Below, piece by piece: positions 1 through 64,000 of a stretch of DNA of 64,000 nt (positions within the stretch are counted from its first letter, which is position 1; the number at the start of each line of letters is the position of its first letter). Made by a program: the position numbers and the translations under genes. Origin of the DNA: Mucilaginibacter rubeus (GTDB lineage: Bacteria; Bacteroidota; Bacteroidia; Sphingobacteriales; Sphingobacteriaceae); the NCBI RefSeq assembly GCF_014643835.1, contig NZ_BMKD01000007.1, positions 62,001 through 126,000 on the forward strand, written 5' to 3'. Below the pieces are notes generated by a model that was given only the letters and a program-made list of their open reading frames with translations, made no database searches and was not told the origin of the DNA.

Positions 1-76
1 GGCGTATTTTTCCGGAAGTAGTCAAGATGTTGCTATACTATGGATTTTTTGTTTAATACAAGCCTATAACAAAAAT

Positions 77-103
77 AAAAGCCACATGTTGTATGTGGCT
101 TTT
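77..103. terminator. Hairpin terminator after fabD
   Basis: A perfect 11-bp inverted repeat (AAAAGCCACAT, 5-nt loop, ATGTGGCTTTT) lies 6 bp beyond the fabD stop codon. On the minus strand it is followed by a T-rich run, so it would act as an intrinsic terminator for fabD; the arms also end in T on the plus strand, so it may be bidirectional. Nothing else is visible in the first 76 bases. Confidence 0.8.
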
Positions 104-108
104 AAAAA

Positions 109-996
109 TTATTGCGGTAACGCGGCGCTTGCAGTTTCGACGGTTTTATCAACCTTTTTAACAAGGCCCTGCAGTACGTTGCCCGGCCCTACTTCGGTAA
201 ATGAAGTAGCACCATCTTCAAGCATATGCATTACGGTTTGTGTCCACCTAACGGCACCGGTAAGCTGGGCTATCAGGTTATGTTTAATCAGTTCAGGATC
301 GGTATAGGGCTTGGCATCTATGTTTTGATAGATGGGGCAAATGGGGGCTTTGATCTCGGTAGCCACAATCGCGGCTTCCAGTTCAACCCTCGCGGCTTCC
401 ATTAACGGCGAATGGAACGCTCCGCCTACCTTGAGCTTCAGGGCACGTTTTGCACCGGCTTCAGTCATCTTAATACAAGCCTCGTCAATACCGGCAATGG
501 AGCCCGATATCACCAGCTGGCCAGGGCAGTTGTAATTTGCGGGCACAACAACCTCGCTTATGCGTTGGCAAATGTCTTCTACCGTAAAATCATCCAGGCC
601 TAAAATAGCGGCCATGGTTGATGGTTGTATTTCACAAGCTTTTTGCATAGCGTTGGCACGTGCTGCTACCAAACGCAAGCCATCTTCAAATGATAAAGCG
701 CCTGCGGCTACCAGGGCCGAAAATTCACCCAGGGAGTGGCCCGCAACCATTTCGGGCTTAAAATCATCGCCCAAAACTGTGGCCAAAATGGTTGAATGTA
801 AGTAAATAGCAGGTTGGGTAACGCTGGTTTGCACCAGGTCATCAGCTGTGCCTTCAAACATTACATCAGTAATGCGGAAACCCAGGATTTCGTTGGCTTT
901 TTCAAACAGCTCACGTGCTTTTTCTGATTGATTGTACAGGTCTTTGCCCATACCCGGAAACTGGGCGCCCTGGCCCGGGAAAATATATGCTTTCAT
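109..996 (-). CDS. fabD: Malonyl-CoA:ACP transacylase (FabD)
   Basis: The enzyme moves the malonyl group from malonyl-CoA to acyl carrier protein in the cytoplasm, supplying the extender unit for fatty acid synthesis. The sequence shows the N-terminal FPGQGAQ motif (residues 6-12), the nucleophile elbow GHSLGE with Ser88, the substrate-carboxylate arginine in AARANAM (Arg113) and the catalytic histidine in GAFHSP (His195). The length of 295 residues is normal for the family. It is the last gene of a minus-strand run with folE and a pterin synthase, but a 96-bp gap filled by a GC-rich palindromic element separates it from folE, so it may be transcribed separately. The ATG start gives the MKAYIFPGQG beginning typical of Bacteroidota FabD. 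Confidence 0.97.
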   Translation of the reverse strand: MKAYIFPGQGAQFPGMGKDLYNQSEKARELFEKANEILGFRITDVMFEGTADDLVQTSVTQPAIYLHSTILATVLGDDFKPEMVAGHSLGEFSALVAAGALSFEDGLRLVAARANAMQKACEIQPSTMAAILGLDDFTVEDICQRISEVVVPANYNCPGQLVISGSIAGIDEACIKMTEAGAKRALKLKVGGAFHSPLMEAARVELEAAIVATEIKAPICPIYQNIDAKPYTDPELIKHNLIAQLTGAVRWTQTVMHMLEDGATSFTEVGPGNVLQGLVKKVDKTVETASAALPQ

Positions 997-1002
997 CTTG
1001 CC

Positions 1003-1090
1003 CCCTAACCCCCTAAAGGGGGAATATTGTTTTAGTGGTTTATAAATATAATTATTAGCTCCTTACTCCCCCTTTAGGGGGCCGGGGGGC
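1003..1090. repeat. Palindromic C-rich/G-rich intergenic repeat
   Basis: Two related arms, each containing the self-complementary core CCCCCTAAAGGGGG or its mirror CCCCCTTTAGGGGG, flank about 33 bp of AT-rich DNA and form a large imperfect inverted repeat between fabD and folE. A similar class of element (short C-run and G-run palindromes in opposite orientation) fills the gap at 60620-60725. It is probably a dispersed intergenic element; its function is unknown. Confidence 0.6.
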
Positions 1091-1092
1091 TC

Positions 1093-1734
1093 TTAACTCA
1101 ATTTCGAACTTATCAAATTCAAAAACTCAGTCCTGGTTTTTTCTTTCAGGAACTCGCCGGTAAAGGCCGATGTGGTGGTTACCGAGTTTTGTTTTTGTAC
1201 GCCGCGCATGCTCATGCACAGGTGGCGGCATTCAATTACCACACCAACGCCTACAGGGTTAAGTGTTTGCTGAATACAATCGCGGATCTCGTTGGTTAAA
1301 CGTTCCTGCACCTGCAAACGGCGGGCAAATACATCAACCACGCGTGGGATCTTACTTAAACCAACCACATGTCCGTTAGGAATGTAGGCCACATGCGCCT
1401 TGCCAAAAAATGGAAGCATATGGTGCTCGCACATCGAATAAACTTCAATGTCTTTTACTACCACCATCTGGCTGTAATCTTCCCTGAATTTGGCCGAGTT
1501 CAGGATCTCTTCGGCATTAAGTTCATAACCATGGGTTAAATAAAGCATGGCTTTGGCAACGCGCTCGGGGGTTTTTAACAAGCCCTCACGTGCGGCATCT
1601 TCGCCTATTTGCTTTAATACGTTATGGTAGTTATCTTTCAAACTATCAATCCGGTCCTGGTTATAACGATCTATTTTAATGTATCCGCCGAAATCGTCAT
1701 CGTCGGTATCCTGGCTAAATTGTGAGTCGCTCAT
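1093..1734 (-). CDS. folE: GTP cyclohydrolase I (FolE)
   Basis: It converts GTP to 7,8-dihydroneopterin triphosphate, the entry step for folate, biopterin and 7-deazaguanine pathways. The zinc ligands are visible as Cys102 and His105 in MCEHH and Cys173 in RHLCMSMRG. The catalytic core from about residue 30 to 213 matches the family in length; the first 25 residues are an acidic, aspartate-rich extension. The gene starts only 9 bp after the stop codon of the upstream pterin synthase, which uses the FolE product directly, so the two are almost certainly co-transcribed. The product of the adjacent gene suggests that this copy feeds a pterin branch, though it could also serve folate synthesis. 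Confidence 0.97.
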
Positions 1735-1743
1735 TTTATAAAA

Positions 1744-2163
1744 TTAACCGCCAAAATACTCGGCAGAATTATTTTCAGTTTCGTAAAGCTTAACCGAATG
1801 TAAAAACACCCCCTCGTAAGCTTCAATAGGTCCTTTTAACTGGTTAAATATCTCAATGCAAAGCAACTCGGTCGATGCCATTTTACCGGCCATAAAATCA
1901 ACATCCTTATTGATGTTTTTATGGTCAAGCTTTTCGATAACGTACTCGTTGATAATTATCTTCAGCTCTTTTAAGTCGATAAGATAGCCTGTGGCGTGCG
2001 TGACTTCGCCCTTTACAGTTACAAACAGGTTGTAATTGTGACCATGCCAGTTGGGGTTGGCGCATTTGCCAAACACCTCAAAGTTTTTTTCAGCGCTCCA
2101 TTCCTCACGGTACATCCGGTGAGCGGCATTAAAATGTTCCTTGCGCGTTATATGTATCATCAT
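1744..2163 (-). CDS. 6-pyruvoyltetrahydropterin synthase / QueD family
   Basis: This COG0720 enzyme acts on dihydroneopterin triphosphate, giving either 6-pyruvoyl-tetrahydropterin (biopterin route) or 6-carboxytetrahydropterin (queuosine route). The zinc histidines are seen in HFNAAHR near the N-terminus and in WHGHNY. The catalytic cysteine sits in KCANPNWHGHNY, giving a C-x5-HGH spacing. E. coli QueD has C-x3-HGH, whereas mammalian pterin synthases have C-x5-HGH, so the true substrate fate is open and the gene symbol is left blank. A TTG/ATG-rich upstream extension exists to 2193, but the ATG at 2163 (or 2160) fits the family and lies 14 bp after a TATATTTG promoter box. It overlaps no gene and is followed by folE after 9 bp. 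Confidence 0.9.
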   Translation of the reverse strand: MMIHITRKEHFNAAHRMYREEWSAEKNFEVFGKCANPNWHGHNYNLFVTVKGEVTHATGYLIDLKELKIIINEYVIEKLDHKNINKDVDFMAGKMASTELLCIEIFNQLKGPIEAYEGVFLHSVKLYETENNSAEYFGG

Positions 2164-2177
2164 AACAAAAGTGGGTG

Positions 2178-2185
2178 CAAATATA
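2178..2185 (-). promoter_or_regulatory. TAnnTTTG -7 box before pterin synthase-folE
   Basis: TATATTTG on the minus strand matches the Bacteroidota -7 consensus TAnnTTTG and ends 14 bp before the chosen ATG. No convincing -33 TTG was found at the usual distance, so confidence is moderate. Confidence 0.5.
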
Positions 2186-2236
2186 CAAAACAAAAACAGG
2201 GTAGTTGTTTTATATTAGCCGTCAAAATAATGCAAT

Positions 2237-2857
2237 ATGCTTATACTCATTGTTGCAGCTACCAAATTTGAGGTTGCCCCTCTCGTAAATCAATTGGGCA
2301 ATAAGGTTGATGTACTGATAACCGGTACAGGCATGGTACCAACAGCCTTTGGCATGGCCCGGCAATTAAGCAACCATACCTATGATCTTGTACTCAATTT
2401 GGGCATAGCAGGCAGTTTCGACCGTAATTTCCATTTAGGCGATGTGCTGGAAATAACCGAAGATACCTTTGCTGAGCTTGGCGCACAGGATGACGAAGCT
2501 TTTATCCCCATTGATATGCTTGGCTTTGGCGAGAGTGTTTTTTTGCCCACAACATCGCTTGAGCAGGTTTATCCAAACTTTTTTCTGAAAAAGGCAAAGG
2601 CTATAACCGTTAATACGGTGCACGGCCACGAGCCATCCATCCAAAAAGTACAGCAAAGGTTAAACCCGCAATTGGAAAGCATGGAAGGCGCGGCTTTTTT
2701 TTACGCCTGCCGGCAGATGAACGTACCGGGTATGCAAATCAGGGCAGTGTCAAATTATGTTGAGAAACGTAATCGTGAGGCCTGGAACATTGGGCTGGCC
2801 ATTAAAAATCTGAATACATTTGCCGTCGACCTGGTGAGCCAGATCATTAACAGTTAA
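2237..2857 (+). CDS. mqnB: Futalosine hydrolase (MqnB)
   Basis: A nucleosidase of the MTA/SAH phosphorylase-like fold that removes hypoxanthine from futalosine to give dehypoxanthine futalosine in the alternative menaquinone pathway. The sequence has the N-terminal beta strand and glycines of the family (ILIVAATKFE, LNLGIAGSF), the substrate-binding ESMEGAAFF segment and the SNYVEKRNREAWNIG motif typical of futalosine hydrolases rather than of Pfs. The length of 206 residues is usual. The call is strengthened by the neighbour: mqnD begins 12 bp downstream on the same strand. The start ATG at 2237 follows a short AT-rich leader, divergent from the pterin synthase gene. Confidence 0.93.
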   Translation: MLILIVAATKFEVAPLVNQLGNKVDVLITGTGMVPTAFGMARQLSNHTYDLVLNLGIAGSFDRNFHLGDVLEITEDTFAELGAQDDEAFIPIDMLGFGESVFLPTTSLEQVYPNFFLKKAKAITVNTVHGHEPSIQKVQQRLNPQLESMEGAAFFYACRQMNVPGMQIRAVSNYVEKRNREAWNIGLAIKNLNTFAVDLVSQIINS

Positions 2858-2869
2858 TCTGCTACCCGT

Positions 2870-3739
2870 ATGAAACTAACTCTCGGATTTTCGCCCTGCC
2901 CTAATGATACATTTATTTTTGATGCCCTTATTCACCATAAAATTGACACCGAAGGCCTGGAGTTTGAAGTATTTTATGATGATGTGGAAACGCTTAATCA
3001 AAAAGCTTTTCGCGGGGAGTTAGATATTACCAAGCTCAGCTATCACGCCTTTGCTTACGTAACTGATAGATATGTACTGCTTGATTCGGGCAGCGCGCTG
3101 GGTTTTGGTGTAGGGCCATTGTTGATTTCGAATCTGGAAATTTCGATTTCGGATTTGGAGAAAAACCTGATCCACGATCCGAAATCAGGGAGCCGAAACC
3201 CATTGATTGGCATTCCGGGCAAATATACTACAGCCAACTTTTTATTAGGCCTTGCCTTTCCTGAAGCTACCAACAAGCAGGTACTGGTATTTTCAGAAAT
3301 TGAAGATGCTTTGCTTGATAACCGTATAGATATTGGTTTGATCATTCACGAAAACCGTTTCACCTACCAGGATAAAGGCCTCAAAAAAATCATCGATCTT
3401 GGCGACTACTGGGAAAAACGTACAGGTTGCGCTATACCCCTTGGCGGCATTGTAGCTAATCGTAATTTACCGTTGGATGTTCAGCATAAAATAAACCGGC
3501 TGCTCCGTAAATCGGTGGAGTTTGCTTTTGCTAATCCCAAATCCGGTTTAGCGTTTATTAAACAACATGCCCAGGAAATGAGCGAAGAAGTGATGTATAA
3601 ACACATCGAACTTTATGTAAACCAATACTCAATTGAACTTGGCGAGGAAGGACGTAAAGCTATTAACCTGATGTTTGATGCTGCATTGGAGAAAGGGATT
3701 ATACCGGAGGTGAAGCAGGGTATATTTTTGACTGATTAG
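2870..3739 (+). CDS. mqnD: 1,4-dihydroxy-6-naphthoate synthase (MqnD)
   Basis: It releases 1,4-dihydroxy-6-naphthoate from cyclic dehypoxanthine futalosine, a late step of the futalosine route to menaquinone. The fold is a periplasmic-binding-protein-like enzyme; the hallmark N-terminal SPCPNDTFIFDAL segment (residues 8-20) is plain, as are the later IPGKYTTANFLL and LGGIVANR segments. The length of 289 residues is normal. It forms a two-gene operon with mqnB. The rest of the pathway (mqnA, mqnC, mqnE) is not in this window. A strong hairpin follows, shared with the convergent hflX. Confidence 0.95.
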   Translation: MKLTLGFSPCPNDTFIFDALIHHKIDTEGLEFEVFYDDVETLNQKAFRGELDITKLSYHAFAYVTDRYVLLDSGSALGFGVGPLLISNLEISISDLEKNLIHDPKSGSRNPLIGIPGKYTTANFLLGLAFPEATNKQVLVFSEIEDALLDNRIDIGLIIHENRFTYQDKGLKKIIDLGDYWEKRTGCAIPLGGIVANRNLPLDVQHKINRLLRKSVEFAFANPKSGLAFIKQHAQEMSEEVMYKHIELYVNQYSIELGEEGRKAINLMFDAALEKGIIPEVKQGIFLTD

Positions 3740-3759
3740 TCTAACTGCATTGCTTCCAA

Positions 3760-3801
3760 AAACAAAAGAGGGACTCACCAAAATGCGTCCCTCTTTTGTT
3801 T
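3760..3801. terminator. Bidirectional terminator between mqnD and hflX
   Basis: A 15-bp perfect inverted repeat (AAACAAAAGAGGGAC and its complement GTCCCTCTTTTGTTT, about 12-nt loop) stands between the convergent stop codons of mqnD and hflX. Each strand ends in a T-rich arm, so it can terminate both genes. Confidence 0.88.
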
Positions 3802-3820
3802 ATATCTATCCAATCAGCTA

Positions 3821-5005
3821 TCAATACAATAAAGCATCATAAGGATACCTTTCAGTATGTATAGCCTTCACTTCCTTATAAAGCAAGGCCCTGAACTCCT
3901 CCACATTTTCCTTTTTAGTTGCCGAAATAAATATAGCCGGGGCATTATTTTTAGCCATCCAGCTTTGTTTAAAGTCTTCCAGTGTTAATGGTTCTTCCTG
4001 TTGCGGCACCTGGTGATCTTCGGGTTTAAAAGCGTCTATTTTGTTAAATACAGTAATAATGCGTTTATCAATAGCGCCGATATCTTTGAGGGTTTCGTTA
4101 ACCGTGCGGATCTGATCTTCAAAATTAGGGTGTGAAATATCTACCACATGGATCAGGATATCGGCTTCGCGGGTTTCGTCAAGCGTCGATTTAAAACATT
4201 CAACCAAATGGTGCGGTAACTTACGGATAAACCCTACCGTGTCCGACATCAGGAAGGGCAGGTTCTCAATCACGACTTTCCTTACGGTGGTATCCAGTGT
4301 AGCAAACAGTTTATTTTCGGCAAAAACTTCCGATTTGGCAATCATGTTCATGATAGTCGATTTACCTACGTTGGTATAACCAACCAATGCTGTACGTACA
4401 AGCTGATGGCGATTTTTGCGCTGGGTCTCGTTCTGTTTATCTATCTGCCTTAGTTTATCCTTTAACAGTGAGATCTTATTCAGGATCAAACGACGGTCGG
4501 TTTCAATTTGCGACTCGCCCGGGCCGCGCATACCAATACCACCTTTCTGGCGTTCAAGGTGGGTCCAGAGACGGGTAAGGCGGGGCAGCAGGTATTGCAA
4601 TTGGGCAAGCTCAACCTGCGTTTTAGCTTGTGCTGTTTGGGCACGGCTTGCAAAAATATCCAGGATGAGGTTATTCCTGTCCAGGATCTTTACCTGCAGT
4701 TCGTTCTCAATATTACGCAGTTGCGATGGCGAAAGGCCATCATCAAAAATAACTATATCAATTTCTTCTTCTTTAACGTAGGCTTTAATATCTTCCAGTT
4801 TACCTGAGCCAACAAAAGTTGCCCTGTCCGGGCGCTGTAGTTTTTGAGTGAAATGGCTCACCGTTAACGCTCCCGCGGTGCTGGCCAAAAACTCGAGCTC
4901 TTCCAGGTGTTCCTTCTCAATCTCGTCGGTTTCATTGGGCGTTATTACACCTACAAGTACCGCTTTTTCCTGCTTCACAGCAGTATCATAAAATTTTTGT
5001 TTCAT
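3821..5005 (-). CDS. hflX: GTPase HflX
   Basis: A ribosome-associated GTPase that splits or rescues stalled 70S ribosomes, especially in stress. The N-terminal HflX domain (about 15-200) includes the glycine-rich GGIGMRGPGESQ linker at 155-166. The G domain shows the P-loop GYTNVGKST (209-217), G3 DTVGF (255-259) and G4 NKID (321-324). The length of 394 residues is typical of Bacteroidota. The gene is convergent with mqnD and divergent from the DUF3857 pair, with a 207-bp AT-rich divergent promoter region upstream. No clear TAnnTTTG box was found on its own strand. Confidence 0.97.
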   Translation of the reverse strand: MKQKFYDTAVKQEKAVLVGVITPNETDEIEKEHLEELEFLASTAGALTVSHFTQKLQRPDRATFVGSGKLEDIKAYVKEEEIDIVIFDDGLSPSQLRNIENELQVKILDRNNLILDIFASRAQTAQAKTQVELAQLQYLLPRLTRLWTHLERQKGGIGMRGPGESQIETDRRLILNKISLLKDKLRQIDKQNETQRKNRHQLVRTALVGYTNVGKSTIMNMIAKSEVFAENKLFATLDTTVRKVVIENLPFLMSDTVGFIRKLPHHLVECFKSTLDETREADILIHVVDISHPNFEDQIRTVNETLKDIGAIDKRIITVFNKIDAFKPEDHQVPQQEEPLTLEDFKQSWMAKNNAPAIFISATKKENVEEFRALLYKEVKAIHTERYPYDALLY

Positions 5006-5156
5006 TAATTACAGTATATCAATCCAAATGCCAGTTAAATAAATGTACGTAAACGGGGCTATGAAATAAAATTTTAATGTCAAAATAACATACGCGGGAA
5101 TAAATTCATGACAGGAACTTTCATTATGAAAAATTAAATTAAAATGACTAAAAAAA

Positions 5157-5191
5157 TTTGCTTTTAAATATTCCGGTAATTGTTATTTTTG
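5157..5191 (+). promoter_or_regulatory. Promoter of DUF3857 gene pair
   Basis: TTTG at 5157-5160 and TATTTTTG at 5184-5191 are separated by 23 bp and match the -33/-7 form of Bacteroidota promoters, with the spacing slightly long. The start codon follows 21 bp later. Confidence 0.5.
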
Positions 5192-5212
5192 ATGTGATTA
5201 AACCTCATCACG

Positions 5213-7195
5213 ATGAACAGGCTCTTACTGCTGCTTGGAGCAGCCCTATTTGCGTTACCGGTTACCGCTCAAAAAAAAACCGCCCCCCCTTCTAAAGTTT
5301 TACCTTTTGGCAAAATTGAAATTGCCGACCTTGAAATGGCCAAATGCGATTTTGAGCCCGATGCCAATGCCGAAGTTCTTTTTAACAAAGGCGATGTTTA
5401 TTACGATAGTTCATTTGACATTAGCGGCGAGTACCACAAACGGATCAAGATTTTTAACGATAATGGTAAAGATGAAGCCAACATCCGTATTGAATATTAC
5501 GGCGGTAACCGGCTGGAATATATTACCGATGTGCAAGCCGAAACCATTAACCTGGTTAACGGAAAGCCCGAAATAACCAAACTGGATAAAAAACTTATCT
5601 ATACCCAAACCATTGATAAGGTACGCAATGCCATTGTATTTTCAATGCCCAACGTTAAAGCGGGGTCGGTAATTGAATACAAGTATAAATATCATACTGT
5701 TTCGATAAGCAATTTCCCGTCGTGGGATTTTCAGCAAAAAATACCGGTGCGGTACAGCGAGTTGGATACGTCTATTCCCGATCTGTTGTATTTCCGCACG
5801 GTGAACCACGTTTGGATGCCTTATTCAAAAGCAACCCATGATTCAGAAGCCCGCACCATGCCCGGCACAAATCCTTTATCATATAATGATGAAAAAGATT
5901 TTAGGGTTATGGAAAACATCCCTTCGCTGCATGATGAGCCTTACATGCGCTCATATACCGACAATATCATGTCGTTACAGTTTAACCTTACTTCTGTAAA
6001 ATCAAGCTATGGCTTTTACAAGTCATATTCAGATACCTGGGCTAAAGTGGGCGGCATTATTGCCGATGATGAAGATTTTGGCGGCCAGTTAAAACGTAAA
6101 TTAAAAGACGAAGAGCCTATTATCACCAAAGCTAAAACCTTTAAAACTGATGATGAAAAAATAGCTTACGTTTTTAACCAGGTAAAAACCCTCATGAAAT
6201 GGGATGGCGTTGACCGCTGGTATACCAACGATGGTACTTACCGGGCATGGGAAAAGAAAACGGGCAATTCGGCCGAGGTAAATATTATTTTATACCACCT
6301 GCTTAAACAATCAGGCATTAAGGAAATCTACCCTATGATCGTGAGCACCCGCGAACATGGAAAAGTGAACCGCTTCAACACCTCGCTTTCGCAGTTTAAC
6401 CGTGCAGTGGTTTATATTCCTGTTGATAGCACAAAAGAGTACATACTTGATGCTACAAACAAATACAATTTATATAATGAAACACCCGATATGCTATTGA
6501 ATTCATCGGGTTTGTATATCGATAAGCAGGCCAACGCTTACGATATGCTTTATATTACAAAAGCAGCTCCGGCCAGGCAGGTGGTCATGATCAATGCCGA
6601 CATTAAGGCGGATAGCAAAATGACCGGAACTGCAGATATCAGCAGCTTCAGCTACCACAAAATAAGCAGTGTTGAACGCTATAAAACCGATGGTGAAAAA
6701 AAATATATCGACTACATAAAGGCCAACGACAATAACCTTAAAATATCGTCATTAAAAATGAAGGATATGGAGTCAGATACCCTACCACTGGTACAAAATA
6801 TAGCTTTTGACCTGGAGCTCACCGGTTCCGACGGAACATATATATATTTTAACCCCAACCTTTTTACCCCTATACGTACCAACCCTTTCCTGAGCGAAAA
6901 GCGCGCTACTGATATTGATTTTGGGCATCGTAACAGGTATGAGATAAACGGTACCTACAAAATTCCGGCAGGTTATAAAGTTGATGCGCTGCCAAAAAGC
7001 ATACGCATGGTTATGCCCGATCAAAGTATAAGCCTTAAACGTTTTATTGCCGAACAGGATGGAATGATTGTAGTGCGATATGTTATATCATACGAAAAGG
7101 CTTTTTACGAAAAAGAAAGTTATCCTGAGCTGAGAGAGTTCTACAAACAAATGCAGGATATGCTTACTGAGCAGATAGTACTTAAAAAAGCCTGA
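5213..7195 (+). CDS. Secreted DUF3857 / transglutaminase-like protein (first copy)
   Basis: A protein with a signal peptide (MNRLLLLLGAALFALPVTAQ) followed by a DUF3857 domain (about 55-240) and a transglutaminase-like central region (about 290-440). In the core the segment with GNSAEVNIILYHLLKQSG stands where the catalytic cysteine of transglutaminases would be; serine is seen instead of cysteine in this copy, so it may not be catalytic. The C-terminal part is a beta-rich DUF2569/3858-like tail. Proteins of this type are abundant in Bacteroidota but their substrates are unknown. The second copy begins 8 bp downstream, so the two form an operon. It acts in the periplasm or at the cell surface. 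Confidence 0.85.
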   Translation: MNRLLLLLGAALFALPVTAQKKTAPPSKVLPFGKIEIADLEMAKCDFEPDANAEVLFNKGDVYYDSSFDISGEYHKRIKIFNDNGKDEANIRIEYYGGNRLEYITDVQAETINLVNGKPEITKLDKKLIYTQTIDKVRNAIVFSMPNVKAGSVIEYKYKYHTVSISNFPSWDFQQKIPVRYSELDTSIPDLLYFRTVNHVWMPYSKATHDSEARTMPGTNPLSYNDEKDFRVMENIPSLHDEPYMRSYTDNIMSLQFNLTSVKSSYGFYKSYSDTWAKVGGIIADDEDFGGQLKRKLKDEEPIITKAKTFKTDDEKIAYVFNQVKTLMKWDGVDRWYTNDGTYRAWEKKTGNSAEVNIILYHLLKQSGIKEIYPMIVSTREHGKVNRFNTSLSQFNRAVVYIPVDSTKEYILDATNKYNLYNETPDMLLNSSGLYIDKQANAYDMLYITKAAPARQVVMINADIKADSKMTGTADISSFSYHKISSVERYKTDGEKKYIDYIKANDNNLKISSLKMKDMESDTLPLVQNIAFDLELTGSDGTYIYFNPNLFTPIRTNPFLSEKRATDIDFGHRNRYEINGTYKIPAGYKVDALPKSIRMVMPDQSISLKRFIAEQDGMIVVRYVISYEKAFYEKESYPELREFYKQMQDMLTEQIVLKKA

Positions 7196-7203
7196 TCGAA
7201 AAC

Positions 7204-9138
7204 ATGAGCACTACATATTTTTACAGGCTGCTAACTATTGCAGGCATTGTCATTTTATCAATCAAAAGCTATGGACAGGATAAAAATCTCCCGAAAGAAT
7301 TTTATATAGCATCAACCATCCCCGATTCATTAAAGGGAGAAGCAAATTCAGTTGTGCGGTATTCTTCAGACGAGGTTACCGTAAAAGCAGCTGGTAAAAT
7401 GACGCTAAAGCATCACGCCATCATTACTGTTTTAAATGAAAAAGGTGATGCCGCCGCACAACTTGGCCTGGGTTACGATAAAAAATTCAGCAGTGTTGAT
7501 AACGTGCAAATGCTGGTTTACAACGCTGATGGAACGATGATAAAAAAATATCACAAGAGCGATTTTTATGATTATGCCGCTACCGATGGGATCTCGATTG
7601 TAACGGACGACCGGATGCTGGCCATGAAACATCCGATATCTGCATATCCAACTACTATTGAGGTAATTTTTGAGGAGGACATGAACAGCTATCTCGATTT
7701 GGGCGAATGGGAAATTCAACGGCCCGAGCGGGCCGTCCAAAACGCGGAGTATACTGTCCTGGTCAATCCTTCGGTAGGCTTCAGGTACATGAATAAGAAT
7801 ACTACCATCAAGCCCGAAAAAACACCTGCCGGAGAGTTTGAAAAGTACACCTGGCATGTAAAAAATTTAAAAGCTATAAAGCCCGAAGACGATGCTGAAT
7901 CATGGCAGGTTATGCCGCGGATCATGTTTGCAGCAAACTCATTCCAGTTTGGTGGTATTCCCGGCGATATCAGCACCTGGCAAAATTTTGGCAAATGGCT
8001 GCAGACCCTCAATGCAGACGTATGCTCGCTTAGTCCGGAACGGATAGCCGAGGTTAAAAAAATGACGGCCGACTTTAAAACAGACAAAGAGAAAGCCCGG
8101 TTTTTATACCAATACATGCAGCAAAACATGCGCTATGTAAGTATCCAGCTCGGCATTGGAGGTTTAAAGCCATTCCCGGCTACATTTGTCGACCAGAAAA
8201 AGTATGGCGATTGCAAGGCCTTATCAAACTACATGTATGCCTTATTAAAGGCAGCTGATATTCCATCGTATTATGCCATAATAAACGCAGGCTCAAACGA
8301 AGAGCCCGCTGATCCTGCATTTCCAAGCGATCCCTTTAATCACATTATTTTATGTGTACCTTTTAAAGGTGATACTACCTGGCTTGAGTGTACCAATATG
8401 CAAAAGCCTTTTGGCAAGCTCGGGCCTTTTACCGAAAACAGGTACGCCCTGCTGGTAACTGAAGATGGAGGCAAACTGGTTAAAACTCCGCGCAGTACAG
8501 ATATTGACAACCAATTTAATAGCGAAGCACATGTGGTACTTGACGCGGATGGCGGCGCAAAGGCAACACTTAAAATTTTAAGCACAGGTGAATACCGCGA
8601 TGATTACCTGGGTATAGCCGCCTTAAAAACCGACGAGCAAAAACAGGTACTGATTAAGATGCTGAACATGAAGCAGCCATCACTTTTTGAGTTCAAGCCA
8701 TCAACAGATAAAGACGGCATAAAAGAACTGGACATTGAGCTGGAGTACGATAAATTTTGCGATGTATCGGCGGGCAACAAGCAGTTTTACAAACCCCGTG
8801 TTTTTGATCTGTGGAAAACAACCGTACCCATACTTGAAAAACGAAAAAGCGATTTTTTCTTTGAAATTCCCATGTTAAAAACATGCGTTACCACCATTGA
8901 TTTGCCTGCTGGCTTTGAAATTGATGCTTTGCCTGCCGATCAAAGCCTTAAATTTACTTACGGCACTTATGATGTTAGGTATGTTTATGACGCAACTAAA
9001 AACCAGGTGGTAAGCACTACCAAATTCAACTTAAAAAACCATGTGATCCCCGCCGCCAAATACACCGAATTGCAGGTTTATCTGGATGCGATAGCCAAAG
9101 CCCAAAATAAAAAGCTGGTGATCCGCCGTAAAGCATAA
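7204..9138 (+). CDS. Secreted DUF3857 / transglutaminase-like protein (second copy)
   Basis: A paralogue of the preceding gene with the same architecture: a signal peptide of about 24 residues ending SYGQ, DUF3857 (about 60-230), and a transglutaminase-like domain (about 295-430). Here the motif KKYGDCKALSNYMYALLKAADI carries the cysteine expected of a papain-like transglutaminase active site (split here as KYGDCKALS then NYMYALL), followed by a HIILCVP segment that supplies a histidine. This copy therefore retains the putative catalytic cysteine that the first lacks. The pairing of one intact and one cysteine-less paralogue 8 bp apart suggests they act together. The substrate is unknown. Confidence 0.85.
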   Translation: MSTTYFYRLLTIAGIVILSIKSYGQDKNLPKEFYIASTIPDSLKGEANSVVRYSSDEVTVKAAGKMTLKHHAIITVLNEKGDAAAQLGLGYDKKFSSVDNVQMLVYNADGTMIKKYHKSDFYDYAATDGISIVTDDRMLAMKHPISAYPTTIEVIFEEDMNSYLDLGEWEIQRPERAVQNAEYTVLVNPSVGFRYMNKNTTIKPEKTPAGEFEKYTWHVKNLKAIKPEDDAESWQVMPRIMFAANSFQFGGIPGDISTWQNFGKWLQTLNADVCSLSPERIAEVKKMTADFKTDKEKARFLYQYMQQNMRYVSIQLGIGGLKPFPATFVDQKKYGDCKALSNYMYALLKAADIPSYYAIINAGSNEEPADPAFPSDPFNHIILCVPFKGDTTWLECTNMQKPFGKLGPFTENRYALLVTEDGGKLVKTPRSTDIDNQFNSEAHVVLDADGGAKATLKILSTGEYRDDYLGIAALKTDEQKQVLIKMLNMKQPSLFEFKPSTDKDGIKELDIELEYDKFCDVSAGNKQFYKPRVFDLWKTTVPILEKRKSDFFFEIPMLKTCVTTIDLPAGFEIDALPADQSLKFTYGTYDVRYVYDATKNQVVSTTKFNLKNHVIPAAKYTELQVYLDAIAKAQNKKLVIRRKA

Positions 9139-9143
9139 ATTTG
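9136..9143 (+). promoter_or_regulatory. TAnnTTTG box overlapping stop codon before aat
   Basis: TAAATTTG overlaps the TAA stop of the upstream gene and lies 6 bp before the aat ATG at 9150. If used, it would give a nearly leaderless mRNA. It may be coincidental, since no -33 element is clear. Confidence 0.35.
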
Positions 9144-9149
9144 CGCCTG

Positions 9150-9788
9150 ATGATATTCAGGCTCGACGAACGTTTAATATTTCCAAAGCCCGATCTGGCC
9201 GAACCAGACGGGCTTTTGGCTGTTGGCGGCGACTTGAGTACCAAACGGTTATTGCTGGCCTATCAAAACGGCATTTTCCCCTGGTATAGCGATGATACAC
9301 CCATCCTGTGGTATTCGCCTCATGAACGTTTTGTATTATATCCTGATGAGCTTAAAATATCCAAATCCATGCGGCAGGTATTACGCTCCGGCAAACTGAA
9401 GGTTACCGTTGATACCTGCTTTAACGATGTTATAACAGCCTGTTCAACCGCTCCGCGTGAAGGGCAGGATGGCACCTGGATTGTGCCCGATATGATATCC
9501 GCTTATAATCGCCTGCATTTGGAAGGCTATGCCCATTCGGTTGAGGTATGGCAGGATGACAAGCTGGTAGGTGGCCTGTACGGCGTACATGTTGGTGCTG
9601 TTTTTTGTGGGGAGAGTATGTTTACCCGCGTCAGCAACGCTTCAAAAACAGCGCTCATCTATCTGTGCAATACAGGGCTGTACAAGCTTATCGATTGCCA
9701 GGTACACACCGGTCATCTCGAATCGCTTGGAGCAAGGATGATAAGCCGGGAGCAATATATGGATGTATTGCTAAATAATTTAGTTTGA
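9150..9788 (+). CDS. aat: Leucyl/phenylalanyl-tRNA--protein transferase (Aat)
   Basis: This N-end rule enzyme adds Leu or Phe from aminoacyl-tRNA to proteins with N-terminal Arg or Lys, marking them for ClpAP/ClpS. The family signatures are the N-terminal FPKPDLAEPDGLLAVGGDL region (read as FPKPDLAEPDG then LLAVGGDL), the GIFPWYSDDTPILWYSP segment and the FCGESMFTRVSNASK core (about residues 150-165). The length of about 212 residues is normal. An in-frame TTG at 9141 would add three residues, but the ATG at 9150 is preferred. It starts 11 bp after the DUF3857 gene, and ruvC follows after 19 bp. Confidence 0.96.
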   Translation: MIFRLDERLIFPKPDLAEPDGLLAVGGDLSTKRLLLAYQNGIFPWYSDDTPILWYSPHERFVLYPDELKISKSMRQVLRSGKLKVTVDTCFNDVITACSTAPREGQDGTWIVPDMISAYNRLHLEGYAHSVEVWQDDKLVGGLYGVHVGAVFCGESMFTRVSNASKTALIYLCNTGLYKLIDCQVHTGHLESLGARMISREQYMDVLLNNLV

Positions 9789-9801
9789 TTAGTTACCTTT
9801 G
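9768..9801 (+). promoter_or_regulatory. Possible ruvC promoter inside the end of aat
   Basis: TTG at 9768-9770 and TACCTTTG at 9794-9801 (23-bp spacer) match the Bacteroidota promoter form. The ruvC ATG at 9808 is only 6 bp further on, predicting a very short leader. Confidence 0.45.
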
Positions 9802-9807
9802 AGCCAT

Positions 9808-10392
9808 ATGCAGCAGGTGGTAAATTTAAAGGAAAGGATCATTTTAGGTATCGACCCCGGCACAGCCGTTATGGGTTACGGACTGCTAAAGGAAACCGGC
9901 CCTAAAATTGAGCTGCTTGCTATGGGGGTAGTAAAAATGCCCGTTACCGACGATCATATGCTTAAGCTGCAGCGCATCTTCGAAAAAACCGTTGCCCTTA
10001 TAGATAACTACCACCCCGATTGCCTGGCTATTGAAGCCCCTTTTTACGGCAAAAACATACAGGTGATGCTGAAACTCGGTCGCGCCCAGGGAATGGCCAT
10101 AGCCGCCGCATTATCGCGCAATGTAGAGATCACCGAATACGCTCCCCGTAAAATAAAACAATCCATAACCGGTAACGGAAACGCTACCAAAGAACAGGTA
10201 GCCGCCATGCTGCAAAGCCTGTTAAAGTTCAAGGAAACCCCCGATTTTCTGGATGCTACCGATGGTTTGGCTGTAGCTGTTTGCCATTCATTTCAACGGA
10301 TCCCTACAGGTTCGGGTAAGGCTGGAAGTAAAAAATCATATTCAGGCTGGGATACTTTTGTAAAGGATAATGCTAAAAGGGTTGTGAAGTGA
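9808..10392 (+). CDS. ruvC: Holliday junction endodeoxyribonuclease RuvC
   Basis: It cuts four-way DNA junctions in recombination repair, working with RuvAB. The RNase H-like fold is shown by the N-terminal ILGIDPGTAVMGYG strand with the first catalytic aspartate, the CLAIEAPFYGKN segment with the second acidic residue, and the C-terminal DATDGLAVAVCH segment carrying the last pair of aspartates. The length is about 194 residues. An in-frame TTG at 9799 would add three residues; the ATG at 9808 is chosen. The protein has a lysine-rich C-terminal tail beyond the usual end, which is common in Bacteroidota. Confidence 0.97.
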   Translation: MQQVVNLKERIILGIDPGTAVMGYGLLKETGPKIELLAMGVVKMPVTDDHMLKLQRIFEKTVALIDNYHPDCLAIEAPFYGKNIQVMLKLGRAQGMAIAAALSRNVEITEYAPRKIKQSITGNGNATKEQVAAMLQSLLKFKETPDFLDATDGLAVAVCHSFQRIPTGSGKAGSKKSYSGWDTFVKDNAKRVVK

Positions 10393-10436
10393 GATCATCT
10401 GGTTTTTCCACCTTATTATTCCAAATAAAAAGCAGA

Positions 10437-10469
10437 AGACTTAAGAAGTTTTGAAAACTTCGTAAGTCT
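10437..10469. repeat. Perfect nested hairpin after ruvC
   Basis: AGACTTA at 10437 pairs with TAAGTCT at 10463-10469, and inside it GAAGTTTT pairs with AAAACTTC. It sits 44 bp after the ruvC stop. It lacks a terminal T-run, so it is more likely an intergenic palindromic element than a classical terminator. Confidence 0.6.
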
Positions 10470-10479
10470 GAATTATAAC

Positions 10480-10794
10480 GAACATTTGTCATGCTGAGTG
10501 TTTAAACCCGTGGACTCTGAAGGTGACAAAAGACGGCCTGTCAGTCTGAGCCTGTCGAAGACTCGCGCGCAGAGGCCTGCCCACTATGCTTCGACGGGCT
10601 ACCCATGACCCATTTTTTATTTTTGTCATGGGTAACTTGTTTCAGCACCCCACTCGCTAAGCAGCCATGCTAAGCAAAGCGACTACCTGTCCTGTGGGAT
10701 GCCGAAATAAATTCGGCATGACGATGGAGCATGTTATTTCTCCTTCAGAGACCCGTATTTTAACTCCTACCCATGACGCAGTGGAGACGCGCCT
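10480..10794. repeat. Composite intergenic repeat region
   Basis: This gap between ruvC and the first GH3 gene holds no gene. It contains several inverted repeats: CCTGTCGAAG with CTTCGACGGG, ACCCATGAC with GTCATGGGT, and ATGCCGAA with TTCGGCAT. A 29-bp stretch at 10635-10663 recurs exactly at 58138-58166. The region looks like a pile-up of dispersed palindromic elements. Confidence 0.65.
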
Positions 10795-13140
10795 TTACGG
10801 CTTCACTACACTCTTCACATACTTATCCACACGCCCATCTTTAATAACCCCTTTCCAGTTTAAGCCGAAACCGAAATCATATTTATTGCCCTGCTCGTCA
10901 ACATAACATTTCATATCGTGAGGAACATCCTCAAACTGCGCTTCAACGGTTTTCATATCCACCGGCATTTGCAGCGGTAATAATGCAGATGGCTCGGCTT
11001 TACCGGTCATGATATCAAGTGAGGCCTGGCCTTGCACGCCGAAATCAACAATGATAGCATTGGCGTCCTTTTCAAATTCAGCAAATACCATCGGGTTGCT
11101 CATATTAACAGATACAACAACCGGCTTCCCTTTCATTTTGGCATAAGTATCGGTAACCATAGCCAAATCGGTAACATTAATAGCAGTGCTTGATTTACCC
11201 TTGTAAGTACGGTTGGTAAATTTCTCCAGCGGGTCGCCACCTGCTATACTGGTAGCGCGGGCATCGGTGGCCGTGTATGCACCGTATTGCAGGTTGACTG
11301 GTACATATCCTGTTCCTCCGTTTTTAGCGTCGGCACTGCTATACCCCCCTCCACTATTGGGGCTGGCAATAAACACTAATGCATAATCGGCCTCATCAGG
11401 GTTATCGGTTACTTTAAAATATTTTTTAACAGTTTCCATATTCACAGGATATTCCAATTTTTCAGGTGTCTCCATTCCCAAAAAGTTCCTGCCAGCCGGA
11501 GTAAATTTTTTAGGTACATATACCGTTTTGCCGCTTTGTAAAGGCAATATATTAGCCTTGTTTTTCAACATCACTATGGATTTAAGCTGCGCCTGGTAAC
11601 CTGCATCCATAAACTCGGGTTTGCCAACAGTTTGTTTGGAAACCTCAGGCTCCAGGTAAGGGTTTTCAAACAAGCCAGTCCTGAAAATATTGCGCAATAA
11701 CCTCACTGCCGATTGCTCAAACCTTGCCCGCATAAACGCTTCGCCATGTTCTTTTATGCCTATCTGGTATGCTTCAACAACCGGGGCAACTTCGTTATTA
11801 CCACCAAATTGATCAACACCCGCCATCAGCACCTTGTAATGGCGCTGCGCTATAGAAAGGCCCTCCACGCCCCATGATTTGCCCGAAAGGAATGAATCTA
11901 CCGTGGTTTCATCGCCGGTAACCAGCCAATCGGTACAAACCACGCCATCGTATTTATATTTCTTGCGCAGCAGGTCGTTAATAATGTAGGAGTTATAGTT
12001 GTTGGCCACGTTTTCGTGGTCTTTGATATCCTGGTTGTATGAGATGGTATAATAAGGCATCACGGCTGCAGCCATGCCGGTTTTACCTTGCAGCTTAAAC
12101 GCGCCCTCGGTAAAAGGGATCAAATGCTGCTTAAAATTATTGCCCGGGTAAACCGCATACTTACCATAAGCATAATGCGCATCCCTGCCGCCCTCACCTG
12201 CACCGCCACCAGGCCAGTGTTTAACCATAGCGTTTACACTGTTGTAACCCCAGCCGTTTTTAATTTCCTTTTCAGCGGCCGAAGTTTGGAAGCCATCAAT
12301 ATAAGCACGGGCCATATCGGCAGCTAACTGCGGATCTTCGCCAAAAGTACCGCTCACACGCGCCCAGCGCGGATCGGTAGCAATATCAACCTGCGGCGAA
12401 AGTGCTGTTGAAATACCTAAAGCCCGGTATTCCTGCGCTGCAATGTGGCCAAAGTTTTTCACCACCTCAGGATCAAAGGTAGCAGCCATTCCAAGCGAAC
12501 CGGGCCACATAGAAATGGCACCACCCGCACCGGCATTATATTCGGCGGTAGCCACGGTTCCATGGCGGGGATCGGAGCTGTTATTATTGGGAATGCCCAA
12601 ACCCAGGCCTTCTACAAACGCCTGCGCATTGTTATTCCATTGCGCGGCTATTTCGGGACTTTGCACCGAGGTTACCAGCACATGCCTTACGTTATCCTTA
12701 GCTAAAAATTGTTTTTGCTGATCGGAAAGGTCAGACGCTTTGGCACCGCTTTCAGCAAAAACTTTATTGTTATAAGTACCGGCGAATGGCCCGCCCGCTG
12801 CCGCCGGGATTGGCTGGTGACGGCTGTACAACATTAAACCTGCTATTTGTTCAACACTCATTTTTGAGGCGAGGTCTTTAGCGCGTTCATCAACAGGTAA
12901 CCGCCAGTCTTCGTACTTATCCAGCCTGCCGTTCTTGTTCAGGTCTTTAAAAGCAAAGCCATCAACGGTTAATATTTTTATGCCCGATGTGGTGGCATAA
13001 CCCAGGTTTTGCCCACCTGTATTGGTAACAAAAGCAATATCGCCTGCTTTTCTTTCTGTCCATTTGTTTTGCGCTATAACAGCAGTTGCCGGCAACAGAG
13101 CCAGCAAGGTTATCAGTTTAATTGGTTTGGCCATAATCAT
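10795..13140 (-). CDS. Secreted glycoside hydrolase family 3 (EF-hand-like insert)
   Basis: A beta-glycosidase of family GH3 with a signal peptide (cleavage near VIAQ, residue 24). The (beta/alpha)8 domain carries KHWPGGG (307-313) and the nucleophile Asp404 in VVCTDW; the second alpha/beta domain spans about 520-781. Before the catalytic domain, residues 66-77 read DLNKNGRLDKYE, which fits the EF-hand calcium loop with ligands at positions 1, 3, 5, 9 and 12. The protein has 781 residues, without the C-terminal fibronectin-like domain seen in its neighbour. Substrate specificity (glucoside or xyloside) cannot be read from the sequence. It lies 60 bp downstream of another GH3 gene on the same strand, with a terminator hairpin between. 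ATG at 13140 or 13134 could be the start. Confidence 0.9.
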   Translation of the reverse strand: MIMAKPIKLITLLALLPATAVIAQNKWTERKAGDIAFVTNTGGQNLGYATTSGIKILTVDGFAFKDLNKNGRLDKYEDWRLPVDERAKDLASKMSVEQIAGLMLYSRHQPIPAAAGGPFAGTYNNKVFAESGAKASDLSDQQKQFLAKDNVRHVLVTSVQSPEIAAQWNNNAQAFVEGLGLGIPNNNSSDPRHGTVATAEYNAGAGGAISMWPGSLGMAATFDPEVVKNFGHIAAQEYRALGISTALSPQVDIATDPRWARVSGTFGEDPQLAADMARAYIDGFQTSAAEKEIKNGWGYNSVNAMVKHWPGGGAGEGGRDAHYAYGKYAVYPGNNFKQHLIPFTEGAFKLQGKTGMAAAVMPYYTISYNQDIKDHENVANNYNSYIINDLLRKKYKYDGVVCTDWLVTGDETTVDSFLSGKSWGVEGLSIAQRHYKVLMAGVDQFGGNNEVAPVVEAYQIGIKEHGEAFMRARFEQSAVRLLRNIFRTGLFENPYLEPEVSKQTVGKPEFMDAGYQAQLKSIVMLKNKANILPLQSGKTVYVPKKFTPAGRNFLGMETPEKLEYPVNMETVKKYFKVTDNPDEADYALVFIASPNSGGGYSSADAKNGGTGYVPVNLQYGAYTATDARATSIAGGDPLEKFTNRTYKGKSSTAINVTDLAMVTDTYAKMKGKPVVVSVNMSNPMVFAEFEKDANAIIVDFGVQGQASLDIMTGKAEPSALLPLQMPVDMKTVEAQFEDVPHDMKCYVDEQGNKYDFGFGLNWKGVIKDGRVDKYVKSVVKP

Positions 13141-13163
13141 TCATGATTCGGGTTAAAGAAAAA

Positions 13164-13190
13164 GGCCCCTGCAAAAAATATGCAGAGGCC
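13164..13190 (-). terminator. Terminator between the two GH3 genes
   Basis: GGCCCCTGCA and TGCAGAGGCC form a 10-bp stem with one mismatch. Read on the minus strand it is followed by a T-rich run, as expected for termination after the GH3 gene ending at 13201. It may uncouple the two GH3 genes. Confidence 0.75.
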
Positions 13191-13200
13191 GGGGTTGGTT

Positions 13201-15585
13201 TTACTTTAGTTTTAGTTCTTTTATGGTTTGTTCGGGCAGCAGCGCTTTGTTTACCTTTTCAACAGTAATATCTTTAGCCAGGCTGAAAGATGCCGCTTCC
13301 TCTATTTTACGCGATGATGAACCTATTTTCACTTTATAGCTTCCTTCATCAGCTATCCAGGCCTGTCTGTTGGTATAAAACGAAGCCAGATCTGCTGCTT
13401 TGATCATAAACGTCAGTGTTTGCGATTGACCGGGGGCCAGCAATTTGGTTTTGCCGAAAGCTTTCAGCTCATCTTCCGGTTTATCCAGATCCGTTTTAGG
13501 AGCCGCGAGATATAGCTGAACCACCTCTTTACCTGCTACATCGCCGGTATTTTTAACAGTAACCGAGGCAGTGATCATGTTTTTGAAAACCTTTGAGCTC
13601 AATTTCAGATCGCTGAATTTAAAATTAGTGTATGACAAGCCATAACCAAACTCATAGGCCGGGGTAACTTTAGCGACATCGTAATAACGGTATCCCACGT
13701 AAATACCCTCTTCATAAATAACCTGTGTTGGTTTACCTTCGGGCGTACCGGGGAAGTTATTAGCCGATGGCACATCTTTATAATCGGCAGGGAAAGTAGT
13801 CGCTAATTTGCCCGATGGGTTTACCTTGCCGCTCAGCACATCAGCAATAGCGTTACCAGCTTCCAGGCCAGGCTGCCAGGCTAATAAAATACCATCTACC
13901 TTATCGCGCCAGGCGGTAACATCAACAACACCACCTACGTTAAGCACAACAATTACCTTTTTACCCTTAGCATGAAACGCACTGGCAACACCATTGATCA
14001 ATCCTTTTTCGGCATCGTTTAAATAATAATCGCTTTCCAATTTACGGTCGGCGCCTTCACCCGCGTTACGGCCTATCGTGATCAGCGCTTCATCGGCACC
14101 ATTAGCTTCTTCAGCTACGATAGCGTTCACATCCATTTCGGGGATTGGTGCGGGATGGTCAAAAAAGTTTTTAGGTTTTGGCTGTTTGGCCTTCATATCT
14201 GTGAGGTACGCTTTGTAATTATTGGAAAGCGTTTCCTGCAGCTTAAAATTGGCATTGGCCAAACCTTGCATTAATGAAATAGTGTATGCTTTGTTTACAT
14301 CACCGCTGCCGGTACCACCTGCAATAATATCGTACGAGGTATTGCCAAACACTGCAATCCTTTTGCCGGCACCAAATGGCAGCGCATGGTCATCATTTTT
14401 CAAAAGTACCATACCTTGTGCCGCAGCTTCACGGGCAACAGCAGCGTGACCGGCTAAATCTGGCGCATCAGAGTATTTATATTTTTTGAAAGTAGGCGAT
14501 TGAACTATCACATTCAGAATCCGCTCCACATTGGCATCAAGCTGTTGTGCGCTAAGCTTCCCGCTTTTTACAGCAGCCACTATGTCATCAGATTGGGTTG
14601 GGTTACCCGGCATCAACAGATCGTTGCCTGCTTTCATCTGTGCTACGGCATCTTTACCGCCAAACCAATCGGTCATCACAAAACCTTTAAAGCCCCACTC
14701 CTTTTTAAGAATGGTAGTGAGCAGGTCGCGCCTTTCGGAGGTAAAAGTGCCGTTCAGTTTGTTATATGACGACATCACTGTCCATGGCTGCGCTTTTTTC
14801 ACCGCAATCTCAAAACCACGCAGATATATTTCGCGCATGGCACGCTCGCTTACTATGGTGTTAATGGAGTTACGGTTGGTTTCCTGGTTGTTAGCCGCAT
14901 AGTGTTTAATAGAAGTACCTACCCCGTTTGATTCGATACCGTTAACAATGGCAGCGGTCATACTGCCGGCCACTAAAGGATCTTCAGAATAATATTCAAA
15001 ATTTCGGCCGCCGAGCGGGTTGCGGTGAATGTTGAGGCCCGGCGCCAGCAAAATATCCACACCGTATTCGCGCACTTCGTTACCAAAGGCAACGCCTACT
15101 TTATTTACCAATTGTGTATCCCAGGTTGAGGCCAGCAAGGTGGCAACCGGGAACGCCGTAGCATAATACGTTTTTGATTTATCGCCATTGCGGATAGGCT
15201 CAATCCTCAAACCTGCCGGACCATCAGATACCGTGATAGACGGGATACCTAAACGTGGAATAGCATGCGTGCGACCGGCAGCCCCGGGAACTTTTTCGGG
15301 GATATTGTAAGCATCCGGATCAGAGGGTGGCAATTTAAAACCACCTATATCAATAGCTTCGGGCTTTTTACCCTTTACCGGCGGCGGTACGCCCGGCATC
15401 TTAAAACCCATTCCCACAACAAGCTTCGATTTTTCTTCGAGTGTCATGGCAGCAACAATCTGCTTTACGTTTGTTGCGCTTAATTGTGGGGCAGGGCTTT
15501 TGCTTTGGGCTTGTACCGCCTGGTGAATACCACCGGCAAATAAAACGCATGCTAAAGCAACGTGTAGTTTGTAGCTCGTTCTCAT
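13201..15585 (-). CDS. Secreted beta-glucosidase, GH3 with Fn3-like C-terminus
   Basis: A second GH3 enzyme, 794 residues, with a signal peptide ending QAVQAQ (about residue 27). The catalytic barrel shows SDGPAGLR (120-127), NIHRNPLGGRNFEYYSEDP (185-203), KHYAANNQE (227-235) and the nucleophile Asp306 in VMTDW. The alpha/beta sandwich follows (about 390-600), then a fibronectin type III-like domain (about 680-760), the usual layout of BglX-type beta-glucosidases. It is probably periplasmic and releases terminal glucose or related sugars from oligosaccharides. The paralogue downstream has a different domain build, so the pair is not a simple recent duplication. No SusCD transporter genes are next to it. 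Confidence 0.93.
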   Translation of the reverse strand: MRTSYKLHVALACVLFAGGIHQAVQAQSKSPAPQLSATNVKQIVAAMTLEEKSKLVVGMGFKMPGVPPPVKGKKPEAIDIGGFKLPPSDPDAYNIPEKVPGAAGRTHAIPRLGIPSITVSDGPAGLRIEPIRNGDKSKTYYATAFPVATLLASTWDTQLVNKVGVAFGNEVREYGVDILLAPGLNIHRNPLGGRNFEYYSEDPLVAGSMTAAIVNGIESNGVGTSIKHYAANNQETNRNSINTIVSERAMREIYLRGFEIAVKKAQPWTVMSSYNKLNGTFTSERRDLLTTILKKEWGFKGFVMTDWFGGKDAVAQMKAGNDLLMPGNPTQSDDIVAAVKSGKLSAQQLDANVERILNVIVQSPTFKKYKYSDAPDLAGHAAVAREAAAQGMVLLKNDDHALPFGAGKRIAVFGNTSYDIIAGGTGSGDVNKAYTISLMQGLANANFKLQETLSNNYKAYLTDMKAKQPKPKNFFDHPAPIPEMDVNAIVAEEANGADEALITIGRNAGEGADRKLESDYYLNDAEKGLINGVASAFHAKGKKVIVVLNVGGVVDVTAWRDKVDGILLAWQPGLEAGNAIADVLSGKVNPSGKLATTFPADYKDVPSANNFPGTPEGKPTQVIYEEGIYVGYRYYDVAKVTPAYEFGYGLSYTNFKFSDLKLSSKVFKNMITASVTVKNTGDVAGKEVVQLYLAAPKTDLDKPEDELKAFGKTKLLAPGQSQTLTFMIKAADLASFYTNRQAWIADEGSYKVKIGSSSRKIEEAASFSLAKDITVEKVNKALLPEQTIKELKLK

Positions 15586-15887
15586 TTTTTAAAATTAAAT
15601 AGGTTAAAGGGGCTAATTGGCGATAATAACAGCAAGGAAAATATATTCTTTGTGTCATTATTACACAATAGTAAAAATTAAGTTTTACAATAGCAAGTTT
15701 TATCGATGAATAGATGAAGAATACGGATGGGAAGGAGAAATTGGACGATAAAATGGAACAATGATAAATTTTAAACTACCTGTTATTCTGAAAGATAACG
15801 AAGAATCTTTTCAAGATGCGGGGCCGCCATATAAGGTGAAGAAGATACTTCGTTCCTACCCATGACATGTTAAAAAAGGCGTTCTTC
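15586..15887. other. Intergenic DNA upstream of GH3 pair
   Basis: About 300 bp without a convincing gene. The first 150 bp are AT-rich and presumably hold the GH3 promoter; the rest leads into the dispersed repeat that starts at 15888. Confidence 0.5.
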
Positions 15888-16225
15888 GTCAGCAGGTAAG
15901 CTTTGGGCGAAACGGGCGGAACAATGGTGGCCTTGAGCGAAGGAAAAGGGCATAGCACGTTTTTGCGGAAGCGTTGGACATGTGTGTGCGAAGCGGGGCA
16001 AAATAATTGCAGCCCGTGGTTCTGACCGTTTTGCAGGGCAAAGGCCGGCGTGACGGGTTGTGGAGTGGGTGAGCGCAAAGAGCCTCCCTGCTGACTTGAT
16101 TTATTCGTTAAGTATATGTTTTAATAGGTACTCATGAGCTCGTTTCACTCGGTTTTTGGGTACTTTTGTATCAAGACAAAAGTACCTGGCTCCGCGCGGC
16201 CAAGAGCGCGACGATGTAAGTTCAT
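15888..16225 (+). repeat. Dispersed ~320-bp repeat, copy 1
   Basis: This stretch matches, in reverse complement, the stretch at 32150-32468. Shared blocks in the same order include GTCAGCAGGTAAGCTT, GGGCAAAATAATTGCAGCCC, CGTGGTTCTG, TTTGCAGGGCAA, CTGCTGACTTGATTTATTCG, CTCATGAGCTC and a TTGATA/TATCAA region near the far end. Between the blocks the copies differ by small insertions. No conserved reading frame runs through it, and short open frames inside are not convincing. It may be a non-autonomous element or an old untranslated RNA-like repeat. Confidence 0.75.
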
Positions 16226-16244
16226 TACAACAATAGCTGTTACC

Positions 16245-16430
16245 TGCCTGTGGGAGATTGCTTCGTTCCTTATAATGACGTAATTGCAAGGCGCTGATTA
16301 TTAAATATATTTTCTGATCTGTTTTATAATATGGGCGTTGCCTGTGGCCCGCGCTATCCGCTCATACTGCACCAAGCCTTAGCCACGTTGGCCGGTATCC
16401 GCTACTATCGCTAACGCAAAAAAGAGAAAA
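16245..16430 (+). repeat. Composite repeat (palindrome arm plus GGGCGTTGCC element), copy 1
   Basis: Two modules stand in the same order and orientation as at 43118-43312: GATTGCTT..CTTATAATGACGT, then ATTATAAT or TTATAAT leading into GGGCGTTGCCT, then GGCCCG.GCTATCCGCT, and finally CCGCTACTATC.CTAACGC. Spacer sequences differ between copies, while the modules are well kept. Confidence 0.7.
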
Positions 16431-16444
16431 TTTGAACTTTAGCC

Positions 16445-17170
16445 CTACGCCAACACCTCTTCCAATACATCTGCCGATTTGATATTGCCAAAGCCCTCGA
16501 TATGCATAGCGTAATATTCCAGCAGCTTTTGCACCAGGTAGCGGCGTTCATCGTTGCTTAGTTTAAGCAGGTGCATATCTTCAAAACTGGTTTGCAATAC
16601 TAATCGAAAATTATTGGTATGCGGGGGCGAGAGATAGGAAATGCTCTCGGGCTTATAGCGGGTGAATTGTCCATTTTTTATATCGAAATAATCAGCTTCA
16701 CCCGCCATGTAGCGGTCGGGGTAAAAACCGAGGTAACGGGTTAGGTGGATTAAAAATATTAGGTGAAAGTTAGCAACACTTTCGGTTTGGTGATCGAGCC
16801 ATTCAATAGCGCTGAAAATAAAATCGAACAAGTTTTCATCCGGCGATTGCTGTTTTATGGCTTTGTACAACACTTCGTTCAAAAATATGGCTATACAGCT
16901 CTTAATCACATCATAAGGAATACTCAGCAGTACCGGCGCATTCTTTAATTCGGAAATGCGCTGCACGCTGCCTGTATTTTTGTGATAAACCACCAGGTCG
17001 AGCAAATGCAGGGGTTGCAGCATGTTTCGACTTATTTTAGCCTTGGGCTTTTTAGCACCATTAATGATGTACGATTGCAGACCAAATTTCTCGGTAAAGA
17101 TCTGTACGATCACACTGCTTTCGCCGTAATCGGTAGCCCTGAATATGATTCCCCGGGTTTTATGCAGCAT
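16445..17170 (-). CDS. recO: DNA repair protein RecO
   Basis: RecO helps load RecA onto SSB-coated single-stranded DNA together with RecR (and RecF). The N-terminal OB-fold is clear (TRGIIFRATDYGESSVIVQI then FTEKFGLQSYIINGAKKPKAK), followed by the helical C-terminal domain. The length of 241 residues is typical for Bacteroidota; the four-cysteine zinc site of some RecO proteins is absent. Its first 11 bp overlap the end of the dgkA-like gene upstream, so the two are translationally linked. A repeat-rich gap follows its stop. Confidence 0.95.
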   Translation of the reverse strand: MLHKTRGIIFRATDYGESSVIVQIFTEKFGLQSYIINGAKKPKAKISRNMLQPLHLLDLVVYHKNTGSVQRISELKNAPVLLSIPYDVIKSCIAIFLNEVLYKAIKQQSPDENLFDFIFSAIEWLDHQTESVANFHLIFLIHLTRYLGFYPDRYMAGEADYFDIKNGQFTRYKPESISYLSPPHTNNFRLVLQTSFEDMHLLKLSNDERRYLVQKLLEYYAMHIEGFGNIKSADVLEEVLA

Positions 17171-17528
17171 GCCTTATCAATAAAATGATCTTCGGTAAAA
17201 AAATAACTATCCCGGTTATCAGCGCGAACAATGCAGCCACAACAACAGCACCGGCAGCTATATCTTTTACATGCCCCGCTTTTTCGTTATAAGTAGGCGA
17301 AACCAGGTCGGTCAGTGTTTCGAGTGAAGTATTGAGTAATTCGGTAATAAGCACTACGGCGATGCTGGCCATGAGCCAAAGCCATTCGGCGGTTGAGATC
17401 TGAAAAAGTAAGCCCAGGATTACAGCAATCGTTCCGGCCACCAAATGAAACCTGAAATTAGGCTGTGTTTTAGCAGCATACCCCAAACCCTTAAACGCAA
17501 AACCAAAACTGCGTATCAACCTTTTCAT
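17160..17528 (-). CDS. Diacylglycerol/undecaprenol kinase family (DgkA-like)
   Basis: A small integral membrane lipid kinase of about 122 residues with three membrane segments. The signature ELLNTSLETLTD (acidic residues that bind Mg-ATP) and the following HVKDIAAGAVVVAA segment are clear. E. coli DgkA phosphorylates diacylglycerol, while many Gram-positive relatives act on undecaprenol; which applies here cannot be told from the sequence. The ATG at 17528 (MKRLIRSFGFAF) is chosen over an upstream in-frame start at 17570, which would add 14 residues not seen in the family. It overlaps recO by 11 bp. Confidence 0.9.
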   Translation of the reverse strand: MKRLIRSFGFAFKGLGYAAKTQPNFRFHLVAGTIAVILGLLFQISTAEWLWLMASIAVVLITELLNTSLETLTDLVSPTYNEKAGHVKDIAAGAVVVAALFALITGIVIFLPKIILLIRHAA

Positions 17529-17570
17529 GTTCAAAAATACAAAGTTTAGGTGCAAATGCGGATAGCGCAT

Positions 17571-17953
17571 TTACAGTGTCCATACCATTGTTATTAGTGC
17601 CAATATTAACATAGCAAAGGGCATAATACAAGTGTTCAACTTTTAAAAAAACCGGTGTTCAACTTTTTCTTTTACCAAAACACAAAACCTTGATTATCAA
17701 CACCAACTTGTTCAAAAGCCCCAAAACAGCCAATCCAACAAAATATAACACACTGATTATCAAGGCCAATATTTTATAAAACAACAACAAGTGTTCACCC
17801 CTAAAAAAATTGAACACTAAACGCCGCAAGCAGATCAGGTAATAATGTATAACCCGTTACCCGTTAACTCATTGTCACATTATCACTATCATTAATAGGC
17901 AGATAACGCATTTTTTGTAGTTTTGCGCCTCTCTCTTATATATCACGTTAATA
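17571..17953. promoter_or_regulatory. Divergent regulatory region with GTGTTCAA repeats
   Basis: An AT-rich gap between dgkA-recO and the MMPL exporter. GTGTTCAA occurs at 17632 and 17655, a variant GTGTTCAC at 17791, and the reverse complement TTGAACAC at 17810. GATTATCAA occurs at 17692 and 17754. A TAnnTTTG box (TAGTTTTG) stands at 17918-17925, 28 bp before the exporter start. The clustered direct and inverted copies suggest operators, but no regulator gene is adjacent. Confidence 0.45.
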
Positions 17954-20293
17954 ATGTTCTGGAAACATATAGCTTCTGCAATTCTTAAAAACAGGCTGAT
18001 AATTTTTATTTGCGTTTTAGCGCTGAGTGCCTTTATGGGCTACGAGGCGTCGAAGGTAAAAATCACCTTCAATGGCGGCAAAGTACTTCCGGTTACCGAT
18101 TCGGCATTTATCCGCTACTCCGAGTTTAAGAAAACCTTCGGGCAGGATGCCTCATCGATGGTTATTGGCATTAAATCGCCCAATATTTTTGATAAAGATG
18201 TTTTTAACGACTGGTACCAGATTGGCGAACAGTTAAAGAAAATAAAAGGGATTAAAGCCGTAATCTCGGCGGCAAATATTTATGATCTTCAAAAAGATAC
18301 CCTGCAGCATAAATTTGTACTGAAGCCTTTGGTTACCGGTCCGCTGCAAACCGCCGCGGCTGTTGATAGTGTAAAACAACAACTTGCTTCCATGCCATTT
18401 TATAAGGGGTTGATTGTAAGTAACGATGGCCAGAGCACCCTGATGGCCATCACTTTTGATGATAAGATCATCAACACGCCGTTCCGCGTGCCCATCATTA
18501 AAAAGATCAACCAGCTTGGGCAGACATTTGAAAACAAGCATAATATCAAAGTACACTATTCGGGCCTACCGCTTATCCGTACCGTGGTTGGCGACCTGGT
18601 GGCCCATGAGTTTTCATTATTCCTGAGCCTTTCAGTGGCTATTACCGGCCTTATCCTGCTACTGTTTTTCCGATCTGTATTCCCGGTTATTTTCCCGGTA
18701 CTGATCGTGATATTGGGTGTAATATTCAGTCTTGGCGTACTGCAAATGATGCATTACGAGATGACACTTTTAACCGGCATCATCCCGCCGCTTATTGTGG
18801 TTATCGGTATCCCTAACTGTGTATTTATCCTCAATAAGTATTTTCATGAGTACGGCATCAGCGGCAATAAAATGGCTGCTTTGGAGGTTGCCGTTGAGCG
18901 AGCAGGTATCACCACCTTTATAGCCAACGTTACTACGGCTATTGGCTTTGGCGTATTATGCTTTACCAATAGCGAGTTGCTTACCCAATTTGGTTTGATA
19001 GCCTCAATTGGTATCATGGGAACTTTTGCCTTGAGCCTTATTTTGGTTCCTATTATATTCAGTTTTCTGCCTGCACCAAAGGCAAGCCAAACCGGGATTA
19101 AAGACAGTAAATTGATGGATGGGCTGCTGGCCACTTTAGATAAGCTGGTGCATACCAAACGTAAAACCATTTATTTAACCACAGCAGTATTGGTCATCAT
19201 TGCCATTGTTGGTATGGTTAGGATTAATATCAATGGATATGTGGTTGACGACCTGCCCCAAAGCAACGACACCCTGCACGATCTTAAATTTTTTGAATCG
19301 AATTTTAACGGGGTGCTTCCTTTAGAGGTTAGCATCGATACCAAACGCAAAAACGGCGTAATGAACTTAGCCACCATCCGCAAGGTGGAGAAACTGGAAA
19401 AACTGATTTCCTCCTACCCTGAATTTAGTCGCTCGGTATCATTGATCCAGGTGTTGAAATTCAGCACACAGGCATTTTATGGCGGCAATCCTGAATATTA
19501 CCGCCTGCCCGACGGACTGGAGCAAAACTTTATCCTTAACTATGCGGGCAACTCAGGCAAAGGTACAAGCGGTTTGCTAAAAACCTATCTCGACAGCACC
19601 CACCGCGTTACCCGTGTCACCTTCGAAATGGTTGATGCCGGTTCAAAAAAAATGAATACGGTACTCGCCGAATTACAGCCACGCATCGACTCTATTTTCA
19701 ATCCGAAGAAGTTCCACGTTGAGCTAACCGGTTCAAGCATCATATTTATAAAAGGCACCAACTATCTGCTCAAAAACCTTTATGAAAGCCTGGCCTGGGC
19801 TATTGTACTTATCGCAGGCGTAATGTGGATCCTTTTCCGAGGCATAAAGATGATCGCCATATCGCTGGTGCCGAACCTTATTCCTCTTATTATCACAGCG
19901 GGCATTATGGGCTTTTTCGGCATCCCGCTTAAACCATCAACCATATTGATTTTCAGTATTGCCATGGGTATCTCTTCCGACCAGACCATCTATTTCATTA
20001 CCCGTTACCGTCATGAATTACGTCACAGTAAAAAAAGCATCTCTAAAATAGTTTCAGACACTATCCGCGAAACCGGGGTCAGCATGATTTTCATTGCTAC
20101 CGTGCTGTTTTTTGGGTTTGGTATTTTCTCGATATCAAATTTTGGCGGCACCGTTGCTTTGGGCGTACTATTATCTATAACCTTACTGGTGGCTATGATC
20201 AGTAACCTTACGTTGCTGCCTGCGTTTTTGTTATCACTTGAAGGTGGTGTTGATCGTAACAAGATCAAGGGACCGGATATTGAGGAAGCCTGA
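17954..20293 (+). CDS. MMPL/RND-family membrane exporter
   Basis: A 779-residue inner-membrane protein of the RND superfamily, MMPL/SSD type. It has the internal duplication of the family: one membrane helix then a large periplasmic loop (about 35-205), five helices (about 210-375), a linker, a second single helix near 405 and a second periplasmic loop to about 610, and five more helices to about 770. Conserved motifs include the GIPNCVFILNKYFHEYG and SSDQTIYFITRYRHEL segments, which correspond to the TM4 and TM10 regions that carry proton-relay residues. Such proteins export lipids or hydrophobic compounds; the substrate is unknown. No membrane-fusion or outer-membrane partner gene is adjacent. 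Confidence 0.88.
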   Translation: MFWKHIASAILKNRLIIFICVLALSAFMGYEASKVKITFNGGKVLPVTDSAFIRYSEFKKTFGQDASSMVIGIKSPNIFDKDVFNDWYQIGEQLKKIKGIKAVISAANIYDLQKDTLQHKFVLKPLVTGPLQTAAAVDSVKQQLASMPFYKGLIVSNDGQSTLMAITFDDKIINTPFRVPIIKKINQLGQTFENKHNIKVHYSGLPLIRTVVGDLVAHEFSLFLSLSVAITGLILLLFFRSVFPVIFPVLIVILGVIFSLGVLQMMHYEMTLLTGIIPPLIVVIGIPNCVFILNKYFHEYGISGNKMAALEVAVERAGITTFIANVTTAIGFGVLCFTNSELLTQFGLIASIGIMGTFALSLILVPIIFSFLPAPKASQTGIKDSKLMDGLLATLDKLVHTKRKTIYLTTAVLVIIAIVGMVRININGYVVDDLPQSNDTLHDLKFFESNFNGVLPLEVSIDTKRKNGVMNLATIRKVEKLEKLISSYPEFSRSVSLIQVLKFSTQAFYGGNPEYYRLPDGLEQNFILNYAGNSGKGTSGLLKTYLDSTHRVTRVTFEMVDAGSKKMNTVLAELQPRIDSIFNPKKFHVELTGSSIIFIKGTNYLLKNLYESLAWAIVLIAGVMWILFRGIKMIAISLVPNLIPLIITAGIMGFFGIPLKPSTILIFSIAMGISSDQTIYFITRYRHELRHSKKSISKIVSDTIRETGVSMIFIATVLFFGFGIFSISNFGGTVALGVLLSITLLVAMISNLTLLPAFLLSLEGGVDRNKIKGPDIEEA

Positions 20294-20309
20294 TAGGTGG
20301 CTCAAAGTT

Positions 20310-23213
20310 TCATGGACTGGTATTACCTATTACTTTTATTTTACCATAAGTATAACCAACGCTACCATCCATATTGGTGCCTTCTAAAATGTAAGTATAA
20401 GTTGATGGCTTATCGGCTGTATAAAATGATATGGTTGCTTTGCCATCGGCACCTGTTGTTACATTGGGCTTCCAATGTATGGTTGAACGCAAATCCGGAG
20501 TATGTTTATTGGTATTATCAGACAGATAACGTGGGCGATAAAAGCGGGAGGGAACACTTAATACTAATGGTTTGTATAAATAAGTTCCGGCTGTGTTTTT
20601 TATGCCCGGCCCGCTTCCTGATCGGGTAGTAAGTTCTATATAGGCAAAATCAGAGGGGTCAAGACCGCGTTTCCAGTCTGCGGGGGTATATCTCGTGTAG
20701 TATTTACTGCTATATTTAGCCGAGGTGATGACCTCAAGACCTTTTATATCTTCGGCATTAAACCTTTCCAAATAGTTTTTCATGGTGATGAAATTGGGCT
20801 CGTCGATATTGGGGCTTTTTAGCACCTCTGTCATAAGCATTCCATCAATAATTAGTGTAATTGGCTTATCATTAATAAAATACCATTGAAAACTAAATGT
20901 TTCTCCTGTAGATATTGGTGGCGGATCTGCAAGGTCTGACGCGTTCTTACCTTGTAAGGACAATTTCAGACAATAGTAATGCCCTATCGCCATAGGATCT
21001 CCCTTATCTGATATCGGCCGATGTATTTCGCCAACTCTGAAACCCGGAACTCTTTTTTCAAGAAACTGCAACCAGTTTTCTTTCCCCGCTTTTTCTATGT
21101 CTGCTTCATCAAAAGAGAGGTCAGCGTTACCAGGACCATTTAAATTTTGTGAGCCTTTGACTATTTTCTTTGCTGTAATTTTTACCTCTTTTAAAGCCCT
21201 GGTGTCAGGGGGCAGGTTGTCGGCCAGGTTTTGCCGCATCCGGTTATTTTTCAAACTGTTGAGCAAGGTAGTATCATTGCTTACATACCAGGGCATCGGT
21301 GCGGGGCCGGCAGATGCCAGCAGCACTGGTGGTGGAGCATCGTCCATTATAATGCCAACGTTAAAATTTTTGGCGGTTTTAATAAAATAAGCTGGGGTAT
21401 CTGCAAGCGGGAGGTTACGGAACGCAAACCTGCCATCCTTATCGGTAAGCGTATCAGTTACAACAATAGGTGATTTTGAAAACAGCTGCACTTTAGTTTG
21501 TTTAACAGGTTTGTTAAAAACATTAATTACCCGGCCTTTAACCGCAGCTTCAGTTTCGGCAGCATACACCGGCCGCCCTTTTTCCTCTGGCCATTCGTAG
21601 CTTGCCCAGCCCTGTGTAAGCAACAGGTTATCAAGTGCCGCTTTGGCTTGCGAATTGTTAGCGATGAGGTAATAGTTGGGTTGCTCCACAAAGCCTTTCA
21701 ATTCGGATGTAAGCAGCATGCGGGTAACAATACTCTCGTTGTTCAGGCTATCCTGATGTACTTGTAAATCATCGGTAACCGCCATCGAAAAATTGCCCGC
21801 GAGCGGATTACCGAGGGCATCTTTCGCGTCAACGTGTAACGCTATACTATCTCGTAGATGATAAGCCATTTTATCTGCGTTAATGTTTAAATGCAAATTA
21901 TCATGTCTATCAATAAAAATCAACCGTTCATTTAGGGCGTTGCTATTTTTATCAAGTAGCAAAAAATGAGTGATGCCTGAGGGGAAAAGTTTTTTGTCGA
22001 TTTTTTGACTAATGGATGTACCGTTTTTAAAATCGACCATTGCACCATAACAAATAATTTCGCGGGCTTGACCAATCAGGAAATAGCTTTCACCCGACCG
22101 GGCAATTTTATCAGTTGCGGAAAGCAGGACTTTTACAGAATCTTCATTGGGGGGATTGATCACATTCAGAACGATCCCTTCCTTTTTAACATCGGGCAAA
22201 GTAAACTCACGTATTGCGCCACCCGGTAGGGTTACTTTAGCAGTATAATTTTCGCCGGTATTAACAACAGGCAGGTTAAAACTCCCCATGCCTAAATGCT
22301 CCGATTCAAAATTAGCAACAACCTGTTTTTCATGATCCAGAACTGCGCCTGAAACATTGATGCCCTTACCGTCCAAACCTATCGCTTTAAAACCAACATG
22401 TGCCGGTAAACCTGCTATCAGCTCGCCCCCTTCTGGCATAAACTGAACATCGGCATCCTGGGGGCTATTAAAGTTTAGTGGGATATTTACATGGTTACCT
22501 GCACCATCTCCGGCAACAATGCGAATATCTCCCGGTTTGGCCGGTAGCTTAAAAGTAATATCTATAAGCCCTTTTTCATCTGTTTGAATTGTTTGCCGAT
22601 ATAGTTGTCTCCGGCCTTTCAATACCGATAATTGAACAAGCTTATCCGCTACGTTGGCTTTATAGATATCACTCAGCAGTAGCTTAACATGTGCCTGCTC
22701 CTTGTTATCAGCCATCACACTTGAGCAGGTATAATTAGCCAGCCAATTGCTGCCTGTGTCATCGGCAACGGTAAATTGTTTACGAAAAAAACAATCCTGG
22801 CTAAAGTTTTGAAGCCATTGGGTATAGGCAATGAGCGTGTAAGTGCCGGCAGGTATATCTTTCAGGCTGATGTTGCCCCAGCTAAGCCCTTTCTCAACAG
22901 GCAATCGTTGCTTTTTTACCATTACATTGCTATCGGTAACAATGCTCACATACATGATACCGCTTTTGGCTGAAAGGTTGAGAGTTGGCGCATTAAACAG
23001 ATAAGCCTTAAACCACAGGGTATCGCCAGGGGTATAAATGCTTTTATCCAGTTGAACATAGATCTTTTCGGCAGGGTTTTGGCGGGTAAGGCTATCCTGT
23101 GCCGATTTCATTTCAAGCAAGTGCGAAGCAGGGTCTTTTTCCTGGGCATAGCCCTCAACTCCTAAAAACAAAAAGCAGGCTAAAAATAGGAGGCAGGCGA
23201 TAAAACCCCGCAT
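20310..23213 (-). CDS. Macroglobulin-like (MG2) protein with TonB-plug-like domain
   Basis: A large secreted protein. From the ATG at 23213 it has a signal peptide ending VEGYAQ; an in-frame TTG at 23264 would add 17 residues. An alpha-2-macroglobulin MG2-like domain lies near the N-terminus (KIYVQLDKSIYTPGDTLWFKAYLF, split KIYVQLDKSIYTPGD and TLWFKAYLF). A carboxypeptidase-regulatory-like beta domain lies at roughly 540-620 (VKGRVINVFNKPV, DKDGRFAFRNLP), and a TonB plug-like region at about 680-850 (LDGMLM-type IIDGMLMTEV). There is no room for an outer-membrane beta barrel. Related proteins are common in Bacteroidota and usually of unknown function. It is convergent with the exporter, 16 bp away. 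Confidence 0.75.
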   Translation of the reverse strand: MRGFIACLLFLACFLFLGVEGYAQEKDPASHLLEMKSAQDSLTRQNPAEKIYVQLDKSIYTPGDTLWFKAYLFNAPTLNLSAKSGIMYVSIVTDSNVMVKKQRLPVEKGLSWGNISLKDIPAGTYTLIAYTQWLQNFSQDCFFRKQFTVADDTGSNWLANYTCSSVMADNKEQAHVKLLLSDIYKANVADKLVQLSVLKGRRQLYRQTIQTDEKGLIDITFKLPAKPGDIRIVAGDGAGNHVNIPLNFNSPQDADVQFMPEGGELIAGLPAHVGFKAIGLDGKGINVSGAVLDHEKQVVANFESEHLGMGSFNLPVVNTGENYTAKVTLPGGAIREFTLPDVKKEGIVLNVINPPNEDSVKVLLSATDKIARSGESYFLIGQAREIICYGAMVDFKNGTSISQKIDKKLFPSGITHFLLLDKNSNALNERLIFIDRHDNLHLNINADKMAYHLRDSIALHVDAKDALGNPLAGNFSMAVTDDLQVHQDSLNNESIVTRMLLTSELKGFVEQPNYYLIANNSQAKAALDNLLLTQGWASYEWPEEKGRPVYAAETEAAVKGRVINVFNKPVKQTKVQLFSKSPIVVTDTLTDKDGRFAFRNLPLADTPAYFIKTAKNFNVGIIMDDAPPPVLLASAGPAPMPWYVSNDTTLLNSLKNNRMRQNLADNLPPDTRALKEVKITAKKIVKGSQNLNGPGNADLSFDEADIEKAGKENWLQFLEKRVPGFRVGEIHRPISDKGDPMAIGHYYCLKLSLQGKNASDLADPPPISTGETFSFQWYFINDKPITLIIDGMLMTEVLKSPNIDEPNFITMKNYLERFNAEDIKGLEVITSAKYSSKYYTRYTPADWKRGLDPSDFAYIELTTRSGSGPGIKNTAGTYLYKPLVLSVPSRFYRPRYLSDNTNKHTPDLRSTIHWKPNVTTGADGKATISFYTADKPSTYTYILEGTNMDGSVGYTYGKIKVIGNTSP

Positions 23214-23345
23214 TACTTTTATCAAATAAATAAATACCGGTTTGGCGGAGCCGAGAATTTTCAATTTGGATGTATTTAGGTTTATAATTGGGTGATATAA
23301 AGTTAATTATTATTACCAACAAATAAAAGATTGTACATTTATAAT

Positions 23346-23831
23346 ATGCCGAAAGATGAGGTTACCGATCTGCTTTTCTTTATGAGAACCTTCCCATCCG
23401 AAGTGCGGGAACGTGCCTTATGGCTGCGCGATTTTATATGGGATCTGTACCCTCAGGCCAACGAACTTATTTATGACAATTACAATGCTTTGGCAGTGGG
23501 CTGGTCGCCTACCGAAAAAATGAGCCATATCTTTTGCTCATTTGCCCTGTACCGTGGGGGTAATTACGATACCCATTTCGGCTTTTACTGGGGCTCCGAA
23601 CTTTCCGATCCGCACAAAATACTTATCGGCGAAGGCAAACAGTACCGCTATTTGCTGGTGAATGATATTGAAGCTTTTCCGCAGCAGGAAATAAAAAAAC
23701 TGGTTGATGAGGCCTGGCAAAATTCGCTGGCAAAAGTTAAAGATGCCAAACAGCTAATCCATAGCAAAACCATTGTAAAAATGGTATCTGATAATAAGAG
23801 AGAGAAGAAACTTAAAGTCCCTAAGAAGTAA
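23346..23831 (+). CDS. DUF1801 (YdhG-like) protein
   Basis: A soluble protein of about 161 residues resembling the DUF1801/YdhG family, an alpha-beta fold seen in many bacteria without a settled role. The conserved region includes ELIYDNYNALAVGW and the segments around HIFCSFALY and HFGFYWGSEL. The C-terminus is lysine-rich. The ATG at 23346 is chosen over an in-frame TTG at 23331. It stands alone on the plus strand, divergent from the MG2 protein, with no operon partner. Confidence 0.7.
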   Translation: MPKDEVTDLLFFMRTFPSEVRERALWLRDFIWDLYPQANELIYDNYNALAVGWSPTEKMSHIFCSFALYRGGNYDTHFGFYWGSELSDPHKILIGEGKQYRYLLVNDIEAFPQQEIKKLVDEAWQNSLAKVKDAKQLIHSKTIVKMVSDNKREKKLKVPKK

Positions 23832-23982
23832 CCCGCTTAAAGTTACAAATCTGTGAAGGCTTTACAGGTCATAACATTCCTGGCTCTTATGTCTAAAAGT
23901 CTCGATTCTTTTCCTGCGCTTATCCCCTAAATATCTGCACTCATGTACTTTATCTTTTAACTGTATAATAGTTTTTGTTGCT

Positions 23983-25068
23983 TTGATAATAAATTCGGCA
24001 GCAAGCAAATTGAAACAGCAGGTAACTATATCACTTTATTGGAAATGCCAACTCATTGGCTGGTCGGTTGCGGCACTTTACTGGGGATATACCGGCTACA
24101 TTCAGCAGGGCTTTAACTGGGCACTTGGCATCATCCAATTTATTACTGATATTACGGTTTATATAACTATAACTCACCTTTACCGATGCTTCGCCCTAAA
24201 ACAGGGCTGGCAAAACCTTGGGTTAAACAAGTTATTACCAAGGCTGATACCTACAGTTATAGTATTGGGGGTTATTTACCTGTTTGTAACCGTTTCAAAA
24301 GTTTATTTTTTCAGGGTGTGGTTTCAGCCGGGGTTTTCAAAATCATTCACGGAGTTTTTTGATTTTTACCGCGATAGCATTTTTGTGGCCGGAGTCCGCC
24401 TGATGTCCATCTGGCTGCTGGCTTATCACATGTACCACTATTCAAAACGCGAGATTGGCATTGCTAAGGAAAACGCCCGACTGGCGGTTATTACCCGTGA
24501 TGCACAGCTTAATAACCTTTCGGCGCAGCTTAACCCTCATTTCCTGTTCAACTCTTTAAATAACATCAAAGCTTTAATTATCGACGACCCCAAATCGGCG
24601 AGACGGGCAATTGACCTGCTGGCCGATCTGCTGCGCAATTCCCTCTATAGTGGCGATAAACAGATGATCACCATAAAAGAAGAGCTGGAACTGGTTAAAG
24701 ATTATCTGGAATTAGAAAAACTAAGGCTTGAAGAGCGACTGCAATACCACATTGAAGCAGGCGACGAGTTTCATGATATACTTATTTCCCGCTTAAGTAT
24801 TCAAACCCTGGTTGAAAATGCTATTAAACACGGTATTAGCCAGCAAAAACGCGGCGGACTTGTCAACATACAACTTGTTAATGAGCATGACGATCTAATA
24901 ATATCTGTAAGTAACCCAGGTTGGTTAAAACCAATCGAAGAAAGCAATGGACTGGGAATTAAGAACCTGAAAGAGCGCTTGGACCTACAGTACAAAGGTG
25001 GGGCTTATTTTGCTATCAGCGAAGCTAATGATACAGTAACAGCAATCATTAAAATTCCTTTGGCATGA
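23983..25068 (+). CDS. LytS/YehU-type sensor histidine kinase
   Basis: A membrane sensor kinase of the His_kinase (PF06580) group. Four membrane segments occupy residues 15-150. The phosphoacceptor histidine is His186 in LNPHFLFNSLNN, followed by the N box (LVENAIKHG) and the glycine-rich ATP lid (SNGLGIKNLKERL). The last 4 bp overlap the start of the response regulator gene, the usual arrangement of this pair. The start is uncertain: the first in-frame codon is a TTG at 23983, another TTG stands at 24010, and no ATG occurs before residue 140. No ligand-binding periplasmic domain is visible. Confidence 0.93.
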   Translation: MIINSAASKLKQQVTISLYWKCQLIGWSVAALYWGYTGYIQQGFNWALGIIQFITDITVYITITHLYRCFALKQGWQNLGLNKLLPRLIPTVIVLGVIYLFVTVSKVYFFRVWFQPGFSKSFTEFFDFYRDSIFVAGVRLMSIWLLAYHMYHYSKREIGIAKENARLAVITRDAQLNNLSAQLNPHFLFNSLNNIKALIIDDPKSARRAIDLLADLLRNSLYSGDKQMITIKEELELVKDYLELEKLRLEERLQYHIEAGDEFHDILISRLSIQTLVENAIKHGISQQKRGGLVNIQLVNEHDDLIISVSNPGWLKPIEESNGLGIKNLKERLDLQYKGGAYFAISEANDTVTAIIKIPLA

Positions 25069-25763
25069 AAAAGATAAGGGTTTTGATTATTGATGATGAA
25101 CGTGCCGCCCGAAGTGAAATAAGGCGCCTGCTTGGCAATCACCCTGATTTTGAGATTATAGGAGAGGCTGTCAATGCCGACGATGCCCTGAAAATGATAG
25201 GCGAGCAAACCCCAGACCTCCTTTTTTTAGATATCCAGATGCCCGAAAAATCAGGCTTTGACTTACTGGAGTCATTAGAGCAGGTGCCGCCGGTGATATT
25301 TACAACGGCTTATGACCAGTATGCGGTTAAAGCTTTCGAAGTAAATGCGCTTGATTACCTCGTAAAACCCATCCGCGATGAAAGATTTGAAAAAGCTATA
25401 GTACAGGCAAGGCAGCGGTTAAGCAAGGCAGATTCCGCCGGGCAGATCTTTGTGAAAGACCGTCAGCAATACCATTTTATTCAATGGAGCTCTGTACACC
25501 TTATTGAATCGATGGATAATTATGCAAGGATCTTTTTGGGCGATAAAACGGTGTTCCTGAAAAGCTCTCTTAAACAGTTGGAAGATAAATTGACCAGCAA
25601 TATCTTTTTCAGGATCAATCGTGCGCAAATTGTTAACAGGCAATACATACAAACTATAACAACGGTGGATGGCCGTTTAAAAATAACACTTAATACCGGC
25701 ACTGAACTGGAAGTTTCCGAACGGCAATCGGCCAAATTCAGGCAATGGGTAGCAAGTAAGTAA
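25065..25763 (+). CDS. LytTR-family response regulator
   Basis: The partner of the preceding kinase. Residues 1-120 form a CheY-like receiver with the acidic pocket IIDDE (9-13), phosphoacceptor Asp56 in LFLDIQMP and the conserved lysine in LVKPI. Residues 135-232 form a LytTR DNA-binding domain with the markers FVKDRQQYHFI, LIESMDNYARIFL, LKSSLKQLE and FFRINRAQIVN. It probably binds paired direct repeats upstream of its target genes. The downstream hydrolase gene at 25794 is 30 bp away on the same strand and may be a target or operon member. Confidence 0.95.
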   Translation: MKKIRVLIIDDERAARSEIRRLLGNHPDFEIIGEAVNADDALKMIGEQTPDLLFLDIQMPEKSGFDLLESLEQVPPVIFTTAYDQYAVKAFEVNALDYLVKPIRDERFEKAIVQARQRLSKADSAGQIFVKDRQQYHFIQWSSVHLIESMDNYARIFLGDKTVFLKSSLKQLEDKLTSNIFFRINRAQIVNRQYIQTITTVDGRLKITLNTGTELEVSERQSAKFRQWVASK

Positions 25764-25793
25764 ATCAACCAACACATATATAAACAATAAAAA

Positions 25794-27497
25794 ATGATGA
25801 GAAAATTATTCTCCCTGCTATTGCTGTGCCTTGTTTTTTGTAGCATGGCATCGGCACAAAACAAAAAAACCACAGGAATTTATCTTAGGGACAGCATACT
25901 GCTAAAAACCCGAGATGGTGCGTTTATAACCGTGATGACAACGCGTAAAAAAGGGGTAACGGAAAAGTTACCCGCTATTTTCCAATTCACCATATACGCC
26001 CGCCCAACAGATTCACTAAAAACCCAGGAAGCTGCCGATAGAGGCTACGTTGGTGTGTTTGCCTATACCCGTGGCAAATGGAACAGCCCCGGCCAGCCGC
26101 TGGCTTATGAAACCGATGGGCGTGATGCTTATGAAGTGATTGACTGGATCAGTAAACAATCCTGGAGTGATGGCCGGGTTGGCATGTACGGAGGAAGCTA
26201 TAATGGCTTTACACAATGGGCCGCTACAAAGAAACTTCACCCTGCGCTTAAAACCATAGTACCATCGGCCGCTGTAGCCCCAGGGCTTGATGTACCTATG
26301 ACCAATAATGTACAAATGAGCTTCGTTTTTTCGTGGACATATTATACCAGCAACAACAAATTTCTGGATGAAAAAGACTACAACAGCCAGCAATGGAACC
26401 AGTTGTACTGGAAATGGTATAATGCAGGCTTAGCTTATCATACCCTTGATAGCCTTACCGGCCGCGGAGTTAACCACATGTTCAAGCACTGGGTAGCACA
26501 CCCCACTTATGATCAATACTGGCAGGATATGATCCCTTATAAAAAAGAATTTGCAGATATCAATATACCCGTGTTAACAACTACCGGCTACTATGATGGC
26601 GGGCAAATTGGCGGCATGTATTACTATCGAGAACATCTTAAATATAATCATAACGCCAATCACTATGTCATCATCGGCCCCTACGGGCATTTCGGTTCGC
26701 AAGGGCACCCCGATTCGGTTTTTAATGGTTATCGCATTGATGACGCGGCGCGGATCAACATCCACGAAATTATTTACCAGTGGTTTGATTATATCTTTAA
26801 AAACAAACCCAAACCGGCTTTTTTGAAGGATAAGTTCAATTTTGAAATTATGGGCGCCAACGAGTGGAGGCATGTACCCTCACTAAAACAAATGAGCAAT
26901 GATACCCTGAAGTTTTATTTGGATAACTCCCGGTTAAATCCGGTTAAGCCGATAAGCAAGGCTTTCACATCCCAAAACATAAACCTCGCCAACCGGGATA
27001 GCATCAGCAGCTATTATTTTTTAAACCAGCTTATTTATGATACGCTGAACACCGGCAGCTGTCTTGTTTTTAAAAGTGACCCGCTTACGCAACCCATAAT
27101 TGTAAGCGGTGCATTTTCGGGCGTTTTAAAAACTGTAATCAACAAAAAGGACCTGGATTACCATGTGGTAATGTTTGAGGAAATGCCCGACGGGAAATAT
27201 TTTTATCTCACCTACTTTATGGGCAGGGCAAGTTATGCTTTAAACCTGGAGAAGAGACGTTTGTTAAAACCCGGACAAACAGAAACTATCCCATTTACCA
27301 ACACCTACATCACCAGCAGGCAGTTCAGCAAAGGAAGCCGTATTGTGATCCTGCTCAATATCAACAAAAGCCCTTTTGAGCAGATCAACTACGGAACAGG
27401 TAAAAATGTAAGCGATGAAAATATCTGGGATGCTAAAGTGCCGCTGCAAATAAAATGGTTTAATGACAGTTATATTAGTATCCCGGTACTTAAATAA
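25794..27497 (+). CDS. Secreted CocE/NonD-type X-Pro dipeptidyl-peptidase-like hydrolase
   Basis: An alpha/beta hydrolase of the CocE/X-Pro dipeptidyl-peptidase S15 group with a signal peptide (cleavage after SMASAQ, residue 22). The nucleophile Ser135 lies in MYGGSYNGF. The histidine is probably that in VIIGPYGHFG, and the C-terminal third is the jelly-roll domain (about 380-567) typical of this group. Members hydrolyse peptide, ester or beta-lactam-like acyl bonds, so the exact substrate is not predictable. It follows the LytTR regulator by 30 bp, which hints at co-transcription or direct regulation. A palindromic repeat element follows. Confidence 0.88.
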   Translation: MMRKLFSLLLLCLVFCSMASAQNKKTTGIYLRDSILLKTRDGAFITVMTTRKKGVTEKLPAIFQFTIYARPTDSLKTQEAADRGYVGVFAYTRGKWNSPGQPLAYETDGRDAYEVIDWISKQSWSDGRVGMYGGSYNGFTQWAATKKLHPALKTIVPSAAVAPGLDVPMTNNVQMSFVFSWTYYTSNNKFLDEKDYNSQQWNQLYWKWYNAGLAYHTLDSLTGRGVNHMFKHWVAHPTYDQYWQDMIPYKKEFADINIPVLTTTGYYDGGQIGGMYYYREHLKYNHNANHYVIIGPYGHFGSQGHPDSVFNGYRIDDAARINIHEIIYQWFDYIFKNKPKPAFLKDKFNFEIMGANEWRHVPSLKQMSNDTLKFYLDNSRLNPVKPISKAFTSQNINLANRDSISSYYFLNQLIYDTLNTGSCLVFKSDPLTQPIIVSGAFSGVLKTVINKKDLDYHVVMFEEMPDGKYFYLTYFMGRASYALNLEKRRLLKPGQTETIPFTNTYITSRQFSKGSRIVILLNINKSPFEQINYGTGKNVSDENIWDAKVPLQIKWFNDSYISIPVLK

Positions 27498-27524
27498 CTG
27501 AAGAATAAGTCAATATACTCCACC

Positions 27525-27621
27525 ACGTCATTGCGAGGTACGAAGCAATCCCCGATTGGTAGAGCGGATATGCAAGTTCGCCCTGTATAGTTTGGGATTG
27601 CTTCGTACCTCGCAATGACGT
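27525..27621. repeat. Palindromic repeat element, copy 1 (28-bp perfect arms)
   Basis: Perfect 28-bp inverted arms (27525-27552 and 27594-27621) starting ACGTCATTGCGAGGTACGAA enclose a 41-bp loop. The loop contains TCGCCCTGTATAG, whose reverse complement CTATACAGGGCGA occurs in the related element at 43039-43150. Located between the convergent hydrolase and DUF1080 genes, it could also act as a transcription terminator for both. Confidence 0.85.
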
Positions 27622-27631
27622 TTTTTACACC

Positions 27632-28390
27632 TTATAACTTTTTAATCTCGATATTCCTGTACCACACATCCGCACCATGATCCTGCAGCACGATGTGGCC
27701 GGTTTTAAACGTGCCGAAGTCCGGCCATTCCTTGAATTTGCTGCCTGCTACCAGTTTTTTCCAATTATCGTCCCACAGGGTGGTTGACAGTACATGTTCG
27801 CCGTTAATGGTGAAATCAAGCTTGCTGTTGTTGCAAACAATCTCCACCTTATTCCATTCGCCGGCAGGTTTAACTACTTCTTTTGATATCGAGATCAGGT
27901 CATACAAATCACCTGCGCGGTGTTTGATGAGTTTGCCATCCTCATTCTCCTTGTTATCAACTACCTGGCATTCGGGGCCGGTAAAATAGCTGTACTTATA
28001 TTTAGTAGTATCTTCCTTAACGTGAAACAGGATCCCGCTGTTGCCGCCTTTAGAAATTCTCCATTCCAGCTTAAGGTCAAAGTTCCCATATTCCTCGTTG
28101 CTTACCATATCACCGCCGTTTTTGCTTTGCCAGTCGCCTTTTTGCGATGCGTCGAGGTGCAGTACGCCATCTTCTGCCTTCCAGGCCAAACCCGGTGCCG
28201 GTTTACCATAAGCATGCCAGCCACCGGTAGTTTTGCCGTCAAACAATGGCTCAAATCCCGAAGCCATACCGTCACTTTTTTTATTGGTATCAGCAACACT
28301 GGTGCTGTCATTATTATAGTTTTTGGGGGTGGACGAATGGCAGCCGCTTACTGCTATGGCTGTTAGTGCTATTAAAAATAACTTGTTCAT
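27632..28390 (-). CDS. DUF1080 (3-keto-disaccharide hydrolase family) lipoprotein
   Basis: A 252-residue lipoprotein: the signal LIALTAIAVSGC ends in a lipobox cysteine at residue 17. The remaining part is a concanavalin-like DUF1080 domain with the hallmarks FDGKTTGGWHAYG, GDMVSNEEYGNFDLKLEW, KGGNSGILFHV and HIVLQDHGADVWYRNIEI (the last ending the fold). The family is now named for 3-keto-glycoside hydrolysis. It is the last gene of a four-gene minus-strand operon with GMC and Gfo/Idh/MocA oxidoreductases, which fits a role in cleaving oxidised sugars. The gap from the GMC gene is 25 bp. Confidence 0.92.
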   Translation of the reverse strand: MNKLFLIALTAIAVSGCHSSTPKNYNNDSTSVADTNKKSDGMASGFEPLFDGKTTGGWHAYGKPAPGLAWKAEDGVLHLDASQKGDWQSKNGGDMVSNEEYGNFDLKLEWRISKGGNSGILFHVKEDTTKYKYSYFTGPECQVVDNKENEDGKLIKHRAGDLYDLISISKEVVKPAGEWNKVEIVCNNSKLDFTINGEHVLSTTLWDDNWKKLVAGSKFKEWPDFGTFKTGHIVLQDHGADVWYRNIEIKKL

Positions 28391-28415
28391 TGATGCTATG
28401 TTTAATTAGTAAGTT

Positions 28416-30131
28416 TTAAAGATTTCCCTTTTTAAATTCGCCTGCGGCATATGTAGCTGCGCGGGCTGTTAATGCCATATACAATATCGATGGGCTCTGG
28501 TTGCCTGTAGTGGTCATGCAGGCGCCGTCGGTAACAAATACGTTTTTACACAGGTGCAACTGGTTCCATTGGTTAAGCAGCGATGTTTTTGGATCTTTCC
28601 CCATACGTACCCCACCCATTTCATGGATATCGAGACCCGGGGCCTGCTTGTTTTCATGCTTTTGGATATTAGTGCAGCCTGCTTTTTCAAACATAGCTGC
28701 AGTCTGGGTTAAAAAGTCCTGGATCATGCGCTCATCATTATCATCATACTCAACCGAAGTGATCAGCAGCGGGATCCCCCATTGATCTTTCTGCTCTTTA
28801 CTTAAACGCACATGGTTCCTTTCCTTGGGTATGGTTTCGCCCTGCAAGTACATGTAAGCACTCCATCCGCCCGGTTCTGTAAGCGAATCTTTGTAAGCCC
28901 CTCCTACCTCGCCTTCGGCGGTTTCTTTTGGTCCGCGGTTACGGTAGGCACCCATAAAAGTGGTAAAACCGCCTTTATAGTCAGTTTCCTGTTTGTGCAG
29001 GTTACGATAATTGGCCAGGATCAGCTCGGTTGGGTTACGGCCAAAATAATATCGATCTAAAAAGCCATCTATTTCGGCCGTTACCGATGCCCGGTAATTT
29101 TGAAAGGCGATGTATTTACCCAGTAATCCATTATCATTACCAAGCCCGTTCGGGAACCGACCTGATGTTGAATTAAGCAGGACCAGGTTAGTATTTAATG
29201 CCGAAGCATTCATGAAAATGATACGTGCTTTATATATAAGTTCCTGTTTGGTATTGGTATCTATAACTTTTACTCCGGTAGCTTTGCCCAGTTTTTCATC
29301 ATAAATAATAGAATGAACAACCGAGAACGGCCGTATGGTAAGATTACCTGTTTTTTTGGCCCATGGCAGTGTTGAACTTACCGAACTAAAATAACCCCCG
29401 AAGGGGCAGCCACGCATACACAGGTTCCGTGCCATGCATTTAACGCGTCCCTGATCTATGTGGATCTGCTTCGGCTCAGTAATATGCGCCCAGCGGGCAT
29501 GTACGAGGTGCCTGTCGGGATAGTTTTCTTTTACTTTTTTGCTGATGTGTTCCTGCACGGCATTCATATCAAAAGGAGGCAAAAACTCGCCATCGGGCAT
29601 AGCTTCAATGCCATCCTTATTGCCGCAAACGCCTATAAACTTTTCTACATGTGAATACCATGGCGCCACATCATCATAACTAATAGGCCATTCAATACCA
29701 TAACCAAACCGCGCCGGGTTTTCAAACTCATACTTGCTCCATCGCTGGCAAGCCCTTCCCCAGGTAAGCGATTTACCGCCAACCTGGTAGCCACGGATCC
29801 AATCGAAAGGTTTTTCCTGTATGTAGGGATGATCTTTATCCTTCACAAAAAAATGGGCATCGTCTTCACCATAACCGGCAGCTCGGCTTATCAACGGATT
29901 TTCGTCGAGGAACGCTTTCGTCATAGCCCCGCGGTGTTTAAACTCCCAGGGATCCATAGTTGCGGTGGGATAATCTTTGATATGCTGCACATCACGGCCC
30001 CGCTCCAGCACCAGGGTCTTTAAGCCCTGCTCGCAAAGCTCTTTAGCCGCCCATCCGCCGCTGATGCCCGAGCCTATTACTATGGCATCATAAGTAAACC
30101 GCTCGGCGGCATTTGTAGGTTCATCAGGCAT
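28416..30131 (-). CDS. GMC-family FAD oxidoreductase
   Basis: A 571-residue flavoprotein of the glucose-methanol-choline family. The FAD-binding dinucleotide fold is at the N-terminus (DAIVIGSGISGGWAAKEL, then LVLERG). The catalytic-side histidine lies in LDIHEMGGVRMG and the second conserved residue in TTTGNQSPSILYMALTARAA. There is no signal peptide. Bacteroidota relatives oxidise the C3 hydroxyl of glycosides, passing electrons to a small subunit; no gluconate-2-dehydrogenase subunit 3-like gene is next to it here, so its electron acceptor is unclear. It lies 61 bp after the NagB-like gene and 25 bp before the DUF1080 gene. Confidence 0.9.
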   Translation of the reverse strand: MPDEPTNAAERFTYDAIVIGSGISGGWAAKELCEQGLKTLVLERGRDVQHIKDYPTATMDPWEFKHRGAMTKAFLDENPLISRAAGYGEDDAHFFVKDKDHPYIQEKPFDWIRGYQVGGKSLTWGRACQRWSKYEFENPARFGYGIEWPISYDDVAPWYSHVEKFIGVCGNKDGIEAMPDGEFLPPFDMNAVQEHISKKVKENYPDRHLVHARWAHITEPKQIHIDQGRVKCMARNLCMRGCPFGGYFSSVSSTLPWAKKTGNLTIRPFSVVHSIIYDEKLGKATGVKVIDTNTKQELIYKARIIFMNASALNTNLVLLNSTSGRFPNGLGNDNGLLGKYIAFQNYRASVTAEIDGFLDRYYFGRNPTELILANYRNLHKQETDYKGGFTTFMGAYRNRGPKETAEGEVGGAYKDSLTEPGGWSAYMYLQGETIPKERNHVRLSKEQKDQWGIPLLITSVEYDDNDERMIQDFLTQTAAMFEKAGCTNIQKHENKQAPGLDIHEMGGVRMGKDPKTSLLNQWNQLHLCKNVFVTDGACMTTTGNQSPSILYMALTARAATYAAGEFKKGNL

Positions 30132-30192
30132 GGATACAATTGGTTATGGTTAATAAACTGTTTAATTGCCAATAGGTTTGCGCTTTCAGCTC

Positions 30193-30927
30193 TTATACTG
30201 TTAAGCTCAGTTCCGCCGCCGCGGCTTCATCTAAAAACACCTGCGCATATTGCAAAGTTTTAAATATGGAAGCCGGTATATCGCTGGTGACACATCCCTG
30301 CAAAGCCTGGGCTATTATAGGTGCTTTTTTACTCCCGCTGGCTATCAGCACCGGTACGGAGGCGTCGGCCAGGTGCCTTAAACCAAGTGTAATGCCTTCG
30401 GTTAAAACAGTATCCGTAGTAAAATATTTTTGAGCAACCTCAATAGTAATGGGCGCCAGGGGCGAGTGATGGGCATACGAATGAAAATCAGCACCGGGCT
30501 CATTAAGACCGATGTGACCATTTAGCCCCACGCCAACCACCATCATATCCAGACCACCAAGTTTATCAATATGTTTGTTCATAGCCTGGCATTCGGCATC
30601 CAGATCATCGGCAACGGCATTAAAAAACTTCTTTTTTTTAGCTGAAATATTAAGCGGCGTAAAAAAATGTTTTTCGAGGAAATAAGTGCAGCTGCCATCA
30701 TTAGTACGGTCGAGGCCAACCCATTCATCCAGTCCCACAAAGTTGGTTCGGCTAAAATCAACCTGTCCGTTATTTGCATACTGAACCAGGTAACTGAACA
30801 TACCGGTTGGCGAATCACCGGAAGGGAAGCAGATCAACGCATCCGGCTTTTGGTTAACCAAGGTAACTACCAGGTCGGCCACCGCCTTCGACATGGTATT
30901 ATAATCAGGATATGTATGTAGTTTCAT
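30193..30927 (-). CDS. NagB-like glucosamine-6-phosphate deaminase/isomerase
   Basis: A 244-residue sugar-phosphate isomerase-fold protein. Motifs include PSGDSPTGMF (phosphate loop, 35-44), LDEWVGL with Asp67, and VGVGLNGHIGLNEPG with Asn136, His138 and Glu143. The Asn in place of the aspartate of E. coli NagB is also found in the Bacillus subtilis type, so activity is likely kept. It would convert glucosamine-6-phosphate to fructose-6-phosphate and ammonia, or act on a related amino sugar phosphate. Only 3 bp separate it from the Gfo/Idh/MocA gene, so the two are co-translated. Confidence 0.87.
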   Translation of the reverse strand: MKLHTYPDYNTMSKAVADLVVTLVNQKPDALICFPSGDSPTGMFSYLVQYANNGQVDFSRTNFVGLDEWVGLDRTNDGSCTYFLEKHFFTPLNISAKKKKFFNAVADDLDAECQAMNKHIDKLGGLDMMVVGVGLNGHIGLNEPGADFHSYAHHSPLAPITIEVAQKYFTTDTVLTEGITLGLRHLADASVPVLIASGSKKAPIIAQALQGCVTSDIPASIFKTLQYAQVFLDEAAAAELSLTV

Positions 30928-30930
30928 TTG

Positions 30931-32016
30931 TTATTTATTATCGAGCCAAAGATTTACAGGTTTATCAATCTTTGCCGAAAATGGCAGCTCAATTTTTTTG
31001 CCGGCACCTGCCGAAGCATAAGCTGCATAGATAAGTTCGAGCACAGCTCTGCCGTCTTCCCCGGTTACAAGCGGGGTTTTGTTGTTCTGTACGCAATCAA
31101 TAAAATGTTTTAGCTCATGCGGATAACCCTGGTTAAAAGCCTCTTCAAAAATGGTAAAACTCCAGCCTTGTGTAGTATCCGATTTTTCCATGGCGTAACC
31201 ATAGCCATCGCGGCTGTATGTTACTGCTGCATTGCCCATAAACAAATCGGCATAAATAACGCCGCTAAGGCCATGGATTTCGCAACGGTCATCCATCCCA
31301 CCATGTTTCGCCCAGCTGTTTTCTGCCACGGCAGTTACCCCGTTTTCAAACTCAACGATAATTACTGAATTGTCTTCGCCTTTGGTGCGGCCTTTATGCA
31401 ATACGGTGCTCATGCTGGCGTAAACACTTTTAGGTTTGACATTATTCAGCATCCAGCGAAACCAGCCTAACGCGTGGCAGCCCATATCCATGATCACCCC
31501 ACCGCCCGAAAAATTGATATCATAAAACCAATCCGAATGCGGGCCCGAATGCTTTTCGCCCTGCTTCAGCATATAGATCTCGCCGACGGCGCCCTCTTTT
31601 ACCAAATGCCTGGCCCGCTCGTATTTGGGTGTGAAGCAAAGCTCTTCGGCGTACATCAGTTTTACGTTGTTGGCCTTGCATACGGCTATCATTTCATCGG
31701 CCTCCTCAAGCGTGACGGCAAGTGGTTTCTCAATAATTACATGCTTTCCGGCTTTGGCTGCCTTGATGGTGGCTTCGGCGTGCAGGTAATTGGGCAGGCA
31801 GATATCTACCACCTCACAGCCAGACTCGGCCAGCAGTTTATCAATATCATCAAACCATTGGGTTATGTGATATTTTTCGGCAAAGACTTTGGCTTTTTCG
31901 GGATTGCGGGCATAGCAGGCCACAACATCGGCCTCGGGGATAAAACGATGGTATGATTCCATGTGGATATCAGTAATAAAACCGGCACCCAGTATGGCTA
32001 CTTTAGTTTTGTTCAT
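30931..32016 (-). CDS. Gfo/Idh/MocA-family dehydrogenase
   Basis: A 361-residue NAD(P)-dependent sugar oxidoreductase. The Rossmann motif AILGAGFI lies at the N-terminus, the EKPLAVTLEEADEM motif carries the conserved EKP lysine (about residue 95), and the C-terminal domain contains GGVIMDMGCHALGWFRWM with the catalytic Asp and His. No Tat signal is visible, so it is cytoplasmic. It is the first gene of the operon with NagB-like, GMC and DUF1080 genes. Together they suggest oxidation at a sugar hydroxyl, hydrolysis of the oxidised glycoside, and return to central metabolism. The promoter should lie in the 100 bp beyond 32016. Confidence 0.9.
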   Translation of the reverse strand: MNKTKVAILGAGFITDIHMESYHRFIPEADVVACYARNPEKAKVFAEKYHITQWFDDIDKLLAESGCEVVDICLPNYLHAEATIKAAKAGKHVIIEKPLAVTLEEADEMIAVCKANNVKLMYAEELCFTPKYERARHLVKEGAVGEIYMLKQGEKHSGPHSDWFYDINFSGGGVIMDMGCHALGWFRWMLNNVKPKSVYASMSTVLHKGRTKGEDNSVIIVEFENGVTAVAENSWAKHGGMDDRCEIHGLSGVIYADLFMGNAAVTYSRDGYGYAMEKSDTTQGWSFTIFEEAFNQGYPHELKHFIDCVQNNKTPLVTGEDGRAVLELIYAAYASAGAGKKIELPFSAKIDKPVNLWLDNK

Positions 32017-32149
32017 AAAACGTATATATAATAAAGCGCCGATAATTGGAACAGCGCGCAGGATTTACATGGTTTGGAATACCGTTCAAGATTAGTGAAT
32101 AATATTTAAAAATTGAAAATTTTTAGAAGATGTATTGGGCAAGTAACAA

Positions 32150-32468
32150 CTGTTGTGGTATCCAAGTCACATTGGCCCGCTCAATCGCCGCGGGTTGGCT
32201 TTGCTCTTTTTCTTGATAAAAAGAACCAAAACCGAGCCGAGTGAGCTCATGAGCGCCTATAAAACAAAATACTTCGCGAATAAATCAAGTCAGCAGATAG
32301 GCTTCTTTACGCGCAAGGCCTTGCCCTGCAAACCGGGCAGAACCACGGGCTGCAATTATTTTGCCCTGCCTTCACAGGCTCCCGCTTCTGCAAAAACTTG
32401 CTATGCCCTTTCCTGCGCTCTTGGCCACCATTGTTCTGCCCGCTTTCGCCCGAAGCTTACCTGCTGAC
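32150..32468 (-). repeat. Dispersed ~320-bp repeat, copy 2 (inverted)
   Basis: The reverse complement of this stretch aligns with 15888-16225, with the same series of conserved blocks. The best-kept parts are around GCAAAATAATTGCAGCCCGT and CTGCTGACTTGATTTATTCG. It sits in the 537-bp gap between the sugar operon and a small gene. The rest of the gap (32017-32149 and 32469-32553) shows nothing recognisable apart from the likely operon promoter region. Confidence 0.75.
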
Positions 32469-32553
32469 AGAAGCGGTTTCAAATATGTTACGGGAATTTA
32501 ACGAGAGCCTTTATAAATACCATCTCCAAGTTTAAAGCAACAGTTTTATTCTC

Positions 32554-32799
32554 CTACTGTTCCATGATATGTTTTTTGATAAACTCAATTGTTGATTCGG
32601 GCAGGGCGTTGCCGCTGGCCTGGGTAAGGTTGCCGTCGGGCTGTAATTCCAGCTCGGCATTGATATTGTTATCTATAAAAACATGCAGCTTGTTTTGTTC
32701 CTTTTCAACGCGGCAGGTAAGCTCACGTTCTGAATAGTTGATCAGGAATTCGTATTTCCCGTCTTTAGGGGCTGGTGTGGTATCTTTTTGGTCGATCAT
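32554..32799 (-). CDS. Small hypothetical protein (about 81 aa)
   Basis: I do not recognise the family. From the ATG at 32799 it encodes about 81 residues, soluble and acidic, with predicted alternating beta strands (YEFLINYSERELTCRVEKEQ, NKLHVFIDNNINAELELQPDG), followed by a short helix. An in-frame upstream start at 32826 is less likely. It is flanked by the dispersed repeat on one side and the OstA terminator on the other, so it is probably a single-gene unit. Codon use resembles that of its neighbours. Confidence 0.6.
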   Translation of the reverse strand: MIDQKDTTPAPKDGKYEFLINYSERELTCRVEKEQNKLHVFIDNNINAELELQPDGNLTQASGNALPESTIEFIKKHIMEQ

Positions 32800-32895
32800 G
32801 GCGGTTTGTTTATGGAGATAACACACCGGATTGCATGATGTTTACTTTACAGGCAAATAAAACAGTTGTTTAAACATGTTTTAAAATGAGGCAGA

Positions 32896-32928
32896 AAAAA
32901 AGAGATAGCCCGCCGGCTGTCTCTTTTT
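32896..32928 (-). terminator. Terminator downstream of OstA-like gene
   Basis: A stem formed by AAAAAGAGA.AGCC and GGCT.TCTCTTTTT with a 4-nt loop, one unpaired base on each side, followed by T-rich DNA on the minus strand. It lies about 140 bp after the OstA-like stop. It could also work on the plus strand. Confidence 0.7.
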
Positions 32929-33069
32929 AAATTTAAGTTGACTGACCTCATTATTTATCATAAAGAACTAATTGGTTAGAACGATAATAACAATTAGTCA
33001 AATATAAGCACTATAGAATTAGTAGACTAATTTTTTTGATAAAAAATGTTACTTTTTTTTCATTTTGGG
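32929..33069. other. AT-rich spacer with perfect palindrome
   Basis: The spacer holds AATTAGT-AG-ACTAATT (33017-33032), a perfect 7-bp inverted repeat, and two further copies of AATTAGT/ACTAATT nearby. It could be an operator or a relic; no gene lies directly downstream on the plus strand. Confidence 0.3.
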
Positions 33070-35646
33070 TCAGTTTTTCTTAACAGATGGCGTTTTGTTA
33101 ACAATACTGTCCTTTTTCTGCCCATTTCCGGGTAGTTTTGGCACAAAATTTCTGATTATCGTATCCTTTTTAAATTTTATTACATTATTCTTCCCAGTAT
33201 CAACTTTTAGGGTACTATCCGGGAGGTTTTTTATTCCGGGGCTCTTCAGGCTATCCGCTTTGAGGCTCACTCCCGGCTTAGCAGTTCCGGGTTTAGCAGG
33301 AGCATTTTTTCCTGGAGATTTAGTTGCCGGTGCTTTTTTACTACGCTTCTTAATAATGTCTTCTTTTGATGCCGGACGCTCTTTAGGTTTCCACAAAAAG
33401 CCTTTCAATATCTTATCATCCTCTTTAACTTTTTCGATAGGGATATAACGATTTTCGGGCTTGGTTAAAAAGTAAATATCCGTAGCCTGGTTCTTTTTAA
33501 AAACGGTACGGATCCGGCTGCTTAATGACCGCTGCATACCCGAAACCTTGCCGCTGTCGCGCTGAAAATAAATGGTTTCGGCATTACCAAACGTATACAT
33601 CTGGTCAAGCTTGTCATCCTTAAAATATCCCCGCATCTTTTTTCCCGACACCTGGTTAAAATGCGTTGAGTCATCCTTTTCAATATTTACGATAAATGCC
33701 GAGGGAAAAAGTTCAATATTATCCAGCTTTTTATGGCGCATTTGCATATATACGGTATCACCGCTCAACTGCGAACCCTGTGTCCAGATAATCGGGTTTA
33801 CATACATGCGCATGGTAGAATCGCTGTTGCTATAAAATACCGAATCGGATTTAGCCTGCAGATCTGATTTAAAGATCTTAACGTGGTGATGGCCAATAAG
33901 CATCCGCACACGTGCCGTATCTTTCAAATTAACCGGGTATTGTTTAAAAACCGGGTCGCGTTGCATTTGTTCACGGTATATACTATCCTGCTTTGCTTTT
34001 TTAGCGGCAGCGAGCGCGTCCTTTTTCCTTTGTAATGAATCATTTACCGGTTTAGGCTTTCCAAAAAAATCGCGGTGAAAATAACTTGTATCTTTAGGCA
34101 CCTTTATATAATAAGCAGTGAGGAACTTTGACGATTTTTTATCAGCCGCCAGTTTACGCTGTTTCAACGTAGTATCGCGTAAAGTACGCTGGCGTTCCTG
34201 GTAAATTTTCTGGTTTTTATAGGTCATGATCTGCGTTTCGATCGTATCAGCAGTCATATATATCGAATCGCGTTTGATGTGGCTGGTATCCTTCGGCGCC
34301 ACAGTTGTTTTTACGGGGACAAGCTTTCCTGCTACTTTAGCAACCCCAGGCTTAATAGCATCGGCCACCCCGGCCAGGCTGCCTATGTTTTTTATATTCG
34401 CTTTATCTTTATTGTTTTTTAATGCTGGGGCCGCCGCCTTCAGTGCCGAATCGATCAGCTTTTCGTTCCCTTTTTTGGCCTGTGTTGCCGCTTTTATCAA
34501 AGCATCGGCATTAGCATCTTTATTATTTTTTAAAGCACCCTGTACCAGCGTAGTCGCCATATCAACATTGGCACTATCCTTTTTACCTATGGCAAAAGGC
34601 TGTTTAACGGGAATAGTATTGGCCGGGGCTTTGCGGTTGCTATCAGGTTTTATAGCATTAGCAATTTTAGTAAGGTCAGTTACTTTTTTGGCCGCCGCTT
34701 TGGCATTCTTATTTGCAGCGGGTAATTGCTTTGCCGTGGTATCGGTTTTACTGGTGTCCTTTTGCTCGGAGATCAGTACCACATAAGCATTTTCGGTAAC
34801 AACAGTTTTTTCTTCGGCCCTGTAATAAGTACCCAGGTCGCCTTTAATGGTTACTTTTTGTTCCTTGTCTTCGAAGGTGATGTTTTTTACCGCGCGGCCA
34901 TAGCCTTTCAGCTTATCGTAAAAAAGGCTGTCACCTTTTAATGATTTGGTACCCTGTCTGTATGAGTTTTTTTTACCAAAATACGCCTGCTCGGTAACGG
35001 TGTTATACAAACCGTTCTCGGTATACAGGGTATCTTTATCCTTGGTGCCGTAAATATTGGTTGGGCCGAAAAAATAGGCAATACGCGTACCCGTGTTATA
35101 CTTAAGGGTATCGTTTTTTATCAAAGCATCGGGTGTGGTGAGCACCACATCGTACCTGAAATATGAGTCGCGGCTAAAAGCAAAATAGTAACCGTTTTTA
35201 CTGGTAAGCACATTGTCCTTATTCACCAACTTTCCGCCGCCTGTATAAGTGCCTATGCGGCTGGCTGTATTATAGGTAAGATAATTAGTGGTTAGTGTGG
35301 CATCACGGTCAACCATTTTAACATTATCGGTAAGGATGGCCGTTTTGGTATTGCCGTTATAGTTCAGTTTATCCGAAAATATGTTCAGCGTATCGCCCTG
35401 GTTTATGTTTACATTACCAAAAGCATCAAAAGCATTATCGCTGGGATAAAAGTAAGCACTATCCGACCGGAGGATAGAGTAATCCTGCTTAAACACACCT
35501 TTATATACCTTAATCAGCTGTTTGCCGCTAGCCGTTTTTCCGCCGGTGCTTCGTTCAGATTGTATCAGGTTTACAATTGATTTTTTTTGAGCCATGGCTG
35601 TAGTTGCCATCGCCAAAAACAAAAAGCATAAAACGTATTTCCTCAC
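33070..35646 (-). CDS. OstA-like protein (LptA/OstA_N family, large form)
   Basis: An 858-residue exported protein with a signal peptide (VLCFLFLAMATTAMAQ, cleavage near residue 20). The first ~290 residues are OstA-like repeats (for example DKLNYNGNTKTAILTDNVKM and LTTNYLTYNTASRIGTYTGG), a beta-jellyroll fold related to LptA. The middle (about 295-460) is a low-complexity Lys/Ala/Asp/Thr-rich linker, and a second beta-rich part follows (about 470-780). The C-terminus is a basic Pro/Lys-rich tail. It probably takes part in lipopolysaccharide transport across the periplasm. The start is a GTG placed 5 bp after a TAATTTTG promoter box. It is divergent from tilS. Confidence 0.85.
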   Translation of the reverse strand: MRKYVLCFLFLAMATTAMAQKKSIVNLIQSERSTGGKTASGKQLIKVYKGVFKQDYSILRSDSAYFYPSDNAFDAFGNVNINQGDTLNIFSDKLNYNGNTKTAILTDNVKMVDRDATLTTNYLTYNTASRIGTYTGGGKLVNKDNVLTSKNGYYFAFSRDSYFRYDVVLTTPDALIKNDTLKYNTGTRIAYFFGPTNIYGTKDKDTLYTENGLYNTVTEQAYFGKKNSYRQGTKSLKGDSLFYDKLKGYGRAVKNITFEDKEQKVTIKGDLGTYYRAEEKTVVTENAYVVLISEQKDTSKTDTTAKQLPAANKNAKAAAKKVTDLTKIANAIKPDSNRKAPANTIPVKQPFAIGKKDSANVDMATTLVQGALKNNKDANADALIKAATQAKKGNEKLIDSALKAAAPALKNNKDKANIKNIGSLAGVADAIKPGVAKVAGKLVPVKTTVAPKDTSHIKRDSIYMTADTIETQIMTYKNQKIYQERQRTLRDTTLKQRKLAADKKSSKFLTAYYIKVPKDTSYFHRDFFGKPKPVNDSLQRKKDALAAAKKAKQDSIYREQMQRDPVFKQYPVNLKDTARVRMLIGHHHVKIFKSDLQAKSDSVFYSNSDSTMRMYVNPIIWTQGSQLSGDTVYMQMRHKKLDNIELFPSAFIVNIEKDDSTHFNQVSGKKMRGYFKDDKLDQMYTFGNAETIYFQRDSGKVSGMQRSLSSRIRTVFKKNQATDIYFLTKPENRYIPIEKVKEDDKILKGFLWKPKERPASKEDIIKKRSKKAPATKSPGKNAPAKPGTAKPGVSLKADSLKSPGIKNLPDSTLKVDTGKNNVIKFKKDTIIRNFVPKLPGNGQKKDSIVNKTPSVKKN

Positions 35647-35651
35647 AATGG

Positions 35652-35659
35652 CAAAATTA
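35652..35659 (-). promoter_or_regulatory. TAnnTTTG box before OstA-like GTG start
   Basis: TAATTTTG on the minus strand stands 5 bp before the GTG start codon, predicting a leaderless or nearly leaderless mRNA. No clear -33 element was found. Confidence 0.45.
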
Positions 35660-35663
35660 GTTT

Positions 35664-35693
35664 TTTGTTGGGGTTATTAAATTAATAATTTTG
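35664..35693 (+). promoter_or_regulatory. tilS promoter
   Basis: TTTG at 35664-35667 and TAATTTTG at 35686-35693, separated by 18 bp, match the Bacteroidota consensus. The tilS ATG at 35698 is 4 bp after the box, so the transcript would start at or next to the start codon. Confidence 0.6.
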
Positions 35694-35697
35694 ATGA

Positions 35698-37035
35698 ATG
35701 CTGCCAGTTAATCAGTTTGTTAATTTTATTGAGCAAAACAACTTATTTACGCCTGCTGCCAAAATACTGGCAGCTGTAAGCGGCGGCATCGATTCGGTTT
35801 TAATGGTACACCTGCTTAAAGCCGCGGGTTATGATTTTGGTATTGCCCATTGTAACTTTCAACTGCGTGGTAATGAAGCCCTGCGCGATCAGGCCTTTTG
35901 CCGTGACCTCGCCACAGCTCTTGGTGTACCTTTTCATACTGTTAATTTTGATACAGAGCAATACGCCGCAGACAACAGGGTATCCATACAAATGGCAGCC
36001 CGCGATTTGCGTTATCAGTGGTTTGAAACCATGGGTCAGCAATCAGGTTATGAGGTTGTTGCGCTTGCTCACCACCAAAACGATACTATCGAAACAATAT
36101 TGTTAAACCTTACACGCGGTACCGGAATTGCCGGCCTGCACGGCATTTTGCCCAAAAACGGCAGGTTGGTACGGCCTCTGCTTTTTCTTAACCGCACGGA
36201 GATACAGACAATTGTTAGTGCCGAAGGTTTAGCTTTTGTTGAAGACAGTTCCAATGCCTCGGCAAAATATGCCCGCAATAAGATCAGGCTTGAAGTAGTA
36301 CCTAAGCTGAAGGAACTGAACCCATCGCTGGAAAAAACATTTGAAAACAACCTGCTCCATTTCCGTGACCTGGAACTATTGCTTGAACTTAAGCTTGATG
36401 AATTAAGGCAAGCGTTGCCGCAGATACATAATGACCTTACATACCTGCCCATTACCAAAGTAAAAAACCTAAACCCCAAACGGCTGCTTCTTTTTAAACT
36501 GCTGGATGAATACGGTTTTAATGAAACTACCATCGACGATCTCATTGCCTCACTTGATAAACATCCGGGCCGGGTATTTGAGTCCGGAACACATACCTTA
36601 TTGCTTGACAGGGAAAACATCATTCTCAAACAAAAAACAGCGACCCACCTGTCCGAAGTTATTATCAATGCCACAGACCATGAAGCAAATTTTGGCGTTT
36701 ATAAGCTTAACCTGCTGCATGATGATAGTCCGCTGATTATAAAAGATAATCCGTTGGCAGTATCCATTGATGCTGATAAGTTAGTTTATCCGTTAAAAAT
36801 GCGTACCTGGCACGAGGGCGATCATTTTTTCCCTTTGGGGATGAAGGGCAAAAAAAAGCTGAGCGACTTTTTTATTAATCAAAAAGTGCCGCTGCATCAA
36901 AAGGAAGAAATCCCAATCCTGGTAAATGGCAATGGCGAAATTATGTGGGTTGGCGGCTATCGCCCCGATGAAAGGTATAAAGTGAGTGATAACACTAAAA
37001 AAGTTACTATCTTCGAACTGTTTAAACTAACATGA
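35698..37035 (+). CDS. tilS: tRNA(Ile)-lysidine synthase TilS
   Basis: TilS attaches lysine to C34 of the tRNA-Ile with anticodon CAU, changing both its charging and its decoding to AUA. The PP-loop SGGIDS (28-33) for ATP binding is clear, and the N-terminal ATPase domain extends to about residue 215. A linker and the C-terminal TilS domain (about 365-440) with MRTWHEGDHFFPLGMKGKKKL (split MRTWHEGDHF and FPLGMKGKKKL) follow. The length of 445 residues is normal. The last 4 bp overlap the next gene's start. Confidence 0.97.
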   Translation: MLPVNQFVNFIEQNNLFTPAAKILAAVSGGIDSVLMVHLLKAAGYDFGIAHCNFQLRGNEALRDQAFCRDLATALGVPFHTVNFDTEQYAADNRVSIQMAARDLRYQWFETMGQQSGYEVVALAHHQNDTIETILLNLTRGTGIAGLHGILPKNGRLVRPLLFLNRTEIQTIVSAEGLAFVEDSSNASAKYARNKIRLEVVPKLKELNPSLEKTFENNLLHFRDLELLLELKLDELRQALPQIHNDLTYLPITKVKNLNPKRLLLFKLLDEYGFNETTIDDLIASLDKHPGRVFESGTHTLLLDRENIILKQKTATHLSEVIINATDHEANFGVYKLNLLHDDSPLIIKDNPLAVSIDADKLVYPLKMRTWHEGDHFFPLGMKGKKKLSDFFINQKVPLHQKEEIPILVNGNGEIMWVGGYRPDERYKVSDNTKKVTIFELFKLT

Positions 37036-37514
37036 GCGATAAATCCGTTTTTACCGAAAAACAATACCTTGGCCGGGAATTTATACCGCTAACCATACGC
37101 CTGGTTTTAGCCATGTTTTGTTTTGCTGCCTACTTTTTTACCGACGAACGTGAACGAAACGGCGATTTACTGGTTGTTGTAGGTTTTGCCATCATCATTA
37201 TTTCCATTATTATGGGGTTCCTGCTGCATTTTCGCACCCGTGTAGAAAACAAAAGCGTTATGCTCGATGGCTTATGGACAACCAAACTGGTAAAAATAGA
37301 TTTGAACAGCATTGTCAAGGCTGAAAAAGGTACCTATAGCCGCTATCTTTTCAACAACCCGGTTTATAACCTGCACACCAAAGGTACCATCCGCTTTTTC
37401 ACATCAGGCAACGAAGCTATCCACCTTACAGATCGCGATGGCCTGCTTTATATCATCGGCTCCAAACATCCTAATGAGTTTTTGAGGGCGGTAAAGGAAG
37501 AAATGAAGAAGTAA
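37032..37514 (+). CDS. Small membrane protein, PH-like, overlapping tilS
   Basis: A 160-residue protein with two membrane segments (about 20-37 and 48-65) and a cytoplasmic beta-rich C-terminal region reminiscent of bacterial PH-like domains (about 70-155). I cannot assign a function. Its ATG overlaps the tilS stop (ATGA), so it is co-translated with tilS, an arrangement I recognise as frequent in this group. Nothing in the sequence shows catalysis. Confidence 0.75.
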   Translation: MSDKSVFTEKQYLGREFIPLTIRLVLAMFCFAAYFFTDERERNGDLLVVVGFAIIIISIIMGFLLHFRTRVENKSVMLDGLWTTKLVKIDLNSIVKAEKGTYSRYLFNNPVYNLHTKGTIRFFTSGNEAIHLTDRDGLLYIIGSKHPNEFLRAVKEEMKK

Positions 37515-37731
37515 TCAGTCCCCTTAATGCACTGACCATCAACCGCCTGATTCAGGTAAAATTACGCGCTCACATTTACCATATTGAGTAAAACTACTTA
37601 CGTTATTTAAAATACCACCGTTTATATTTGGACCGTATGCTACAGGCAGCCTTTTGAATAAAGCTTTTGCCTTATATGTTACAACGGCACCATTAGTTTC
37701 TATCAAATAGTTTAACCTTAAAGTAATTGGT

Positions 37732-38673
37732 ATGAACCTCTTTAAAAGTGCATTGCTTTGGTATTTATGTATCATGAGCAACCTGGCCTTTGCACAAATA
37801 ATCAGCCGCCCCAGGCCGCAATCTACTCCTCAGGTTATTATGCGCCGTATGCCCACCCGTTATGCGTTTTCAACAGAACAGCAAAGAAGGCTTGATTCAT
37901 TATTAAGAGCTTATAAAATAAAAGCAAACGACCTAAGACGGGTGTCGCCTGTTGTATCTGAACGTAGTTTAATGATATTACAGACTGAAACCCGGCAAAA
38001 AGCCAGTCAACTGCTCACTACCGATCAAAAACAAAATTTCCAGGCGTTATCGCAGGATACCCTGATGGTGGCTTTTGACAAAGCAGTTGCCCCTATTAAG
38101 TCTTTCCCTTTTCCTCCGCCCTCAGGTTATACTTATGCGGTACTTGACGATGCGATTTTTAGCAGCTGCCAGTTATTAGGCGATGCAAGCAACATTATCT
38201 ATAGAGCCATTACTTCATCAAATTGCAATTATGGTGACGTTGGGTACTACGCTATTCCTGATGGCTTTGTAGTAGTTACCAAAGTAGAAGAAATTAATGA
38301 CGATGCTACTTCCGTTAGCGGCAGTGACCGTTTTTCTGAAGGGCGGTACCAAAGTATGAGCCTGTTAGATTTTTTTGCTCCCCGTAAAGGATATTTCAGG
38401 GTTTTCGCTTTTTTGGTAACGGATGTGCCATTTAACGCAACCAGCACACCTGTAACCGCAGGCAATGCACTGGAATGGATCCGTATGGCAGCCAATGTTT
38501 TACCGGATGCCATTAAAAAGAAACCTTTTAAGCCGGGATATAATTGCACTGTAATTGTTTATGAATTTAAATCGGAGGAGGCCAACACGCATTTGTCACC
38601 TTTGTTATCACCCCGGTTCAATGCTCAAACCCATCTCCAAAAATCACATATAGCCGAAAGCTTACAACCCTGA
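37732..38673 (+). CDS. Secreted protein of unknown function (313 aa)
   Basis: A protein with a likely signal peptide (MNLFKSALLWYLCIMSNLAFAQ). It then has a helical, charged region (about 40-125; a Spy-like or coiled segment with EQQRRLDSLLRAYK) and a beta-rich C-terminal part with aromatic and cysteine residues. I do not recognise the family. The next gene, a small membrane protein, starts 2 bp after its stop, so the two form a unit. The 217-bp gap upstream is AT-rich and carries no obvious -7 box. Confidence 0.7.
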   Translation: MNLFKSALLWYLCIMSNLAFAQIISRPRPQSTPQVIMRRMPTRYAFSTEQQRRLDSLLRAYKIKANDLRRVSPVVSERSLMILQTETRQKASQLLTTDQKQNFQALSQDTLMVAFDKAVAPIKSFPFPPPSGYTYAVLDDAIFSSCQLLGDASNIIYRAITSSNCNYGDVGYYAIPDGFVVVTKVEEINDDATSVSGSDRFSEGRYQSMSLLDFFAPRKGYFRVFAFLVTDVPFNATSTPVTAGNALEWIRMAANVLPDAIKKKPFKPGYNCTVIVYEFKSEEANTHLSPLLSPRFNAQTHLQKSHIAESLQP

Positions 38674-38675
38674 TT

Positions 38676-39113
38676 ATGGCCTCGATCATTAAATATAAAG
38701 CCCAGAAAAAGCTAACAACAGTTTGGTTTTGTTCATCCGCATTGCTTTTGATTTACGTAATTTTATGGCAGATGACCGGTAAAGAGACCATTACAGATAT
38801 TGCATCATGGTTATTACAGCATCTTGTCCCCTACCTCACTCTCATTACAACAGGTTTTATAGTGGCTTATAGTCAGGAAAACAAATACGACAATGCACAA
38901 ATAGATATTTTCTTTTACAGGCTATCATTGTTGGTAAGCATTTTTTATATAGGTTTCCTCCTGGTGGTTTTGGTTATGATCCCTAAAGATCAATTTCAGC
39001 ACGGTCAGCAATATGCCAAAGATTCCTTTGAACAAACCAGCAAGATATTGCCTTATTTTGAGGCGATACTGGGCGGTGTACTTGGGGTATTTTTTACCAA
39101 GAAAAGTGATTGA
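38676..39113 (+). CDS. Small membrane protein of unknown function (145 aa)
   Basis: It has three or four hydrophobic segments (about 17-35, 45-62, 83-105 and near 125-140). No known motif is seen. It is co-transcribed with the preceding secreted protein, with a 2-bp gap, and probably forms a functional pair with it. It is convergent with the TlpA-like gene, 30 bp away. Confidence 0.7.
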   Translation: MASIIKYKAQKKLTTVWFCSSALLLIYVILWQMTGKETITDIASWLLQHLVPYLTLITTGFIVAYSQENKYDNAQIDIFFYRLSLLVSIFYIGFLLVVLVMIPKDQFQHGQQYAKDSFEQTSKILPYFEAILGGVLGVFFTKKSD

Positions 39114-39143
39114 AAATTTTTCTGCACATTTTCAATAATCATA

Positions 39144-40613
39144 TTATCTACTTCCCATTATTAAGTTTTTCAACTCATCAATAAAACCGGGCTCTGTGGG
39201 TTGATAAAAGTTTGACGATATTATTTTTAAGTTATCCAAAATCACATATCGCGGAATAGATGATATATTTAACTGGCGCACAATAGCTGATTTAGTTGCC
39301 GCACCAAGGTGATAATTGTTTATTCCAAGATGTTTTTTTTCGGCCAGGGATGCGGTTTTCCAGGATGCTTCTTTTTGATCGAGATTAATCGAAATTACCT
39401 CAACAGCATTTTTTCTCAATGCAGATCTTAAACTATCCATCACAGGCAATTGAGCCCTGCAGGGCGAACACCAACTTGCCCAAAAATCCAATATGTAAAA
39501 CTGTTTCTTCGATTTAAGCAGATGATTCAATGATGTTTTTTTTCCTTTTAAATCAACTAACATATCATTTGCTATAATCAGCTTGCCATCCACAATGTTA
39601 CTCATAATGCTATCGAGATGTATCAAATAGGCTGTATTAACCATCTTTCTCCTGTAGTCCTTTATTATTTCGCCAAATTCAGCTCCTTTTTTTACCGGCG
39701 AATGAGTTAAACAAATAATAAGATAGCTGGCTTTAAACCTGCCCAAATTAGCTGCCGATGCTTCTTTATATATAGTAATGCCATTAACATAGTCCTCACC
39801 TTTGTTAATGATTTTGAGCCTGACGTAGCCGTCAATCACACTCAATAAATCTTCGGCCAAAAATAGGTGTGGGCTATTTAAAACATGCTCGATATCCTCA
39901 CTCAACTTTGAAAGTACAGGTAAAGCAGGCTCAAAGTATTGGCCATTACCCTCATAAAGCCAATTAAACAACCGTTTGTAATAATGAAGTTTACAGTTGA
40001 TTGTCAGTTGCTCAAATGCTGATGAATCTATTTGAAAATTAGCCAAAAGGCCATTGATCCTATCCGTTTCTTCTCGAAATTTTCTATTAAATTCTGTATA
40101 AAAAGATTTCCAAAGTTCATTCTTGGAGGATACTGCTTTGCCGCCGGGCGCAGTAGTATAGTTGGTATAATATGAAATAGAATCGTTGGATAATACAATT
40201 CCTTTTTTTAATCTTTCTGTATTCAGAAATCCCTGGCTTGTTAATGATAAATTCAATGTATCTCCAGGCGATGCAAGTACTGAAAACTTTCTTTCTTTCG
40301 TGCTTTTATCTTTTCCAAACTCAAAAAAAGTCATTGTTAAGGCAACAGGAATATCTGTTGTTACATTACGTATAATTACAGTATCCTTTTCCCCGGGATT
40401 GATAAATTTGAGTTGCTTTGCTTCCAAAAAAGCGTTCATATACTCGAGCCTGAACTGCTCATGGGCTTTAAGCCGGAATACAATCGTTGCTTTAGAGCCG
40501 TTTTCCGTTGCTTGACTATGAATTGATTTGTGCTGATCAGGCCGAAACGCGGCAAAGAGCTGAACACATATTACAGATAGTAATATCTGGTAAAAAATTG
40601 ATTTAAGGCTCAT
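39144..40613 (-). CDS. TlpA-like thiol:disulfide oxidoreductase with long N-terminal domain
   Basis: A 489-residue exported protein with a hydrophobic N-terminus (SIFYQILLSVICVQLFAAF). Residues 40-150 form a beta-rich domain like the DUF4369 part of Bacteroidota TlpA proteins, residues 160-345 are mostly helical, and the C-terminal thioredoxin domain (about 350-489) carries the redox pair Cys382 and Cys385 in WASWCSPC. The conserved cis-proline stands in ISSIPRYVI. It would reduce or exchange disulfides in the periplasm; partners are unknown. It is a single gene, convergent with the upstream membrane protein gene. Confidence 0.87.
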   Translation of the reverse strand: MSLKSIFYQILLSVICVQLFAAFRPDQHKSIHSQATENGSKATIVFRLKAHEQFRLEYMNAFLEAKQLKFINPGEKDTVIIRNVTTDIPVALTMTFFEFGKDKSTKERKFSVLASPGDTLNLSLTSQGFLNTERLKKGIVLSNDSISYYTNYTTAPGGKAVSSKNELWKSFYTEFNRKFREETDRINGLLANFQIDSSAFEQLTINCKLHYYKRLFNWLYEGNGQYFEPALPVLSKLSEDIEHVLNSPHLFLAEDLLSVIDGYVRLKIINKGEDYVNGITIYKEASAANLGRFKASYLIICLTHSPVKKGAEFGEIIKDYRRKMVNTAYLIHLDSIMSNIVDGKLIIANDMLVDLKGKKTSLNHLLKSKKQFYILDFWASWCSPCRAQLPVMDSLRSALRKNAVEVISINLDQKEASWKTASLAEKKHLGINNYHLGAATKSAIVRQLNISSIPRYVILDNLKIISSNFYQPTEPGFIDELKNLIMGSR

Positions 40614-40704
40614 AGATAAGGTTTATATCGGATTATAACTCAAATATAAACAGATTATTATATCGCTTATAGCCCGTTAAAGATATATCATGCGTAAATA
40701 TTCA

Positions 40705-41586
40705 CTACTCACTCTCCATCACCTTCATCAATTCCTCAATAAATAAAATAGCTGCCCTTTTACGGTAAACACCTTTTTGCCATAATATGTATGATTGCCT
40801 TTTGATATCTTTTGATTCGATGGGGATGGCGATAACTTTATTCCAGCCTATGATAGCTTTTTCATTCAGGATAGTTGCCCAATGGCCGTTCTCAACCAAG
40901 GCTAATAATGAATGCACATCATTGAGCTCGATTTTTATATTGGGCACTATCTTTTTACGGTTAAACAGATCATTGATAAAATCGCGCGAACTGAAGCCTT
41001 TTCCCGGCAGGATGAGGTCAAGCTTAGCCAATTCTTCCAAACTTACTTTTTTGAGTTGGGCCAGCGGATTATTTTTAGATACCACCATGACCACGCTCGA
41101 GCTAAACAATTCCTGCATTTCCAGGTCTTCGTCGTCGCTTTCATTGTGGAAAGCGAGGATCATATCCAGTTCGGCCAGGCGTAGTTTCTTTTCTAATTCT
41201 TCCGGGCTGCCATAGGTGATAAAGATTTTGATACCGGGGTATTTTGTACTGAATGGTGCCAACGCGGGTAATAACAAAGAAGTAAATGCATATGAAACGC
41301 CAAGGTTCAACTCGCCAATGGTGGCGTTCTGCAATTCGCTGATGGCCTGCTTGCTCCGCTGCACATCGTTAAGGATTTTGCGGGCATGAGTTAAAAATAC
41401 ATGACCGGCCTCAGTGATCCGTACGTGCTTGCCAATCCTGTCGAACAGCAGCATGCCCAGTTCCTCTTCCAGTTGTTTGATTTGCTGTGATAACGTGCTT
41501 TGTGTTATAAACACAGCAGCTGCTGCCTCAGTGAAGTTCATGGTTTCGGCAGCTTTAACAAAGTATTGCAATTGACGCAATTCCAT
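40705..41586 (-). CDS. LysR-family transcriptional regulator
   Basis: A LysR-type regulator of about 293 residues. The winged helix lies at 1-60 (MELRQLQYFVKAAETMNFTEAA with helix-turn-helix VFITQSTLSQQIKQLEEELG, read as VFITQSTLSQ then QIKQLEEELG), and the effector-binding domain spans 90-290. The ATG at 41586 is preferred to an in-frame TTG at 41592. The gene is divergent from an MFS exporter with a 143-bp gap, the classic LysR arrangement, so the transporter is its likely target. The inducer is unknown. In the gap, AAACAATC and ATTGAATTG-type short inverted stretches might be its binding sites but are not decisive. Confidence 0.93.
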   Translation of the reverse strand: MELRQLQYFVKAAETMNFTEAAAAVFITQSTLSQQIKQLEEELGMLLFDRIGKHVRITEAGHVFLTHARKILNDVQRSKQAISELQNATIGELNLGVSYAFTSLLLPALAPFSTKYPGIKIFITYGSPEELEKKLRLAELDMILAFHNESDDEDLEMQELFSSSVVMVVSKNNPLAQLKKVSLEELAKLDLILPGKGFSSRDFINDLFNRKKIVPNIKIELNDVHSLLALVENGHWATILNEKAIIGWNKVIAIPIESKDIKRQSYILWQKGVYRKRAAILFIEELMKVMESE

Positions 41587-41729
41587 AATCAATCGTTTTT
41601 ATCTATCAATCCTATTAAAACAATCTATTTTACAAATGTATTGATATGGGCGATATTTGCAACATAAAACAATTCAATAGTCTTGCATTAAGTACTCCCC
41701 TGAATTTGCTTTTGTTATGAATTGAACAA

Positions 41730-42968
41730 ATGAATGTGTTTCGCTCTTTAAAATACCGTAATTTCAAGCTGTTTTTTTACGGTCAGTCAATATCCCTCAT
41801 TGGCACATGGATGCAAAAAACAGCAGTGAGCTGGTTGGTTTATCGCCTCACCGGTTCGGCCCTTTTATTAGGGATTGTGAGTTTTGTGAGCCTGATCCCG
41901 TCATTAATATTGGCACCCTATGCGGGCAGTATTGTTGACAGGCATAACCGTTACCGCATTTTAGTTATTACCCAGGTAGTATCCATGCTTCAAGCCGGTG
42001 CTTTTGCGTTCATGATCTTTTTCAAAATCTATAATATTCCCGCTATTATTGGCCTCAGCCTGTTGCAGGGCATTGTAAACGCCTTTGACGTTACCTGCCG
42101 TCAATCACTAATGGTTGATATGGTTGATGACAAGGCCGATTTGCCTAATGCCATCGCCTTAAACTCAACCATGACCAACCTGGCACGCATCGCGGGCCCC
42201 GCCATTGCAGGCATCGTACTAAGTGCTTTTGGTGAGGATGTTTGTTTCTTTGGCAACTTTTTGAGCTATATCCCTGTGCTCACCTGTTTATTTATGATGA
42301 AGCTAAACACCATAGTGCCTGTCCGTTCAGAAAAAAGTATCTGGACAGAATTACAGGAAGGTTTCAGATACGTATCCGGTGACAGCGACCTGAGCAGCAT
42401 GATCCTGATGCTTACTGCAAGCAGCCTGTTTGTGATACCATTTAATACACTGATGCCAATCTTCGCCAAAGATCTTTTTAATGGCGATGCAAAAACCTTC
42501 AGCTGGTTTGAGAGCGCAGCTGGTTTAGGCTCAGTAATTAGTGCTGTATATCTGGCTAACCTGAAGAGTAATAAAAACCTGGTAAAGATCATGTCGATAG
42601 CAAGTCTTATTTTTGGTACAAGCGTGCTGATGGTGGCCTATGCAGGCAAACTCCCTTTTGCTTTAATATTTATGGTATTTACCGGGGTTGGTATGATGGC
42701 GCAAACATCGGCCATCAACACCTATATCCAAACCCATGCTATCCCGGCTATGCGGGCAAGGGCTATCAGCTATTATGTAATGGCTTACCAGGGCATGATC
42801 CCGGTGGGAAGTTTGATGGCCGGTTGGTTAGCCAATGAGCTTGGGCCACGCAGGGCTGTTTGTATTGAGGGAATTATCGGGGTATTAGCAACCGCACTCT
42901 TTGTATTATATAAAAGAAGACAAGCTGCCGGGGAAAGTGTTGAAGGCAAAGCGATGTTCGTTAAGTAA
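41730..42968 (+). CDS. MFS transporter (EntS/DHA3-like)
   Basis: A 412-residue major facilitator with 12 predicted membrane segments. It begins FRSLKYRNFKLFFYGQSISL, as in the enterobactin exporter/macrolide efflux subgroup, and has the loop 2-3 signature AGSIVDRHNRYR. It probably exports a small molecule. The divergent LysR gene is a likely regulator. A hairpin terminator with AAGCCCTT/AAGGGCTT follows at 42998. Confidence 0.92.
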   Translation: MNVFRSLKYRNFKLFFYGQSISLIGTWMQKTAVSWLVYRLTGSALLLGIVSFVSLIPSLILAPYAGSIVDRHNRYRILVITQVVSMLQAGAFAFMIFFKIYNIPAIIGLSLLQGIVNAFDVTCRQSLMVDMVDDKADLPNAIALNSTMTNLARIAGPAIAGIVLSAFGEDVCFFGNFLSYIPVLTCLFMMKLNTIVPVRSEKSIWTELQEGFRYVSGDSDLSSMILMLTASSLFVIPFNTLMPIFAKDLFNGDAKTFSWFESAAGLGSVISAVYLANLKSNKNLVKIMSIASLIFGTSVLMVAYAGKLPFALIFMVFTGVGMMAQTSAINTYIQTHAIPAMRARAISYYVMAYQGMIPVGSLMAGWLANELGPRRAVCIEGIIGVLATALFVLYKRRQAAGESVEGKAMFVK

Positions 42969-42997
42969 ATCTATTTCATCTATCTGTTTAAATGAAG

Positions 42998-43024
42998 AAG
43001 CCCTTTCAAATTTTGGAAGGGCTT
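42998..43024 (+). terminator. Terminator after MFS gene
   Basis: AAGCCCTT and AAGGGCTT form an 8-bp stem with an 11-nt loop 30 bp after the stop codon, followed by a short T-rich stretch. Confidence 0.65.
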
Positions 43025-43038
43025 TGTTATGATAAAAA

Positions 43039-43150
43039 TGTCATTGCGAGGAGCAAAACGGGAATGAGCTTAGGCGCGACGTGGCAATCGCATGCTATAC
43101 AGGGCGACCATGCTTCCGTGCGATTGCTTTGTATCTTATAATGACGTGAT
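43039..43150 (-). repeat. Palindromic repeat element, copy 2
   Basis: GTCATTGCGAGG at the left and TATAATGACGT at the right are degenerate versions of the arms at 27525-27621; the inner part contains CTATACAGGGCGA, the reverse complement of the loop motif of copy 1. It is therefore a diverged member of the same family, inserted in the other orientation. Confidence 0.7.
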
Positions 43151-43312
43151 TGTAAATCATTGACTATTAAAGGTAAATCTTTGTTTTTAATTATAATGTG
43201 GGCGTTGCCTCCGGCCCGGGCTATCCGCTACAAGTCCTCGCCTTGCCCACACACAAGGCCTCCGCACGCTGTGGGCTTTCCGCTACTATCCCTAACGCTG
43301 TCCTACACACCA
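43118..43312 (+). repeat. Composite repeat (GGGCGTTGCC element), copy 2
   Basis: It repeats the module order of 16245-16430: a palindrome arm (CTTATAATGACGT), an AT-rich stretch, GGGCGTTGCCT, GGCCCGGGCTATCCGCT, a variable spacer, and CCGCTACTATCCCTAACGC. The spacer is rich in GC palindromes (CACACAAGGCC, CGCTGTGGG). The remaining bases to 43411 are a degenerate palindrome and the end of the oxygenase gene's 3' flank. Confidence 0.7.
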
Positions 43313-43411
43313 TAGCTTAAATATATCAAATCGGAGACGTCATTTAATTTTTTTTCAGGGTTTTCCTGATGGTCATTCACAATGACGCTTTTTTTTGACC
43401 TCCTTTATATT

Positions 43412-44374
43412 TTACATCTTCAAACCAATCTCCCTCAAGCGTTCATCCAGATACTCACCGGCAGTGATATCAGTATACAGCTTAGGATGCTGGTCATCAA
43501 TGCACGAATCCAGACTGGTCAAATCCATACCTGATTTTGGGTGCAGGAAAAACGGTACCGAGAAACGTGAAAACTTCATCAACTCACGCGGCGGGTTCAC
43601 CACACGGTGAGTGGTTGATTTCAGTTTATTGTTAGTTAAACGCTGCAGCATGTCGCCAACGTTAACTACCAGATCTTCGCCGTAAGCTTTAACCGGGAAC
43701 CAGGTATTATCGCGGGTTAACAGTTCAAGACCATCGGCGCTGGCTCCTATTAACAGGGTGATCAGGTTAATATCTTCGTGGGCTCCGGCACGTACAGCAT
43801 CATCAGGCACCGAATCAGGATCGGTTATAGGGAAATAATGCAGGGTGCGAAGTATTGAATTACCGTTATGAACTTTATCATCAAAATAGTTTTCGGGCAA
43901 TTCGAGGTAAACGGCAATTGCGCGGAGCAAATGTTTACCTGCTGCTTCCAGTTTTTTGTAAACTTCGATGGTGGTTGGGTTAAATTCGGGCAGCTCATTA
44001 ACGGTTACATTATCCGGGTACTGTGCTTTCAGCACCTCGTCATCAGTTACGGTTTGGCCAATTTGCCAAAATTCTTTCAGGTCGGGGGTTTTAAAACCTT
44101 TTGCCGTTTCCTTGCCTTTACCGGTGTACCCGCGCTGGCCTGCTAAGCCCGGGATTTCATATTGCTGTTTTACTGCATCGGGCAGGGCAAACAGCGTTTT
44201 AACCTGGTCGTAAAGCCTATCTATCAATTCTTTACTAAGACCGTGATTAGTAATGGTAACAAATCCTGTTTCGTTAAAAGCCTTGCCGATATCGTTCGAA
44301 AATTGCTCGCGTTCATCGGCATTGCCGTTTATATAGGTATTCAGATCCAGGCGTGGAATAGTTATTGTGCTCAT
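43412..44374 (-). CDS. 2-oxoglutarate-Fe(II) oxygenase, isopenicillin N synthase-like
   Basis: A 320-residue non-heme iron dioxygenase. The N-terminal DIOX_N region spans 5-120 (with AFNETGFVTITNHGLS), and the jelly-roll core carries the iron ligands in GAHEDINLITLL (His and Asp) and STTHRVVNP (His). The 2-oxoglutarate arginine and serine lie in RFSVPFF. Such enzymes hydroxylate or desaturate small molecules; the substrate is unknown. The gene stands alone on the minus strand, with repeat-rich DNA downstream. Confidence 0.93.
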   Translation of the reverse strand: MSTITIPRLDLNTYINGNADEREQFSNDIGKAFNETGFVTITNHGLSKELIDRLYDQVKTLFALPDAVKQQYEIPGLAGQRGYTGKGKETAKGFKTPDLKEFWQIGQTVTDDEVLKAQYPDNVTVNELPEFNPTTIEVYKKLEAAGKHLLRAIAVYLELPENYFDDKVHNGNSILRTLHYFPITDPDSVPDDAVRAGAHEDINLITLLIGASADGLELLTRDNTWFPVKAYGEDLVVNVGDMLQRLTNNKLKSTTHRVVNPPRELMKFSRFSVPFFLHPKSGMDLTSLDSCIDDQHPKLYTDITAGEYLDERLREIGLKM

Positions 44375-44578
44375 AGTTATAGTTTATAAAACAGGAAGCA
44401 AAATTATTTAATTTTTAAGCGCGGTACACAAGATAGCAATAAAATTTTATCCCCATAATTACACTGGCTCTGTTCGCATTAACTCGTTAAAACAATTTTT
44501 GCTTTAAACGTTTTATACTTCTGCTTGTCATACATTCAGCAACACCAATGTGACAGGCCATCTTAAACATACATTATT

Positions 44579-46381
44579 ATGAAATTTATTAATAAAATAT
44601 GCGGTATTAGCTTAATAGCATTTTTAATAATGCTTGCCGCACCAAACATGAGTAAAGCCCAGGAAGGAGGCTATGTATCCGACCAGGAGTTTTACGACGA
44701 ACTTGACCCTTACGGTACCTGGGTTAACGACCCGCAATACGGTAACGTTTGGATCCCGGACGCCGGCGACAATTTCAGGCCATACGCTACCCGGGGCCAC
44801 TGGGTAGTAACCGACTATGGCAATACCTGGGTATCCGATTATGAATGGGGCTGGGCCCCGTTCCACTATGGGCGCTGGCGCTATGATGATTATTATGGCT
44901 GGGAATGGATCCCGGGCCATGAATGGGCACCGGCATGGGTAAGCTGGAGGCACGGCGGCGGTTATTACGGCTGGGCGCCTTTACAGCCAGGTATAAGTAT
45001 CAATATCTCTTTTGGCAATAGTTACAATGTGCCCGACAATTACTGGGTTTGCGCGCCACAGGCATACATCACCAGGCCAAATATCTATAATTATTATGTG
45101 CCGCAAACACGGGTAGTTAACATTATTCATCAAACAACAATTATTAACAACACCTATGTTAATAATAACCGTACCTATATAGCCGGCCCAAGAATTAACG
45201 AGATCAGGCAGGTTACCAACAACCGTAACGTACGTGTTTACAACATTAACAACGCTAACCGGCCAAACGGCGGCGGCAGGGTAGTTAATAATACAGTAAA
45301 TATTTACCGTCCGGAAGTAAGAAAAGCACCCGATGCACGACCTGCAAGGGTAGTAAACGCTGCCGCTTACAGGCAGCAAAACCCTAATGATGGCATCGCC
45401 AACAGACGCGGCGGTAACGCAACTATCAACCCCAATAATGCGGCCCGTCTGCGTCAAATTGCCCGTAACGAAAGACCTGATAACAAAATAGTACAGGTTA
45501 ACCATCCAGGCCCGGCAGCCCGGCCTAACCCGGAAAATGGAGCACGCCCAAATCAGCCAAATGCAAGGCCGGGAGACAATCAAGCTCAGCGTCAGCAACA
45601 GGCTCAGCAACGCCTGCAACAGCAACAAGCACAAAGGCAACAACAGCTTGATCAAAGACAAAATAATCAAACCCAACGCCAGCAGCAACAACAAGCCCAG
45701 CGTCAGCAACAATTACAGCAAAGGCAGCAAGATCAACGGGTAAAAAGCGAGCAGCAGAACCGTCCGCAGGCCCAGCAGGAACAGCAAGCCCAAAGGCAAC
45801 AACAAGTACAACAGAGACAGCAGCAACAGCAGGCCCAAAGAGAGCAGCAGTTACAACAGCGCCAGCAACAACAGCAGGCCAGAGGTGAACAACAGCGCCC
45901 ACAAAGCCAACCTGACCAGCAGGCACAAAGGCAGCAACAGGAACAACAACGTCAGCAAGCTCAAAGAGAGCAGCAGTTGCAGCAGCGCCAGCAACAACAG
46001 CAAGCTCAACGTCAACAACAGGAGCAACAGCGCCAGCAACAACAGCAGGCTCAACGTCAGCAGCAGGAGCAACAGCGCCAGCAACAAATGCAGGCCCAAC
46101 GTCAGCAGCAGGAACAACAGCGCCAGCAACAAATGCAGGCTCAACGTCAGCAGCAGGAACAACAGCGCCAGCAACAAATGCAGGCTCAACGTCAGCAACA
46201 GGAACAGCAACGCCAGCAACAAATGCAGGCTCAACGTCAACAACAGGAACAGCAACGCCAGCAACAAATGCAGGCTCAACGTCAGCAGCAGGAGCAGCAA
46301 CGCCAGCAACAACAACAGCGTCAGCAACAGCAGCAACAACAACAACGCCAGCAGCAGGAAAGGCGACCTGCAAACCGGTAG
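44579..46381 (+). CDS. DUF6600-like aromatic-repeat protein with Gln-rich tail
   Basis: A 600-residue exported protein with a signal peptide ending SKAQ (residue 28). Residues 35-150 contain Trp/Tyr/Gly repeats (for example YGTWVNDPQYGNVWIPD, YGNTWVSDYEWGWAPFHYGR), typical of DUF6600. Residues 150-300 are Asn/Ile/Arg-rich. From about 325 to 600 it is almost only Gln, Arg, Ala and Glu, with a 15-residue unit QAQRQQQEQQRQQQM repeated seven times near the end. The tail is probably a coiled or disordered surface-exposed segment. The repeats are exact enough at DNA level (45-bp period) to allow slippage. A terminator follows and then a thioredoxin gene. Confidence 0.85.
   Translation: MKFINKICGISLIAFLIMLAAPNMSKAQEGGYVSDQEFYDELDPYGTWVNDPQYGNVWIPDAGDNFRPYATRGHWVVTDYGNTWVSDYEWGWAPFHYGRWRYDDYYGWEWIPGHEWAPAWVSWRHGGGYYGWAPLQPGISINISFGNSYNVPDNYWVCAPQAYITRPNIYNYYVPQTRVVNIIHQTTIINNTYVNNNRTYIAGPRINEIRQVTNNRNVRVYNINNANRPNGGGRVVNNTVNIYRPEVRKAPDARPARVVNAAAYRQQNPNDGIANRRGGNATINPNNAARLRQIARNERPDNKIVQVNHPGPAARPNPENGARPNQPNARPGDNQAQRQQQAQQRLQQQQAQRQQQLDQRQNNQTQRQQQQQAQRQQQLQQRQQDQRVKSEQQNRPQAQQEQQAQRQQQVQQRQQQQQAQREQQLQQRQQQQQARGEQQRPQSQPDQQAQRQQQEQQRQQAQREQQLQQRQQQQQAQRQQQEQQRQQQQQAQRQQQEQQRQQQMQAQRQQQEQQRQQQMQAQRQQQEQQRQQQMQAQRQQQEQQRQQQMQAQRQQQEQQRQQQMQAQRQQQEQQRQQQQQRQQQQQQQQRQQQERRPANR
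46006..46320 (+). repeat. Seven-copy 45-bp coding tandem repeat
   Basis: A 45-bp unit coding for QAQRQQQEQQRQQQ plus Met or Gln is repeated seven times in the 3' part of the DUF6600-like gene, made almost wholly of CAG, CAA and CGT/CGC codons. Copies two to six end in ATG and are nearly identical. All three plus frames and some minus frames stay open here purely because of the composition. Confidence 0.85.
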
Positions 46382-46404
46382 AATAAATTTATAACCGCTA
46401 CAAT

Positions 46405-46445
46405 AAACAGCACGTATAAAGCATTATATGCGTGCTGTTTTTTTT
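46405..46445 (+). terminator. Terminator after DUF6600-like gene
   Basis: AACAGCACG and CGTGCTGTT form a 9-bp stem with a 16-nt loop followed by eight T residues, 24 bp after the stop codon. It is a strong intrinsic terminator. Confidence 0.85.
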
Positions 46446-46464
46446 ATAATCGCTATTATTAACA

Positions 46465-46911
46465 ATGAAGAAATTCCTGCATATTAATTATTTTATCATC
46501 GCACTTGTTATCGTACTCAGTTCCACCGTCAGGGCACAGGAAAACGTAAGCAAGTCATCAACCCAAATCAACTTTATTGAAAACTCCTGGACCGAAGCTC
46601 TAAAACAGGCTGCCCGTCAAAACAAATATATTTTTGTTGATGCTTATGCCACTTGGTGTGGTCCCTGCAAAATGCTCAAGGCTACCACATTTAAAAACAA
46701 CAAAGTAGCCGATTTTTACAACGATAATTTTGTAAATGTAGCTATCGACATGGAAAAAGGACAAGGCCCTGCCCTGGCTGCCGAATGGGGACTGCAGGCC
46801 TACCCTACCATGATTATATTTACCAGCAAAGGCAAACCCGTATCAGGAACCGTAGGCTATATCAGGGCAAATGACCTCATTAAATTTGGCAGGCAGGCAT
46901 TGAATAAATAG
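46465..46911 (+). CDS. Exported thioredoxin-family protein
   Basis: A 148-residue protein with a signal peptide (cleavage near VRAQ, residue 25) and a thioredoxin domain carrying the redox motif Cys65-Gly-Pro-Cys68 in YATWCGPCKM and the cis-proline in LQAYPTMIIF. It resembles the thioredoxin/DUF255-like fold group. It would act in the periplasm as a disulfide reductase or isomerase. It is separated from the DUF6600-like gene by a terminator, so it is probably transcribed from its own promoter in the short gap. Confidence 0.92.
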   Translation: MKKFLHINYFIIALVIVLSSTVRAQENVSKSSTQINFIENSWTEALKQAARQNKYIFVDAYATWCGPCKMLKATTFKNNKVADFYNDNFVNVAIDMEKGQGPALAAEWGLQAYPTMIIFTSKGKPVSGTVGYIRANDLIKFGRQALNK

Positions 46912-46926
46912 TTCAATTGAACCTAT

Positions 46927-46965
46927 AAAAAAAGACCGGCGCTATAAGCAACCGGTCTTTTTTTT
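46927..46965. terminator. Bidirectional terminator (thioredoxin / ferritin-like genes)
   Basis: AAAGACCGG and CCGGTCTTT with A-runs and T-runs on the two sides lie between convergent stop codons. Both strands have a T-run after the stem, so it serves both genes. Confidence 0.88.
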
Positions 46966-46985
46966 AACTCAATTAACAACTTTAT

Positions 46986-47831
46986 TTAGGTGTAGATAAA
47001 AGTACCTACTAATAAAGCCAACACCTGGTCCATAGATAATGGCTCATCAAAAGCTGCGGTAGCCACCTCAACAGAAGTTGAAGAGCTTGATAAACCAGGT
47101 AATGTGGTAACGTTAACACCACCCTGGGTAACGTTTTGTTCGCCATCGTAATTTCCGTTAACCTGCGTCACACCGGTATCATTACCCAAAGTAGCGGTAC
47201 TGGTAATCCACGGGGAAACACCCAGCAACTGTCGGATAGCCGATGCGTGGCGGGCTTCAACCGCATGGATTGATAAAGCCGCGGTCAAAATATCTTTATT
47301 GCCCAGCAAGTTAGGTGCCTGGCCTTTATAAGCACGTACACCCGTATCTTCAAAAGCCAGCGCCACCTTCAAAAACAAGTTGTAATTTCCGAACAAACCT
47401 TTAAAGGGCCCGTTACCTGTGCCGCCGCCTGCTGTAAAATCAAACTTGGGCGAAGTAACCGGCGTACCGCCCGAAGCTGTAATGGCTGATTTCAGGAAGG
47501 CCACATGTTGGTTTTCGTCGTCTTTTACTGTGTTGATATAAGAGGCGCCTGCAGCAGGGATCAAACCTGCTGAGGCAGCACCTGTATTATAAAATGACGA
47601 CTCAAGATATTCAAGTGTTAAAGCATAATTTAAAACCTCAATCACTGTTGGAGCAGCAGCAGCCCCGTACGCCTTTTTGAGCATGGTACCCATGGCAAAC
47701 GGCACAGCAGCCATAGCCACTTTTGAACCGAAGCTGGTTATATTTTTGATAGCTGCACGACGCGGATTAAGCCTGTCGTTCAGTTCGGGATCAAATTTTT
47801 CTATTTCGTCTATTATATTAAATAAATTCAT
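46986..47831 (-). CDS. Ferritin-like domain protein (second of pair)
   Basis: A 281-residue protein of the ferritin-like group (Ferritin_2/DUF4439 type). A twin-arginine-like stretch (NPRRAAIKNITSF) precedes a hydrophobic segment at about 33-50, suggesting export. The four-helix core shows LEYLESSFY, DDENQHVAF, FEDTGVRAYKG and VEARHASAIRQ, which provide E, ExxH and E-type metal ligands. The C-terminal region (about 215-281) is Thr/Ser/Val-rich. The gene follows the other ferritin-like gene after 12 bp and is probably its functional partner. The function could be iron storage or stress protection; the sequence does not decide. Confidence 0.85.
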   Translation of the reverse strand: MNLFNIIDEIEKFDPELNDRLNPRRAAIKNITSFGSKVAMAAVPFAMGTMLKKAYGAAAAPTVIEVLNYALTLEYLESSFYNTGAASAGLIPAAGASYINTVKDDENQHVAFLKSAITASGGTPVTSPKFDFTAGGGTGNGPFKGLFGNYNLFLKVALAFEDTGVRAYKGQAPNLLGNKDILTAALSIHAVEARHASAIRQLLGVSPWITSTATLGNDTGVTQVNGNYDGEQNVTQGGVNVTTLPGLSSSSTSVEVATAAFDEPLSMDQVLALLVGTFIYT

Positions 47832-47843
47832 GGCGATGTGGGT

Positions 47844-48536
47844 TTAAGCTGTGTAACTGTAATTGGATGCACTCACTTTAGTTTTGAGGTAGGTGTTTGC
47901 GATAGGCAATACCTCGGCAATGGTAGCTGATTTATTCAAACCGTTGCTGTCTACCTGGTCATCGGCAGCAAATGACCCTGCCATCAGGATATTGCTGATC
48001 AATGCTGCGTGCCTGGCCTCAACCGATACAATTTTACCGGCAATGGTTAAATAACCGGCATCCTTAATCAGGTAACCTGCACCATCATAAGCTTTAACAC
48101 CGGTATCTTCAAATGCTTTAGCAGCACCAAGTACGGCTGCTTTTTTGGTAAAATCGATAGTGCTGAAATCGGTGGTAAGAGCAGGGATTGCATTACCTCC
48201 TAAAGCAGCTTTGAAAAATTCACGGTGGAGTATCTCATGATCACGAATACTTGTTAAAAGCGCTCTTTCATCGGAGGTCATCCCCGAATATGGGGTGGTA
48301 ATTACCTGGATATAAAACGCAGCTTCCAGTTGCTCAAGCGCGTAAGCGTAGTTAAGGATCGCAAGATCGCCTTTGGCACCGATATCAATGCCCCCGCCAA
48401 CAATTACCTTATGGTCTTTGTGACAAGCTGCTGTAGCTAAGAGTCCGGCTGATGCCACGCCTAACCCTGCATAGCGTAAAAATGACCTCCTGGCCATATT
48501 TGCTCCGCCTATGCTTTCCTGTTCAGATGTTTTCAT
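47844..48536 (-). CDS. Ferritin-like domain lipoprotein with Tat signal
   Basis: A 230-residue protein with a twin-arginine signal (ARRSFLRYAG, Arg16-Arg17) and a lipobox-like LLATAAC with Cys38. The ferritin-like core includes LEQLEAAFY, RDHEILHREFFKAAL, FEDTGVKAYDG and VEARHAALISN. Export in a folded state through Tat would suit a cofactor loaded in the cytoplasm. It is the first gene of a two-gene unit with the paralogue downstream. The small RNA array lies upstream on the same strand, ending about 177 bp before the start codon. Confidence 0.87.
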   Translation of the reverse strand: MKTSEQESIGGANMARRSFLRYAGLGVASAGLLATAACHKDHKVIVGGGIDIGAKGDLAILNYAYALEQLEAAFYIQVITTPYSGMTSDERALLTSIRDHEILHREFFKAALGGNAIPALTTDFSTIDFTKKAAVLGAAKAFEDTGVKAYDGAGYLIKDAGYLTIAGKIVSVEARHAALISNILMAGSFAADDQVDSNGLNKSATIAEVLPIANTYLKTKVSASNYSYTA

Positions 48537-48712
48537 AGAATTCGATTTTTAATGCTATAATTAGTTATCTTGTAGATGGATATACGCCCGTTATAATCCA
48601 ACAGATTTCAATTTACGATAATTAATCTACTCTTAATTGGAGTGTTTAACTGCAGGTAAAACCCATGGCCCTATTTACAGCTAAAAAAACTTCAGAAAAA
48701 ATTGAGAATAAT

Positions 48713-48785
48713 AAAAAAGGCCGAAACACTCTCGCAGTTTTTCGGCCCTACATCTACCTATGAAAACAACCCTTTGAGAAGGGTG
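48713..48785 (-). ncRNA. Predicted small RNA, array copy A
   Basis: A transcript predicted to start near 48785 with the hairpin CCCTT-CTCA-AAGGG, then the linker TTGTTTTCATAGGTAGATG plus TAGG (one T shorter than in copies B-D). It ends with the terminator hairpin GGCCGAAAAACT-GCGAG-AGTGTTTCGGCC and six T residues. The stem has one mismatch. Loop GCGAG and linker are kept in all four copies. No protein-coding potential is shared. Orientation is chosen because only the minus strand ends in a T-run. Confidence 0.7.
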
Positions 48786-48796
48786 TTAATACTTAT

Positions 48797-48813
48797 CCAA
48801 ACCGGGTGCCAAA
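48797..48813 (-). promoter_or_regulatory. Sigma-54-like -24/-12 box, copy A
   Basis: TTTGGCACCCGGTTTGG: GG, 10 bp, then GG, where sigma-54 promoters have GG-N10-GC. It places the start near 48785. The inverted repeat AATCCC-N7-GGGATT (48882-48900) is centred 81 bp upstream. Confidence 0.45.
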
Positions 48814-48973
48814 TCATAAAACCGCTTTAAACTTCTATAAATAAGCTTTTTGGAGCTAACAGTTGTCACCGTGTGGAAAGCAATCCCAAAATCGGGGATT
48901 ATAAGCTACTGTCATTAAATATTCTTAATTAAAAAGCAATCAGATCAGAGAGAGATTGAAATTTCCGCTAAAT

Positions 48974-49048
48974 AAAAAAGGCCGGACAACTCTCGCAGTT
49001 ATTCCGGCCCTACATCTACCTATGAAAAACAACCCTTTGAGAAGGGTA
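48974..49048 (-). ncRNA. Predicted small RNA, array copy B
   Basis: It has the same plan as copy A: a 5' hairpin CCCTT-CTCA-AAGGG, a 25-nt linker, and a terminator stem GGCCGGA.. with GCGAG loop and ..TCCGGCC before six T residues. Here the stem pairs are GGA/TCC where copies A and D have GAA/TTC, a compensatory change. The copy is 263 bp from copy A, start to start. Confidence 0.72.
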
Positions 49049-49058
49049 TTAAACTATA

Positions 49059-49076
49059 TTCAAACCTGATGCCAAT
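49059..49076 (-). promoter_or_regulatory. Sigma-54-like -24/-12 box, copy B
   Basis: ATTGGCATCAGGTTTGAA: GG-N10-GA. An inverted repeat CCC-AAAACC-GGG (49151-49162) is centred 84 bp upstream of the GG. Confidence 0.45.
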
Positions 49077-49229
49077 GTTTAAAAATGGCTTTAAATGCCT
49101 AATTGGCAGCTTTTTAAAACACAACCGCACCTCAATGTGTAGAAATGACACCCAAAACCGGGAATTAATTTCCCAATGGTTAATTTCGGCAGGCTACATT
49201 TTAATTATCAGGCAACATAACGCCGTAAT

Positions 49230-49307
49230 AAAAAAAGGCCGGACAACTCTCGCAGTTGGTCCGGCCCTACATCTACCTATGAAAAACAACCCTTTTTAGT
49301 AAGGGTA
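49230..49307 (-). ncRNA. Predicted small RNA, array copy C
   Basis: Same plan. The 5' hairpin keeps its CCCTT/AAGGG stem while the loop grows from four to six bases (ACTAAA), and the terminator stem has GGA/TCC pairs with an inner change to ACCAACT/AGTTGT (one bulge). The T-run is seven. The start-to-start spacing from copy B is 259 bp. Confidence 0.72.
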
Positions 49308-49317
49308 TTAACTGTAA

Positions 49318-49335
49318 TTCAAACCAGGTGCCAAA
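49318..49335 (-). promoter_or_regulatory. Sigma-54-like -24/-12 box, copy C
   Basis: TTTGGCACCTGGTTTGAA: GG-N10-GA. Upstream, the palindrome TTTCC-T-GGAAA (49405-49415) is centred about 78 bp away, with a sequence different from the other copies. Confidence 0.42.
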
Positions 49336-49547
49336 TGCCAAAATGCCTTTCCAGTACTCAGAACGCATTTTCAAAGGCGTAGTGAATATAAAGTGAGTAA
49401 ATACTTTCCTGGAAATAGTGGTATAATTTTCCCAGAGGTTAAAACTCGATCGGCTAAACTACCTCACCCATCATCACCCAGACTGGATGACCTATCCGGT
49501 TACATAAACCTGCTTAAAGAGGAAACCGGCACCAAACATTGGATAAT

Positions 49548-49621
49548 AAAAAAGGTCGAAATACTCTCGCAGTATTTCGACCCTACATCTACCTATGAAA
49601 AACAACCCTTTGAGAAGGGTA
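49548..49621 (-). ncRNA. Predicted small RNA, array copy D
   Basis: The terminator stem is a perfect 12-bp GGTCGAAATACT with AGTATTTCGACC around the GCGAG loop. Pair 3 (plus-strand numbering) is T-A instead of C-G, and the inner stem is ATACT/AGTAT instead of AACT/AGTT, two further compensatory changes. Linker and 5' hairpin are as in copy B. Its start is 314 bp from copy C. Confidence 0.72.
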
Positions 49622-49631
49622 ATAACATTTA

Positions 49632-49649
49632 TTCAAACGAAATGCCAAT
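49632..49649 (-). promoter_or_regulatory. Sigma-54-like -24/-12 box, copy D
   Basis: ATTGGCATTTCGTTTGAA: GG-N10-GA. The inverted repeat CCC-AAACGA-GGG (49723-49734) is centred 82 bp upstream of the GG, at the same distance as in copies A and B. Confidence 0.45.
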
Positions 49650-49836
49650 TGTTAAACATGCATCTATATACCTTAAAAACAGCTTTTTAATATTACTTAA
49701 ATATTAAACTGTAGATTTTTTCCCCAAACGAGGGTGCAATTTCCACACCCGGGGAAACAGATTAAAAAATCAAACAATTCTGAGTATTAAATGCTTAATA
49801 AAGAAACCATCCCATATAAACTTTGTTAAACCGATT

Positions 49837-50154
49837 ATGGACTATAATGTATATTTACTGGCAACCGATCCCCAAAACCCCTGTAGGGATGTGATCCATT
49901 CCAGGGATACACGCCTCAAGGTAAAAGTTTACTGTCTTGATGAAGAACAATTTAGTCCGGATGATAACGAGATCCAGCTTTATGGATACGCCGATCAGAA
50001 GCTTTACGCCTTTGAAACGGTTAGTGTAGCTGCCGAAGACGCGCTGGATTTGGTAGGCGCCATACAATGGTATGCCCACTATATCGAATTTCCGGAAATG
50101 GAAATCCTCCCGGAAGACCCCCGTCCGCGTGCCCAGTACAGGGATGTGAAGTAA
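49837..50154 (+). CDS. Small hypothetical protein (105 aa)
   Basis: An acidic, soluble 105-residue protein that I do not recognise (begins MDYNVYLLATDPQNPCRD). It contains a likely beta-alpha arrangement, LKVKVYCLDEEQF, IQLYGYADQKLYAFE and a helical VAAEDALDLVGAIQWYAHYI. It lies between the small RNA array and the tRNA-Val genes as a single-gene unit. The reading frame is bounded by an ordinary stop, and codon use resembles its neighbours, so it is probably real. Confidence 0.65.
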   Translation: MDYNVYLLATDPQNPCRDVIHSRDTRLKVKVYCLDEEQFSPDDNEIQLYGYADQKLYAFETVSVAAEDALDLVGAIQWYAHYIEFPEMEILPEDPRPRAQYRDVK

Positions 50155-50210
50155 ATTACTAAAATACATCTCATTAAAAATCAATATATTACAAAAAATG
50201 CAAAATATTT

Positions 50211-50241
50211 TTTGAAGAATAAACATCAAGCCCTATATTTG
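50211..50241 (+). promoter_or_regulatory. tRNA-Val promoter
   Basis: TTTG at 50211-50214 and TATATTTG at 50234-50241 with a 19-bp spacer form a near-ideal Bacteroidota promoter. The mature tRNA begins 15 bp later. Confidence 0.75.
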
Positions 50242-50256
50242 CAGTCCCAAAAGCAA

Positions 50257-50334
50257 GGGAGCTTAGCTCAGCTGGTTCAGAGCATCTGCCTTACAAGCAG
50301 AGGGTCACTGGTTCGAACCCAGTAGCTCCCACCA
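50257..50334 (+). tRNA. tRNA-Val (TAC anticodon), copy 1, CCA encoded
   Basis: The 75-nt body folds as a cloverleaf: acceptor GGGAGCT/AGCTCCC, D arm GCTCAGCTGGTTCAGAGC, anticodon stem CTGCC/AGCAG closed around the loop with anticodon TAC, and T arm with GGTTCGAACC. The discriminator is A and the CCA end is encoded. A short hairpin with a T-run follows. Confidence 0.97.
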
Positions 50335-50363
50335 AAAGCCTGACAGTAATGTTGGGCTTTTTT
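50335..50363 (+). terminator. Terminator after tRNA-Val copy 1
   Basis: AAAGCC and GGCTTT with a 14-nt insert (itself partly paired) followed by a run of T. Confidence 0.65.
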
Positions 50364-50472
50364 ATACTTGCGCTCTTCGCTAAATACTTCACGAAAGTAT
50401 TTGCATTATATGGCAAAGTGATTTAACTTCGCCGCTCGGTTTTGCCAAAACGATGGTAAAATTAAAAACAAA

Positions 50473-50547
50473 GGGAGCTTAGCTCAGCTGGTTCAGAGCA
50501 TCTGCCTTACAAGCAGAGGGTCACTGGTTCGAACCCAGTAGTTCCCA
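50473..50547 (+). tRNA. tRNA-Val (TAC anticodon), copy 2, CCA not encoded
   Basis: The body is identical to copy 1 except one acceptor change, AGTTCCC instead of AGCTCCC, which makes a G-U pair with GGGAGCT. After the discriminator A the genomic sequence is CAA, so CCA must be added by nucleotidyltransferase. No clear promoter lies in the 110-bp spacer, and a hairpin terminator follows. Confidence 0.95.
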
Positions 50548-50548
50548 C

Positions 50549-50578
50549 AAAAAGGCCTTGCAATTGCAGGGCCTTTTT
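50549..50578. terminator. Terminator after tRNA-Val copy 2
   Basis: AAAAAGGCC and GGCCTTTTT enclose a TTGCAATTGCAG insert; both strands carry T-runs. It may also serve the minus-strand gene at 50636. Confidence 0.75.
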
Positions 50579-50635
50579 ATTTAAAATCAGCCTTTAAAGT
50601 CTTTCAAACTCATTTTTATCGCAATACGCTTTGAG

Positions 50636-51409
50636 TTAATCCCCCTTGAAACTATCCACAAAAGCTTTAACCGCATCTGCCGTGGTTTGAAAAAATGCCG
50701 GCCCGGCAAGTAATGTTATTTGAGTTAAAGGCTTAGCCGAACTCAGCAAGTGATCTTTCAAAAAAGCCTCGGTTTCATAGGCGCTTATAGCGCCTTTAAT
50801 AATGTTGACAGCAACAACGCCTGTAGGCGAATCAATACCAGCATCCTTTAAATCGCTGGCATGCGAATAACTGCTTACCCCCAGCCTTAAAGCTTCGCGC
50901 ATTTCCACACGGCCAACACTGATCATTAGTTCAGGATTAAAGGACTTTCGGTCGCCAAGCCCTATGATCAGCAACTTTCCGGCAGGCAAGCTGCCAACTG
51001 ATGGTGTAATAAGCATTGTTTCCAGGGTCCGGCCTTCAAACCTGCCGCTTTTACGCAATTCGGTGAGTATCCCTTTTAAGGCCTCATCTACATGTACAAG
51101 GCCGTTAAGATTGCGTGGCAATGCGGGCGGTGAATTAAAAATATCGCCCTCTGTGTATTCAAAAACACAAATTACCTGAAGTGGTGTTTGCTGATTGGAG
51201 GGTGATTGAACTGCAGTTGATATTGTTATACCGTCTATTTGGCCAATTGTTGCCGATGTACCGGGAGCGGGTAAAGTTGACACTTGTGTTTGTGCCCAAC
51301 CCTTTGTAAAACTTACTAAGCTGATAATTGCCATTGCAAACATCAGCTTTAACGAGCCCGTATGCGATTTTATAGCTGCTTTCTTAATTATTGTAATATT
51401 GTGTTCCAT
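50636..51409 (-). CDS. Secreted protein with lone M17 aminopeptidase N-terminal domain
   Basis: A 257-residue exported protein: a charged n-region of about 20 residues, a hydrophobic segment (LMFAMAIISLVSF) and a KGWAQ cleavage site near 40. The rest resembles the macro-like N-terminal domain of leucine aminopeptidases (Peptidase_M17_N), with ALKGILTELRKSGRFEG, LLIIGLGDRKSFNPEL, EMREALRLGVSSYS and a final helix (DAVKAFVDSFK). The zinc-binding catalytic domain that normally follows is missing, and no such gene is adjacent. It may be a regulatory or binding module that has split off. It is a single gene on the minus strand. Confidence 0.78.
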   Translation of the reverse strand: MEHNITIIKKAAIKSHTGSLKLMFAMAIISLVSFTKGWAQTQVSTLPAPGTSATIGQIDGITISTAVQSPSNQQTPLQVICVFEYTEGDIFNSPPALPRNLNGLVHVDEALKGILTELRKSGRFEGRTLETMLITPSVGSLPAGKLLIIGLGDRKSFNPELMISVGRVEMREALRLGVSSYSHASDLKDAGIDSPTGVVAVNIIKGAISAYETEAFLKDHLLSSAKPLTQITLLAGPAFFQTTADAVKAFVDSFKGD

Positions 51410-51610
51410 GGATGACGATGTTTAAATTGATATTATTTATCTCTCTCATTAATACATCAAAAGTGGAGGAAATTGAAAAACAAAAAGATGACGTAGATTA
51501 AGAAATAAAAAATCATCTTAAAAGCTAAATAAATCTAAACGCGATTCCACCATATCATATATGAGGCACAACCAAAATGTTAAGCATTTTTTGTTCTTTT
51601 GCTTTAGCCT

Positions 51611-52912
51611 ATGCAAACGTTAAAACAGTTAAAAAACGGAGAATTAAAAGGAGCAGTATCGCTTAAACTATCAGAAAATCTTTCCCACTTTCCTATTGAA
51701 ATTTTTGAACTGGCAGATACACTGGAATATCTTGATCTTTCATTCAATAAACTGAACGCATTACCGTCAGATTTTGGCCGCCTCCAAAAGCTGAAAACCT
51801 TTTTCTGTTCAGAAAACCAATTCACTGTTTTGCCGGAAGTATTGTCCGACTGCCCATTTTTGGACATCGCAGGGTTTAAATCGAACCGAATAGAAAAGGT
51901 GCCGCCAGCATCGCTTAATCCTAATCTTCGCTGGCTCATCCTTACCAACAACAGGATTACCGAGCTACCCGCTCATATAGGCAACTGCAGCAGGATGCAG
52001 AAACTAATGCTTGCGGGTAACAGACTAACAAAACTGCCGGCTACACTTGCAGGCTGTCGTAACCTGGAGCTGCTCAGGATTTCCGCCAATCAGCTAAGTG
52101 AATTTCCCGAATGGCTCTTATCTATGCCCAAACTATCATGGCTGGCGTTTTCGGGCAATCCTTTCAGCTATAAACCAACAGTACATTCACTTACAGCGAT
52201 TGATAGCGGCGAATTGGAAATCAACCAATTGCTTGGCGAAGGCGCATCCGGTGTTATCTCCAAAGCTACCTGGCGGCATGCCGGTGAAACCACTGAGGTT
52301 GCGGTTAAAATATTCAAAGGAGCAATTACCAGCGATGGCCTGCCCGAAGATGAGATGAACGCCTGTATTACCGCAGGCAACCATGAGGGATTGGTAGAAT
52401 TAATAGGCCAAATCGCCAATCATCCCGAAAATAAAAAAGGGCTGGTGATGAAGCTCATACCAGGGAGTTTTTACAATCTCGGCCTGCCTCCCAGCCTTGT
52501 TAGCTGCACGCGTGATGTTTTTAAGCCTGATCTGACTCTGACACCCGAACATGTATTAAAAATTGCAGGTACCATTGCATCCGTGGCGGAGCACCTGCAC
52601 TGCAAGGGGATTATGCACAGCGACTTGTATGCACACAATATTTTGATTGACGATGAAGCCAACACACTGTTCAGCGATTTTGGGGCCGCATGTTTTTATG
52701 ATACAGCCAATACAACAGTAGCCGACAAACTTGAACGGCTTGAAGTAAGGGCTTTTGGCTATTTATTAGACGACCTGGCAAGGCTATGCAATGATACAGA
52801 ACATCCTGATCTTAAAAAGTTATTAGTTTTGAAAGAAAGCTGCCTTAGCGAACAATTAATGAACAGACCCACATTTCAATATTTAAACGCAAAATTTTCC
52901 GGATTAAAATAA
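51611..52912 (+). CDS. Leucine-rich-repeat protein kinase
   Basis: A 433-residue fusion. Residues 15-190 are six to seven bacterial leucine-rich repeats (for example LEYLDLSFNKLNALP, LRWLILTNNRITELP, LELLRISANQLSEFP). Residues 203-433 are a eukaryote-like protein kinase: glycine loop LGEGASGVISKA (208-219), Lys233 in VAVKIF, catalytic HSDLYAHNIL (Asp338, Asn343) and DFG (356-358). All key residues are present, so it should be active. There is no signal or membrane segment, so it is cytoplasmic. Substrates are unknown. It stands alone on the plus strand. Confidence 0.92.
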   Translation: MQTLKQLKNGELKGAVSLKLSENLSHFPIEIFELADTLEYLDLSFNKLNALPSDFGRLQKLKTFFCSENQFTVLPEVLSDCPFLDIAGFKSNRIEKVPPASLNPNLRWLILTNNRITELPAHIGNCSRMQKLMLAGNRLTKLPATLAGCRNLELLRISANQLSEFPEWLLSMPKLSWLAFSGNPFSYKPTVHSLTAIDSGELEINQLLGEGASGVISKATWRHAGETTEVAVKIFKGAITSDGLPEDEMNACITAGNHEGLVELIGQIANHPENKKGLVMKLIPGSFYNLGLPPSLVSCTRDVFKPDLTLTPEHVLKIAGTIASVAEHLHCKGIMHSDLYAHNILIDDEANTLFSDFGAACFYDTANTTVADKLERLEVRAFGYLLDDLARLCNDTEHPDLKKLLVLKESCLSEQLMNRPTFQYLNAKFSGLK

Positions 52913-53093
52913 CCAGCCAAACCTGCCGTATTCATCCGAAACGCTACAGCGAATTTCATTTCCCTGACGACCTGTTTTATTTTGGAAAAACAAGCACACG
53001 CCCGCAATATTTTTATTTTTTTAGAAAAATTTAAACAAAAAACGATAGTTTTTAATAATCCGTCGATTCATTTAATCTATTCGTCGGTTTTTT
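52913..53093. other. AT-rich spacer after the LRR kinase
   Basis: No gene or convincing terminator was found here; the spacer is AT-rich and ends in the promoter of the small RNA at 53130. Confidence 0.4.
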
Positions 53094-53124
53094 TTTGATT
53101 TTAGCAATCCATGTATTAGATTTG
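53094..53124 (+). promoter_or_regulatory. Promoter of predicted small RNA
   Basis: TTTG at 53094-53097 and TAGATTTG at 53117-53124 with a 19-bp spacer match the Bacteroidota promoter closely. Confidence 0.7.
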
Positions 53125-53129
53125 TAGCT

Positions 53130-53210
53130 ATTTCAATACAAGGTTACCACCTTGATTTGTGATAAGGTTTAGGTTTAAAGCCTCCAAGCAGCGAGTGCAA
53201 GGAGGCTTTT
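53130..53210 (+). ncRNA. Predicted stand-alone small RNA
   Basis: Downstream of the promoter there is no open frame. Instead there is a hairpin CAAGGT-TACC-ACCTTG (53139-53154), then an unpaired stretch, then a 9-bp terminator stem AAAGCCTCC/GGAGGCTTT with a T-run ending near 53210. The predicted RNA is about 80 nt. It is unlike the array RNAs. The sequence from 53211 to 53419 shows nothing recognisable. Confidence 0.6.
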
Positions 53211-53419
53211 ATTGTTTAGTCTTATCCATAACGCATCAACTAAAGTTTTAGTATATGAAAAAGTCTAAGTTGAAAGTATTTAGTCGAAAGTATTTATTTG
53301 TAACTGCCACCCTTGAGATCAGTGATTTATGATTTAAAATACTGTGGTGGCTCCGGCTGAGCAATGTTGCAATACCTATCCGGGTTTGAACTTACGACTA
53401 ACAACTCAGGACTTAAGGC

Positions 53420-53614
53420 TTACTTATTTTCCTTCACCACATCAATAAGCCAGGTTACCAGGCCTATAAAGCCGGCAATAAATAACCCTGCTCCTGCACC
53501 GCGCGCGTAATCGTCCCATTTTTCGCCGGGGCCACTGGGAATGGCCATCCCTGCCGAAAACAGAATAATACCTATTAATAAAAGATAAACAGAGCGTTTT
53601 GCTTTATTTTTCAT
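53420..53614 (-). CDS. Small membrane protein (64 aa)
   Basis: A 64-residue protein with a basic N-terminus (MKNKAKRSVY), one hydrophobic segment (LLLIGIILFSAGMAI) and a second (GLFIAGFIGLVTWLIDVV), so two membrane spans. I do not recognise the family; the ends are typical of small inner-membrane proteins. It is divergent from ileS, with a 72-bp gap. Confidence 0.6.
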   Translation of the reverse strand: MKNKAKRSVYLLLIGIILFSAGMAIPSGPGEKWDDYARGAGAGLFIAGFIGLVTWLIDVVKENK

Positions 53615-53648
53615 CGGCGTAAATTAAAAAAATCATTTTTAATTTCTG

Positions 53649-53656
53649 TATTTTTG
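53649..53656 (+). promoter_or_regulatory. TAnnTTTG box before ileS operon
   Basis: TATTTTTG lies 30 bp before the ileS ATG. The -33 region is AT-rich without a clear TTG. Confidence 0.45.
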
Positions 53657-53686
53657 CAACCTCCTAAAAAAGAGGTGAAATTATAG

Positions 53687-56600
53687 ATGTACAAGGAATA
53701 TAAGCAGTTAAACTTATCGCAAACCGGCAAAGAGATACTGGACTTCTGGAAACAGAAAAATATTTTCGAGAAAAGCATTACCAGCCGTCCGGCAGGTAAC
53801 CCTTATACTTTTTATGAAGGGCCGCCGAGCGCTAACGGTATGCCCGGTATTCACCACGTAATGGCGCGCTCAATTAAAGATATTTTTTGTCGCTACAAAA
53901 CCCTTAAAGGCTACCAGGTAAAACGTAAAGGTGGCTGGGATACCCACGGTTTGCCTATTGAGCTTGCCGTTGAAAAAGCCCTGGGCATCACCAAAGATGA
54001 TATCGGCAAAAAAATTAGCGTTAAAGATTATAACGATGCCTGCCGCAAGGAAGTTATGCGTTATACCGATGTTTGGAACGACCTGACCGAAAAAATGGGC
54101 TACTGGGTTGACCTGAACGATCCGTACATCACTTACAAAAACGAATACATTGAAAGCCTTTGGTGGATCCTTAAACAGCTGCACAACAAAGATCTGCTGT
54201 ATAAAGGTTACACCGTACAGCCATACTCTCCAAAATCAGGTACCGGCCTAAGCTCACATGAGCTTAACCAGCCTGGCACCTACAAAATGGTGAAGGATAC
54301 CACCATCACCGCGCAGTTTAAAGTTAAACGCGACGGCGATTCGGAGTTTTTGTTCAACGGAATAGATACGGAAGTATTTATCCTTGCCTGGACAACTACC
54401 CCATGGACTTTACCATCAAACTGCGCCCTCGCAGTTGGCGAAGCCATTACCTACGTTAAGATCAGCACCTTTAACCCTTACACCTACCTACCGGTTTGTG
54501 TAGTTTTGGCTAAAGACCTGATTAAGAAATACTTTAAAGCTGAAGGTGAGAATGCTTCGTTCGCTGATTACAAAGGCGGGGACAAGATCATCCCATGGAA
54601 AATTGAGGCAGAAGTAAAAGGCAGTCAACTGGTGGGCATCCACTACGAGCAGTTGATGCCTTATGTAACCAACGAGGATCTGGAGAAAAATGCGTTCCGC
54701 GTTATTCCTGCCGACTTTGTTACCACGGAAGACGGTACCGGTATAGTACACACCGCATCTGTTTTTGGTGCGGATGACTTCAGGGCATGTAAGGAAAACA
54801 ATGTACCATCGGTAATGGTGAAAGACGAGACCGGCAAAGATGTTCCGTTGGTGAACAAACAAGGCCGTTTTGTGGATGAAGTTACCGATTACGCCGGCCG
54901 TTACGTTAAGGAAGAATATTATACCGACGCCGAGCGTGCCGAAGAAGGTTTTAAACCGACCGACGTACTCATCTCTATCAAATTAAAAACAGAGAACCGC
55001 GCGTTCGACGTTAAAAAATACGAGCACAGCTACCCGCACTCATGGCGCAGCGATGAGCCGATATTATACTATCCGCTCGATAGCTGGTTTATCCGTACCA
55101 CTGCTGTGAAGGATAAAATGGTGGAGCTTAACAAAACCATCAACTGGAAACCTGAATCAACAGGTACCGGTCGTTTTGGTAACTGGCTGGAAAACCTGGT
55201 TGACTGGAACCTATCGCGTTCACGCTACTGGGGCACCCCGCTGCCCATCTGGCGCGAAGAAAATGGAACGGAAGAGATCTGCATTGGTTCAATTGCCGAA
55301 TTAAATGAAGAGATTGCAAAATCGATCAAAGCAGGTTTCATGCCTGAGGGTTTTAAGTTGGAAGACATGCACCGCCCTTATGTTGATGATGTTGTTTTAG
55401 TATCATCAACCGGCAATAAAATGCTGCGCGAGCCTGACCTGATCGACGTTTGGTTTGACTCGGGCGCTATGCCTTACGCACAATGGCATTTCCCGTTTGA
55501 AGGTCAGGAAGAATTTAAGAATGCGTACCCGGCAGATTTCATTGCCGAGGGCGTTGACCAAACCCGCGGCTGGTTCTTCACCCTGCACGCTATAGCCGTA
55601 ATGTTGAGCGAAGCAAGTGACGAGGTGAAAGCTATCAATGAACAGGTTGGCAATAAAGGTATCGCGTTCAAAAACGTAGTATCAAACGGCCTGGTGCTTG
55701 ATAAAAACGGCAATAAAATGTCTAAACGATTAGGCAATGCCGTTGATCCGTTCGAGACCATCGAAAAATATGGAGCTGATGCCGCCCGCTGGTACATGAT
55801 CAGCAATGCATCGCCATGGGATAACCTTAAATTTAACGAAGAGGGTATAGATGAAGTTAGGCGTAAGTTTTTTGGTACACTGTATAACACCTATTCATTC
55901 TTCACCCTGTACGCTAACATTGATAAGTTCACTTACAGCGAAGCCGAAATTGAAATCAGCAAACGCCCTGAAATTGACCGCTGGATCATATCACTGTTAA
56001 ACACCCTGAGCAAAGAGGTTGACGGTTACTATGCCGATTTTGAGCCAACCAAGGCGGCCCGTGCTATCCAGGAATTTGTTGATGTGCATTTCAGCAACTG
56101 GTTTATCCGTTTAAGCCGCCGCCGCTTCTGGAAATCTGATAATACAGAAGATAAACTTTCCGCTTACCAAACATTATATACCTGTCTCATCGCTATCAGC
56201 AAACTAATGTCCCCAATTGCACCATTCTTTGCCGATAGATTATATTGCGATCTGAATGCTGTTACGGGTAAAGAGGAGTTTGAATCGGTACACCTGGCTT
56301 ACTTTCCTGAGTATGACAGCGCTTTGGTTGATGCCGAGCTTGAAGAGCGCATGCAGCTGGCACAGGATGTTTCGTCATTAACCTTGTCACTTCGTAAAAA
56401 GGTGAATATCAATGTGCGCCAGCCATTGAGCAAAATTTTATTGCCAATACTGGATAAAAGCTTTAAATTACACGTTGAGCAGGTAAAAGACCTCATTTTG
56501 TCTGAAACTAACATCAAGGATATCGAGTATATTACCGATACCGCAGGGTTCATCAAAAAGAAAATAAAGCCAAACTTTAAGGCCTTAGGCCAAAAAGTAG

Positions 56601-57070
56601 GTAAGGATATGAAAGTTGTAGCCGAAGCCATCACAAATTTCAGCCAGGAAGATATTGCCGCTTTAGAAACTAACGGTAACATCCCGGTTCTTGATGGCAA
56701 ATACGAAGTATTAGCTACCGACGTTGAGATCATAGCCGAAGATGTTCCCGGATGGCAGGTGGCAAATTTGGGAAAACTAACCGTGGCTTTAGATGTTACC
56801 ATAACCAACGAATTAAAACAGGAGGGTATCTCGCGCGAGTTTATCAACCGTGTGCAGAATATACGTAAGACCAAAGGATTTGAAGTAACTGACAGGATAA
56901 ACGTGCAGGTAAGTAGCACCCCGGCGATCAGAGAGGCCGTGGAAAACAATCTATCCTACATTTGCGCCGAAATTTTGGCCGACAGCATTACGTTTGTGGA
57001 TAACCTTACCGGGGGCGAACCTGTTACAATTGACGAACAAGAAATATTGATTGCTATTAGTAAAGTATAA
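53687..57070 (+). CDS. ileS: Isoleucyl-tRNA synthetase (IleS, eukaryote-like type)
   Basis: Class I synthetase of 1127 residues, longer than the E. coli type. The HIGH-box region reads GPPSANGMPGIHHVMAR with GIHH at 54-57, and KMSKR is at 677-681. The editing domain lies at about 200-420 and the anticodon-binding domain from about 800. The GIHHVMAR and long C-terminal domain match the type found in eukaryotes and some bacteria, which is often less sensitive to mupirocin. It is the first gene of the ileS-dksA-like-lspA operon, with a 1-bp overlap to the next gene. Confidence 0.97.
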   Translation: MYKEYKQLNLSQTGKEILDFWKQKNIFEKSITSRPAGNPYTFYEGPPSANGMPGIHHVMARSIKDIFCRYKTLKGYQVKRKGGWDTHGLPIELAVEKALGITKDDIGKKISVKDYNDACRKEVMRYTDVWNDLTEKMGYWVDLNDPYITYKNEYIESLWWILKQLHNKDLLYKGYTVQPYSPKSGTGLSSHELNQPGTYKMVKDTTITAQFKVKRDGDSEFLFNGIDTEVFILAWTTTPWTLPSNCALAVGEAITYVKISTFNPYTYLPVCVVLAKDLIKKYFKAEGENASFADYKGGDKIIPWKIEAEVKGSQLVGIHYEQLMPYVTNEDLEKNAFRVIPADFVTTEDGTGIVHTASVFGADDFRACKENNVPSVMVKDETGKDVPLVNKQGRFVDEVTDYAGRYVKEEYYTDAERAEEGFKPTDVLISIKLKTENRAFDVKKYEHSYPHSWRSDEPILYYPLDSWFIRTTAVKDKMVELNKTINWKPESTGTGRFGNWLENLVDWNLSRSRYWGTPLPIWREENGTEEICIGSIAELNEEIAKSIKAGFMPEGFKLEDMHRPYVDDVVLVSSTGNKMLREPDLIDVWFDSGAMPYAQWHFPFEGQEEFKNAYPADFIAEGVDQTRGWFFTLHAIAVMLSEASDEVKAINEQVGNKGIAFKNVVSNGLVLDKNGNKMSKRLGNAVDPFETIEKYGADAARWYMISNASPWDNLKFNEEGIDEVRRKFFGTLYNTYSFFTLYANIDKFTYSEAEIEISKRPEIDRWIISLLNTLSKEVDGYYADFEPTKAARAIQEFVDVHFSNWFIRLSRRRFWKSDNTEDKLSAYQTLYTCLIAISKLMSPIAPFFADRLYCDLNAVTGKEEFESVHLAYFPEYDSALVDAELEERMQLAQDVSSLTLSLRKKVNINVRQPLSKILLPILDKSFKLHVEQVKDLILSETNIKDIEYITDTAGFIKKKIKPNFKALGQKVGKDMKVVAEAITNFSQEDIAALETNGNIPVLDGKYEVLATDVEIIAEDVPGWQVANLGKLTVALDVTITNELKQEGISREFINRVQNIRKTKGFEVTDRINVQVSSTPAIREAVENNLSYICAEILADSITFVDNLTGGEPVTIDEQEILIAISKV

Positions 57071-57453
57071 TGAAACAAGAACAAGAAAAAACCAGATATT
57101 CTGAAGCTGACCTGCAGGAATTTAAAGGGATTATCCTGGATAAAATGCGCATAGCCCGCGAAGAATTAAATTCATTGGCTACGTCATTGAGTTCGCCTAA
57201 TGCCAACGGCACCGATGATACCGCCGGTACTTACAAAACATTAGAAGATGGCTCGGCCACGCTTGAAAAAGAGCAGATAAACCAGTTGGCTGCACGTCAG
57301 AAAAAATTTATTGAGCAGCTTGAAGCCGCGCTTGTACGTATTGAAAATAAAACTTACGGTGTTTGCCGCGAAACAGGCAAGCTGATCCCGAAAGAGCGTT
57401 TACGTGCTGTTCCGCACACAACCCTCTCTATGGAAGCTAAATTAAAGCAATAA
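57070..57453 (+). CDS. TraR/DksA-family protein with degenerate zinc site
   Basis: A 127-residue DksA-like protein: a coiled-coil N-terminal half (15-95) and a C-terminal zinc-finger-like region YGVCRETGKLIPKERLRAVP. Only one cysteine (Cys99) remains of the four that bind zinc in E. coli DksA; the others are Thr or Ser. Bacteroidota relatives share this loss, and cysteine-poor DksA paralogues in other groups work without zinc. It probably binds RNA polymerase in the secondary channel during the stringent response. It overlaps ileS by 1 bp and abuts lspA. Confidence 0.88.
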   Translation: MKQEQEKTRYSEADLQEFKGIILDKMRIAREELNSLATSLSSPNANGTDDTAGTYKTLEDGSATLEKEQINQLAARQKKFIEQLEAALVRIENKTYGVCRETGKLIPKERLRAVPHTTLSMEAKLKQ

Positions 57454-58059
57454 ATGAAGGCTGCTTATACCAAACCTTTTTTAACTGCTGCCTTTATTAT
57501 CCTTGCCGACCAGATCATCAAGACCTGGGTCCGCGCGCACATGCAACTCCAGGACGAAATTCGTTTCCTGGGAAGCAGGGGGATGCTGCACTATACCGAA
57601 AACAACGGTATGGCATTTGGTATGGAGTGGGGCGGCGATGCAGGCAAACTGGCTTTAACGCTGTTCCGCATAGTTGCGGTTTGCGGTATAATTTACACCC
57701 TTATTTATTTAATTAAACACAAATACCACCGCGGGCTCATCATGAACGTAGCGCTCATTTTAGCCGGTGCCATGGGCAATATTATCGATTCAACCTTTTA
57801 TGGTATAATGTATAAATATGCCCCTTTATTTCATGGCCGTGTGGTTGATATGTTTTACTTTCCGCTATTGCGTGGCACCTATCCGTCTTGGTTCCCGTTT
57901 TGGGCAGGCGAGTCGTTCGAGTTTTTCAGGCCGGTTTTTAACCTGGCCGATGCCTCTATCTGTGTAGGCGTAATTATGATTCTCCTGTACCAGAAGCGCT
58001 ATTTTAAACACGAAAAACCAGAAGTAGCCAGCCCCAACAGCGAAATGGTTGAAGAATAA
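57454..58059 (+). CDS. lspA: Lipoprotein signal peptidase (LspA)
   Basis: This inner-membrane aspartic protease removes signal peptides from diacylglyceryl lipoproteins. It has four membrane helices. Catalytic residues are Asp132 in RVVDMF and Asp166 in NLADASI; conserved NNGMAFGM and GNIIDS are also present. At 201 residues it is longer than the E. coli enzyme, because the loop between the two aspartates is extended, as is usual in Bacteroidota. Its start directly follows the preceding stop codon, so the three genes are translationally linked. Confidence 0.97.
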   Translation: MKAAYTKPFLTAAFIILADQIIKTWVRAHMQLQDEIRFLGSRGMLHYTENNGMAFGMEWGGDAGKLALTLFRIVAVCGIIYTLIYLIKHKYHRGLIMNVALILAGAMGNIIDSTFYGIMYKYAPLFHGRVVDMFYFPLLRGTYPSWFPFWAGESFEFFRPVFNLADASICVGVIMILLYQKRYFKHEKPEVASPNSEMVEE

Positions 58060-58082
58060 AATTATTAAATACTTAATATATT

Positions 58083-58106
58083 AAAGCCGCGATAAGCGGC
58101 TTTTTT
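58083..58106 (+). terminator. Terminator of the ileS-lspA operon
   Basis: AAAGCCGC-GATAA-GCGGCTTT, an 8-bp stem with a 5-nt loop followed by six T residues, lies 24 bp after the lspA stop. Confidence 0.88.
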
Positions 58107-58124
58107 GCTTTAACCCAATAATCA

Positions 58125-58230
58125 GAAGTCATGCTGGACTTGTTTCAGCACCCCACTCGCTAAGCACCAGCATGCTTAACGTCGACTAATTACATGGGGT
58201 CCCGAAACAAGTTCGGGATGACGGTAGGTG
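58125..58230. repeat. Dispersed palindromic repeat (second copy of 29-bp block)
   Basis: The block ACTTGTTTCAGCACCCCACT and its next 9 bases (58138-58166) match 10635-10663 exactly. The 3' part GTCCCGAAACAAGTTCGGGATGAC is an inverted repeat (read as GTCCCGAA, CAAG, TTCGGGAT) and parallels the ATGCCGAA/TTCGGCAT palindrome of the other copy. It fills the gap between lspA and the convergent phytase-like gene. Confidence 0.75.
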
Positions 58231-58238
58231 TTCGTTCC

Positions 58239-59270
58239 TCAAAAATCCACGTAAACCAACCTGCAAACCTGCTTACTACTCCTGTTGGCATCGGTAACAA
58301 TCAATGCCCCCTTCTTAAACAGGGCTATACCTTCCCAGTTATTTTTGACACCATCAAATGAACGTACATATTTCCACTGCTTACTTTTACGGGTGTCCAA
58401 CATCACAATCGCTGCGTAAGGGTTATTATGCAAGTAGTTAGGATCAGTACTCAGTTTATTCCCAAGTTCAGGAATCAGTTTACCCATAGCTGCCTCGGGC
58501 TTCTTAACCCAACTGTTATTTAAATAGGCATCATAATCACCATTCCAAAAATAGTTGACACCATAGATCTTCCCATCACCGGCTGCTGCTATGTCCGTGA
58601 TCCTGAAATACAGGAATGGTGTTGTAATTTGCTGAGGCATCTTACTAAACGAAGTATCTATCAAGTAGCCGCAGCCACCTTTAGACATTGCATTAAACTC
58701 ATAATAAGCCAGCAATTTGTTTTCTTTAGGGAGATAGGTAACACTTTCAAACCCGGCATTGCTGATGGATGGATATCTTCGCAGGGAAATAAAATGCTCC
58801 GGGTCAATTATCACTGCTCCTTTAAAGGTATCTAATTTGCCCTTCAGCACAAAACAGTATGGGTATTTATCGTCCGTTTCGATAGAAAGGAAAACCGTAT
58901 TATTAGCGATGCTGATAGCTTCAAAGCCTTCATAGTTTGCTTTTACAGAATCGGGGAGCAAGTTCAAATTTTTTACGCTGATGGTTTTAAAGGCTGATAA
59001 TGCTGTATCCTGTCCGTCAATAACCCTGTTAATACTATCTGCAAGGATACTATACAGGTTAAATGTGCCATCCAATTTTGTTTCTTTATGATCGCCGTAT
59101 TGCGGTTCGAGGTAAAGGCGACCGCCATAAATGGTCATACCCGAAAATTCTTCGTTTACACCGTTGATGGCTTTTGGCAGAGGGATATTTTTATACCTAT
59201 TTTGCGCCCTCGCAGCCATTGCCGAAAGGACGGTTATAACCAGCATAAATAACAATCTTCTCTTTTTCAT
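58239..59270 (-). CDS. Secreted phytase-like/beta-propeller protein
   Basis: A 343-residue protein with a signal peptide (LLFMLVITVLSAMAARAQ, cleavage near 23). The sequence has repeated EGFEAISI, GFESVTYL and NWEGIALFKKGALIVTDAN segments like those of the esterase-like phytase family (PF13449), which is a beta-propeller. The function is not known in most members. It is a single gene, convergent with lspA. The call rests on motif resemblance, without a search. Confidence 0.7.
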   Translation of the reverse strand: MKKRRLLFMLVITVLSAMAARAQNRYKNIPLPKAINGVNEEFSGMTIYGGRLYLEPQYGDHKETKLDGTFNLYSILADSINRVIDGQDTALSAFKTISVKNLNLLPDSVKANYEGFEAISIANNTVFLSIETDDKYPYCFVLKGKLDTFKGAVIIDPEHFISLRRYPSISNAGFESVTYLPKENKLLAYYEFNAMSKGGCGYLIDTSFSKMPQQITTPFLYFRITDIAAAGDGKIYGVNYFWNGDYDAYLNNSWVKKPEAAMGKLIPELGNKLSTDPNYLHNNPYAAIVMLDTRKSKQWKYVRSFDGVKNNWEGIALFKKGALIVTDANRSSKQVCRLVYVDF

Positions 59271-59347
59271 GTCGCCCGGATTATGTTGATTAAAAATAGA
59301 TAATAAAGTCCGGAAAACTTTAACCTATGCCAATCAATAAAACCCAC

Positions 59348-59541
59348 TTTAACACGTTATATATCACCACAAGCAACTAAATAGTGTATATTGGGACTTA
59401 ACACGGCCGGATTTAACAATTATTACCAAACATTGTGAGTGTTAAACAGATATATCCGCCGCGATATATAACGATTTAACACTTTTTAACATTTAAGCAT
59501 GGATTTTAGTTGGCGAAAAATTGAGCGGGTGTTTAAGTTTG
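59348..59541 (+). promoter_or_regulatory. MoxR/Bat operon promoter with TTTAACA cluster
   Basis: TTTAACAC occurs at 59348 and 59475, near-copies at 59397 (CTTAACAC), 59412 (TTTAACAA) and 59485 (TTTAACAT), and the reverse complement GTGTTAAA at 59439. The promoter itself is TTG at 59510-59512, a 21-bp spacer and TAAGTTTG at 59534-59541, 22 bp before the ATG. The cluster is candidate operator DNA, though it is AT-rich. Confidence 0.55.
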
Positions 59542-59563
59542 CCTACCGAAACAAAAAAAATTA

Positions 59564-60619
59564 ATGGAAGAACAAAATAGTTACACAGGAAATGTTTCAT
59601 CAGCAGCTCCGGCAGCTCCAACATCGTATTCAACCGATATCAGGGCACTGAATGAAATGATACAAAGGGAAAGCGCGTTTATCGACCTGCTGCTTATGGA
59701 GATGGATAAAGTGATCGTTGGTCAGCGTTATATGGTTGAGCGTTTGCTGATCGGTTTACTGGCTAATGGGCACATTCTATTGGAAGGTGTACCGGGACTG
59801 GCAAAAACCCTGGCCATCAATACCCTGTCAAGAGCTATTCAGGCTGATTTTAGCCGGATCCAGTTTACTCCGGATTTGCTCCCTGCCGACGTATTGGGTA
59901 CCATGATCTACAACCAAAAGAAAGAAGAGTTCATTGTGCGCAAAGGACCAATCTTCTCCAACTTTGTTTTGGCCGATGAGATTAACCGTGCGCCTGCCAA
60001 AGTGCAAAGCGCGCTGCTTGAGGCCATGCAGGAACGCCAGGTAACTATCGGCGATACCACCTATAAACTGCCCGATCCGTTCCTGGTACTGGCAACCCAA
60101 AACCCTATTGAGCAGGAAGGCACTTATCCCCTGCCCGAGGCACAGGTTGACCGTTTTATGCTAAAAGTAGTGATCAAATATCCTAACAAAGAGGATGAGA
60201 AAAAGATCATGCGCGCCAATATCTCGCCTTCGGGCATGAATAAGCCAAACGCCATCATCAAGCCAGATGAAATCATCAAGGCTCGCAAAATTGTGCGCGA
60301 GGTTTATATGGACGAAAAAATAGAGCAATACATCATCGATATTGTTTTCGCTACCCGTTTCCCCGATCAGTTTAAGCTTGCCAAATACAAAACACTGATC
60401 ACCTTTGGCGCATCGCCAAGGGCAAGTATCAGTTTGGCGCTGGCAGCAAAAGCATATGCCTTTATTAAACGTCGCGGTTATGTGATCCCCGAGGATGTAC
60501 GCGCAGTTTGTCATGATGTGTTAAGGCACCGTGTTGGCTTAAGCTACGAGGCAGAGGCCGAAAACATCACCAGTGAGGATATCATTACCGGCATCCTGAA
60601 CGTGGTTGAGGTACCGTAA
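59564..60619 (+). CDS. MoxR-family AAA+ ATPase
   Basis: A 351-residue MoxR ATPase: Walker A GVPGLAKT (75-82), Walker B VLADEINRAP with Asp138-Glu139, sensor region ATQNPIEQEGTYPLPEAQ and sensor 2 GASPRAS. These ATPases act as chaperones with von Willebrand factor A proteins. It heads the operon with DUF58, BatD-like, BatA and BatB genes. The first 25 residues are Ala/Ser/Pro-rich. It is cytoplasmic. Confidence 0.96.
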   Translation: MEEQNSYTGNVSSAAPAAPTSYSTDIRALNEMIQRESAFIDLLLMEMDKVIVGQRYMVERLLIGLLANGHILLEGVPGLAKTLAINTLSRAIQADFSRIQFTPDLLPADVLGTMIYNQKKEEFIVRKGPIFSNFVLADEINRAPAKVQSALLEAMQERQVTIGDTTYKLPDPFLVLATQNPIEQEGTYPLPEAQVDRFMLKVVIKYPNKEDEKKIMRANISPSGMNKPNAIIKPDEIIKARKIVREVYMDEKIEQYIIDIVFATRFPDQFKLAKYKTLITFGASPRASISLALAAKAYAFIKRRGYVIPEDVRAVCHDVLRHRVGLSYEAEAENITSEDIITGILNVVEVP

Positions 60620-60725
60620 CCCCACCCAAACCCTCCCCGGAAGGGAGGGCTTTAGAAGCAGGGTATTATTAATTAACTAAAACATTCAAAAGTCTCCCCT
60701 ACCGGGGGAGATTTAGAGGGGGCCT
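60620..60725. repeat. C-rich/G-rich palindromic intergenic repeat
   Basis: CCCTCCCC..GGAAGGGAGGG and TCTCCCCTACCGGGGGAGA are two small palindromes separated by AT-rich DNA, of the same class as the element at 1003-1090. The element lies within the MoxR/Bat operon, between moxR and the DUF58 gene. Confidence 0.6.
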
Positions 60726-61601
60726 ATGGAAACCAAGGATCTGCTAAAAAAGGTAAGGAAGATAGAGATCAAGACCCGTGGCTTAAGTAACCACTTATTT
60801 TCGGGCGAGTATCACTCGGCTTTTAAGGGGCGTGGTATGGCCTTTAGCGAGGTGCGCGAATACCAGATCGGCGACGAGATCCGTACTATCGACTGGAACG
60901 TAACCGCCCGCTTCAATGCGCCATACGTAAAAGTATTTGAAGAGGAGCGCGAGCTTACCGTGATGTTATTGATGGATGTGAGCGGTTCTGAAAACTTCGG
61001 CACACAAAACCAGCAAAAGCAGGACCTGGCAACTGAACTCTGCGCGGTACTGGCATTTTCGGCCATACAGAACAATGATAAGGTGGGCGTGATATTTTTC
61101 AGCGATAAGATCGAGAAGTTTATCCCGCCCAAAAAAGGCCGCAGCCATATCCTGATGATCATCCGTGAGCTGATAGCTTTTCAGCCCGAAAATAAAGGTA
61201 CCAATGTAGCCGAGGCTTTAAAATACTTCACAAGCGTTATCAAAAAGAAATGTACTGCTTTCGTGATATCTGATTTTATTACGCCCGAATTTGAAAGTGA
61301 GCTCAAGATCGCCAATAAAAAACACGATATCATCGCTTTAAAACTGTACGATAAACACGAGGAAGAGTTCCCTAACCTGGGCCTCATTCCGGTTAAGGAC
61401 GAAGAAAGCGGCCATATCATGTGGGTAAATACCGGTGATAAGGCCGTTCGCGATGCCTTTAAATGGGATGCTGTGAAACGCAACGCCGCCCTGCAGGACG
61501 CTTTTCGTCGCTCGGGGGTTGATTATACTACCATTGGCACACATGAATCATACGTTAAACCATTAATGACATTATTTAAAAAGCGGGAAGGCCGGCGGTA
61601 A
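60726..61601 (+). CDS. DUF58-domain protein
   Basis: A 291-residue cytoplasmic protein containing DUF58 and a von Willebrand A-like fold: residues 25-70 include FSGEYHSAFKGRGMAFSEVREY and DEIRTIDWNVTARF, and the metal-site motif LLMDVSGSENFG (about 79-90) has DxSxS. It partners MoxR in this operon type. Gap to the next gene is 5 bp. Confidence 0.94.
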   Translation: METKDLLKKVRKIEIKTRGLSNHLFSGEYHSAFKGRGMAFSEVREYQIGDEIRTIDWNVTARFNAPYVKVFEEERELTVMLLMDVSGSENFGTQNQQKQDLATELCAVLAFSAIQNNDKVGVIFFSDKIEKFIPPKKGRSHILMIIRELIAFQPENKGTNVAEALKYFTSVIKKKCTAFVISDFITPEFESELKIANKKHDIIALKLYDKHEEEFPNLGLIPVKDEESGHIMWVNTGDKAVRDAFKWDAVKRNAALQDAFRRSGVDYTTIGTHESYVKPLMTLFKKREGRR

Positions 61602-61606
61602 AATAT

Positions 61607-62575
61607 ATGAACAGGTACATTAAATACACCCTGGCTATGTTGGTATTGCTTGCAGGCTTTTATCAAACAGGCAGGGCGCAAAACTTTGGGGCTAAAGCTA
61701 CACTGGATAAAAAATCTATCCTGATAGGCGAGCAAACACAGCTCAACTTAAGCATCCGTTTTCACGCTAAAGACAGCATCGGCTTTCCTAAACTGGCCGA
61801 CAGTATAGGCAAAATCCAGGTGGTAAAATTTAAAGCTGATACTGCTTTTGACCCGGGCGATAAATCCATCAAAACTGTAACCCGGCATTATACTATTACT
61901 GCTTTTGACAGCGGTACTTATGTTATACCGTCATACGTGTTCAAATCGCCGGTAGGTGATTTACCAACGGATACATTAAACCTTGATGTTAAAACAGTTG
62001 CGGTTGATACAACTAAAGCATTTTATGATATTAAACAGCCGCTTACCATTAAATATACTTTTTGGGATTGGCTGCGTGATAACTGGAAGCTGATTGCAGG
62101 TATACTGGCAGGTTTGATTGTTGGCGGAGGTTCGATATTTTATCTGCTCAAAAAGCCTAAAAAAGAAGTTGTTGTTGAAGAGGTTAAACCCGACATTCCG
62201 CTGCATATCCAGGCACTTCAAAAGCTTGAGGAGATCAAAAGCAAGCAGCTCTGGCAGCACGATCAGGTTAAGCAATATTATATTGAACTGAGCGACGTGG
62301 TGCGCGAGTACCTCGAAAAAAGGTACACGATACAGGCCCTCGAGCAAACATCCGAAGAAATTTTTGCCAGCTTAAGGCATATGGACATCGCCAGCGAAGA
62401 CAGGAACCTGCTAAGGCAATTGCTTGTGCTATCGGACATGGTGAAATTTGCCAAAGAGAAACCTGCGGCCCATGAAAATGAAAAGAGCATGGAAAACGCT
62501 GTCACCTTTATTAAGGACACACAGCCTCATGCCCAGCCAACCGATGTAAATGTGAAGGGAGATGAGGCAAAATGA
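61607..62575 (+). CDS. BatD-like membrane protein
   Basis: A 322-residue protein with a signal peptide (AMLVLLAGFYQTGRAQ, cleavage near 26), a beta-rich periplasmic region (26-135), one membrane helix (about 152-172; LIAGILAGLIVGGGSIFYLL) and a cytoplasmic helical tail (180-322) with several conserved segments such as YYIELSDVVREYLEKRY. It matches the BatD/DUF4381-like component of Bat operons. The last 4 bp overlap the BatA gene. Confidence 0.85.
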   Translation: MNRYIKYTLAMLVLLAGFYQTGRAQNFGAKATLDKKSILIGEQTQLNLSIRFHAKDSIGFPKLADSIGKIQVVKFKADTAFDPGDKSIKTVTRHYTITAFDSGTYVIPSYVFKSPVGDLPTDTLNLDVKTVAVDTTKAFYDIKQPLTIKYTFWDWLRDNWKLIAGILAGLIVGGGSIFYLLKKPKKEVVVEEVKPDIPLHIQALQKLEEIKSKQLWQHDQVKQYYIELSDVVREYLEKRYTIQALEQTSEEIFASLRHMDIASEDRNLLRQLLVLSDMVKFAKEKPAAHENEKSMENAVTFIKDTQPHAQPTDVNVKGDEAK

Positions 62576-63576
62576 TTTGGTTTAAAGGAATAGAATTCGC
62601 TCATCCAAGCTTTTTCTGGCTGTTCATCAGCATTCCGCTTATGGTGGGCTGGTACATCTGGAAACAAAAGCAGCTGCAGGGTAACCTGGCTATGCCAACT
62701 ATCAGGGGCTTTGCCATGATCACCAAAAGCATGCTGCCCCGTTTCAGGCATTTGAGCATCATATTACGTTCGCTGGCTATGGCGGCGCTTATTGTTGCGC
62801 TGGCAAGGCCGCAATCGTCGTTAAGCTGGCAGGATACTACGACCGAAGGTATTGATATCGTTATTGCATCAGATATCTCGGGCAGTATGCTTGCCGAAGA
62901 TTTTAAGCCCAACAGGCTTGAGGCCGGCAAAAACATCGCCATCGATTTTATCCAGAACCGCCCTAATGACAGGATCGGCCTGGTAGTTTTCAGTGGTGAA
63001 AGCTTTACGCAATGTCCGCTCACCATCGATCACTCGGTATTGGTAAATCTTTATGCCGACATCAAAAACGGGATGATTGAAGATGGAACCGCCATTGGCA
63101 TGGGTTTGGCAACAGCCGTAAACCGTTTAAAGGATAGCGAGGCCAAAAGTAAAGTAGTGATCCTGCTTACGGATGGTTCAAACAATTCGGGCTCTATCCC
63201 TCCGGTTACCGCTGCCGAAATTGCCAAACAGTTTGGTGTAAGGGTTTATACAGTTGGTATAGGTACCAACGGCTATGCCCCCTATCCTGTTCAAACGCCA
63301 ATGGGTGTACAATACCAGCGCATGAAGGTTGATATTGACGAAGGTACGCTGAACAAAATTGCCACCATTACCGGCGGCAAATACTTCAGGGCTACCAACA
63401 ACAGCGCATTGAAGGATATTTACGAACAGATTGACAAACTGGAAAAAGCCAAGATTGATGTTACCCAGTACCGCAAAAAAACAGAGCGCTTTTTACCGTT
63501 CGCAATTATCGCACTGGCGCTTTTATCGTTGGAATTTTTAACAAGACACACCCTGCTTAAGGGAGCTATAACATAA
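62572..63576 (+). CDS. BatA, von Willebrand factor A domain protein
   Basis: A 334-residue inner-membrane protein with N-terminal helices (about 10-28 and 58-78), a VWA domain (95-290) with the metal-binding motif DISGS (Asp101, Ser103, Ser105), and a C-terminal helix (about 308-325). BatA and BatB of the aerotolerance operon are implicated in oxidative stress and periplasmic integrity. It is followed by batB after 4 bp. Confidence 0.95.
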   Translation: MIWFKGIEFAHPSFFWLFISIPLMVGWYIWKQKQLQGNLAMPTIRGFAMITKSMLPRFRHLSIILRSLAMAALIVALARPQSSLSWQDTTTEGIDIVIASDISGSMLAEDFKPNRLEAGKNIAIDFIQNRPNDRIGLVVFSGESFTQCPLTIDHSVLVNLYADIKNGMIEDGTAIGMGLATAVNRLKDSEAKSKVVILLTDGSNNSGSIPPVTAAEIAKQFGVRVYTVGIGTNGYAPYPVQTPMGVQYQRMKVDIDEGTLNKIATITGGKYFRATNNSALKDIYEQIDKLEKAKIDVTQYRKKTERFLPFAIIALALLSLEFLTRHTLLKGAIT

Positions 63577-63580
63577 CAGC

Positions 63581-64000
63581 ATGCTACGTTTTGCAAATAC
63601 AGAATTTTTATGGGGATTGCTTGCTATTCCGCTGCTGCTCTTTATTTTTTTGAGGGTAAACTGGTGGAAACGTAAAGCAATTGCCTCGCTGGGTAATAAG
63701 GAGGTGGTGATGCAGCTGATGCCACAGGTATCCTTTTCACGCCCCTGGATCAAGTTCATCTTTTTTATTTTAGCCTATGCGCTTGTTGTTATCGGCATAG
63801 CTGACCCTCAGCTTGGTTCAAAAACCGAAGAGGTAAAACGCAAAGGCGCTGACCTGATGATCCTGCTCGACGTTTCAAACAGTATGCTGGCGCAGGATTT
63901 GGCCCCTAACCGGCTGGAAAATGCCAAACGTGCACTATCTCAACTGATTGATAAACTGCACGACGACCGTATCGGCATCGTTGTATTTGCGGGCCAAGCC
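63581..64000 (+). CDS. BatB, von Willebrand factor A domain protein (partial, cut by window end)
   Basis: The first 140 residues of a protein begin at the ATG at 63581, four bases after the batA stop. It has two membrane helices (about 8-24 and 58-74) and the metal-site motif DVSNS (Asp97, Ser99, Ser101), followed by APNRLENAKRAL. The frame is open to the last base, so the gene continues beyond the window. It is homologous in layout to BatA and closes the operon seen here. Confidence 0.93.
   Translation, partial: MLRFANTEFLWGLLAIPLLLFIFLRVNWWKRKAIASLGNKEVVMQLMPQVSFSRPWIKFIFFILAYALVVIGIADPQLGSKTEEVKRKGADLMILLDVSNSMLAQDLAPNRLENAKRALSQLIDKLHDDRIGIVVFAGQA

Follow-up and report, generated by a model that had tools for sequence, protein, structure and literature searches.

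In the 64,000-nucleotide stretch of Mucilaginibacter rubeus DNA analysed here (hereafter the window), the minus strand carries an array of four direct repeats, each approximately 75 nt long (48713-49621), as a preliminary description of the sequence had reported. The array lies between a downstream gene for a Ferritin_2 domain protein and a divergently transcribed gene for a 105-aa protein (M..N.YLLATDP) that had no Pfam match above cut-off (Table 1). Start-to-start spacing of the units is 262, 257 and 316 nt when measured on the 70-nt repeat family D1 and 263, 259 and 314 nt on family D2, and mean column identity across the four aligned units is 92%. Two very similar tRNA genes stand in tandem beside the array, and the window also holds a 600-aa ORF that ends in a long tail of Q/R-rich repeats.

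Table 1 Coordinates of the array, its associated sequence elements and nearby genes in the window.
Feature	Positions	Strand	Remarks
sRNA copy A	49548..49621	-	Predicted +1 to T-run; aligned unit 49548-49625; alignment and fold
sRNA copy B	49231..49307	-	Aligned unit 49231-49311; alignment and fold
sRNA copy C	48974..49048	-	Aligned unit 48974-49052; alignment and fold
sRNA copy D	48713..48785	-	Aligned unit 48713-48789; linker one T shorter; alignment and fold
Invariant linker and proposed seed, copy A, GTTTTTCATAGGTAGATGTA	49584..49603	-	Alignment
Proposed seed, copy B	49268..49287	-	Alignment
Proposed seed, copy C	49011..49030	-	Alignment
Proposed seed, copy D	48749..48767	-	Alignment
Sigma-54-like -24/-12 box, copy A, TTGGCATTTCGTTTGAA	49632..49648	-	Box kept at fixed distance
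Sigma-54-like box, copy B, TTGGCACCTGGTTTGAA	49318..49334	-	Box kept at fixed distance
Sigma-54-like box, copy C, TTGGCATCAGGTTTGAA	49059..49075	-	Box kept at fixed distance
Sigma-54-like box, copy D, TTGGCACCCGGTTTGGA	48796..48812	-	Box kept at fixed distance
Enhancer-like half-site upstream of copy A, TGTGGAAA	49740..49747	-	Read from sequence and motif statistics
Enhancer-like half-site upstream of copy C, TTTCTACA	49138..49145	-	Read from sequence and motif statistics
Enhancer-like half-site upstream of copy D, TTTCCACA	48872..48879	-	Read from sequence and motif statistics
Ferritin_2 domain protein	47844..48536	-	Downstream of array; conserved neighbour
Divergent 105-aa gene	49837..50154	+	Conserved neighbour
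tRNA gene	50257-50331	+	
tRNA gene	50473-50547	+	
600-aa ORF, Q/R-rich repeat tail	44579-46381	+	

Folding bore out the same layout in all four copies, namely a 6-bp 5' hairpin (ACCCTT/AAGGGT) preceding an open linker, followed by a terminator hairpin with a GCGAG loop and a T-run. Folding z-scores against dinucleotide shuffles were -4.2, -3.4, -3.1 and -2.7, and 0, 0, 1 and 2 of 200 shuffles per unit folded as well as the unit itself. The compensatory stem changes reported between the copies are real (for example, GGGTCG/CGACC versus GGGCCG/CGGCC), and the linker, which had been described as unchanged, is a 19-20-nt sequence that is invariant among the four copies except that copy D misses one T. 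Divergence of the flanks held only in part, as a TTGGCAY-N5-TTTGRA box, absent from that earlier account, stands before each unit at a constant distance. The terminator loop (CTGCGAGAG, window 48713-49621) is nearly invariant in the array form, though terminator function needs no such loop, and it is missing from a second form of the RNA described below.

A covariance model (R1) built from the four window copies identified the RNA in 60 of 61 Mucilaginibacter genomes and in 184 of 201 genomes of the family Sphingobacteriaceae, spanning 20 of the 25 genera sampled; the remaining 17 genomes and 5 genera gave no match in searches which, above 40 genomes, use stricter filters at which weak matches are lost. 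Among genomes from other families, 1 of 39 matched R1, while a broader model matched 12 of 395 genomes in a phylum-wide sample, 11 of them in the window's own family. A genome of another family (G087) carries a convincing member with a -24/-12 box. The phylum match in G293 (E 7e-4), a sequence without the linker, was judged to be due to chance. All 67 stretches matching the array-type pattern came from records of Mucilaginibacter or Bacteroidetes/Sphingobacteriaceae. When the whole window was scanned against Rfam 15, only the two tRNAs reached the gathering threshold, and lax searches of the window added sub-threshold matches only. The possibility of a known family such as Flavo-1 had been raised previously; no family, Flavo-1 included, reached gathering for the array, which is therefore not Flavo-1 by that test. 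A literature search, covering few subscription papers, found no description of the array RNA.

The stems covary across homologues, and the reading of the units as a trans-acting RNA and not a protein is supported by this covariation together with the invariant linker, the wide conservation and the lack of a kept reading frame. Across 76 homologues (67 distinct rows, window copies included), pairing holds in 95.0% of stem cells and two-sided change occurs at 11 of 20 pairs; cells with two-sided change numbered 107 versus 38.7 in shuffles, and none of 500 shuffles reached the observed value on all five covariation measures, figures that lean towards structure because the alignment was fitted to the model. 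No frame is kept across the window copies; for 97 units, the longest overlapping ORF has a median length of 28 codons, and those written out differ from one another.

Gene order around the RNA is also conserved. The 105-aa gene lies divergently within 1.5 kb of the RNA in 48 of the 67 named stretches, and a ferritin-like gene lies within the same distance in 37 of 67 (31 of the 52 with 1.5 kb of downstream sequence). The reported position beside a ferritin-like operon is thus that of a conserved neighbour, but nothing was found tying the ferritin genes to the function of the RNA.

Copies of the array type ('type 1', with the GCGAG loop) stand behind TTGGCAY-N5-TTTGRA, a sequence resembling sigma-54 promoters. 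Among the 93 named copies with at least 60 nt of upstream sequence, GG[CT][AG]-N6-TTG with the GG at -44 to -47 of TTTTCATAGG was present in 90, compared to a mean of 0.33 in 100 shuffles, and the box of the other three is displaced by a few bases. The GG, the TTG and the spacing of a sigma-54 promoter fit in these 90 copies, while in the window all four copies have A or G in place of the -12 C, the element reading GA or GG (sigma-54 consensus GC). If -12 is placed at the base that follows TTG, every window copy is predicted to start at the base immediately ahead of ACCC in its 5' hairpin. The sigma-54 DNA-binding domain (PF04552; rpoN) was identified in 58 of 61 family genomes, G001 included, a count that covers relatives of the window's assembly.

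Putative enhancer sites accompany these boxes. A -24/-12 box precedes 77 of 96 distinct members (window and L001-L071), and exact TTTCYACA occurs upstream of 41 of these 77 (47 sites versus 0.9 in shuffled sequence) and upstream of none of the 19 members that have no box. The sites cluster at -70/-75 and -95 relative to the -24 GG. Among the named copies, 50 of 90 carry the exact motif versus 1.6 when shuffled; it was chosen after the data were seen, and unguided 7-mer counts agree with it, TTCTACA topping a 7-mer list made without the chosen motif. In the main text of a 2025 survey of sigma-54 regulons (PMC12316311), the terms 'sRNA', 'small RNA' and 'non-coding' are absent.

A second form of the RNA ('type 2') has the same seed as the array without the GCGAG loop, and is mostly single-copy in Mucilaginibacter, although one genome from outside the genus (G131) has 10 matches. 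Upstream of 42 type 2 members, TAnnTTTG was found in 29, a -24/-12 box in 2 and neither in 11, after 13 of 55 rows had been removed by hand as reverse complements of target sites (L090 among them). We take TAnnTTTG to be the Bacteroidota -7 element, which would give this second form a mostly housekeeping promoter. The sigma-54-like promoters, the second form and the complementary target sites all go beyond the preliminary description.

The reverse complement of the linker reads CATCTACCT-ATG-AAAAAC, that is, a start codon with its leader. Searched as the 17-mer CATCTACCTATGAAAAA with up to 2 mismatches, the complement occurred at 138 places in 16 RNA-bearing Mucilaginibacter genomes; 46 were set aside by hand as the RNA genes themselves, and all 92 others were fetched and classified. 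The backwards pattern gave 38 places in the same genomes, so that the excess over this control is about 2.4-fold, and one permutation of the leader gave 19 places, none within 1 mismatch and counted without being located. Where no RNA gene was detected (16 genomes), the true pattern gave 35 places (2 within 1 mismatch, 0 exact) and the backwards pattern 25, though these genomes belong to other genera and therefore differ in composition and phylogeny. Complements with at most 1 mismatch numbered 22 in 87.1 Mb of RNA-bearing genomes versus 2 in 65.1 Mb without the RNA (p 2.6e-4), a comparison across related genomes that are not independent, as six of the close sites form one orthologous group in a conserved RNA, RNA-Y, described below. 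Sites complementary to the seed in other transcripts exceed chance, as expected of a base-pairing trans-acting small RNA (sRNA).

The close sites are also distinctive in their placement. Ten of the 22 lie at the start of an ORF of at least 40 codons, one is the ATG of a 34-codon ORF, six lie in RNA-Y and four directly before a terminator-like hairpin, so that 21 of 22 are at an ORF start, in RNA-Y or before a terminator; the last is inside a 145-codon open frame. Mechanical ORF starts make up 40 of all 92 places, against a background in which ATGAAAA frequently serves as a start in any case (the same rule counts 45 of its 219 occurrences in the window and L052-L071). Eight of the 40 proteins were scanned, and GH88, GH76, a histidine-specific methyltransferase, a lipocalin and DUF892 are among those whose site has 0 or 1 mismatch; no SusC-type family was found among the eight. 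Besides the small proteins and RNA-Y treated below and one 90-aa protein (L122, L140), no start-codon target recurred between genomes. Predicted duplex energies at 15 chosen sites ranged from -22.7 to -30.8 kcal/mol, whereas 3000 random 37-mers from the window averaged -7.5 kcal/mol, with 0.07% at or below -20.

Two partners recur. One is an operon mRNA. The operon has a -24/-12-like box and usually contains an ORF of approximately 59 codons, and it encodes one or two paralogous proteins, 41-55 aa in length; of the 13 proteins aligned, 11 end in AA (examples are L077, L083, L087, L088 and their relatives). Neither the small proteins nor the first ORF matched Pfam above cut-off. Complementary sites lie between the genes and before the terminator of the operon, often just before it, and the operon at L088 has four stretches complementary to the seed. 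Among the small-protein loci, a ATCTACCTAT site (at most 1 mismatch, within approximately 0.5 kb) accompanies 10 of 13 in Mucilaginibacter and 4 of 17 in other genera; a close site is missing at the other 3 and 13, respectively. The small-protein family was identified in 50 of 121 family genomes (E<=0.01). The 16 other-genus genomes with a complement search include 11 from this sample, 9 of them with a small-protein match, and hand comparison placed a complementary site 35-62 nt downstream of the match in 5 of these 9. Even in G112, where no RNA gene was detected, a 2-mismatch site lies 20 nt after the small-protein match.

The other partner, RNA-Y (L074, L079-L082, L110, L125, L141, L155, L164), is a conserved Mucilaginibacter RNA with a 36-nt core that is identical in 13 of 13 Mucilaginibacter genomes and present in 0 of 108 other family genomes. 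Eight of its loci gave no Rfam match at gathering, and the ORF downstream is presumably acyl-CoA-dehydrogenase-like. A complementary site with 0-2 mismatches begins 63-86 nt before the exact core in 10 of 16 genomes, its flanks varying while the site stays, and the search revealed no site this good in the remaining 6 genomes.

The RNA family, its promoter boxes and enhancer-like sites, and the complementarity with its placement are read directly from the sequence, and on this basis the array probably encodes multicopy sRNAs that are driven by sigma-54, act by base pairing to block the start of translation, and have sponge-like partners. The four units would be paralogous trans-acting RNAs, each starting at its own sigma-54-type promoter and fired by an enhancer-binding protein that would act at sites of the TTTCYACA type, most of them lying 70-95 bp upstream of the -24 element. 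The 5' and terminator hairpins would protect the ends and leave the linker of approximately 20 nt single-stranded as a seed, with the potential to pair across the start codon of mRNAs reading CATCTACCT-AUG-AAAAA; targets would be mRNAs with CATCTACCTATG leaders. Because such pairing spans the start codon, we infer that translation initiation would be blocked. The same pairing may capture the mRNA of the operon for the ~50-aa proteins and RNA-Y, which would then act as sponges. Type 2, with the same seed and a mostly housekeeping promoter, would supply the sRNA at a basal level, to which the array would add once sigma-54 is activated. Taken together, the features point to a gene-silencing switch without an entry in the RNA catalogue searched (Rfam 15).

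A different arrangement of the same circuit, overlapping with this explanation, puts the sRNAs at the receiving end of regulation, with the small-protein mRNA and RNA-Y destroying or displacing them and so relieving repression of other targets. The several complementary sites per operon mRNA, up to the four of L088 and often just before the terminator, fit this arrangement, as does the identical RNA-Y core throughout the Mucilaginibacter genomes. However, genera without the RNA-Y core keep the sRNA, and RNA-Y therefore cannot be the general purpose of the sRNA. We regard this as a possible but rather unlikely account. Alternatively, the linker could mainly be a protein-binding site, for example for an RRM protein like RbpB of Bacteroides, with the RNAs titrating the protein and the complementarity to start regions being secondary. 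An invariant linker suits protein binding too, RRM_1 proteins occur in 41 of 41 Mucilaginibacter genomes searched, pairing leaves the conserved GCGAG terminator loop unexplained, and the Bacteroides RNA FopS, which shares UGUUUUUCAUAG with the array, is reported to bind RbpB (PMC11697453). Titration alone, however, gives no reason to expect 17-nt complements to lie at start codons, in RNA-Y and ahead of terminators, and as a main function it is improbable; titration and pairing are not exclusive, because the Bacteroides RNA is described as both binding RbpB and pairing with mRNA.

Two further readings deny the units a role as RNA, and both are very hard to sustain. The tandem repetition and a copy number that varies between species (1-4 array-type copies per stretch) could suggest a non-functional repeat, mobile or REP-like, that ends in a terminator by chance, but this is contradicted by the fixed promoter-to-hairpin distance, the covariation, the conserved synteny (48 of 67) and the presence in 20 of 25 genera. 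Equally far-fetched is a short peptide encoded by each unit, in the frame LFFIGRCR... from a TTG: one open frame does run through the linker, yet copy D lacks one linker T and the frame is therefore broken there, the downstream frames written out diverge between units, and the stems covary. The peptide-coding unit was rejected on these grounds.

Building on base-pairing sRNAs as the preferred reading, we tentatively propose a wider circuit, which is perhaps more speculative than secure. Across Sphingobacteriaceae, sigma-54 may drive both the sRNA array and the site-studded mRNA of the ~50-aa proteins, so that silencer and sponge would rise together, the genus-specific RNA-Y would serve as a standing sponge, and at least one phage would tap the circuit by means of a seed placed after its major capsid gene. 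A scan of viral contigs with a 16-mer of the seed returned 35 stretches, and a seed with a strong terminator was recognised by reading in one alone, L254 (IMGVR_UViG_3300003321_000307), a tailed-phage contig with terminase, portal, protease and major head protein (PHROGs). On its minus strand at ~1890-1960, an exact 20-nt seed copy is followed by a terminator right after the major head gene, and with it the phage may mimic the sRNA of its host.

Little of the post-transcriptional regulation in Bacteroidota has been charted, and the examples we met are FopS and GibS of gut Bacteroides. If the proposal is true, the array represents a separate environmental sRNA family whose seed is invariant and which comes with two classes of promoter, a defined sponge-like partner and targets that can be tested, and the sites named here allow direct tests in culturable Mucilaginibacter species.

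FopS (RF04319) and GibS (RF04182) of the Bacteroidaceae resemble the array in being short, multicopy RNAs of a Bacteroidota host with a single-stranded seed and a terminator, the seed in both cases being antisense to AUGAAAAAC start regions. The R1 seed of FopS and the array linker have UGUUUUUCAU.G (UGUUUUUCAUAG) and UAGAU in common and differ in the 3' part of the seed; the likeness could reflect descent, or it could be convergent because AUGAAAAAC is common. The best FopS match in the window scored 22.4 bits against a gathering threshold of 56 (E 0.84-1.2). Unlike FopS, the array has a 5' hairpin ahead of the seed and a tandem arrangement, and its -24/-12 boxes contrast with the housekeeping (sigma-ABfr) promoter of FopS, although type 2 does show TAnnTTTG (29 of 42). 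Membership of FopS was rejected on score, 5' hairpin and promoter class. At E<=0.01, FopS matched 4 of 247 phylum genomes and none of the 7 genomes of the window's family among those searched and listed. The FopS RNAs of Bacteroides are reported to repress SusC-like mRNAs at the start codon, with RbpB counteracting them (PMC11697453), which offers a precedent for the possible mechanism and not proof of membership. Sub-threshold FopS-like RNAs with TTTTTCAT starts were also observed (L287 in G372, L288 in G368, L300 and L302-L304), and their occurrence in and outside the family with strong FopS matches suggests a wider Bacteroidota sRNA class with this 5' word.

The Qrr RNAs of Vibrio are paralogous sRNAs under sigma-54 control, encoded by dispersed genes. 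The array likewise comprises several paralogous sRNAs with predicted sigma-54 promoters, although Qrr belongs to another phylum and no Rfam family matches the array at gathering. As for the partners, chbBC-ChiX of enterobacteria is an sRNA sponge, and an RNA of Caulobacter reportedly acts as a sponge for an sRNA (PMC12559287). Like these, the operon mRNA and RNA-Y carry sites complementary to an sRNA seed and could titrate it, but unlike them the small-protein operon has several such sites and a sigma-54-like box of its own.
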